A stretch of DNA of 29,130 nucleotides from a virus, in IMG/VR virus record IMGVR_UViG_3300030101_003804, positions 1-29,130 of that record; one strand, given 5' to 3'. Positions 1 to 29,130 of the stretch are shown piece by piece. The notes under the pieces are model-generated. The model worked only from the letters and a program-made list of their open reading frames with translations. It had not been told where the DNA came from and did no database searches. A program made the position numbers and the translations under genes. Within the stretch, counting starts at the first letter, position 1. Every line of letters begins with the position of its first letter.

Positions 1-534
1 ATGTTTGTTTTCCAAGCAGAGCACAACATTCTTATGCATCCATTCCACATGGCTGGTGTTGCTGGAATGTTTGGAGGAGCTTTATTCTCAGCTATGCACG
101 GCTCATTAGTTACTAGCTCTCTTATCAAAGAGACAACTGGTCTTGAGTCACAGAACTATGGCTACAAGTTTGGACAAGAAGAGGAAACTTATAATATCGT
201 TGCAGCCCATGGCTATTTCGGTAGACTTATTTTCCAATATGCGTCATTTAACAACTCTCGTAGTTTACATTTCTTTCTTGCTGTTTTTCCTGTGGTTTGC
301 GTATGGCTTACCTCAATGGGTATATGCACCATGGCCTTCAACTTGAATGGCTTCAACTTTAACCAATCTATCGTTGACTCTAACGGTAAGATTGTCCCAA
401 CATGGGCAGACGTTCTTAACCGAGCAAACTTAGGTTTCGAGGTTATGCACGAGCGTAATGCTCACAACTTCCCACTTGATCTTGCATGTGCAGAATCTAC
501 ATCTGTAGCTCTTACAGCACCTTCAATAGGTTAA
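1..534 (+). CDS. psbA: Photosystem II D1 protein, 3' part (5' end outside window)
   Basis: D1 reaction-centre subunit of photosystem II in the thylakoid membrane, carried by cyanophages to replace photodamaged host D1. The window opens at the codon matching D1 Met183, so about half of the protein is missing. In standard D1 numbering the visible key residues are E189, H190, H198 (P680 ligand), H215, S264 (QB pocket), H272 (non-haem iron), H332, E333, H337, D342 and A344 (Mn cluster and C-terminus). After A344 lies a 15-residue extension that host CtpA would remove, so the product looks functional. The start at base 1 is the window edge, not a true start. A strong terminator follows 23 bases after the stop. 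No intron is visible in this part; an upstream intron cannot be excluded. Confidence 0.98.
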
Positions 535-557
535 GTTAATTTAAATCAACCAAATGT

Positions 558-590
558 GCCCCTCTCCTGACGAGGGGCTTTTCTTTTTAT
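558..590 (+). terminator. Rho-independent terminator after psbA
   Basis: A perfect 7-bp GC-rich stem (GCCCCTC at 558-564 with GAGGGGC at 572-578), a 7-base loop and then a T-rich tract. It separates psbA from the downstream small gene and hli cluster. Confidence 0.88.
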
Positions 591-626
591 TTAGGTTCTA
601 TACAATAATTAAAACTTTTAAAAACC

Positions 627-842
627 ATGACTCCCGAAGAAGTACAATCCCTCATTGATCAATCAATAGCAGTTGCAATAAACAAGCATAATAGGAATGC
701 CAGTATGATCAGTATGGTCTTAGGGTTCTCCTTTATGGGTGCATTCGTTGATGGTTTATTTAGAATATTAGGGATATTACCACCCTTTATGGGATTAGAT
801 ATAAGCATTATTCCAGAGATTGCCAAGCAATGGCAGGTATAG
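627..842 (+). CDS. Small membrane protein, unknown function (71 aa)
   Basis: Not assigned to a named family. The N-terminal 25 residues are polar and probably helical (MTPEEVQSLIDQ). They are followed by a hydrophobic, glycine-rich stretch at about residues 26-52 that could be one or two membrane passes, then a short polar tail. It lies between the psbA terminator and the hli cluster. That suggests co-expression with photosynthesis genes, perhaps as a membrane accessory, but nothing in the sequence shows a role. The ATG at 627 has no clear Shine-Dalgarno sequence, as for many genes here. An antisense ORF over this region has no recognisable features and is treated as a shadow. Confidence 0.7.
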   Translation: MTPEEVQSLIDQSIAVAINKHNRNASMISMVLGFSFMGAFVDGLFRILGILPPFMGLDISIIPEIAKQWQV

Positions 843-939
843 TTGTAACAATTGACTGAATTTTTTAAATTAGTTTTATTTATATGAAATATAAGTTGTA
901 GCAATGGAAGACGAGATATTCTCATATACTGAAACTAAG

Positions 940-947
940 TATAAATA
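940..947 (+). promoter_or_regulatory. TATAAATA box, possible T4-type late promoter for the hli cluster
   Basis: An exact TATAAATA lies 48 bases upstream of the first hli start, in a 152-base AT-rich gap. This octamer is the core of late promoters in T4-like phages. In such an AT-rich genome a chance match is likely, and I did not find a consistent copy ahead of the other operons. Confidence 0.4.
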
Positions 948-994
948 CGATGTATATATGGTAGTTTATTAAGGTAACTTAATATTACTTAACA

Positions 995-1102
995 ATGACT
1001 CCTGAAGCAGAAAGGTTTAACGGTTGGGCAGCAATGCTTGGTTTTGTAGCAGCATTAGGTGCATACGCAACTACTGGCAACATAATTCCCGGTATATTCT
1101 AA
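995..1102 (+). CDS. hli: High-light-inducible protein, copy 1 (35 aa)
   Basis: Single-helix chlorophyll-binding (HLIP) protein thought to protect photosystem II and chlorophyll carriers under stress. It is almost only the HLIP core: an E-R-F-N-G-W-A-A-M-L-G-F motif at residues 6-17 (Glu and Asn ligate chlorophyll), one membrane helix, and the cyanophage-type C-terminus TTGNIIPGIF. At 35 aa it is very short, with only five residues before the motif Glu. Its TAA overlaps the next ATG (TAATG at 1100-1104), so translation of copies 1 and 2 is probably coupled. The upstream TATAAATA box may drive the cluster. Confidence 0.93.
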   Translation: MTPEAERFNGWAAMLGFVAALGAYATTGNIIPGIF

Positions 1103-1215
1103 TGAGCAATTTAGATATCTTCACAAAGGCACAGGGACGTGCAGCAATGATGGGCTTTATCGCAATCCTTGGTGTATATGCTGTCACAGGTACACTATTA
1201 CCAGGTATTGTCTAA
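1102..1215 (+). CDS. hli: High-light-inducible protein, copy 2 (37 aa)
   Basis: HLIP-type single-helix protein, the most divergent of the four. The motif reads A-Q-G-R-A-A-M-M-G-F, so the usual Glu-x-x-Asn-Gly signature is replaced by Lys-Ala-Gln-Gly; the helix and the TGTLLPGIV ending are kept. Loss of the acidic and Asn chlorophyll ligands may mean altered pigment binding or action only as a heterodimer partner (inference). The start ATG overlaps the stop of copy 1, and its stop overlaps the start of copy 3 (TAATG at 1213-1217). A longer reading from 1024 in the same frame runs through copy 1 and is not credible. Confidence 0.88.
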   Translation: MSNLDIFTKAQGRAAMMGFIAILGVYAVTGTLLPGIV

Positions 1216-1370
1216 TGGCAAAAGCAATAGCAATTTCAATTACACGTAAGCAACCTGAAAGAGAAAAGGTAGTAGCAGAACGTATTAACGGATATGCAGC
1301 CATGATTGGCTGTATTGCAGCTATCGGAGCGTGGACAACTACTGGTCAAATCATTCCCGGTATTTTTTAA
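1215..1370 (+). CDS. hli: High-light-inducible protein, copy 3 (51 aa)
   Basis: HLIP with a basic N-terminal leader of about 20 residues, then the motif A-E-R-I-N-G-Y-A-A-M-I-G and the ending TTTGQIIPGIF. Glu and Asn of the chlorophyll-binding motif are present. Expected to insert as one helix in thylakoid membranes and bind chlorophyll and carotenoid as a dimer. The start overlaps the stop of copy 2 by one base. Copy 4 starts two bases after its stop. Confidence 0.93.
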   Translation: MAKAIAISITRKQPEREKVVAERINGYAAMIGCIAAIGAWTTTGQIIPGIF

Positions 1371-1372
1371 TT

Positions 1373-1564
1373 ATGACAAGAGTAACTGAAAGTGGTGGTA
1401 GACAGAATATTTATGCCACTGAACCTCCTATGATTGTAGATTCCAATTACACTAACTATCCTGAAGAGGCTGAGAAAGCTAATGGTCGTTGGGCTATGTT
1501 AGGTTTCATAGCTTTAATAGGAGCTTACACATCTACTGGACAAGTCATACCCGGCATCTGGTAA
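1373..1564 (+). CDS. hli: High-light-inducible protein, copy 4 (63 aa)
   Basis: Longest HLIP of the cluster. A polar N-terminal region of about 33 residues precedes the motif E-K-A-N-G-R-W-A-M-L-G-F and the ending TGQVIPGIW. The motif has the canonical Asn-Gly-Arg-x-Ala-Met form, closest to host HLIPs. The ATG at 1373 was chosen over an in-frame ATG at 1331 because the latter lies within copy 3 and only adds residues encoded by that gene's HLIP core. The gene is followed by a terminator. The four copies differ in N-terminal length and motif detail, suggesting specialised partners. Confidence 0.93.
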   Translation: MTRVTESGGRQNIYATEPPMIVDSNYTNYPEEAEKANGRWAMLGFIALIGAYTSTGQVIPGIW

Positions 1565-1583
1565 ATTAAAGACAAAAAAATAG

Positions 1584-1611
1584 CCCAGTAAAACTAATTA
1601 CTGGGTTTTTT
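1584..1611 (+). terminator. Terminator between hli cluster and convergent HTH gene, probably bidirectional
   Basis: An 8-bp stem (CCCAGTAA at 1584-1591 with TTACTGGG at 1598-1605), a 6-base loop, and a T tract on the right. On the minus strand the same hairpin is followed by the complement of the A-run at 1573-1580, so it can also end the leftward gene at 1627-1845. Confidence 0.85.
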
Positions 1612-1626
1612 ATTGGCACATTAGAG

Positions 1627-1845
1627 TTAAGCAGCAGTAGGAATTAAATTTTTCTTTTGTAATTCTTCCTTTACTCTTTCTATGTTCCAACGATAAGTAT
1701 CACGGGAACGTGTATTCTCAAAAGCCGCATAATGTGGTCCTAATCTGAGAGTTCCATCATCTCTGTATTTAAATAAAGTTTTCTTATCAATACCAAGAAT
1801 TTGAGTTGCTTTGCGAGGGGTAACCCACTCTGAATTGTTTGTCAT
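1627..1845 (-). CDS. Small HTH DNA-binding protein (72 aa)
   Basis: Excisionase/MerR-like helix-turn-helix protein. The segment at about residues 8-30 (TPRKATQILGIDKKTLFKYR) has the pattern of a short winged HTH that recognises DNA, followed by a basic C-terminal helix. Such proteins regulate transcription or help DNA packaging or recombination; which applies here is not shown. It is a lone leftward gene between rightward blocks, with a terminator hairpin just past its end and a 126-base divergent spacer ahead of the HNH gene, where its promoter and perhaps its own operator should lie. Confidence 0.75.
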   Translation of the reverse strand: MTNNSEWVTPRKATQILGIDKKTLFKYRDDGTLRLGPHYAAFENTRSRDTYRWNIERVKEELQKKNLIPTAA

Positions 1846-1971
1846 TAGACACTGTATGTAGTACGTTCATAAACTACCTACACCACATATAGAGTCAACT
1901 TTCGTTAATGCTTTCTTAATTATTGAATTCAGAATAGGTGATTTTAAAATAAGATAACGACTATAAATTGT

Positions 1972-2319
1972 ATGTTTAGAGATGAACAGGAACCATTGAC
2001 CCTGCTCTTAGAACTCTCTCCACGACTAGCAAAACGACGATATAGACAAGCAATCTACGAAGCTTGGAACCACAAGTGTGGTTATTGTGAGGAAACGGCT
2101 ACATCTTTAGACCATATAGTTCCTAAATTTAAATCGGGATCAAATAATAGATATAACTTAGTCCCTGCATGTAGGGCATGTAATGCAGATAAAGGAAGCC
2201 AAAATATGGAAGAATGGTTTAGAAGTAAGAACTTTTTTTCTCAGTTAAGACTGGAAGCTATAAAACAATGGATGACTGATGATGTGAAAGATATAATGGT
2301 ATGTATGGAATCAGTCTAG
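1972..2319 (+). CDS. HNH endonuclease (115 aa)
   Basis: HNH nuclease with a zinc-ribbon frame. C-G-Y-C at about residues 37-40 and C-R-A-C at about 67-70 form a four-Cys zinc site. The catalytic stretch between them contains SLDHIVPKFKSGSNNRYNL, giving the D-H pair (His as general base) and the later Asn. The N-terminal LAKRRYRQAIYEAW helix is typical of the free-standing HNH proteins common in marine cyanophages. The family includes homing endonucleases and packaging-associated nucleases; location near psbA fits a homing role, but no intron is visible. Only 3 bases separate it from the following long gene, so they are probably co-transcribed. Confidence 0.9.
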   Translation: MFRDEQEPLTLLLELSPRLAKRRYRQAIYEAWNHKCGYCEETATSLDHIVPKFKSGSNNRYNLVPACRACNADKGSQNMEEWFRSKNFFSQLRLEAIKQWMTDDVKDIMVCMESV

Positions 2320-2322
2320 TTA

Positions 2323-5300
2323 ATGTCGAGTGCTACCTTAAACCGTGGGAACAGAAATGTTCTTAAAAGGAAATCTGAATCTTCAGTAAAGAAATCCTTA
2401 GAGGATTATGAGAAAGCATTGGAGGAGACTAAAGATGATGCCGCTGGTCTTACTACTCGGAATTATCTGACTTTCAACGAAGATACTGGACAATTAGAAT
2501 ATTCGATGCCAGAAGATTTTAATGAGGATCAGTTTCCCGAAGATTTACCAGTCAAAGTGGGTGAACCACGTGCTTATCAACTTTTTAATCTAAGCCAATA
2601 TACGTATGAGGACTCAGACGATAATGAGCAAACAGGTCTTGATGTAAAAATAGGAGATGTTGTTATATCCGACACTCCACCAGAAGGTGATTATGTCGAT
2701 ATAACTGGCATTTTAGATAATAGATATGCTTATAAATATAAGCAGATGATGAAGGCAATTGATGACTATGCTTATGAAAGATATGGTTATGATGATGATG
2801 AAGAGGGTAAGCAGATAAGGGGAGCTCGATATGGAGATTCTCTTTTTAAAGTATACAGACCTAAAAACCACTATAAAAGCGAAAATTTTTTTATGAGTAC
2901 TTCTGGTAGAAGATTAAAAGATGACACAGTAAAAGGACAGTTATTAATTGCACGTGATAATGCAAATATAGATAACAAATACAACAAACAAAAGAATGAA
3001 GCAGCTAAGAAAATAAATGATTTCAATAGAAAATATAACAAGGAAAAAGCCGTAAAACAGCAAGTTTATGATGATGCAATTCAAGTATCAACTCAAACAA
3101 AGGGTGCTGATTATACAGATCAAAGAGATAAGATAAGAGCTATTAAAAAATTAGAAGAAGCAGGTTTAAGTGCCGCAGATTCTAAAAAGATTTTATCTGA
3201 TGTTGAAAATACTTTTAAAGATTTTTATAGATCCGAAAAGTTAGAGGAATTTGATTTTGGTTATGGAACGGAATTAGGTTATGCAAATACTAAAGGTAAA
3301 CCTTTATATGGCAATTTTGATTCTAAATACTATAAGGGACAAACTCTAGCTAATCAAAATCTTACTGAACAAGAAAAATGGCAAGATGCTGTAGATGCTG
3401 ATGACATTGATATTACAGAAAGATTTGGAGGTGAAGATGGATATTATTTATGGAGATATGGACAACAACGTGGAGCTGGAGAAGTAAGAGGTAATGCTGC
3501 TGATTCTCTCGATGAAGCAGAAAAATATGTAGAGAAAAAACCAACAGATGTTGAAATGCAGTTTTACCGAGATAAGATGCTAGGTATTGAAGAGGATGAC
3601 CCAGAGCAATTAATAAATGATATTAGTTATATAAAAGATGCTTATGAAGAGGCTAAAGTAGCAAAGGCTGCTGGTACATCTAATCGTTTTGTTGATGCAG
3701 CAGGTACATATTTAAATGTTGATAATCCAGATGAATTCTTATTAGTATTCCAACAGTCTGCTAATGAACAAGATCAGGCTGCGTTTGATGAATTAAAGAG
3801 AGGGGGTCTTTACATAACTGAGTTGGAAGATGCAATAACAGGGGTCGTTGGAGAAGAAGCATTATTACAGACAAAGAAATTTGGAGCTTTAACTCAGAAT
3901 GTTTTGACAGATACCTTTGACGAACTTAGAAGAGCAAAAGCTAAAGAACAAGAATTAGCTCTTATGGGACAGTTCAGTACATTCGGAGAGATTATGGATG
4001 TTAATAAAAGTCTTTCTGATTCTTTACTAGGTGACTCGGGCATAGGAGGATATTTACCTTTTATGGGTAAAGATAGTGGGTTTGATTCTAAAAATTTAGA
4101 AAAACAACTTAGTGGTGTCACAGGTATAAACAACAATGTTGTCTACAATTGGCAGCAATGGTTTGATGATTCAATTAAAAAGAATTATAGCGAATTTGAA
4201 GATGATTATTTAGAACTGGGTTATACAACTGAAGAAGCGGAAGAGGCTGCAAAACAACAGGTTAATATTCAGAAGTCTTTTGCTGAGAGTTATATAACAG
4301 ATTATTTAAAACCAAGATTCGATGAATCAAGATCTATGAATGAGTTCGTTGAATACTTAGATGTTAGACAAGAAGAACAGAATCCTTTTCAAACACAGAG
4401 TTTATTAGATGCAGTAAATCAGGTTGGTAAATTACAGGCAGATACATTTTTAGACAAAGTGAGAGAGAACTCAGTAGATAAAAAATTTGATAGTGAATTT
4501 TATTTTAATCCAATTGGAGCTGGTGATAATCCAACTTTACAGGGTAGGTATGATCAACAACGAGAACTGGTAGAGGACGATTGGGATAAGGCGAGAAATA
4601 ATCCTAATGAGATTGCGGATGCTTTAAATCCAGGTCAAGGAACATGGGCAGAATTAGCATATAGATATGGGGCAGATGTTAATGATAAACAGCAATTCGC
4701 TAAATTACATTATCAAGTAAAAGGTAAAAATGAAAGTTATAAATTTGATCCAGCTGAAGATGTCATAAATGCAGGTAAAGTTAAAGAACATATTTATAAA
4801 GAGATTCTTCCTAAATTAGTAGAGGAAGCAGGTAATCAGCCTAGTATCTTTGGACAATTTGTAAAACCTGATGAATACGCTGATGACATGTTAGAGGGTT
4901 TAGATCCTAATCAACCTGAAGAATGGAATGAGGCTTTAGAAGCAATAGGACTATCAGAGTTTACAGGGACACGAGATGAATTGAAAGATTATATCTCTGA
5001 AACCTTTAGAACAGGAAGTGCTGCTGATATAAGAGCACAGATTAAATATCTTAATGAAAAACGTGAGAAACCTACACAAGAATTACTTGGAGTTGAATAT
5101 ATACAGAGAGAAGAAGATTATAAGACAGATGCCACTTTAAAAGGTGATACTCAATTATTCAAGGTATTCCAAGATGCTGGTTATCAAGGAAGTGAAGATG
5201 AGTTTTATGAAAAGGTTTTTCCCGATTTAGATAAATCATCTCAGACCTTATTAACTCAAGTCGGAGATACAGGAAAAATTAATATTAAAGGATTAGGTGG

Positions 5301-5529
5301 TAGTGCTTATAGAAGTGATCCGTTTGCAGCCTTTGGTGCTGTTAGCCAGTTAGCAGGTGATGCTGGAGGTATTTTCGGAAGCCAAAATCAGAAAGAGGAT
5401 CAAGAAGATGAAAAAGAAAGTAGCTATTTTACGTTTGACGTGGATTATGATGAAGATGAGGATTATAAATCCCAGAAAGGAAAAGAGATACTTGGACAGT
5501 TCACAAAAGGTTTCTCAAGTTTTATTTAA
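2323..5529 (+). CDS. Very large acidic protein, probable virion component (1068 aa)
   Basis: No known domain recognised. The protein is long, highly charged and strongly acidic at both ends (runs of D/E near residues 95-105, 155-160 and 1020-1055), rich in Lys, Glu, Asp, Tyr and Asn, with long predicted helical and coiled-coil stretches (for example 205-245, 670-740). It has no signal peptide or membrane helix, and cysteine is absent or nearly so. A Gly/Ala/Phe-rich patch near residues 985-1015 could be a hydrophobic anchor. Size, composition and position ahead of a small basic protein and the lysozyme fit an internal or baseplate/tail-associated virion protein (inference). Enzymatic roles cannot be excluded. 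It is in the same rightward run as the HNH gene. Confidence 0.7.
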   Translation: MSSATLNRGNRNVLKRKSESSVKKSLEDYEKALEETKDDAAGLTTRNYLTFNEDTGQLEYSMPEDFNEDQFPEDLPVKVGEPRAYQLFNLSQYTYEDSDDNEQTGLDVKIGDVVISDTPPEGDYVDITGILDNRYAYKYKQMMKAIDDYAYERYGYDDDEEGKQIRGARYGDSLFKVYRPKNHYKSENFFMSTSGRRLKDDTVKGQLLIARDNANIDNKYNKQKNEAAKKINDFNRKYNKEKAVKQQVYDDAIQVSTQTKGADYTDQRDKIRAIKKLEEAGLSAADSKKILSDVENTFKDFYRSEKLEEFDFGYGTELGYANTKGKPLYGNFDSKYYKGQTLANQNLTEQEKWQDAVDADDIDITERFGGEDGYYLWRYGQQRGAGEVRGNAADSLDEAEKYVEKKPTDVEMQFYRDKMLGIEEDDPEQLINDISYIKDAYEEAKVAKAAGTSNRFVDAAGTYLNVDNPDEFLLVFQQSANEQDQAAFDELKRGGLYITELEDAITGVVGEEALLQTKKFGALTQNVLTDTFDELRRAKAKEQELALMGQFSTFGEIMDVNKSLSDSLLGDSGIGGYLPFMGKDSGFDSKNLEKQLSGVTGINNNVVYNWQQWFDDSIKKNYSEFEDDYLELGYTTEEAEEAAKQQVNIQKSFAESYITDYLKPRFDESRSMNEFVEYLDVRQEEQNPFQTQSLLDAVNQVGKLQADTFLDKVRENSVDKKFDSEFYFNPIGAGDNPTLQGRYDQQRELVEDDWDKARNNPNEIADALNPGQGTWAELAYRYGADVNDKQQFAKLHYQVKGKNESYKFDPAEDVINAGKVKEHIYKEILPKLVEEAGNQPSIFGQFVKPDEYADDMLEGLDPNQPEEWNEALEAIGLSEFTGTRDELKDYISETFRTGSAADIRAQIKYLNEKREKPTQELLGVEYIQREEDYKTDATLKGDTQLFKVFQDAGYQGSEDEFYEKVFPDLDKSSQTLLTQVGDTGKINIKGLGGSAYRSDPFAAFGAVSQLAGDAGGIFGSQNQKEDQEDEKESSYFTFDVDYDEDEDYKSQKGKEILGQFTKGFSSFI

Positions 5530-5536
5530 TTAGAAG

Positions 5537-5836
5537 ATGGCAAGTAAACATAGAAAAGCAGCATCAGCCGCAAAACTTGCGAAAGATAAGATGGCGTGTA
5601 ATAAACCAAAAAGAACCCCTAAACATCCGACTAAATCGCATGTAGTGAAAGCATGTAAAGATGGTAAAGAAAAGATTATAAGATTTGGTCAACAAGGTGT
5701 AAAAGGAGCTGGTAAAAATCCTAAAACAGCAAAAGATAAAGCCCGTAAAAAGTCTTACTATGCCAGACATAATGCACAAGATGCAAATCCAGATAAATTC
5801 TCAGCTAGATATTGGTCTCATAAGGTGAAATGGTAA
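5537..5836 (+). CDS. Small highly basic conserved protein, DUF5872-like (99 aa)
   Basis: Lys/Arg-rich protein with an N-terminal basic arm and a conserved-looking block: K-S-H-V-V-K-A-C-K-D-G-K-E-K-I-I-R-F-G-Q-Q-G at about 34-55, then A-R-K-K-S-Y-Y-A-R-H-N and a C-terminal S-A-R-Y-W-S-H-K-V-K-W. This arrangement is shared by small proteins in many cyanophages and some large algal viruses; I associate it with DUF5872 from memory. The charge suggests nucleic-acid binding, possibly packaging with DNA, but no function is established. It starts 7 bases after the large acidic protein, so the acidic and basic products may be made together and interact (inference). Confidence 0.75.
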   Translation: MASKHRKAASAAKLAKDKMACNKPKRTPKHPTKSHVVKACKDGKEKIIRFGQQGVKGAGKNPKTAKDKARKKSYYARHNAQDANPDKFSARYWSHKVKW

Positions 5837-5877
5837 TAAAATTAGGTATTATTAATAGTAGATAGTTATTACTTTGT

Positions 5878-6552
5878 ATGGCCGATTACACTAAGGCAAT
5901 TAACTTAATTTGTAAATACGAAGGATATAATGAAAAAGCTTATCCAGATCCCTGTACTGGCGAGCATCCTTACACCTTTGGATATGGAACACAGTATTAT
6001 CCTGACGCAACACCAGTAAAACTAGGTCATCGGGTTACCAAACACAAAGCCTTGGAGTATTTAATATATGAAATTCATCTTATTGAAGAAGAATTAGATA
6101 CATTAAAACTACGTTTAGATAACAGCATGAAGAATGCCTTGGTATCTTTTATTCATTCCATAGGATGGAAACCTTTTTTATATAGTACAATTATTGATCA
6201 TTTAGAAGGACAAAGATATCACTGTGCAGCTGAAGAGATGAACAGATGGGTATATGACCAGAATCATAAGGCATTAGGACATTTACTTGAAAGGAGAAAG
6301 GAGGAGACAGATTTATTTATAGAGGAAGTTGATGTCAGTGAGGCTCCTTTTCCCGGTATCTTATTAATGGCAGCTAATAATTACCAAGGTCACCCTTCTC
6401 AGATAGAAGCTTTGATTAAATTAGAGAAAAAGATAAATCCTTATATTCTTAGTGCTTTTATGAATGAGTATGCTGATCATGCTAGAGAACTCTATCCTAA
6501 TGTAGTTTCTGACACATATTTAGAGAGAACCTATGGTGATTTTGATAGATAG
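5878..6552 (+). CDS. Endolysin, GH24 (T4-lysozyme-like) muramidase with C-terminal extension (224 aa)
   Basis: Cleaves the MurNAc-GlcNAc bond of peptidoglycan at the end of infection. The catalytic Glu-Asp-Thr set of the family is visible: E15 in KYEGY, D24 in YPDPCTG, and T33 in PYTFGYGT. The Glu-Asp spacing of nine equals that of T4 lysozyme. The muramidase domain covers about residues 1-145. A further 75-80 residues with no recognised domain (from about 147) end the protein and may bind cell wall or be virion-associated. There is no signal peptide, so release needs a holin; the holin-like gene is 22 kb downstream. The ATG at 5878 sits 41 bases after the previous gene. Confidence 0.88.
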   Translation: MADYTKAINLICKYEGYNEKAYPDPCTGEHPYTFGYGTQYYPDATPVKLGHRVTKHKALEYLIYEIHLIEEELDTLKLRLDNSMKNALVSFIHSIGWKPFLYSTIIDHLEGQRYHCAAEEMNRWVYDQNHKALGHLLERRKEETDLFIEEVDVSEAPFPGILLMAANNYQGHPSQIEALIKLEKKINPYILSAFMNEYADHARELYPNVVSDTYLERTYGDFDR

Positions 6553-6585
6553 TCGTAGAATAAGAGTAGAAAGTACTAACAACTA

Positions 6586-6888
6586 ATGGAAAATTCAGTT
6601 GAACCTAAAGCATTTCAACTACCGTTAGAGCATCAGTTTTCTATGAAGAAAGCTGAGATAAAAGCGAAAGAGATGACATGGGATCAACTTTATGTTGCAT
6701 TGTTATCTTTATACCATCAGCGATTAATGGAAATCTATGCCCTCAAATCTATGATGGCAGAAGAAAATGTAGAGATTGACTTTGATGTCCCTACTGATGT
6801 TGAATTATTAGATTTAGCTACTAAAGCTCAGGAAGTTATAGATGAGGAATTAGATGAAGAAGATGGAGAAGAACCTCTAAGCATCTAA
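6586..6888 (+). CDS. nblA: NblA-like protein with acidic C-terminal tail (100 aa)
   Basis: Residues 11-57 follow the pattern of cyanobacterial NblA, the proteolysis adaptor that guides Clp protease to phycobilisomes: L-x-L-E-x-Q-F-S near the N-terminus, E at +5, K-E-M-T-x-x-Q in the middle, then L-L-S-L-Y-x-Q-R-L-M and L-K. NblA is normally about 60 aa and helical. Here the helical part is followed by some 40 residues ending in an acidic run (EELDEEDGEE). Divergent NblA homologues have been described in freshwater and, as I recall, marine cyanophages, so the call is plausible but rests on pattern reading only. If right, it would dismantle host antennae while psbA and hli genes keep photosystem II going. 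The 3' end overlaps the convergent DUF3310 gene by 12 bases. Confidence 0.55.
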   Translation: MENSVEPKAFQLPLEHQFSMKKAEIKAKEMTWDQLYVALLSLYHQRLMEIYALKSMMAEENVEIDFDVPTDVELLDLATKAQEVIDEELDEEDGEEPLSI

Positions 6889-7167
6889 ACCGATTAATTT
6901 ATTCAGATACCATCTAGCTTTCTTTAAAGACTCTTTGCCTCCTTTTGTACGTTCACGCCACATATATTTAGCTACGTTACCTTTTAAATAACCACGAAAC
7001 TCTTCTGGAGTCAGCTGTGCTTCTATCGCATCTATGCATTCTACAGAACTTGATGCATAGTGTATTGGTTTTTCTACAGGATCAAAGAAGTGTAAGGTAC
7101 CATCTGTCTCTGTAGTAGAGAACTGTGCAGGCATTGGGCAAAAATCATCAGTACACTCTTCTATCAC
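6877..7167 (-). CDS. DUF3310 family protein (96 aa, GTG start)
   Basis: The C-terminal two thirds match DUF3310, a small helical domain common in phages and sometimes labelled nucleotide-kinase-like without proof: K-P-I-H-Y-A-S, V-E-C-I-D-A-I-E-A-Q-L, F-R-G-Y-L-K-G-N-V-A-K-Y and R-W-Y-L-N-K-L-I. An ATG gives a longer frame from 7326, but its first 53 codons overlap the upstream gene. A GTG at 7165-7167 overlaps that gene's TGA (GTGA), the usual coupled arrangement, so I place the start there. The 3' end overlaps the convergent NblA-like gene by 12 bases. Function unknown; DUF3310 genes often sit among phage nucleotide and replication genes. Confidence 0.85.
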   Translation of the reverse strand: MIEECTDDFCPMPAQFSTTETDGTLHFFDPVEKPIHYASSSVECIDAIEAQLTPEEFRGYLKGNVAKYMWRERTKGGKESLKKARWYLNKLIGLDA

Positions 7168-7472
7168 TTCTTGTTTCCCGAATTCGGAGAGTCTAATACC
7201 ATTAAGAGGGTTTTGGGTTTTACTGATGCTCCCATTTTCATCCCCTCCTCCATGGATGGTATATATCCTGTCAATCCGGGCCTCTCTCTCTGACCCAGAT
7301 TCATTGCATTCATTCCTTGCTGGCATACTGCTAATCCTCGATTATACATATCATACAGAGGAAGATCATTATTTTCATTATCTATCGGAGCTCCAAAATC
7401 TTCTAGAGATAGAACTCTGCAGTTCATTTCATCTTTAACGAAATCCCCTAAGAATTTACTAGAACCAAGCAT
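7164..7472 (-). CDS. Hypothetical protein upstream of DUF3310 (102 aa)
   Basis: Not recognised. The N-terminal half is ordinary globular sequence (MLGSSKFLGDFVKDEMNC); the C-terminal half is rich in Met, Gly, Gln and Lys, without membrane segments. It was preferred over the long frame of the neighbour in the shared region because its stop (TGA) overlaps a GTG start of the DUF3310 gene. Its start lies 40 bases from the divergent gene at 7513, so two promoters must share or overlap a very short spacer, or the genes are read from farther away. Confidence 0.6.
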   Translation of the reverse strand: MLGSSKFLGDFVKDEMNCRVLSLEDFGAPIDNENNDLPLYDMYNRGLAVCQQGMNAMNLGQRERPGLTGYIPSMEEGMKMGASVKPKTLLMVLDSPNSGNKK

Positions 7473-7512
7473 TGTTTTATATTGGATGATTTCTTTCTCC
7501 TACAATATTATC

Positions 7513-7899
7513 ATGGCAAGATTCTATGACACCACATACGACCCCAGACAAGACTCAGGAACGTCTGGAGCTGAGATATCCGATATAAACCCTGAACAGG
7601 CTTATGACGTGGATCTGAGGCGTGTAGACATGGATAAGAGAGGAGATGTAAAGAGCACCAATGAACAACAGAATCGTGTCAGAAGATTTTTTAAAGCAGC
7701 TCGTGCTTCAGGTAAATTCAGACAAGAGAGAGGTTTTGCAGAGCCAAGCATAGGAGGTAGAACACCTATAGGCAAAGCTGAGATAGCAGGTGTTCAATTA
7801 CCTAGTCTTAGAGGACAAAACTTTGGAGGACCTGGAGCAGGTTCTACTGAATATGCCACTAAACCGAAACCACAGTTTGGTAAAGAGTTTTATTTATAA
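7513..7899 (+). CDS. Hypothetical protein, Gly/Arg-rich (128 aa)
   Basis: Not recognised. The ATG at 7513 (MARFYDTTYDP) is preferred to the in-frame ATG at 7486, whose extra nine residues are hydrophobic and encoded by the AT-rich spacer. The middle is basic and helical (about residues 45-75), and the C-terminal third is Gly/Pro-rich with repeated GG and FG patterns, looking disordered. This could be a small virion or scaffold-associated protein (inference). It ends at 7899 directly against the convergent dCTP deaminase homologue, whose stop begins at 7900, with no room for a terminator between. Confidence 0.65.
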   Translation: MARFYDTTYDPRQDSGTSGAEISDINPEQAYDVDLRRVDMDKRGDVKSTNEQQNRVRRFFKAARASGKFRQERGFAEPSIGGRTPIGKAEIAGVQLPSLRGQNFGGPGAGSTEYATKPKPQFGKEFYL

Positions 7900-8478
7900 T
7901 TAGGCTGCAATAGTTTCTTTATCTATTTTCTTCTTCCTTTTTCTTTGCGGATAATCTATGTCACAAGGATTTCCCCTGTGGAACAGGAGCTGTGTAATAC
8001 CTTCGTTTGCATATATCCGATTAAATAAAGAGGTACAATTACTTATTTGTAATGTTAAATAACCTTCCCATCCACTTTCAGCTGGAGTTATGTTGCAAAA
8101 TATACCTGATCTTGCATAACTGGATTTTCCTACAGCCACTACGGTTATATCTTTAGGTAATTTTAATCTTTCTTCTGCCCTGCATAGACAATATCCATAA
8201 GGAGGTAATAAGAAGTATTTACCTCTTTTATCTTCGTTTAGTTCTGTTGTTTTTAATATTTCGGAATCAAAATCTTTAGGATCACACATACCAGCTTGTG
8301 TTCCTCCAAAGAGTAAGCACTTCTCTTCAGATAGTCTAATATCATATCCATAAGAACTTAGGCCATAACTAAGCGTTTTTTTACCATCAACTTCTTTAAC
8401 TTCCTTTGCTACAAAGGGTTCTATCATGTTTTCTTTTTCAACAAGATGCTTAATTTCCCAATCAGATAAGATACTCAT
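7900..8478 (-). CDS. dcd: dCTP deaminase homologue with Gln at the catalytic Glu position (192 aa)
   Basis: Dcd family (dUTPase fold), which converts dCTP to dUTP on the way to dTTP. Family blocks seen: SSYGYDIRL at 41-49, GKSSYARSGI at 117-126 (equivalents of E. coli Ser111 and Arg115 are S119 and R123), SGWEGYLTLQISN at 135-147 and ANEGITQLLF at 157-166. In E. coli the residue seven after the conserved Trp is Glu138, the general base; here it is Gln144 (codon CAA). The enzyme may thus be inactive, altered in reaction, or a regulator. The ATG at 8478 (MSILSDWEIK) is the family's normal start; an upstream ATG at 8538 would add 20 residues over the preceding gene. Last gene of the leftward operon. 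Confidence 0.88.
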   Translation of the reverse strand: MSILSDWEIKHLVEKENMIEPFVAKEVKEVDGKKTLSYGLSSYGYDIRLSEEKCLLFGGTQAGMCDPKDFDSEILKTTELNEDKRGKYFLLPPYGYCLCRAEERLKLPKDITVVAVGKSSYARSGIFCNITPAESGWEGYLTLQISNCTSLFNRIYANEGITQLLFHRGNPCDIDYPQRKRKKKIDKETIAA

Positions 8479-8512
8479 AATGCTTCTTTTATGTCTATCG
8501 AGTATATCTAAT

Positions 8513-9100
8513 CTAACAAAGGATTCTACCTTTTTCACTATAAATATCTATGAACTTTTCTATCATTTTTGTAGAGTTTTGTATCGGAGGTAAGTAAACC
8601 AAAAAAGACGTGCAAGTCTTATGCACCCCAACACCTTTGCTTGTATTTTTTACTAAGGAAGGTGCAGTTTTTAATATACAAATAGGAAAGTCAAATATCT
8701 TTTGTTCATATCTAATCATGTCGGGACAATTTGTAAAATATAATCCTTGTTTTATTTCTTTTGCTAACCATGCTTTATATAATTTACGAAACCATACTGC
8801 ATGTGAAGAAGTTAATGAAGGAGATGAAGCACGGGTCATCTTCCATTTTTCATTTTTTTTATCCCAAAAGTAAGCACCACTGGGAGGAAATAAATAAACA
8901 CTTCCATACCATTGTTGACAATTCAATCCGTCATCTCTTGGAGTAAAAAAATTATTGGCTTCGACATAATCATTAGCTATATTTGAACTTGCAACATCTA
9001 AATCAATACCTTCTAATAAGGCATGTGCTGCAGAAACAAGATCATAATTAGTTATTAACTCTAAATCTTCATTACGTTTTTTTATGTCATGTATTGCCAT
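8513..9100 (-). CDS. Phage Dam-type adenine methyltransferase-like protein, altered active site (195 aa)
   Basis: Resembles the phage N6-adenine-methyltransferase family (PF05869-like). Residues 33-58 have the D-x-D-V-A-S-S-N-I-A-N ... FFTPRDDGL pattern and 63-79 the W-Y-G-S-V-Y-L-F-P-P-S-G-A-Y-F-W pattern, equivalent to the usual WxGxVWLNPPY block. The catalytic motif normally reads [D/N/S]-P-P-[Y/F/W]; here it is F-P-P-S, lacking the polar first and aromatic last residue, so DNA methylation is doubtful or the chemistry differs. If active it could mark phage DNA against host restriction. Its ATG overlaps the TAA of the upstream gene by one base, and the next gene follows after 34 bases. Confidence 0.6.
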   Translation of the reverse strand: MAIHDIKKRNEDLELITNYDLVSAAHALLEGIDLDVASSNIANDYVEANNFFTPRDDGLNCQQWYGSVYLFPPSGAYFWDKKNEKWKMTRASSPSLTSSHAVWFRKLYKAWLAKEIKQGLYFTNCPDMIRYEQKIFDFPICILKTAPSLVKNTSKGVGVHKTCTSFLVYLPPIQNSTKMIEKFIDIYSEKGRILC

Positions 9101-9504
9101 TAATTAATAGAACAAGGTGAGGCATCTACGGTTTCAATGTTCTCATAATCAATTTCTACATATCTGATCCCCTCTTTATCTAATATCATGTAGCCAGCTA
9201 ATTTACTAGGATCAATTTGTTCTGCTCTATTTAATATTCGCTTTAAACTTTCACTTAAATCATCATTATTTATTGATTCACACAATCGTATATCATCTTT
9301 TAAATCTTCTAAAGTACACCAAGAATCAGTTTCCTGAGTTGCATTTAAACGCATGACCCCTGGTCCTTTAAGTTTCCAGAATTTTAAATATTGTTCTCCC
9401 TGATCAGCAAGAATGAATTTAATTGTTGTATTTAAAAAAGCAGCTTTTTGTGGGTCCATATCTGAACCAATTACAGATGCGATTAATCGTTCTCTTCTGT
9501 TCAT
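9100..9504 (-). CDS. Hypothetical protein in leftward operon (134 aa)
   Basis: Not recognised. A soluble, mixed alpha/beta-looking acidic protein without membrane segments. The N-terminus is basic and helical (MNRRERLIASVIG); the C-terminal half has a strand-like stretch (GYMILDKEGIRYVEIDYEN). Start and stop overlap both neighbours (ATGA with the gene upstream, TAATG with the Dam-like gene), indicating coupled translation and a shared function or timing with them. Confidence 0.65.
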   Translation of the reverse strand: MNRRERLIASVIGSDMDPQKAAFLNTTIKFILADQGEQYLKFWKLKGPGVMRLNATQETDSWCTLEDLKDDIRLCESINNDDLSESLKRILNRAEQIDPSKLAGYMILDKEGIRYVEIDYENIETVDASPCSIN

Positions 9505-9962
9505 TTTTTTAATAGTCCCTGTTTGGATAAGGATTCAAGTAATTTAGGCATTGGTTGATAAAGTACAACCATTTTTCCTAAAATACCACGTTTTTTTATT
9601 AATTTCCCGTCATTATCTCTTACCTTATTAAACTCTCCTGATCTTATTAAATATTCAGCTACACAACGTAATCGTCTTTTTAAAGGTAATTCAGCTTTCG
9701 GAAATTTACCACATATAGTATCTGCTTTCATATCTTGAAATGCAAGACGCAATCTGTTCGCTAATGTCATATTAGAGTTAGCATCTTCTTGCTCATAATT
9801 TTTCACATTTTCTAAATAACGTCTTAGACAACCATCATCAAAAGAACCCTCTGGAGGAAGAAATATTTCTACTTGTAGACTTAGTGATTCAGAGAGTGTT
9901 TGTTTATAATTTTTTACCGTAACTTTTGATATATCAATATTCATAAATCTATGTGCAATCAT
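9501..9962 (-). CDS. Hypothetical protein in leftward operon, possible winged helix (153 aa)
   Basis: No family recognised. The C-terminal 60 residues (basic helix with RRLRCVAEYLIRSGEF, then GKLIKKRGILGKMVVLYQP) have the look of a winged-helix DNA-binding domain, with a helix followed by a basic hairpin; this is a weak inference. The central part is polar and helical. Overlaps both neighbours by 4 bases (ATGA type). Lying between an HTH protein and a methyltransferase-like protein, it may belong to a DNA-related set. Confidence 0.65.
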   Translation of the reverse strand: MIAHRFMNIDISKVTVKNYKQTLSESLSLQVEIFLPPEGSFDDGCLRRYLENVKNYEQEDANSNMTLANRLRLAFQDMKADTICGKFPKAELPLKRRLRCVAEYLIRSGEFNKVRDNDGKLIKKRGILGKMVVLYQPMPKLLESLSKQGLLKK

Positions 9963-10375
9963 GTTAACTTTCCAGTGCTAGTTGTTACGTACATAGGTGA
10001 TGCTTTCTTTCGATAATCTTGGTTAGTAAACTTTTTATTTTTTGCGAATGATTGCACCAATTTATTCCAAGGTATCCTTATTAAAGCCTTTCGGCTAGGG
10101 TCAGGAGATGCATTAACATAATGTATTCCTTCAACCCAACCTTTATCTGGATGTTTTCTACCTAAAGCCATCCAATTGCGAAGGGTCTGATCTGAAACAC
10201 CCAGTCTACGAGAGCATTCTTCGGTGCTTATATATTCATCAGCAAAAGCCTGAGGATTAAGAGCATCTGTTATTCCTTTTTCATAACGACTATGCCACAT
10301 TGAAGATAAAATATTTTTTATCCCTTTTAATTCCCACGCAATATCTTCTAAACCTTTGCGTAATCCTGTATTCAT
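9959..10375 (-). CDS. HTH DNA-binding protein, first gene of leftward operon (138 aa)
   Basis: Contains a MerR/excisionase-type helix-turn-helix at about residues 48-75 (ISTEECSRRLGVSDQTLRNW), followed by a lysine-rich wing region with a G-W-V-E-G-I-H-Y-V pattern and IRIPWNKLVQS, as found in DNA-binding domains of phage excisionases and small terminase-like proteins. The N-terminal 40 residues are helical and could dimerise. It leads the operon and faces the rightward gene at 10428 across a 52-base spacer, so autoregulation of both directions is possible (inference). Confidence 0.7.
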   Translation of the reverse strand: MNTGLRKGLEDIAWELKGIKNILSSMWHSRYEKGITDALNPQAFADEYISTEECSRRLGVSDQTLRNWMALGRKHPDKGWVEGIHYVNASPDPSRKALIRIPWNKLVQSFAKNKKFTNQDYRKKASPMYVTTSTGKLT

Positions 10376-10427
10376 AGTTTCATTACTCTTAATTAAATGC
10401 TAATCTAAAAGTAAACAGTTTGCATCT

Positions 10428-10715
10428 ATGGAAGAGCAAGTACCACCTAGTCAACAACCTGGAGTTCCACAAATAACTCCAGAACAATTAGCTCAGATGA
10501 AAGCACGTGCAAGAGAGCTGGCTATACAGCAAACTTTAGCACAAAATATAACAAATAAGCCACCTAATCCTCAGGTAGTTTATGTTAGAAGAAACCTCAC
10601 GATTGCAGAGATTATTTTACTATTAGTGGTCTCTTGTTTATTAGTTACTGGTGTACAATTTGGCTGGAGAGTTGCAACAGATTTCTTGCCTAGAGTAGAA
10701 ATTAAGGTGAAGTAA
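10428..10715 (+). CDS. Small single-pass membrane protein with Pro/Gln-rich N-terminus (95 aa)
   Basis: Residues 1-50 are hydrophilic and rich in Pro and Gln, and probably disordered or cytoplasmic. VVYVRRN at about 50-56 provides positive charges before one strong transmembrane helix (about 57-80, rich in Leu/Ile/Val), then a short tail. Similar small proteins with this VRRNL-helix layout occur in cyanomyoviruses, without known function. Its position just ahead of the tail-fibre genes suggests late expression; a lysis or membrane role is possible but not shown. Confidence 0.75.
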   Translation: MEEQVPPSQQPGVPQITPEQLAQMKARARELAIQQTLAQNITNKPPNPQVVYVRRNLTIAEIILLLVVSCLLVTGVQFGWRVATDFLPRVEIKVK

Positions 10716-10771
10716 TTTGTCAGAATACTAGATCTATAATTAGTTAATAAAGTGTTAACTAGAATTAGGTC

Positions 10772-12958
10772 GTGGCAAACCGTAGAATTAGTGAATTACA
10801 GGAACAGGCGGGTCTCCAATTAGCAGAAGATGATCTATTAACGGTTGTTAATGTATCAGAACCAGATCCAGGATTAAAGAATAAAAAATTAACAATATCA
10901 GGTACAAAAGCGTACTTAAATGTTCATTATTTACCTAGGACAGGCGGTACTATCAGTGGAAATGTAATAATTCAAGATGATTTAACTGTTTCTGGAGCTA
11001 GTACTACATCCGGATTAACCGTAAGCAATTTAGCAAATATAAGTGGAATTGTAGTAACGCAAAACGTTACTGTAACAGGAACTATCAGTGGTACCAACAT
11101 AACTGGTGGATCTATCGAAGGTTCTACTATAAAAGCTGTAACCTTCACGGGAACTACAATCAACGCTGAAAGTGGAAAATTCAGCACCATTGTAAGTGGA
11201 GTCACGGTAACTGGTACTAGTTCTTTATTTACTAATGCAACAGCTACTAATATTACAGGTACTACGGTAACTGGTACTCATGCTTTATTTACAAATTCGA
11301 CAGCTACTAATATTACTGGTACTACGGTAACTGGTACTACAGCTAATTTCACTACTGTTAATGCGGTTGATCTAAATGTTTCTGATGATTTAGATGTAAC
11401 GGATGACACTACTATCGGTGGAGATTTGACAGTCACTGGAGCCGTTAGCATCTTAGGAGATACGGATGTAGGTGATGCCAATACTGACACAATAACTTTT
11501 ACAGCTCGTGTAGATTCTGATTTAGAGCCATCCACAGATGACGAGAGATCTTTTGGAGATTCATCTTTAAGATGGAAAGAGATACATGGCGTAACTGTTG
11601 ATGCAACAACAGGAAATATAACTAACATTACGGCAACTAACATTACAGGCACCACAGTCACAGGAACCAGTGCTTTATTTACAAATGCAACGGCCACTAA
11701 CATTACGGGTACCACCATAACTGGTACATCTGGTTTATTTACGAATGTTACGGCTCAAGATTTTACTGTAGAGGATGATTTTAACGTAGTAGATGATGTG
11801 ACTGTTGGCGGAGATGCAACTGTTACTGGAACGCTTGTGGGAAAGGGAACTATATCAGGAGATATAATTACAGGCGGAACTAAAATCTTATCTCCTTTAA
11901 TAACCGGAGCTACTATTGTTGGTACAACAACAGTTTCAGGTACTACTGTTACAGGTACTAGTGCATTATTTACTAATGCAACAGCTACTAATATTACTGG
12001 TACTACGGTAACTGGTACCACAGCTAATTTCACTACAGGTAACTTTGTAGATCTTAATGTATCTAATGATTTAGATATAACAAATGACACTACTCTCGGA
12101 GGAGATCTAACAGTCACCGGTAATGCTTCGATATTAGGTAATACAGATATAGGTAATGCAAATACTGATACAGTAACTTTTACTGCTCTTGTAGATTCAG
12201 CAATTCTTCCTGATGCAACCGCTAATGATCGTGATCTAGGTAGTACCACTAAAACTTGGAGAGCACTTTATGCAACTACAGTAATAGCTACTACAGGAAC
12301 TATTACTAATATCAATGCGACAGCTATAACTGGAACTACAGTTACCGGCACTACAGCTAACTTCACGACAGGTAATATAACCAACATTACGGCGACTAAT
12401 ATAACTGGCACTACGGTAACTGGTACTAATGCTTTATTCACTAATGCGACTGCTACAAATATTACCGGTACTACAGTTACTGGTACTACTGCGAACTTTA
12501 CCACTATTAATGCAGTAGATCTTAATGTAACTGATGATTTAGGTATAACTGATGACTTAGCAGTAGGTGGAAATCTAACGGTAACTGGAATTACAAGTTT
12601 CTTAGGTAATACAAACTTAGGTGATGCAATTACAGATACAATAACGTTTGCAGGTCGTGTGAATAGTAATATTAATCCTTCAGGAACTACTAGAGATTTA
12701 GGAGTAACTAATAATAGGTGGAGGACATTATTTGTAAATACAGTAAACTCTGTTACGGGTACTATTACCAATATCACAGCGACAAATATAACAGGAACCA
12801 CTGTTACTGGTACTAATGCTCTATTTACTAACGCAACGGCTACAAACATTACAGGAACCACAATTACAGGTGGAACTATCAAAATGAGTGGAGATACAGT
12901 GGCTACTCAGACCTTTGCTGAAGACAGTGCAATCGTATTTGCAATTGCTCTAGGTTAA
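10772..12958 (+). CDS. Tail-fibre-like virion protein with internal repeats (728 aa, GTG start)
   Basis: Phage adhesin or fibre shaft. The N-terminus (MANRRISELQEQ, then LTISGTKAYLN and LPRTGGTISG) is the conserved attachment region of marine cyanophage tail fibres. From about residue 145 a Thr/Asn/Gly-rich beta repeat follows, with TATNITGTT in nine copies and one variant. Three larger modules start near residues 198, 424 and 580; each has a VDLNV-type strand, a D-D-rich stretch, G-G-[DN]-L-T-V-T-G and, downstream, a W-[KR]-x-[IL] turn. The end, with DTVATQTFAED, is short and lacks an obvious receptor-binding tip. Starts with GTG at 10772; no ATG lies nearby in frame. Probably trimeric and displayed on the virion. 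Confidence 0.88.
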   Translation: MANRRISELQEQAGLQLAEDDLLTVVNVSEPDPGLKNKKLTISGTKAYLNVHYLPRTGGTISGNVIIQDDLTVSGASTTSGLTVSNLANISGIVVTQNVTVTGTISGTNITGGSIEGSTIKAVTFTGTTINAESGKFSTIVSGVTVTGTSSLFTNATATNITGTTVTGTHALFTNSTATNITGTTVTGTTANFTTVNAVDLNVSDDLDVTDDTTIGGDLTVTGAVSILGDTDVGDANTDTITFTARVDSDLEPSTDDERSFGDSSLRWKEIHGVTVDATTGNITNITATNITGTTVTGTSALFTNATATNITGTTITGTSGLFTNVTAQDFTVEDDFNVVDDVTVGGDATVTGTLVGKGTISGDIITGGTKILSPLITGATIVGTTTVSGTTVTGTSALFTNATATNITGTTVTGTTANFTTGNFVDLNVSNDLDITNDTTLGGDLTVTGNASILGNTDIGNANTDTVTFTALVDSAILPDATANDRDLGSTTKTWRALYATTVIATTGTITNINATAITGTTVTGTTANFTTGNITNITATNITGTTVTGTNALFTNATATNITGTTVTGTTANFTTINAVDLNVTDDLGITDDLAVGGNLTVTGITSFLGNTNLGDAITDTITFAGRVNSNINPSGTTRDLGVTNNRWRTLFVNTVNSVTGTITNITATNITGTTVTGTNALFTNATATNITGTTITGGTIKMSGDTVATQTFAEDSAIVFAIALG
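11210..12880 (+). repeat. Degenerate coding repeats in the tail-fibre gene
   Basis: Repeats of roughly 45-60 bases encode the TATNITGTT units, in clusters separated by three larger modules (starting near 11365, 12045 and 12511). At protein level copies are nearly identical, but codons differ widely between copies: the Thr-Asn-Ile-Thr-Gly-Thr-Thr stretch uses different synonymous codons in most copies. They are therefore old or diversified repeats rather than fresh tandem duplications. Confidence 0.85.
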
Positions 12959-13002
12959 CCTCTCCTAAAATAGAAGAAATATTGATTAGGTTTTATAGAT
13001 AA

Positions 13003-13380
13003 ATGGCTCGTTTTATCTCCGTTGTCAGAGATAGTGTATCAAATAATTCAGGGTCTCCAACGATAGTGATTACTGGAAATACTAATGTAAGTGGAGTTCC
13101 TAGCAACACTTATGGGGTAATTCTTAGTATTTTAGCTTCTAATAAAAATGCCAATTCACAGAACGTAACTGTCCAGCTAGTGAAAGGTGGTAGCACAACT
13201 GCTTCACTGGTGACTTCAGGAATTATACCTAGTCAATCTTCTTTGGAGTTTATGACCGGGAATAAGTTAATTGTAGAGCCTACTGATGTTATAAAAGCTC
13301 ATGCCAGTGCAGCTAGTGCGATAGATATCACCGTTTCATATATGTTAAATCCTCAAGATTCTAGTATTACTTCAGGATAA
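13003..13380 (+). CDS. Small beta-rich virion protein between fibre genes (125 aa)
   Basis: Soluble protein dominated by Ser, Thr, Asn and Val in alternating patterns, looking like a beta-sandwich. Features: MARFISVVRDS start, G-N-T-N-V-S-G, Y-G-V-I-L-S-I-L-A-S-N, then S-S-L-E-F-M-T-G-N-K-L and V-S-Y-M near the end. Proteins of this pattern are frequent beside tail-fibre genes in marine phages and are probably fibre-associated or neck/head decoration proteins; the exact role is unknown. Its stop overlaps the start of the next fibre gene (TAATG at 13378-13382), so both are likely made in step. Confidence 0.75.
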   Translation: MARFISVVRDSVSNNSGSPTIVITGNTNVSGVPSNTYGVILSILASNKNANSQNVTVQLVKGGSTTASLVTSGIIPSQSSLEFMTGNKLIVEPTDVIKAHASAASAIDITVSYMLNPQDSSITSG

Positions 13381-15257
13381 TGCCTTACATCGGAAACATA
13401 GTACAAGATTTCAGTGTTAGCACCGCTATGCTCAACACTGATAGTGTGACGAGTATTAAAGTACTTGACGGGACTATCGTAAATGCTGATATAAATGACA
13501 GTGCAGCGATAGCTGGAACAAAAATATCTCCTGATTTTGGATCTCAACAAATAATTACAACAAGCTCGTTAAATGTTGGAACAATAAATGCTAGTTCAAA
13601 TGCAGATCAAATTTTAAACTTAAATTCTTCTGATAATGGTGCTGTTTATTTAGCTTATAAAAGAAGTGGAGCAAGAAAAGCATATATTGGTTATGGAGGA
13701 ACTGGAGATACACTTAACCTTGTAAATGAAATAAGTGATGGCGATATAGTTATTGCTGGTAATGATGGTGGAAGCAATATAAATATGCTTGCTTTCGATA
13801 CAAGTGAAAATGGAAGAGCTACTTTTATTGGCAACGTTAATGTTGGTGCTGGTCTTGATGTAATAGGGGATATTAATTGCAATGGCACCATAGATTTAGA
13901 AGATGCTTCATCCATTAAATTAGGAACTGATGATGATTTTGTTCTTTCATATGAGAACACTAATAACCAAGCCCTTATCGCAATGGCTGCTGGTAAAAGG
14001 CTTAAGTTAAAATGCGACTCATTACATATAAATAACGCTGCTGACAATTCAAATATTTTATTAGCTGATGATGTAGGTGCAGTAAGTTTATTCTTTGGAA
14101 CAAATGCCAGGATTTCAACGACTTCCACTGGAGCAACAGTAACAGGAAGTTTAACTACAACTGGAAATATAACTGCAACAGCTGGTCAATTAACACTCGA
14201 AGATACTAATGAACAGCAAATACTTAGATTCTGGAATGCTACTAGTGATAGTGATATTGATGGTCTGTTAACTGGGTCAACTTTTGGAACTCTATTAGAG
14301 GGAGCTAATAATGGTCATCATGTTATTGCCTTAAGAGATAATGACGGTTCTGATAGTGTTGCAATAATTTCTGGTGGTGGTGATTTTCAAACTGATAATA
14401 CCTACGACACCGTAATTGCAAGGTTTATGGCAAATGGAAACGTAGCTATAGGCAATCACCAACCTGCGTCTCAATTACATTTAAAAAGAAGTACTGGAGA
14501 AGCTATTTTAACAATTGAATCTGAATCTGCTAATGATGCAATGGTTTTTATAGATACATCAGATGGTACAGGTGCTAATGCAGATGTAAGGTTTGCAAGA
14601 GATGGTTCAACTAAAGGAAGAATTAGTTTTTTAAATGCTGGTACCGGACAAGGTGACATGAGGTTCACTACTGGTTCAGATGCTGAAGCATTTCGTATTC
14701 ATAGTAACGGAGATATAACAGTTCCAAGTGGATCGATAAAGTTATCCGAATCTGGACAAGGTATTAATTTCCATGAACATGGTGCTGGTTCAGCTGTGTC
14801 TAGTAATATCTTAGACGACTATGAGGAAGGTTCATGGACGCCAGTATTAGGAGCTACTTCTACAGATCCGACTGTTTCCTCATATTCACATCAAATAGGC
14901 AGATATACAAAAATAGGAAATGTTGTAAATTTATTCATGTTTATAGATATTAGTGGAGGTAATATCACTGCTGCAGGTTCAGGTGATGGAACTATAAAAG
15001 GTTTACCTTTTACAATAGGAGCTACGGCAGGCGATCATAATGGTGCAGCAATGATTAATTTTGCACAATTACCAAATTCTTTTTCTACTGGTAGAAATGA
15101 TTATAGGTTTTTCTTTGGTACAGGTGAAAGTATAATGAGAATCCATCAATATAACTCAGGTAATCCACAAGTACAAACAGGTTTGGGATCAGGTCAAATT
15201 GCAAATGGAAATAGATTTAAAATTGGTCTAGTTGCTGTTTATAGAACTACTCAATAG
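13380..15257 (+). CDS. Tail fibre with C-terminal receptor-binding-type domain (625 aa)
   Basis: The N-terminal stretch (residues 1-55, MPYIGNIVQDFSVSTAML ... IAGTKISPDFG) is the typical entry region of marine phage tail fibres, probably for attachment to the baseplate or another fibre. The middle (about 60-470) is Gly/Asn/Ser-rich beta structure with phrases such as GTDDDFVLSY and GNVAIG, as in fibre shafts. The C-terminal domain from about 475 (YEEGSWTPVLGATS, then G-R-Y-T-K-I-G-N-V-V) is the common tip fold likely to bind the host surface. The ATG overlaps the preceding stop by one base. Expected to determine host range. Confidence 0.85.
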   Translation: MPYIGNIVQDFSVSTAMLNTDSVTSIKVLDGTIVNADINDSAAIAGTKISPDFGSQQIITTSSLNVGTINASSNADQILNLNSSDNGAVYLAYKRSGARKAYIGYGGTGDTLNLVNEISDGDIVIAGNDGGSNINMLAFDTSENGRATFIGNVNVGAGLDVIGDINCNGTIDLEDASSIKLGTDDDFVLSYENTNNQALIAMAAGKRLKLKCDSLHINNAADNSNILLADDVGAVSLFFGTNARISTTSTGATVTGSLTTTGNITATAGQLTLEDTNEQQILRFWNATSDSDIDGLLTGSTFGTLLEGANNGHHVIALRDNDGSDSVAIISGGGDFQTDNTYDTVIARFMANGNVAIGNHQPASQLHLKRSTGEAILTIESESANDAMVFIDTSDGTGANADVRFARDGSTKGRISFLNAGTGQGDMRFTTGSDAEAFRIHSNGDITVPSGSIKLSESGQGINFHEHGAGSAVSSNILDDYEEGSWTPVLGATSTDPTVSSYSHQIGRYTKIGNVVNLFMFIDISGGNITAAGSGDGTIKGLPFTIGATAGDHNGAAMINFAQLPNSFSTGRNDYRFFFGTGESIMRIHQYNSGNPQVQTGLGSGQIANGNRFKIGLVAVYRTTQ

Positions 15258-15363
15258 ACCACAAGGAATAGATCGTTCAAAACTTGTACCGCTTATAAAC
15301 ACTTAGAAAGTTAATATTGCAAAAATAAAAATCGCTTAGTACTATTAAATAAATTTTAAAACC

Positions 15364-15570
15364 GTGTTATTCAAAGTAATTAGTCTACATTTGGCTTTGC
15401 ATTTGAAAATAAGTCCTCTATTATGTGAATATATAGGTTCTTTATATGAATATCAGGAAGATAATCATAACCTACTACTCATTTTTAGAGACAACTCTAT
15501 GAAGGAGTTAGATGAAGCACCATCAGGTGCATGGACTCAACTTCGTAAGGAATTAAAAACACGCAGATGA
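15364..15570 (+). CDS. Small hypothetical protein, GTG start (68 aa)
   Basis: Not recognised. Starts at GTG; there is no in-frame ATG until residue 45. The first 30 residues are hydrophobic (Leu/Ile-rich) and could form an amphipathic or short membrane helix; the rest is charged. The stop overlaps the PsbN-like start (ATGA), so this ORF may serve as the translational lead-in. It follows a 106-base spacer after the fibre gene, which should hold any promoter for this block; no clear box was seen. Confidence 0.5.
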   Translation: MLFKVISLHLALHLKISPLLCEYIGSLYEYQEDNHNLLLIFRDNSMKELDEAPSGAWTQLRKELKTRR

Positions 15571-15794
15571 ATCTCATAAATTATTTTTTATCAAAACCAT
15601 CGGTCTATCTTCTTCCAGGGACATGGGAGAAACAGCCTTTAATACCACATGGGCACTATCTCGGATTACCTCCACAGGGACAATTGGTGGCTATCATATT
15701 AATGCTACTGACATTTGTCACTGGATACGGAATCTATCTAGCTTTCGGTCCAGCTAAAGAAAACTTAACTGATCCATGGGACCACGATGACTAA
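15567..15794 (+). CDS. psbN: PsbN homologue with N-terminal extension (75 aa)
   Basis: The C-terminal half (residues 38-75) reads like cyanobacterial PsbN (about 43 aa): one transmembrane helix (about 38-59) ending in V-T-G-Y-G-I-Y-L-A-F-G-P, then a polar tail E-N-L-T-D-P-W-D-H-D-D, matching the family's TG-Y-x-I-Y-x-x-FGP and DPF-E-E-H-E-D pattern. PsbN is needed for repair and early assembly of photosystem II reaction centres. Residues 1-37 are an addition, with an aromatic and Pro-rich stretch (WEKQPLIPHGHYLGLPP) that could face the cytoplasm. The ATG overlaps the previous stop by 4 bases, and its own stop overlaps the next gene by 8. Such a gene would fit psbA and hli in the same genome. 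Confidence 0.75.
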   Translation: MNLINYFLSKPSVYLLPGTWEKQPLIPHGHYLGLPPQGQLVAIILMLLTFVTGYGIYLAFGPAKENLTDPWDHDD

Positions 15795-16158
15795 CAAAGA
15801 CGTATCACTTACAAAACACCTAACTGATGAAGAAAGAGAAGCCATCAGAGAAGACCTTATTGAACAAGATAAAAGAGCCGCTTTCATGAGGCATTTATAC
15901 CATGTTTTTGGACGTAATGATCCTAAGCATCCTAAACACGGATTTTATACAGGTTTATGGGAAGAATTTTGTATAGAAGAAGCCGGTTATGTAGTACGAG
16001 AAATGTTCTTTGAAAGGCTAGAAGCGGTTAGACTATATGAAAAGAATAAAAAACAACAAGCAGAAAATTTAAAAAAATACCAAGAAACTATTGACTCTAA
16101 TGTTTACACCAGCCCCCTTCCAGAATCAGATTCCAACGACGGCGAATCAGGAGAATAA
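15787..16158 (+). CDS. Hypothetical charged helical protein (123 aa)
   Basis: Not recognised. Rich in Glu, Lys and Arg; the N-terminal third is helical (LTDEEREAIREDLIEQDKR), the middle contains an F-G-R-N-D-P-K-H-P-K-H-G-F-Y-T-G-L-W-E-E-F-C segment that looks well ordered, and the C-terminal 35 residues are low-complexity and acidic. No membrane helix. It overlaps PsbN by 8 bases and its last 59 bases are also read, in another frame, by the Dps gene; the acidic tail may thus be shaped by that overlap. Confidence 0.7.
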   Translation: MTNKDVSLTKHLTDEEREAIREDLIEQDKRAAFMRHLYHVFGRNDPKHPKHGFYTGLWEEFCIEEAGYVVREMFFERLEAVRLYEKNKKQQAENLKKYQETIDSNVYTSPLPESDSNDGESGE

Positions 16159-16660
16159 CCAACAACCTGAAACGAAGGAACAGACTCCTAAAAATAAAAC
16201 CTCGTCTCCTAAAGATGAGATAGGGAGTTTCATCAAGACGTTGACGGGAGTAGCGGGGTATCTTCATGAGTTACAAACACAAGCACATCTAATTCATCTT
16301 AACTATGAAGCTGGAAATTTCTTGCCTGTTCATAAGTTTTTGAAGAAACAATACGAGCTACATCTCAAACAGTTCGATGAAATAGGAGAATTGATACGTT
16401 CAATGGATTATTTATTACCTATGTGTCATGAAGGGCTGATGGATGCCACTCCTAAGTTTGATCATGTTAAGAGCTATGATGCCAGTGAAATGCTTATGGG
16501 ATACTATAAGAATTTAGAAAACTTAGGTATCATGTGTAAAAAAGTACAGGCTACAGCCAAAAAACAAAAGGCTATAGATATAGAAAATTATATGGCAGAA
16601 CTATGTGGAGATTGTTTTAAATCTGCTTGGATGATCAAAGCTACATTGAGAAAGGCATGA
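16100..16660 (+). CDS. dps: Dps-family mini-ferritin with disordered N-terminal tail (186 aa)
   Basis: Dps proteins form 12-mers that oxidise Fe(II) with peroxide, store iron and often bind DNA. Residues 66-97 align without gaps to E. coli Dps, and the four ferroxidase ligands are all present: H66, H78, D93, E97 (E. coli H51, H63, D78, E82). The helix pattern continues to about residue 180, with a Cys-x-x-Cys-like C168-G-D-C near the end. The first 42 residues are Pro/Gln/Lys-rich and look disordered, like DNA-binding tails of other Dps proteins. The ATG at 16100 is preferred to the TTG at 16091 in the same frame. It overlaps the previous gene by 59 bases and the next by 4 (ATGA). Confidence 0.8.
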   Translation: MFTPAPFQNQIPTTANQENNQQPETKEQTPKNKTSSPKDEIGSFIKTLTGVAGYLHELQTQAHLIHLNYEAGNFLPVHKFLKKQYELHLKQFDEIGELIRSMDYLLPMCHEGLMDATPKFDHVKSYDASEMLMGYYKNLENLGIMCKKVQATAKKQKAIDIENYMAELCGDCFKSAWMIKATLRKA

Positions 16661-16776
16661 GTAATAAATTAGCAGCAAAAATATTAAAGATACCTGTATC
16701 AACTCACGCACTATTAGAATTTATGTTCTTCGTTGTAGTTGGAGTTACAGCCAACTCCTTAGGTTTATTGAATTAG
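16657..16776 (+). CDS. Small single-helix membrane protein (39 aa)
   Basis: A tiny protein with a basic N-terminus (MSNKLAAKILKIP) and a hydrophobic segment at about 17-37 (LEFMFFVVVGV), suitable for one membrane pass. The start overlaps the Dps stop as ATGA, which supports real translation. No family recognised. It could anchor or work with photosynthesis-related neighbours, but this is not shown. Confidence 0.6.
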   Translation: MSNKLAAKILKIPVSTHALLEFMFFVVVGVTANSLGLLN

Positions 16777-16784
16777 TACTTATT

Positions 16785-16958
16785 ATGATGACAGTTAATT
16801 TAAATCTCTTTCTCTCTGATGAGGAGAAAGCAAAATTATGGACGGTTGCCAACCGCATAATAGCTGATGGTCATGTGATACCAGATGAACGTTATGAAGT
16901 TGAATTGAATCTAGTGACTACAAGATGGAGACCTGATGAGGAGATAGCTAGTGGATAA
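16785..16958 (+). CDS. Hypothetical small soluble protein (57 aa)
   Basis: Begins with two in-frame ATG codons (16785 and 16788). Mixed charged sequence with a helical centre (SDEEKAKLWTVANRI) and a C-terminal strand-like stretch. Not recognised. It starts 8 bases after the previous stop and shares 8 bases with the next small ORF (GTGGATAA), which fits the compact organisation of this block. Confidence 0.55.
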   Translation: MMTVNLNLFLSDEEKAKLWTVANRIIADGHVIPDERYEVELNLVTTRWRPDEEIASG

Positions 16959-17073
16959 ACAACACAAGAAGTTAAATAAACTACAGGTAAAAGCTGAGTT
17001 ATGTATAGATAGAACAACAGCTCAAAAAATTATTTCTAAGGCTAAAAAAACACAGGATAAATTAACGTCCTAA
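16951..17073 (+). CDS. Hypothetical small basic protein, GTG start (40 aa)
   Basis: A Lys-rich, probably fully helical peptide (VDKQHKKLNKLQVKAEL at the start, AKKTQDKLTS at the end). GTG at 16951 overlaps the end of the preceding ORF; no ATG is available. The 3' end overlaps the convergent gene at 17062 by 12 bases. Composition is plausible for a nucleic-acid-binding peptide, but its small size leaves doubt. Confidence 0.45.
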   Translation: MDKQHKKLNKLQVKAELCIDRTTAQKIISKAKKTQDKLTS

Positions 17074-17475
17074 AGGTATATTAAAATTAACACCAGCTCC
17101 ATACTGGAATTGACCACCAAATGGTTGATTGGCAAAAATATCAGCAGAGAATCTACCTCCAGGATTAAATGTTTGTTCTATTCCGACACCTGATGTACTC
17201 ACATTGACAGGTGAATTATTAATTGCATTCAACATATTCTGGAATATACTTATTCCTCCTTTTTTTCCTTCTGCTCCTACAATCTCTCCTACATTAACTT
17301 GAGCATTTGGTTGATTATTTTGTTTTCTTATATTCTTTATAAAATCTATTACTTGATCTTTAGGGATCATATTCTGTTCATCTAAAGTATTATATAACGG
17401 TCCGATTAAAGATAAAGGATTATTAGATGCCGCTATCGTTCTTGTTTGAGGGCTAAATTGATTAAACCGATCCAT
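17062..17475 (-). CDS. Hypothetical protein with Gly/Phe-rich C-terminus (137 aa)
   Basis: Not recognised. The N-terminal 60 residues are ordinary and helical (PKDQVIDFIKNIRKQ); the C-terminal 50 are rich in Gly, Asn, Phe and Gln in a beta-like arrangement (GGRFSADIF ... GGQFQYGAGVNFNIPLG) reminiscent of beta-barrel or fibre-like strands. No signal peptide. Last gene of a leftward operon; a virion role is possible but not shown. Confidence 0.65.
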   Translation of the reverse strand: MDRFNQFSPQTRTIAASNNPLSLIGPLYNTLDEQNMIPKDQVIDFIKNIRKQNNQPNAQVNVGEIVGAEGKKGGISIFQNMLNAINNSPVNVSTSGVGIEQTFNPGGRFSADIFANQPFGGQFQYGAGVNFNIPLGR

Positions 17476-17507
17476 CTGTACACTTTACTTAACTCTTCAA
17501 TTCTATC

Positions 17508-17768
17508 TCAGGCAACTTCCTTGAAATGATGTATGCGGTGACAGTTACTGCATAAAGGAATGCATTTGTCTATCTCATTCATGATTGTTGCCCAACCATA
17601 TCCTTGGTAGATCAGCTGAGATACTTCAGTATGTTTATCTCGTAAATGATGAAAATCAATAACTCTATGGTCTCTGACTCCGCAGTGATCACACCGTACT
17701 TTCTTTTTATAATCAATATATTTCTTACGATTCTCTTTTATTCTTTTTTTATCCCTAGACCAAGGCAT
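17508..17768 (-). CDS. Small HNH endonuclease (86 aa)
   Basis: Compact HNH nuclease. C-D-H-C at about 26-29, then VIDFHHLRDKH (His-His pair; the second His is the likely general base), and C-S-N-C-H-R-I-H-H at about 73-81 completing the zinc site and third motif. The N-terminus is strongly basic (RDKKRIKENRKKYIDYKKK) for DNA contact. It resembles free-standing HNH proteins of marine phages that match HNH domains of restriction or homing enzymes. It starts one base after the upstream gene's stop and precedes the 137-aa gene by 32 bases. Confidence 0.88.
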   Translation of the reverse strand: MPWSRDKKRIKENRKKYIDYKKKVRCDHCGVRDHRVIDFHHLRDKHTEVSQLIYQGYGWATIMNEIDKCIPLCSNCHRIHHFKEVA

Positions 17769-17769
17769 A

Positions 17770-18636
17770 TTAAGTTGTGAGACCTATACCCCTGAAGTTC
17801 TCCCAATCATCATCATTTAAATCATCATCTTCTTTGTTTATAGAGTAATTTATTGCTCCATCCACCATTTCTTCTGGACTGGTACTAGCTGCTACTTCTG
17901 CAGCTACCGTTTCTTCTACGATTGCATTATAGAGATTAGGATCAAAACCAGTCATACCTGATTCCTGTTTAACTTCCTTGGGAGTTTTCCAGAAGTAATC
18001 ATCAACCTCTCCTAATCTTCCCCATTTGGGTACATGCTCTACGTTAAAGTACCTGGTGGACACCTTGAAATCAGGTCTTTTCAGTTCATGGTTACTCAAG
18101 GAAGTATCTGTCATGCGACAACGATTGTTGGGATAGGCACCTATCTGTCCATTATCCAGCTCAATAATATTATGAGACTTATGTTCATCAGGTGATTCTG
18201 CAAAATAAAAATCAGGTTCATTTCTATGAGGATGATAGTTATCTATGGTAAATAAGTATGTACCTTTCATGATGCCGTTATCTCTGGTCATCACCTCGAA
18301 GTCCATATTAAATATAAGATTCTTCTCCACAACAGTAAGACCGGTGTCAAAACCATTCCAGAACTGTAGATCAGTTAAAGGTAGATCAGGTGTTGGTAAC
18401 TCAGGTTTATGAGGATGATCGGGGTCCCAAGATAAAAAGGCACTGATAGGAAGCTTGTCATATAAAGCCCCATATTCTGTGAGATAGGTTTCAAAATATA
18501 ATGCCCTGCCTGAAATGGATTTACATGTAACCCAATAACCTAGAGTATATTCTCCATGTCCATCACGTAAATCTCTTAAATATTCACGTCTTACCCAGAC
18601 TTTTGTAGGTGGTAAATTTGCTACTAAAGTTGTCAT
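17770..18636 (-). CDS. Conserved-looking cyanophage protein, unknown function (288 aa)
   Basis: No domain recognised. The N-terminal block (VWVRREYLRDLRDGHGEYTLGYWV, read in part as residues 13-36) and the following ALYFETYLTEYGALYDKLP look highly constrained, rich in aromatic and charged residues as in a folded beta protein. The C-terminal 80 residues are low-complexity and acidic (E/D/N-rich, ending near EDDDLNDDDWENF). No membrane segment. Similar starts (TTLVANLPP) occur in other marine phage proteins as I recall, without known role. Its ATG overlaps the methyltransferase stop by one base, so the two are probably coupled. Confidence 0.7.
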   Translation of the reverse strand: MTTLVANLPPTKVWVRREYLRDLRDGHGEYTLGYWVTCKSISGRALYFETYLTEYGALYDKLPISAFLSWDPDHPHKPELPTPDLPLTDLQFWNGFDTGLTVVEKNLIFNMDFEVMTRDNGIMKGTYLFTIDNYHPHRNEPDFYFAESPDEHKSHNIIELDNGQIGAYPNNRCRMTDTSLSNHELKRPDFKVSTRYFNVEHVPKWGRLGEVDDYFWKTPKEVKQESGMTGFDPNLYNAIVEETVAAEVAASTSPEEMVDGAINYSINKEDDDLNDDDWENFRGIGLTT

Positions 18637-19289
18637 TAATCAATCTCCTCCCAGATCCAACCGACTTGGTATCCATCTATGTATGGTGGGATACCCAAAG
18701 AATCCATCAATTCATAAATCATTCTTCCTTTTCCATGTTTTTGTTTACTTTTTTCTGATTCTGGTATGAATAAATTATCATCAACTACTATTAATGTTCC
18801 ATCTTTAATAACATTTTTAGCAGCAAATAATTCTTTTAAATGATGTGCAGAAGCTTTCCAATCATCTAACCAATTATAAATATTGTAGGAGTCTAAATAA
18901 AGTAAATCAACATTACCATCAAGTGTGGATAAAAACTCAATTGAATCACCTTCTATGACCTCGGCATAAGTTGTTAATCTCTCTGCAGTTTTACATGCTT
19001 TAGGATCTATATCTACCGTAATTAAGTTACCTCCTTGTGTTCCTATATAGTGATCAAATAAAACAGTGGAACAACCATCTCCTTCAAAATTATTTTCTTC
19101 ACGAACCGTTCCAGTCTCTACGATTACGGGGTCTTCTATTGTTTTTAAATATTCAAAGATTTTGGTAAAACCTATCTCCCTTAATCCTAGTAAAGGTTTA
19201 ATATCTTCATAATAGACGGACCAGTCTGGCATGGATAAAGTACAGTCCTTATTTATCTCTTTCTCTGTATTAATATTGTGCATATTCAT
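18636..19289 (-). CDS. Class I SAM-dependent methyltransferase (217 aa)
   Basis: Rossmann-type methyltransferase of the Methyltransf_24-like group. Motif I region at about 55-75 (VIVETGTVREENN, then GDGCSTVLFDHY), acidic motif II in LITVDIDPKA (about 90-99), a G-D-S-I-E-F-L segment and the D-L-L-Y-L-D-S-Y motif IV (about 128-135), then TLIVVDDN. The usual Gly-rich loop is replaced by T-G-T plus a short insertion, as in related sugar O-methyltransferase-like proteins. The substrate is unknown; sugar or small-molecule modification is more likely than DNA, given the absence of a DPPY or PC motif. Start and stop overlap both neighbours. Confidence 0.85.
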   Translation of the reverse strand: MNMHNINTEKEINKDCTLSMPDWSVYYEDIKPLLGLREIGFTKIFEYLKTIEDPVIVETGTVREENNFEGDGCSTVLFDHYIGTQGGNLITVDIDPKACKTAERLTTYAEVIEGDSIEFLSTLDGNVDLLYLDSYNIYNWLDDWKASAHHLKELFAAKNVIKDGTLIVVDDNLFIPESEKSKQKHGKGRMIYELMDSLGIPPYIDGYQVGWIWEEID

Positions 19290-19438
19290 AACTCAATCCT
19301 CACGTAATCTATTCGATGATCTCTTAAATCTCTTTCATGATCATCTGCTCTTTGTAAGGGATAATCATCATATGCAAAACCTTTAAATCTCTCTCCAATC
19401 TTTTCCCCATAATAGAAGCGAACTTTATTTAAAGTCAT
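19286..19438 (-). CDS. Small charged hypothetical protein, first gene of leftward operon (50 aa)
   Basis: Short protein rich in Arg, Asp and Tyr (MTLNKVRFYYGEKIG start; DDHERDLRDHRIDY near the end). Its TGA overlaps the methyltransferase ATG (ATGA at 19286-19289), strong support that it is translated. No family recognised. It faces the nuclease gene at 19548 over a 109-base AT-rich divergent spacer that should hold promoters for both directions. Confidence 0.65.
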   Translation of the reverse strand: MTLNKVRFYYGEKIGERFKGFAYDDYPLQRADDHERDLRDHRIDYVRIEL

Positions 19439-19547
19439 GAATATTTTTCACCTATTATAAACATAACAAAAACTATAATTTAGAGCAAAAAATATTAGAT
19501 ATTTTGTAATTTTTCTGATAAATTATAATTAACAGCTAAAGTTTTTA

Positions 19548-20369
19548 ATGATAATTAACAATTTAGGCGTTAAATCTCTGGATCAAATTAACAAGAATCC
19601 ATGTAGAATTACGCTTAACGGGAAAAGACATTACACTACACCTTTAGCTACAGGACCTGCTCCTTCAGTTACTACGATGATCTCAGAAACAGCATCTGAG
19701 CAGAACAAAAAGAAACTGGAAATGTGGGCGAAGAATAATCCAGGGGTAAAAGAAAAAGCAGCAGAAAGAGGAACGGCTATACATTATGGAATGGAACAAT
19801 ATCTCAAAGGAAATAAGAATCCCGTAATACAGGAAGAATATAAAGATTACTGGGCAGGTATGCCAAAGATACTGGATCAGTTCAGTCAGGTTGTATGGGC
19901 AGAATCTCCCGTGTTGGAAAAGTATAAGTTTACATTGGGATCTGATGACGTAGCTCGTGTCTGGGGATATGACGATGAGGGCAGGGCATGGGCTGGTGCT
20001 CCTGACATAATAGGTATCGCTAATAATAAAATCACATTGGCAGATTTAAAAACCAGTATCAGACCGTACAGTCGCTATTGGCCGAAGAATCAGCAGAAAG
20101 GTTCACAACTATGGAAAGAATTGATAGGTGGACATATGAAGTTTAAAAAATGTTGTAAACAATTAGCTGCTTATGATATAGGTATAGAACAGACTCTGGG
20201 TATAAAAATAGAACAGGCTGCTATCTTGGTTTCAACACCAAAGAGAACACAAATCTTTAAAATATCCCGAAGATTATTAGATTCTTTCCGAAAGGATTGG
20301 TATAAGATTGTAGAAGAATATTATGCACAAATTGAGAACTGTAATGTATATGATGCCGATGCAATTTAA
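19548..20369 (+). CDS. PD-(D/E)XK exonuclease, MGME1/RecB-like (273 aa)
   Basis: Nuclease of the PD-(D/E)XK fold, probably a single-strand DNA exonuclease serving replication or recombination. Motifs: R-G-T-A-I-H (H79) in helix 1, E119, G-A-P-D with D153, L-A-D-L-K-T-S with D166 and K168, and the Q-L-A-A-Y motif (Q205, Y209). The Asp-13-Asp-2-Lys spacing equals that of the MGME1 catalytic set as I recall it (D238, D251, K253). The first 60 residues hold a substrate-binding region with TTPLATGPAPSVTT. It heads the rightward operon that includes the primase-helicase, so a role in Okazaki or flap processing or in host DNA breakdown is likely. Confidence 0.85.
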   Translation: MIINNLGVKSLDQINKNPCRITLNGKRHYTTPLATGPAPSVTTMISETASEQNKKKLEMWAKNNPGVKEKAAERGTAIHYGMEQYLKGNKNPVIQEEYKDYWAGMPKILDQFSQVVWAESPVLEKYKFTLGSDDVARVWGYDDEGRAWAGAPDIIGIANNKITLADLKTSIRPYSRYWPKNQQKGSQLWKELIGGHMKFKKCCKQLAAYDIGIEQTLGIKIEQAAILVSTPKRTQIFKISRRLLDSFRKDWYKIVEEYYAQIENCNVYDADAI

Positions 20370-20568
20370 CCGACTAATTAACTGGTTTAACAACATATTA
20401 TCTGAGTCTAAATTAAAATCTAGGTTTAATGAAATAGAAAGAAAATATAAAATTAAGTTTGATAAAGATTTTAAACAAAGAGAACACATTAAGACAGGTA
20501 TAAAAGCCAAAAAGCTAGTCAGAGACATAAGTTTTAAAGCTAAATGGTTAAATTTTTTTAAAAATTAA
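20359..20568 (+). CDS. Small basic hypothetical protein (69 aa)
   Basis: Lys/Phe/Asn-rich helical protein overlapping the end of the nuclease by 11 bases in another frame. Several in-frame ATGs exist (20323, 20344, 20350, 20353, 20359); the last gives the least overlap and is used here, with 20353 also possible. Composition suggests nucleic-acid binding, but no family is recognised and AT-rich sequence can mimic such peptides. Confidence 0.5.
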   Translation: MQFNRLINWFNNILSESKLKSRFNEIERKYKIKFDKDFKQREHIKTGIKAKKLVRDISFKAKWLNFFKN

Positions 20569-20651
20569 TTCTTAATATTTTGCAAGAAATATAGCATTGT
20601 TTTCTTGAGTAGGAAGAGATAGGATTATTAATACACACACAAATACTACCG

Positions 20652-20825
20652 ATGAAAATTAATGTTTCAATCGGTGAGTGGATGACATCTCTAAAGGATC
20701 GAATGGAAAAGGCATCTGATGGAGATTGTTTTTATCTTCCCACCCAAATGCACCTACATGCTTTTCACATAATGGAAGAGCAATTCCCAGATAAACATTT
20801 CATGGTAAAAATGTATGCAATATAA
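20652..20825 (+). CDS. Small hypothetical protein (57 aa)
   Basis: An ORF rich in Met, His and Asp/Glu (start MKINVSIGEWMTSLKDRM; FYLPTQMHLHAFHIMEE in the middle). It looks like a small alpha/beta domain rather than random translation. It is followed by an ORF overlapping its last 11 bases. Position inside the replication operon suggests early expression. No family known. Confidence 0.55.
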   Translation: MKINVSIGEWMTSLKDRMEKASDGDCFYLPTQMHLHAFHIMEEQFPDKHFMVKMYAI

Positions 20826-20952
20826 AAGTATTAGGACTATCAAGGTCAATGATGATATTATTCAAGGAAGAAAAAGTGGCATAGCTGTCGAATCATACTA
20901 CGCTAAACCTGATTTCTTAATTCAAATCATCTTAAAAACCAAAAATGACTGA
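20815..20952 (+). CDS. Small hypothetical protein (45 aa)
   Basis: A short basic ORF bridging the previous ORF and the primase-helicase: it overlaps the former by 11 bases and the latter by 8, in different frames. Such stacking suggests translational coupling into the primase gene. The sequence (MQYKSIRTIKVNDDIIQG start) looks beta-rich. No family recognised. Confidence 0.5.
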   Translation: MQYKSIRTIKVNDDIIQGRKSGIAVESYYAKPDFLIQIILKTKND

Positions 20953-23539
20953 GCAGAAGAAAAAACCTCTCAGACCGGGAGAGTTTAATCTTTCTTATAT
21001 ACCTATAGATTGGCCTCTAACACCTCTCGGAAAGAATAAAGATCCATACATAAAAGGATGGCAAAACAACCCCCTCAGCAAGAGTGAGATAGAGGAGGAA
21101 TTAACCGAGGGATACTGTAAGGCTATCGGTTTATTAGGTGGTCCTGTTTATAATCACCCTTATGGATTAGTCTGGGTTGATATTGATGGACCATCTGTAT
21201 ATAAGGCAATACAGGATCTATGTGAATTACCACTTGATAAAGCATTACCTGACACCTTGACTATATGCAGTGGTAAAAAAGGCAGGGAAAGAAAACTATA
21301 TAAATTAAAAAGAGAACATCACAAGCACTTTATTCGTAATAAATATACTTGGCACTCTGATGCTCCCAAGGAGAAATTAGAAATACTATGGTCTAAACAT
21401 CAGGGAGTTCTCATGGGACTACACCCTGAGACAGATGGTTACTATACAGCTGAGAATCAGGGCTTTGAACACGCAGATAAATTACCGGAACTACCAAGTT
21501 GGTTGATGAATTCGATAATAAATAAGAATGCTAAACAAGGTAGGCCAGCTGCTCAAACGACTAGAATTGTAGGTCCTGGTTTTGCTCTTAACGCTAAAAT
21601 AGGATTAGAGCGAGATATGCAGTTAGCAAGAGAAGCTATGTGGGCTTTGCCTCCAGAAGCTACTGATGACTACGATATCTGGATAACGATTGGTCAATCC
21701 CTTCATGCCTTAGATAACTCTCTAATGGAAGAATGGGATGAATGGTCGAAACAATCTAATAAATATAAAGAAGGAGAGTGTCAAAAAAGATGGTTAGGAT
21801 TTGATAAAGGAGGAGCTAGAACTCTGGGCTCTCTAATACATATAGCTAAAGAACACGGCTGGAAGCCATCTCAGGACTGGCGACAAGAAGAAATAACAGA
21901 AGAAGAATTAGATAGACAAACAAACGAATTGAGATCTTCATACGAAACACCTATGCCTACACATAATAAGAAAAAACTATCTGCTAAACCAGCCCTTAGC
22001 ATGGCTCAGGCTCCTTTATCTATACCTCAGGGAAGAGGACAGAAACCAAAAAACCCTTCTTCAGACCTCATATCTCAAATTCTTCTACAAACTTATAAAG
22101 GAAATCTAAAATATAGTCAGAATCAGGGTTGTTTTTTCATATATGAGTATAAAAGTAAAGGGTTATGGTCAGGGATCTCTGACACAGAAATGAAAGGAGA
22201 GGTGAAACATAGACTGGATTTAGTAAAAGACAGCTTGTTACCCAGTGGTTACAGCATGAATCTGGTTAATGATATTGTTGAACAGCTCAGAATATCAGTA
22301 ATATTTGATGAATGGTACGAAAGCAACAATCATTTGTTATTTACTAATGGGGTTTTAAACGTAAATACAAAACAGCTTCTTCCTTTTAAGAGGGATATGT
22401 ATTTTACTCAACAATTACCTTATGACTACACACCAAATTCAGAATGTGAATTAATTATTAAGTGGTTAAAGAATACTCAAGATGGTAATTGGGATAGGGT
22501 TCAAGTACTAAGGGCATGGTTAAGAGCTGTACTTCTAAGTCATTCAGACATACAGAAGTTTGTTGAAATAGTAGGGCCAGGTAAATCCGGTAAGTCTACA
22601 TACGCTAATTTGGCACATGCACTGGTGGGTGATGATAATGCAATGATCTCCTCATTAGAGCATTTAGAGAAAAATCGTTTTGAAACGGCTAATTTATATA
22701 AGAAAAAGTTATTGTTATTCAATGATGTAGAAAGATATGGTGGTTCTGTGTCAGTTCTAAAAGCTATCACTGGTAGAGACCTGATCCGTAATGAAAGAAA
22801 GTTTCAGTCTGGTTCCCAAAAACCATTTAAGTTTAATGGCTTGGTGATGATTACTGCTAATGAACCCATACAGACTACCGACCCTACATCCGGTTTAGCT
22901 AGAAGAAGACTGACCATACCTTTTGATAAACCCTTTCTTGGTAAGGCTATCGAACAAAGAACACTGATAGATATGGATGATAGAGGTAAACCTTTTGGGG
23001 ACTTTGCTAATCTACTTCCCGGTTTGGTGAACTGGTTGTTGGATATGTCTGAAGATGAGATGAAGGAATATCTTATGGAAACAACCCAGAAAGTTAATTT
23101 CTTTGCAAAGCATCATAGAGAACAAATACTTAAATCTAATCAGATAATGGATTGGATGGAACATTGTTTGATATTCGATGAGAACGCATCAGCTCCAATA
23201 GGGTTGGCAAAAGCAGCTCCAGCTGGATCTTCCAATGTTTATATGGCTTCTGAAAAGTGGTTATATGCCAGTTACTGTGAATTTTCCAGAGCTTCAAACA
23301 GTAATATCTTAGGTAGAAGCAGATTTGAAACCTTATTAATAGACGTTTGTGTTCATCAGCTGGGATTGAAAGTCTATAAGATGAAAGATCGTAGAGGAGT
23401 CAGAGTTATAAATATAGCCTGTCGCATGTCCGACCAGAGATATAGCCAATACCCTTCAATTATTGAAGTAGGGCTAAACAAAGAGGCGTGGATAGAGCAA
23501 TATGGAAGTATATTAAATACACAAACACAATCATCCTAA
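20945..23539 (+). CDS. Prim-Pol/SF3 helicase fusion, D5-like replicative primase-helicase (864 aa)
   Basis: Three parts are visible. Residues about 20-190: archaeo-eukaryotic primase/polymerase domain with K-G-W-Q near 38-40, the metal-binding V-W-V-D-I-D-G (D79, D81) and C-S-G-K-K-G-R. Residues about 225-305: a PriCT-2-like helical domain (YDIWITIGQSLHAL, then W-S-K-Q-S-N-K-Y). Residues about 370-730: D5_N plus SF3 helicase with Walker A GPGKSGKST (544-552), Walker B LLLFND (589-594), sensor ITANEP (N639) and an Arg cluster ARRRLT near 656 as arginine finger. The protein should prime and unwind phage DNA. It lies between a nuclease and speD and overlaps both small upstream ORF and speD. This is unlike the separate T4 gp41/gp61 enzymes. 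Confidence 0.93.
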   Translation: MTEQKKKPLRPGEFNLSYIPIDWPLTPLGKNKDPYIKGWQNNPLSKSEIEEELTEGYCKAIGLLGGPVYNHPYGLVWVDIDGPSVYKAIQDLCELPLDKALPDTLTICSGKKGRERKLYKLKREHHKHFIRNKYTWHSDAPKEKLEILWSKHQGVLMGLHPETDGYYTAENQGFEHADKLPELPSWLMNSIINKNAKQGRPAAQTTRIVGPGFALNAKIGLERDMQLAREAMWALPPEATDDYDIWITIGQSLHALDNSLMEEWDEWSKQSNKYKEGECQKRWLGFDKGGARTLGSLIHIAKEHGWKPSQDWRQEEITEEELDRQTNELRSSYETPMPTHNKKKLSAKPALSMAQAPLSIPQGRGQKPKNPSSDLISQILLQTYKGNLKYSQNQGCFFIYEYKSKGLWSGISDTEMKGEVKHRLDLVKDSLLPSGYSMNLVNDIVEQLRISVIFDEWYESNNHLLFTNGVLNVNTKQLLPFKRDMYFTQQLPYDYTPNSECELIIKWLKNTQDGNWDRVQVLRAWLRAVLLSHSDIQKFVEIVGPGKSGKSTYANLAHALVGDDNAMISSLEHLEKNRFETANLYKKKLLLFNDVERYGGSVSVLKAITGRDLIRNERKFQSGSQKPFKFNGLVMITANEPIQTTDPTSGLARRRLTIPFDKPFLGKAIEQRTLIDMDDRGKPFGDFANLLPGLVNWLLDMSEDEMKEYLMETTQKVNFFAKHHREQILKSNQIMDWMEHCLIFDENASAPIGLAKAAPAGSSNVYMASEKWLYASYCEFSRASNSNILGRSRFETLLIDVCVHQLGLKVYKMKDRRGVRVINIACRMSDQRYSQYPSIIEVGLNKEAWIEQYGSILNTQTQSS

Positions 23540-23913
23540 TGCAACCTGGAAAACACCTGATACTAGACCTCTATGGATGTGAGGCAGATTTATTAAATGA
23601 TTATGAAAAATTAAAATATATCTTTGAAGATACCTTATGTATATGTAATGCAACTGTATTAAATATTATAGGTAATAAATTTGAACCTCAGGGAGTTACA
23701 TTGTTAGCTTTGTTGGCAGAATCACATGCTTCAATACACACTTGGCCTGAACATAATTACTGTGCAGTAGATTTTTATACATGTGGAGACTTCTCAAGAC
23801 CACAGGGTATTGCCGATCATTTGTTTATAAAATTTGGGGCTAAATCTCGTTTGGAAAGAACCTTGGATCGTGCTCCAAAATTGTGTATATTTAAGGAAGA
23901 ATACACCTCTTAA
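23539..23913 (+). CDS. speD: S-adenosylmethionine decarboxylase proenzyme (124 aa)
   Basis: Makes decarboxylated SAM, the aminopropyl donor for spermidine. Class 1b bacterial enzyme: the self-cleavage site lies in L-A-E-S-H-A-S-I-H-T-W-P-E, where S62 becomes the pyruvoyl group, H67 is the proton donor, and C82 in F-Y-T-C-G is the third catalytic residue; spacing equals T. maritima S63, H68, C83. The length is normal for the family. The ATG at 23539 overlaps the primase stop (TAATG), whereas an upstream ATG at 23488 lies within the primase. A typical cyanophage auxiliary gene; polyamines may aid DNA packing or host metabolism. The glycosyltransferase starts immediately after its stop. Confidence 0.95.
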   Translation: MQPGKHLILDLYGCEADLLNDYEKLKYIFEDTLCICNATVLNIIGNKFEPQGVTLLALLAESHASIHTWPEHNYCAVDFYTCGDFSRPQGIADHLFIKFGAKSRLERTLDRAPKLCIFKEEYTS

Positions 23914-25182
23914 ATGATTAAAAAACCTAAGCTTTTATGGATAGGAGATATAGTAGCAAAAACAGGATTCGCTAGAGTTACCGAAAACGTATTACCATTT
24001 ATTAAAGATGATTTTGAGATAGTAGTTTTAGGAAACAATTGGTGGGGAGATCCCTCTCCATTACAGAAGATCTATACAATGTATCCTTCCTCTAATCGTT
24101 TCCAGACAGCTCCCTTCGGAGAAGAACGTATTAGAGAAATAGTAATGAAGATTGAACCAGATATTATATTTACTATTAATGATATGTGGATTGTTAATGA
24201 GCAATATAAACAGATACAGGACATGCACAAAGATGGAAGATTTAAATTTGTGGGTTATGTGCCTATGGATTCTTATAACTGGACTGGATGTTTAACCGAT
24301 ACTGCCAATGATTGGGATGGGATTGTTTCATACACGGAGTTTGGTGCCAGAGAATTTATTAAAGCTGGAATAACAAAACCAATCGCAGTAATCCCTCATG
24401 GAGTAACAGAGGGTCAATTCTATCCAGTAGATAAGAAGGAAGCAAGAAAGAAATTAAAACTTAGTGATGATTTATTCATAGTATTTAATGGAAATAGAAA
24501 TCAATTCCGGAAGAGAATAGATATAACTTGTGAAGCCTTCGCTAAATTTGCAGTCGGAAAACCGAACACCAGATTATATCTACACATGGGATTAAAAGAT
24601 CAGGGTTGGGATATCATGCCCTTGTTTAGTCGGGAAATGCACAAGCAGGGATTAGATCCTAATGGGAGAATAATAATGACCACGAATACTCAAGATCCTC
24701 CCAATGTAGAAGTGGATATGCTCAACACCATATATAATGTATGCGATGTTGGTGTAAATACCTGTAAAGGAGAAGGATGGGGTTTAGTGAATTTTGAACA
24801 CGCCGCATGTAAAGTGGCACAAGTAGTTCCTAATCACACATCCTGTAAGGAAATATTCGAGGGCTATGGACAACTTATAGATTGCAATCATGTTGATGTC
24901 GACACCACTTTTGCTAGGGAAATGCCTTGCCCAGATGCTGATCACCTTGCAAGTATCCTTAATAAACTGTACGAAGACAAAGAAAAACGAGAAGCAACGG
25001 CAGAACTCTGTTACGTAAGAGCTACAGATCCACAATTCCATTGGAAGAATATCGCTTCACAATTTGGAGGGGTGTTCCAAGATACTCTTAATGGTGTAAG
25101 TCATTCAGTTATTGATAATAAAGAAAAGATAAAACCAAAAAGAAATAGAAAGAAATCCAGAAAGATTGGTGCAGTTAAATGA
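23914..25182 (+). CDS. Glycosyltransferase, GT4 family GT-B fold (422 aa)
   Basis: Retaining-type glycosyltransferase. The N-terminal Rossmann domain begins at residue 6 (LLWIGDIVAKTGFARVT, the Gly loop for acceptor/donor). The linker V-I-P-H-G-V (about 160) and the second domain with F-N-G-N-R-N-Q-F-R-K-R-I-D follow, then the EX7E motif with E287 and E295 in G-E-G-W-G-L-V-N-F-E, the donor-sugar site. The C-terminal 20 residues are strongly basic (KPKRNRKKSRK) and could bind membrane or nucleic acid. The substrate is unknown: it may glycosylate virion or host surface or DNA bases. It abuts speD and overlaps the cupin gene by 4 bases (ATGA). Confidence 0.9.
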   Translation: MIKKPKLLWIGDIVAKTGFARVTENVLPFIKDDFEIVVLGNNWWGDPSPLQKIYTMYPSSNRFQTAPFGEERIREIVMKIEPDIIFTINDMWIVNEQYKQIQDMHKDGRFKFVGYVPMDSYNWTGCLTDTANDWDGIVSYTEFGAREFIKAGITKPIAVIPHGVTEGQFYPVDKKEARKKLKLSDDLFIVFNGNRNQFRKRIDITCEAFAKFAVGKPNTRLYLHMGLKDQGWDIMPLFSREMHKQGLDPNGRIIMTTNTQDPPNVEVDMLNTIYNVCDVGVNTCKGEGWGLVNFEHAACKVAQVVPNHTSCKEIFEGYGQLIDCNHVDVDTTFAREMPCPDADHLASILNKLYEDKEKREATAELCYVRATDPQFHWKNIASQFGGVFQDTLNGVSHSVIDNKEKIKPKRNRKKSRKIGAVK

Positions 25183-25760
25183 TATTAAGTATGAGAGAAT
25201 TGCAGATGCTAAAACATCAATTGCAATTAATCAGGTCATATAAAGGACCTCTTAATGGAACACTGGGTAGCAAAGTTTATGAGCCATGGCATGATGGATT
25301 ATATTATAAAGTTTTAAAGGAGATTAGCATGCTTAAAAATAACAAACATCCGGAAAATTGTGACTGTAATTTATGTGAAGATGAGGAATTATTAAAAGAA
25401 AATAAAAAAACAAATCATCAAAAAGTGTATAAGCCTTGGGGTTGGTATCAGGATCTTTATGTAGATGATAATTTCAAGACAAAAATGTTATGTATTCATG
25501 AAGGAAAACGTATAAGTTTACAACGACATCATTGGAGATCAGAAGTATGGACTATTGCAGCTGGATCTGGTTCCGTATTTTGTAATGATGAATGGCATTT
25601 GGCACATCCAAAGCAGACATTTACCATTCCTGAATGTACATTACATCGTGCAAAAGCATTAAAAGGTGATCTATATATCATGGAATTACAACATGGTAAA
25701 GAATTGTATGAAGAAGATATTGAAAGAGTTGAAGATGACTATGGAAGAGAGGTATCATAA
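25179..25760 (+). CDS. Cupin, type II mannose-6-phosphate isomerase-like, with Cys-containing N-terminus (193 aa)
   Basis: The C-terminal domain (about 85-193) matches the cupin of ManC/AlgA-type enzymes: K-P-W-G-W-Y-Q-D-L, the metal-binding block I-S-L-Q-R-H-H-W-R-S-E-V-W with two His and a Glu, T-I-P-E-C-T-L-H-R-A (third His), and the C-terminal E-D-I-E-R-V-E-D-D-Y-G-R. It could interconvert fructose- and mannose-6-phosphate to supply GDP-mannose, or act as a related sugar epimerase. The first 85 residues are different: helices and a C-D-C-N-L-C cluster that may bind metal. Coupled to the glycosyltransferase by ATGA overlap, implying a joint role in glycan synthesis. A terminator follows. 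Confidence 0.85.
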   Translation: MILSMRELQMLKHQLQLIRSYKGPLNGTLGSKVYEPWHDGLYYKVLKEISMLKNNKHPENCDCNLCEDEELLKENKKTNHQKVYKPWGWYQDLYVDDNFKTKMLCIHEGKRISLQRHHWRSEVWTIAAGSGSVFCNDEWHLAHPKQTFTIPECTLHRAKALKGDLYIMELQHGKELYEEDIERVEDDYGREVS

Positions 25761-25762
25761 GG

Positions 25763-25785
25763 CTGAGGGTGTGGGTTGCCCTCGG
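25763..25785 (+). other. Hairpin just after the cupin stop (possible 3' RNA structure)
   Basis: CTGAGGG (25763-25769) pairs with CCCTCGG (25779-25785) through six Watson-Crick pairs and one G-T, with a 9-base loop. No T run follows, so it is not a terminator by itself; the real terminator lies 27 bases on. It may stabilise the 3' end of the transcript. Confidence 0.5.
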
Positions 25786-25811
25786 TCATAGGTTCAATTG
25801 AAGGAAGTACT

Positions 25812-25849
25812 TCTCCCCTTACTATCACTGGTTAGGGGAGATTTTTTTT
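25812..25849 (+). terminator. Rho-independent terminator after the replication/sugar operon
   Basis: An 8-bp stem (TCTCCCCT at 25812-25819 with AGGGGAGA at 25834-25841), a loop of 14 bases, then eight T. It ends the rightward operon that runs from 19548. Confidence 0.88.
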
Positions 25850-25875
25850 GTAATATTTTTCTACTAAAACATAGA

Positions 25876-25959
25876 ATGAAATCTTTTTACTTTCCTCGTG
25901 AGCTAAATTACATATTAGAGCAAAATGTACGTTCTATTAATAGACTCATAAGACAGTAA
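25876..25959 (+). CDS. Possible micro-ORF in the intergenic region (27 aa)
   Basis: ATG-started, charged peptide with a helical look (RELNYILEQNVRSINRLIR), placed between the terminator and the next operon. No Shine-Dalgarno sequence or coupling supports it. It is listed because it is the only reading frame of note in the longest gap of the window. Confidence 0.2.
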   Translation: MKSFYFPRELNYILEQNVRSINRLIRQ

Positions 25960-25984
25960 AAAACAGAGAATAAACATTACACTA

Positions 25985-26011
25985 TTGACAAATTGTTATT
26001 TAGGTTAAAAT
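25985..26011 (+). promoter_or_regulatory. Candidate sigma70-type promoter ahead of the HNH-like pair
   Basis: TTGACA at 25985-25990 and TAAAAT at 26006-26011, spacer 15 bases, which is shorter than the usual 17. It lies 30 bases upstream of the first gene of a new transcription block, after a terminator, so the position is right. The match is suggestive only. Confidence 0.35.
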
Positions 26012-26041
26012 CAAAAAGAAATTTATCTCATTCTTAGTTTT

Positions 26042-26386
26042 ATGTCACGTAATTATAAACCAATGCCCCCAATTTGGCGTCTTAATGAACTATTTGAACT
26101 ATCAGATTCGTGTCCTAATGGTTTAATTTGGAGGGTAAATAAGGCAAAGAGCAAACCCGGAGATCCAGTTGGTAAATTAAATAAATCTACTGGATATTAC
26201 ATGGTCTCCGTTGATAATGAAGTATATATGGTTCATCGTATTGTTTATTACTTAAGAACATATAGATCTCCTGATACTCATAGTGTCCAACACATAGGAG
26301 AAACAAAAGATAACAGAACACCTTTAATAGAAACTTATAAAATTCCTTCAACCAAAAAATTGTTAGCTTCGGGGTTTAAAATCTAA
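26042..26386 (+). CDS. HNH-like protein with degenerate active site (114 aa)
   Basis: Pattern of the homing-type HNH_3 group: G-L-I-W-R-V-N at about 27-33, G-D-P-V-G-K-L-N near 40-47, G-Y-Y-M-V-S-V-D-N, and V-H-R-I-V-Y-Y-L-R-T near 61-70, followed by S-V-Q-H-I-G-E-T-K-D-N-R-T. In active members the last part reads D-H-x-x-x-x-x-x-N; here Asp is Gln while His and Asn are kept, so metal binding may be weak. Possibly inactive nuclease or DNA-binding protein. The stop overlaps the next ATG (TAATG at 26384-26388). Confidence 0.65.
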   Translation: MSRNYKPMPPIWRLNELFELSDSCPNGLIWRVNKAKSKPGDPVGKLNKSTGYYMVSVDNEVYMVHRIVYYLRTYRSPDTHSVQHIGETKDNRTPLIETYKIPSTKKLLASGFKI

Positions 26387-27057
26387 TGGCAAATATAATA
26401 AATAACTTAGAAAGTATCAACTTTAAATATATACGAGATGTAGATAATGCATCCGATGAAGAGCTAGATAAACAAGGATATTACCGTGGATACCCATGCC
26501 CCCATGGGCACGAAATTAGGGAAAAAAATAATCATTGGTGCTATCACTGTGCAATAAAGATTAAAAGTAATATATGTGGTTTTGATTTAAATTATCTACA
26601 TAATGATTACAAAAATAAATACTATAAATTATGGAAGAAAATAGATATAAAAGACGTACATGAATGCTGGCATATAAACCTAAATGGTCTTAGATCTCCT
26701 AAAAGAGTATGTTTTCCTTCCTATAGAAGTTTTCATAGTAAACAAAAATCAGAAAATGTAAATGCACACAAAGCCATTTATCAGTGTGCTTGGGGAGATG
26801 TAGGCTCACTAAGTGTTACCAGAGTATGTGGTAATCCTTTCTGTGGAAATCCTTTACATATGGTATCCAACTGGAATAAAGGACATTTACCTAGTTCAGT
26901 TCAACCTTTCCATATTGATTTTGATGCAGAGAAACTAATGAGAATATGTAAAGCACGAAGTTTAAATAGAGAACAAGAAGTTATACAGGAAAAATATAAA
27001 GCAACCATCACTCATCCCTCCCTTGTCCAGGTTGCTCCAGATTATGATGAAGGATAG
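26386..27057 (+). CDS. Cys/His-rich HNH-type zinc protein (223 aa)
   Basis: Two zinc-like clusters are visible. The first is Y-P-C-P-H-G-H near residues 36-42 with W-C-Y-H-C near 51-55. The second is an HNH/treble-clef-like end: V-T-R-V-C-G-N-P-F-C-G-N-P-L-H-M near 145-160, where C..C and N-P-x-H match the last motif of HNH homing endonucleases, with E-C-W-H-I near 92 and H-K-A-I-Y near 127 ahead of it. The whole resembles phage HNH proteins with an N-terminal zinc finger. Catalysis is likely but unproven. Coupled to the smaller HNH-like gene upstream, suggesting they act together or arose from one unit. Confidence 0.65.
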   Translation: MANIINNLESINFKYIRDVDNASDEELDKQGYYRGYPCPHGHEIREKNNHWCYHCAIKIKSNICGFDLNYLHNDYKNKYYKLWKKIDIKDVHECWHINLNGLRSPKRVCFPSYRSFHSKQKSENVNAHKAIYQCAWGDVGSLSVTRVCGNPFCGNPLHMVSNWNKGHLPSSVQPFHIDFDAEKLMRICKARSLNREQEVIQEKYKATITHPSLVQVAPDYDEG

Positions 27058-27072
27058 GAATACAAAATAAAT

Positions 27073-27804
27073 ATGACTCGTGTAAGTCAGAGACCACAAA
27101 GACAAAGAACCTCAACTGACCCACTACAGATAGGAGCTTTTAACTCAACTTCAATTAGGCTGTTAACTGGTAAATTAGGACCGACTATTAAACCTAATAG
27201 AGGAGGTTATGGAGGAGGTACATTCAATCACTGGTTTAAAATAAAATTAGAGGAGAATGGATGGATAATAATTGCCAATGGATCAATAAAACCTAAATTT
27301 ATAAATATTTCTGCATATGATTTAAATAAGAATCCCATAGAAGGTAGAGCTATATTTCAGAGGGATAGTATAGATCAGATAAGTACGACTGATGGTTCTA
27401 GACAATATCCATATAGAGGTCATGTTCAAGCTGCTCAATCAGATACCGTTAATACTTTTGATCCTAATAGATTAGATAAAGGTGATGATAGATTCTTTGC
27501 CCTTCCCATAGGAGAATATTTAATCTGTATATCTAGTGTCAGAAACGAACCTATAGATTATGCTGTGGGTATAGTCATCGAGATTTCAGATCCCTTCCCA
27601 GTTTTACTTTTGGAGGATTTCTCCAGATTAATTTATGAGAACACTCCTGAACAAGATGACATCATATGTGATACAACACCTAACTTCACTGGAGATGATG
27701 CTCATGACCATTCATTGACAGAGTGGAAATCAGCTTGGGAAAGAGAAAGACCAGAAAACGAACCATTCCCTGCATTCTTAGTTGAGTACACTACTACACA
27801 ATAA
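27073..27804 (+). CDS. Hypothetical protein, possibly virion-related (243 aa)
   Basis: No domain recognised. The N-terminus is basic and polar (MTRVSQRPQRQRTS), followed by a beta-rich core with G-G-Y-G-G-G-T-F-N-H-W-F-K-I-K-L near 46-61 and I-I-I-A-N-G-S-I-K-P-K-F-I-N-I-S-A-Y-D-L; the C-terminus is acidic. No membrane segment. The beta pattern and Asn/Gly content suit a small virion or adhesin-like domain (inference). It follows the HNH-type gene after 15 bases and precedes a 49-aa ORF by 1 base. Confidence 0.6.
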   Translation: MTRVSQRPQRQRTSTDPLQIGAFNSTSIRLLTGKLGPTIKPNRGGYGGGTFNHWFKIKLEENGWIIIANGSIKPKFINISAYDLNKNPIEGRAIFQRDSIDQISTTDGSRQYPYRGHVQAAQSDTVNTFDPNRLDKGDDRFFALPIGEYLICISSVRNEPIDYAVGIVIEISDPFPVLLLEDFSRLIYENTPEQDDIICDTTPNFTGDDAHDHSLTEWKSAWERERPENEPFPAFLVEYTTTQ

Positions 27805-27805
27805 A

Positions 27806-27955
27806 ATGAATCCTAAAAAACTTTATAATCTCTTTTTAGATGGAGAAGCAAAGCAGATTTCTAAATGTAAAGAGAAAAGTAATTTAACAACAAAGTTTGA
27901 AGACGAGTGTAAAAAGTTTCCTTATTTAACACAATGTAAAGTTTATGACATTTAA
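27806..27955 (+). CDS. Small Cys/Lys-rich hypothetical protein (49 aa)
   Basis: Starts one base after the previous stop. Lys-rich with three Cys (residues 21, 35, 44) and a helical N-terminus (MNPKKLYNLFLDG). The Cys spacing does not match a known zinc motif. Its end overlaps the next gene by 11 bases in another frame. Compact packing supports that it is real. Confidence 0.5.
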   Translation: MNPKKLYNLFLDGEAKQISKCKEKSNLTTKFEDECKKFPYLTQCKVYDI

Positions 27956-28376
27956 GGTAAAAAGAAGACCAAAAGTCGTTACAACAAAGTTACAAACTGG
28001 AGATATCTTTAAATTAGTGGGTATCCCACATAAATTTAATAATGGATACATCTGGATAACGGGTATGGCTGTTTCTAAAAGCAACAGAGCCCTGAATGAT
28101 TGGATGAAACGTAAGCATAAAAGAAAAAATGTTATTAAATTAAATACTTTACCTCCAAAAAAGAGAAATTATAAAACATTCTGGATAGCAGTAAACGTGA
28201 TCAAACAATGGATAGAGGAAATACCAGAAGGAGATTCTCTGACCCTTAGATGTGAGGGAGTTAATTCTGAACAGCTATTTAGGATATACACAAAATGGTT
28301 TGAAAAACATGAAAATATTCCTTGGGTGATATCCGAAGAACATAAATCATTTTTCTTTTATAAGAAAAGGTCTTAG
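27945..28376 (+). CDS. Basic hypothetical protein (143 aa)
   Basis: Strongly basic, soluble. The N-terminal 30 residues (VKRRPKVVTTKLQTGDIFKL) and a central R-K-H-K-R-K-N-V-I-K-L-N-T-L-P-P-K-K-R stretch (about 56-74) look suited to nucleic-acid binding. The C-terminal half is mixed alpha/beta, ending in F-F-F-Y-K-K-R-S. No family recognised. It overlaps the 49-aa ORF and is followed by a 26-base gap to the lysis-type genes. Confidence 0.6.
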   Translation: MTFKVKRRPKVVTTKLQTGDIFKLVGIPHKFNNGYIWITGMAVSKSNRALNDWMKRKHKRKNVIKLNTLPPKKRNYKTFWIAVNVIKQWIEEIPEGDSLTLRCEGVNSEQLFRIYTKWFEKHENIPWVISEEHKSFFFYKKRS

Positions 28377-28402
28377 AATAGGAGTGTTAACCATATAAGA
28401 CA

Positions 28403-28573
28403 ATGATCGCTTTAATCAAACCAATATTAATAAAATTTGCTACTTCAGAACCAGTGAAGAAATTAGTTGTAGATTTACTAGAAAAATTAGTAGAGTCCAC
28501 AGATACAGAATTAGATGATACTGCTTTGGCTATAGTCAAGAAAGGCTTAGGATATTCAACAGGGAAAAAATAA
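28403..28573 (+). CDS. Small conserved protein before holin-like gene (56 aa)
   Basis: Helical peptide with a hydrophobic N-terminus (MIALIKPILIKFATSE) and the pattern V-K-K-L-V-V-D-L-L-E-K-L, then an acidic stretch and G-L-G-Y. Similar small proteins sit directly ahead of holin-like genes in marine phages; the role is unknown. The stop directly abuts the next ATG (28571-28576). An antisense ORF here (28387-28587) is treated as a shadow. Confidence 0.65.
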   Translation: MIALIKPILIKFATSEPVKKLVVDLLEKLVESTDTELDDTALAIVKKGLGYSTGKK

Positions 28574-29014
28574 ATGCAAAATGACAAAAACTCAGGGGAA
28601 TCAAAGAAGAAAGGTATCTTTGAAAAGTTTAAAGAAAATATAGACGATAAAGAGGAACAGTTAGCGTTTATATCAGTTATAGTAAGACTGATTGTAGTTG
28701 GGTGGAGTGGTTTTATCGTCAGCTTAAACTACATCTCTATACCAGGCTATGCCAATGAGCCCAAGGATATCACCTTCCCGGCTTCGATTCTGACGGGGGT
28801 GCTTAGTACCTTTGGCGTAGAGGCAGCACGTAAAAGAGCAGATGGAACTATGAAAGCAGACAAAAACAACCAACCAACTTTTAATAAAGCTGACTTTGAA
28901 AAGCTTATAGAAAAAGCAGCTCAGACCGCACCAACTCAGATATTGCGTATCGAACAGGCTCCTATTAAAATTGTTACAGAAGCCTCTGATAAAGATAATG
29001 TATCGAAGACCTGA
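28574..29014 (+). CDS. Putative holin-like membrane protein (146 aa)
   Basis: A polar, charged N-terminus of about 28 residues, then two hydrophobic segments (about 30-54 and 66-84) joined by a short loop with Y-A-N-E-P-K-D, followed by A-A-R-K-R-A-D-G and a polar C-terminal region. This two-helix layout with charged ends resembles small phage holins, and the D-I-T-F-P-A-S-I-L-T-G-V-L-S segment recurs in such cyanophage proteins. A holin would release the lysozyme coded at 5878. The distance between them is unusual, so another membrane function remains possible. Confidence 0.6.
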   Translation: MQNDKNSGESKKKGIFEKFKENIDDKEEQLAFISVIVRLIVVGWSGFIVSLNYISIPGYANEPKDITFPASILTGVLSTFGVEAARKRADGTMKADKNNQPTFNKADFEKLIEKAAQTAPTQILRIEQAPIKIVTEASDKDNVSKT

Positions 29015-29130
29015 GAATAAATGGGGAACAGTAATCCTAGTTTCCCTGTTAGGTTTATCCAATATTGGATTGATTGCAAACGTTATAACAAGAAACAAAT
29101 TTCCTGTTATGAATTTACCAGTGGGTCCTT
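28998..29130 (+). CDS. Small membrane protein, 3' end outside window (44+ aa)
   Basis: ATG at 28998 overlaps the holin-like gene's end by 17 bases. A basic start (MYRRPENKW) is followed by one hydrophobic helix (about 10-30, VILVSLLGLSNIGLIANV) and then a polar part that runs off the window in an open frame. It could be a signal-anchor or spanin-like partner in lysis. Only the first 44 residues can be seen. Confidence 0.6.
   Translation, partial: MYRRPENKWGTVILVSLLGLSNIGLIANVITRNKFPVMNLPVGP

Follow-up and report, generated by a model that had tools for sequence, protein, structure and literature searches.

The S-EIV1 phage lineage carries, as a fixed gene, a divergent NblA-like gene that is almost certainly a true homolog of NblA, by which cyanobacteria mark their light-harvesting antennae for degradation. 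We describe the gene from the window, by which we mean the whole 29,130-nucleotide stretch of viral DNA analyzed here, and refer to its predicted product as the window protein. The gene, the parts of its product, and its two neighbors are as follows.

6586..6888 (+): NblA-like gene, an open frame with an ATG start, 100 aa
6616..6759 (+): NblA domain, residues 11-58, aligned to PF04485 positions 1-48 of 50; AlphaFold2 helices 14-28 and 32-59
6760..6795 (+): conserved linker EENVEIDFDVPT, residues 59-70, defined from alignments; stands in place of the canonical C-terminal KHQWG
6796..6852 (+): extra predicted helix, residues 71-89 (AlphaFold2)
6820..6885 (+): acidic tail, residues 79-100, with hydrophobic residues at its end, defined by comparison of relatives
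5878..6552 (+): phage lysozyme (PF00959, 71.5 bits), separated by a 33-bp gap from the NblA-like gene downstream
6877..7326 (-): convergent DUF3310 protein (PF11753, 66.2 bits), sharing 12 bases with the 3' end of the NblA-like gene

The NblA-like gene is the last in a same-strand run that includes the lysozyme gene, and this shared run, together with the 33-base spacing, suggests that the two may be co-transcribed late in infection. A promoter and terminator scan found nothing above chance.

Homology of the viral family to NblA

A sequence-only reading of this DNA had recognized an NblA pattern in the window protein and had named an NblA profile search beforehand as one test. PF04485 was the best Pfam match of the protein (E value, 0.0018; residues 11-58), although at 19.1 bits the match was below the curated cutoff of 25 bits, and a search of PHROGs found no family matching the protein. 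When a profile built only from Nostocales NblA sequences was used, the window protein scored 16.6 bits, whereas none of 20,000 shuffled sequences of equal composition exceeded 13.5 bits; the NblA-like frame ranked first among the 366 reading frames of the window. With a broader NblA profile the scores were 34.6 bits for the window protein and 15.5 bits for the top shuffle, a comparison that is partly circular because several members of that profile were retrieved via the viral profile. An accident of low-complexity acidic sequence was dismissed as the source of the match, since the match is confined to residues 11-58 and lies outside the tail.

The proposed pattern was borne out at the level of the family, where the score is secure even though the single protein is subthreshold. 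PF04485 matched all 12 of the relatives scanned. The viral relative G002 exceeded the cutoff (25.6 bits) and G005 was borderline (25.2 bits with its neighbors in frame and 24.2 bits as a protein), which, together with the 19.1 bits of the window protein, places the viral family at the edge of the PF04485 model. The top solved-structure match of the viral family profile was Anabaena NblA (1ojh; E value, 0.0016), and a profile-profile comparison of the viral family with cyanobacterial NblA gave a probability of 92.8% (E value, 3.8e-7). The viral profile also matched 121 of 388 cyanobacterial genomes, and each of the 20 loci fetched from these matches encoded a recognizable NblA with the motif LEQQF or LEQEF; PF04485 matched 278 of the same 388 genomes, and many of its places coincided with those of the viral profile.

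The subthreshold single-protein score is what a chance likeness between two amphipathic helices, with no homology to NblA, might also produce. However, the window protein scored above all 20,000 shuffles, the viral family profile specifically reached cyanobacterial NblA genes, and one viral relative and one relative on a cellular contig exceeded the PF04485 cutoff. Chance likeness is thus strongly disfavored, and we give it next to no weight.

Predicted fold, conserved motifs, and acidic extension

When modeled as a single chain with AlphaFold2, the window protein was predicted to form helices at residues 14-28 and 32-59 (mean pLDDT, 79). The helices of an Anabaena-type NblA modeled with AlphaFold2 were at residues 9-22 and 27-55, and the boundaries in the two proteins coincide at an alignment offset of 5 residues. 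The single-chain prediction thus points to a two-helix hairpin core, and the match of its helices to the canonical model, followed by the acidic residues 59-100, agrees with the two-helix core and acidic extension proposed earlier. Foldseek searches of PDB and BFVD with the window model gave no NblA match, and a canonical NblA control model likewise missed 1ojh.

The N-terminal motif L-x-L-E-x-Q-F is common to the viral family and canonical NblA, and L12, L14, E15, Q17, and F18 are conserved in alignments of both families. This conserved motif of NblA has been reported to bind ClpC, and to judge from the sequence the window protein would retain this binding motif. Contact of NblA with phycobiliproteins has been reported to occur via a motif near its C terminus. 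At L51, K53, and W56 (Anabaena numbering), which we take to be the phycobiliprotein-binding residues of NblA, the viral family has L or M at the first position, mostly A at the second, and no conservation at the third, and the window protein therefore appears to lack the canonical C-terminal binding region. The place of the canonical K-x-x-W is taken by a conserved stretch, EEN-x-x-D/E-F/W-D-x-P-T, and the linker residues E60, P69, and T70 were invariant in the alignments.

The extension is made up of this conserved linker, the predicted helix at residues 71-89, and a disordered acidic end. The earlier estimate of about 40 acidic C-terminal residues was accurate, since residues 59-100 contain 18 D/E and 1 K/R in 42 residues (pI 4.05). 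All 83 distinct full-length relatives have the third helix and the acidic tail; past residue 78, their tails are 16 to 28 aa long, with 37 to 55% D/E and hardly any K/R, and the majority terminate in PF, AI, or SI. Values of pN/pS from 0.07 to 0.35 over residues 1-78 indicate purifying selection, and because residues 59-78 are under such selection, as is the NblA part, the extension is likely functional. Most likely, it either replaces or modifies the canonical C-terminal phycobiliprotein contact or tunes the stability of the adaptor itself.

This arrangement could also belong to a retargeted ClpC adaptor, in which the N-terminal ClpC-docking half is kept and the new C-terminal part delivers some other substrate (a defense or regulatory protein of the host, or a different pigment protein) or acts to block ClpC. 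Such retargeting would fit the retention of L-x-L-E-x-Q-F with the loss of K-x-x-W and the presence, in place of the latter, of EEN-x-x-D/E-F/W-D-x-P-T and a helix under purifying selection, but the target-side sequence varies even among cyanobacterial NblA-like paralogues, and host phycobiliproteins may need a different contact. We consider retargeting a less likely alternative.

A fixed locus in the S-EIV1 lineage

Among 50,697 phage records, the sole relative of the window protein was a "hypothetical protein" of S-EIV1 (KJ410740, 73902-74222; 58% identity over residues 1-78; E value, 9e-25). This is the same gene as that of the window and has the same neighbors, with a lysozyme gene adjoining it there too, and its product differs in having a longer tail. 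A prophage of Synechococcus elongatus UTEX 3055 has been described as resembling S-EIV1 most closely (PMC9239245). At least 571 relatives were found at confirmed places in IMG/VR, from which we took a sample of 164 loci encoding 84 distinct proteins. In each of the 150 loci that extended far enough to show it, the lysozyme gene immediately preceded the NblA-like gene in the same orientation, and in all 143 testable loci the DUF3310 gene was convergent downstream, counts that describe the best-match loci as a sample. These constant neighbors demonstrate that the NblA-like gene is a fixed gene of the S-EIV1 phage lineage.

Its constant place behind the lysozyme gene, at the end of a plus-strand run that also includes a large late-type gene (1068 aa), is what would be expected if the product were a late lysis- or virion-related protein, descended from NblA but no longer acting on Clp or phycobilisomes. 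Such a role, which we regard as improbable, is opposed by the strictly conserved N-terminal motif of NblA and by the lack of matches to lysis or structural families in Pfam and PHROGs.

Comparison with other NblA proteins

The window protein shares with cyanobacterial NblA (Anabaena 1ojh) a 48-residue helix-loop-helix with the pattern L-x-L-E-x-Q-F ... M ... L-x-L-Y-x-Q and the same helix boundaries. Cyanobacterial NblA is about 60 aa long, whereas the window protein is 100 aa long, lacks the C-terminal K-x-x-W, and has in addition the linker, the third helix, and the acidic tail. Phage-borne NblA is also found in the freshwater phages Ma-LMM01, MaMV-DC, and PaV-LD. The Ma-LMM01 protein reportedly retains every highly conserved residue of NblA (PMC4103541), unlike the window protein, a distinction that is drawn from the published description.

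Divergent phage NblA-like proteins, as in the window, occur in marine phages as well (cyanopodoviruses, S-TIM5, and S-SCSM1). A search with the S-EIV1-type profile did not find the S-SCSM1 and S-TIM5 NblA copies, and it gave only 3.9 bits for a podovirus-type copy (L284), so the S-EIV1-type proteins form a family separate from marine phage NblA. The L284 protein, on contig C3 of genome G413, scored 23.1 bits against PF04485, adjoins DNA-polymerase-like and MazG-like frames, and belongs to a family distinct from that of the window. According to PMC9602691, one metagenomic marine phage NblA is active in Synechococcus elongatus (Nadel 2019), and expression of other phage NblAs in cyanobacteria leads to a loss of phycobilin (citing Nadel 2019, Gao 2012, and Ou 2015). 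Since phage NblA is known and is reported there to be active, the class itself is not new; the tailed S-EIV1 type is a new form of it. In the literature searched (Nadel 2019 and Chenard 2015 lie outside that search), there appears to be no report of the S-EIV1-lineage family, of its fixed position, or of its conserved acidic module.

NblA-like genes in likely hosts

We surveyed 201 genomes from one family of small-genome cyanobacteria, presumably Cyanobiaceae, in which PF04485 gave five matches, one of them over the cutoff. This one (L290; 26.5 bits with PF04485 and about 90 bits with the viral profile) is a 102-aa relative of the viral family with an acidic tail, encoded at 5402-5710 (-) of contig C41 in genome G473. 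Its contig carries cellular-type genes (rhomboid, trigger-factor-N, staphylococcal-nuclease, and PD-(D/E)XK), and a copy of this type was present in one of the eight genomes of the same genus. It is a cellular copy, a prophage remnant, or part of a misbinned contig. In a small tree the viral sequences group with this copy, with about 50 informative columns, which are too few to lean on. Recent capture of the viral gene from a host is unlikely, as only 1 of the 201 genomes has a strong match. A short divergent NblA-like protein, SLSLESNFELERIKRSIDAMDDLELL, found in three small cyanobacterial genomes (L285, L286, and L287), accounts for three of the other four matches and probably corresponds to the NblA-like gene of picocyanobacteria that the literature mentions; the fourth is the podovirus-type copy L284.

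Photosystem genes in the window and in relatives

The sequence-only reading had also proposed that psbA, hli, and psbN act with the NblA-like gene, so that reaction centers would be kept while antennae are removed. The genes are indeed in the window: a 177-aa C-terminal part of psbA (PF00124), cut by the contig end; psbN (PF02468); and, by sequence, three small hli-like frames at 1024-1564 (+), which are tandem, overlapping or adjacent, and behind psbA. The combination itself fared poorly, as among 18 relative records three had psbA, two others had psbN, and none had both (although fragments can hide genes), and neither was found in the complete S-EIV1 genome. Because the NblA-like gene occurs without psbA or psbN in S-EIV1 and in several records of 45 to 95 kb, psbA and psbN are accessory, and their combination with it is not a conserved module.

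The PsbN-like protein of the window (15567-15794, +; 75 aa; 40.5 bits with PF02468, over the cutoff) has an N-terminal extension, as do those of relatives G544 and G546, and falls in PHROG 8051, listed as "unknown function." A 217-aa protein encoded at 18636-19289 (-) matches PHROG 24975 (unknown function) with 178.9 bits.

Proposed function and implications

We favor, with moderate confidence, an active, modified NblA-type Clp adaptor that acts on phycobilisomes. The window protein would be a helix-loop-helix proteolysis adaptor, probably dimerizing into the four-helix bundle of the NblA homodimer, whose conserved N-terminal motif would engage the host ClpC chaperone and which would thereby bring Clp protease to the phycobilisome. 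The resulting phycobilisome breakdown would release amino acids and reduce excess light absorption during infection, and expression would presumably be late, with that of the lysis and structural genes. It is conceivable, though less likely, that the lineage as a whole carries an NblA-built Clp adaptor whose substrate end has been swapped for a conserved acidic module and which sends ClpC to a target besides, or instead of, phycobilisomes.

The above-described results provide a testable function for a "hypothetical" gene that is fixed across a widespread cyanophage lineage. They suggest that antenna removal via the host Clp protease is standard in infection by the S-EIV1 lineage and not an occasional acquisition, and the conserved acidic module offers a natural experiment in target selection by NblA.

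Follow-up and report, generated by a model that had tools for sequence, protein, structure and literature searches.

The window analyzed here is a stretch of viral DNA of 29,130 nucleotides (IMG/VR record IMGVR_UViG_3300030101_003804). The first-pass annotation had placed in it a phage-encoded Dps mini-ferritin with an intact ferroxidase site. We asked whether the gene encodes a Dps protein, how closely its iron site follows that of canonical Dps, and what the protein might do during infection.

The gene and its predicted fold

The open reading frame starts at ATG 16100, stops at TGA 16658–16660 and translates into 186 residues (ORF list and translation), as the first-pass annotation had proposed. 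The gene, its parts and the overlapping upstream ORF are the following.

16100..16660, plus strand: Dps-family mini-ferritin coding sequence, 186 aa (ORF call; PF00210 match, 5.8e-10; PDB Dps matches; AlphaFold2/Foldseek)
16100..16225, plus strand: N-terminal tail, residues 1–42, Pro/Gln-rich, predicted to be disordered (pLDDT <50 for residues 1–35)
16226..16657, plus strand: four-helix Dps core (AlphaFold2 helices; Foldseek TM, normalized by target, 0.81–0.91 to many Dps chains)
15787..16158, plus strand: small ORF upstream of the Dps gene, family c17, present also in the Synechococcus phage isolate S-EIV1 and relatives

An alternative start codon, TTG, lies three codons 5' of ATG 16100; the alignments of the S-EIV1 homologue and of the closest contigs begin at the ATG. 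The 3' end of the upstream ORF overlaps the start of the Dps tail by 59 bases. This overlap is probably the reason why the synonymous rate (dS) is lowered in the tail in the closest pairs.

The translated product matched Pfam family PF00210 (Ferritin) at 5.8e-10 and 39.7 bits, 15 bits above the curated cut-off of 24.5 bits. The solved relatives closest in sequence were Dps proteins (PDB sequence search). The best of these, C. jejuni 3kwo, was matched at 2.5e-6 with the single protein and at 8.6e-12 with the family profile, and the profile matches to solved Dps spanned the whole core. A PHROG match was obtained to phrog_3636, 'DNA binding protein' (1e-26), and a search of NCBIfam returned no match. 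The similarity to Dps seen in the Pfam, PHROG and PDB searches goes well beyond what chance would produce.

The AlphaFold2 model, built with 39 family sequences, had a mean pLDDT of 83; pLDDT exceeded 90 over most of the core and fell below 50 in residues 1–35. The modeled helices comprise residues 37–68, 74–101, 113–116, 128–155 and 159–185. In the B–C connection, where Dps proteins have a short BC helix as a hallmark, the model shows only a very short helix of four residues (113–116). A fifth C-terminal helix is absent: after helix D (159–185), the modeled chain continues for no more than two residues. When the model was compared with the PDB by Foldseek, all 50 best matches were of the Dps family (TM 0.73–0.91, normalized by target). 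The Pfam match, the model and Foldseek thus agree on the ferritin-like four-helix bundle of Dps mini-ferritins, and the earlier identification as Dps, which had called for a search against PF00210 and a structure model, was confirmed by both. Judged by sequence and predicted structure, the protein is a genuine mini-ferritin of the Dps family and belongs to the S-EIV1 lineage of cyanophages.

The protein shares with canonical bacterial Dps (E. coli, C. jejuni 3kwo, and P. aeruginosa PA0962) the fold, the helix order, the residues equivalent to H51/H63/D78/E82 and the lack of a fifth helix, whereas sequence identity to them is only ~15–26%. It differs from them by Lys in place of D/E67, Leu in place of Trp52, His in place of Leu73, and a longer, disordered tail. 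Full-length alignment with the S-EIV1 homologue (AHV82153.1), which takes in the beginning of the tail, gives 55% identity. Other phage Dps proteins (Lactobacillus phages Semele and LP65, gp346 of Bacillus phage G, and uncultured Caudovirales) have the Dps fold and are mostly already annotated, but reach only 13–23% identity to the window protein in structural alignments.

Phage Dps as such is therefore already known, and the window protein is not new in kind. A predicted Dps has been discussed in a paper on Lactobacillus plantarum phages (PMC6669764), and our search for an experimentally tested phage Dps found none in the literature that could be searched. The expectation that such a gene would normally be annotated as hypothetical did not hold: AHV82153.1 is named 'DNA-binding ferritin-like protein', PHROG 3636 is labeled as a DNA binding protein, and Dps is the name given in BFVD to many phage entries, one of them from Lactobacillus phage Semele. 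Because the closest studied relative already carries a ferritin-like label, the interest of this locus lies in its altered iron site and not in the existence of the protein.

The ferroxidase site

Residues 66–97 of the window protein align without gaps to residues 51–82 of E. coli Dps, the sequence of which was verified against PDB 1f30. H66, H78, D93 and E97 correspond to H51, H63, D78 and E82, so the alignment and the four ligands described in the first-pass annotation stand. The codons of interest are listed below.

16295..16297, plus strand: H66, ferroxidase ligand by alignment with E. coli Dps H51
16331..16333, plus strand: H78, ferroxidase ligand by alignment with E. coli Dps H63
16343..16345, plus strand: K82, aligned with E. 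coli D67, the fifth residue of the canonical ferroxidase center; all clade members have Lys or Gly here
16361..16363, plus strand: H88, a His that is invariant in the clade and specific to it; E. coli Dps has Leu73
16376..16378, plus strand: D93, ferroxidase ligand by alignment with E. coli Dps D78
16388..16390, plus strand: E97, ferroxidase ligand by alignment with E. coli Dps E82

The canonical Dps ferroxidase center consists of five residues, the fifth being Asp/Glu67 (PMC6675082). The description of the site as intact was too strong, because four of the five canonical residues are kept but the fifth, D67, is Lys82 in the window protein. The adjacent residue 83 is also Lys, and is Asp or Glu in many relatives; S-EIV1 Dps has G82-E83 where the window protein has K82-K83.

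Relatives were collected in two scans of viral contigs, which gave 59 relatives in the first scan and the best 80 of 291 in the second. The clade analyzed comprises 98 non-redundant sequences and leaves out two from a different phage type (L058/L060). H63, H66, N68, H78, Y85, H88, D93, E97, R100 and W177 (window numbering) are invariant in this clade, although the conservation of residues 78–85 is partly built in, as some loci were chosen by exact peptide patterns that included HKFLKKQ(Y). H63, H66, H88, D93 and E97 fall outside the selection patterns, and most sequences are without HKFLKKQY, which was carried by 41 of 100 non-redundant sequences. The H51/H63/D78/E82 ligand set, with Dps spacing, was present in 140/140 relatives examined. 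In pairs with measurable dS, the dN/dS ratio of the core was ~0.02–0.08, which indicates that the Dps gene is under strong purifying selection.

The clade also departs from the canonical site. The position of E. coli D67 is Lys or Gly, never Asp or Glu, in 98/98 clade members. The conserved Trp beside the first His (E. coli Trp52) is replaced by Leu or Phe in the clade. The invariant His88 takes the place of a hydrophobic residue, which is Leu in E. coli, Met in C. jejuni and Leu in PA0962. Since D67 is replaced and the neighboring Trp is lost, metal binding at site B and the associated redox chemistry may be weak or altered.

The lack of an acid at position 67 excludes a canonical site but not membership of the Dps family, because the cyanobacterial His-type Dps proteins NpDps4 and TeDpsA lack it too (PMC6675082). 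A His-type ferroxidase center of the NpDps4 class was considered for the window protein and rejected: His-type Dps proteins have His at position 78, where the window protein and all other members keep Asp (D93). In NpDps4, which has Asn67, two irons are nevertheless bound, other residues substituting for the acid (PMC6675082). By this analogy, ferroxidase activity of the window protein despite Lys82 is likely, though not assured.

The same residues admit a reading in which ferroxidase activity has been lost or greatly changed, Lys82 fills site B, the protein acts mainly as a single-metal site or binds another metal (e.g., Zn or Mn), and H88 helps to support an altered core. It would account for Lys or Gly in every clade member, for the lost Trp, and for an invariant His where solved Dps have Leu, Met or Phe. 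However, the other four ligands are invariant, ideal-helix geometry would place H88 off the ligand face, and the two irons of NpDps4 speak against a strict need for the acid. We consider this reading rather unlikely. A related proposal is that the remodeling across this whole and widespread lineage of cyanophages (Lys/Gly, the lost Trp, His88 and a neutral to acidic tail) reflects a virus-specific iron or metal chemistry, unlike that of both canonical and His-type Dps; we put it forward tentatively, as a possibility. The lineage-wide change at the ferroxidase site seems to be undescribed, as far as the literature could be searched, and it poses a clean and testable question: how much of the canonical site does a Dps protein need?

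Proposed function and the N-terminal tail

What the analysis establishes for the window protein is its family and fold, the presence of four conserved ligands where a fifth is lost, and conservation of the gene under purifying selection. The function that we favor, and regard as probable, is that of a putative 12-subunit shell that would oxidize and store Fe(II) during infection and thereby limit Fenton chemistry. The subunits would assemble into the shell and bind ferrous iron at inter-subunit sites, formed by H66 and H78 of one subunit and D93 and E97 of its neighbor. The iron would then be oxidized with peroxide or O2 and stored as a ferric mineral. Less Fe(II) would then remain free in the course of infection, and both the phage DNA, as it replicates, and the photosynthetic host would suffer less Fenton damage. 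This reading draws on the PF00210 match, the Dps profile matches, the model, the chain end after helix D, the four ligands in all 140 relatives, the low dN/dS and the presence of the gene in S-EIV1 and in all five long contigs found via the primase, and also on the psbA and hli-like genes that the phage carries (see below). Counted against it are Lys82, with Lys or Gly throughout the clade at the fifth position, and the lost Trp.

The first-pass annotation had further described a Pro/Gln/Lys-rich tail and suggested that Dps can bind DNA through such tails. The tail is Pro/Gln-rich and contains four Lys, but it is not basic: counted over residues 1–45, the four Lys face five Asp/Glu, giving a net charge of −1. 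The positively charged N- or C-terminal tail of E. coli-type DNA-binding Dps was thus not found at either end, as the chain stops almost directly after helix D. Within the family, the S-EIV1-like half has net tail charges of −1 to +3, and the other half has charges of −3 to −9. Since half of the family has an acidic tail, DNA binding by a basic tail is not a family property. DNA binding through the tail of the window protein was rejected on charge.

These charges bear on the wider idea that, like E. coli Dps, the protein might coat or condense DNA, either that of the phage or that of the host. Membership of the Dps family, the name of PHROG 3636 and the weakly basic tails of a few relatives (up to +3) agree with this idea. 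Nevertheless, the net tail charge is −1 in the window protein and −3 to −9 in the second half of the family, and there are Dps proteins that protect DNA but do not bind to it, as stated in the PDB title of Agrobacterium Dps 1o9r. A DNA-coating role is therefore improbable in our judgment.

Lineage and gene neighborhood

The window is colinear with S-EIV1: 12 window ORFs have S-EIV1 matches, mostly in the same order. Downstream of the Dps gene lies the block that places the window in the S-EIV1 lineage by its colinearity.

17508..25182: block colinear with S-EIV1, comprising HNH, methyltransferase, nuclease-like, primase, speD and glycosyltransferase genes

The left end of the window (positions 1–534) is a psbA fragment, its 3' part. 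The cyanophage context assumed in the first-pass annotation was thus supported by both psbA and the colinearity with S-EIV1. Two hli-like ORFs were read by eye at 1024–1215 and 1331–1564; hli and ptoX have been reported for the S-EIV1 group (PMC5332604). The S-EIV1 genome differs from the window in that a sulfate adenylyltransferase gene comes after Dps and psbA is absent. A search of 21 other records, among them the complete S-EIV1 but otherwise mostly fragments, found neither psbA nor any related reaction-centre gene. A photosystem-specific role for Dps, such as the scavenging of photosystem iron suggested in the first-pass annotation, is therefore not indicated.

The Dps gene was present in S-EIV1 and in 5/5 contigs of 77–83 kb that were found via the window's primase. 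Its presence in all of these points to Dps as a core gene of the S-EIV1 lineage. Among the shorter primase contigs tested, four, which are fragments, had no Dps match, and one further contig (L191, G028) had a Dps match in three pieces, in different frames and with one stop, which may be a broken gene or a sequencing error. The S-EIV1 group makes up 3.3% of marine cyanophage content (PMC5332604). If the protein acts on iron, iron handling and redox protection would stand beside photosynthesis genes among the genes that this abundant cyanophage lineage conserves.

A scan of 84,980 genomes revealed no cellular Dps with the clade signature, and a second cellular scan gave only one distant Dps, from Halobacteriovorax (29%). 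In a tree with four cellular outgroups, the 98 phage sequences formed one clade (100/98) on very long branches; because of these branches, we claim no origin from the tree.

The position of the gene differs between the two halves of the family. In the S-EIV1-like lineage, Dps follows tail-like genes. In the second, acidic-tail clade (L023–L057), it lies within the structural and lysis block, encoded on the other strand from the genes of that block, and mostly adjoins a small HTH/excisionase-like ORF. There it looks like a separately controlled moron, inserted recurrently in a moron-like manner.

Proximity to tail-like and structural genes, together with Dps-like folds inside BFVD proteins named prohead protease, would suit a component used in the virion or in its assembly, either to deliver iron or to protect the packaged DNA. 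The opposite strand and the moron-like setting in the second clade argue against such a component, which we hold to be very improbable. The BFVD proteins in question (A0A6J7WPK9, A0A6J7XDU5, and A0A6J7WIS1) are of 333–763 aa and come from uncultured Caudovirales phages, which suggests that Dps domains are fused to head-assembly proteins in those phages. For the window protein, the putative iron-oxidizing shell remains our preferred reading.

Several other window ORFs merit mention. The ORF at 10772–12958 encodes a 728 aa protein in which TNITGTTVTG-like units are repeated; it is probably a tail fibre and has no strong family match. The product of 17770–18636 matched PHROG 3704, named ferredoxin (2.2e-98), but this label looks doubtful, since Pfam gave no domain and the S-EIV1 homologue is annotated as PurM. 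Positions 23488–23913 encode an S-adenosylmethionine decarboxylase (PF02675, 2.5e-32), the annotated S-EIV1 homologue of which is only 52 aa long. Finally, a mannose-6-phosphate isomerase-type cupin (PF01050, 6.4e-24) is encoded at 25179–25760 and adjoins a glycosyltransferase gene.
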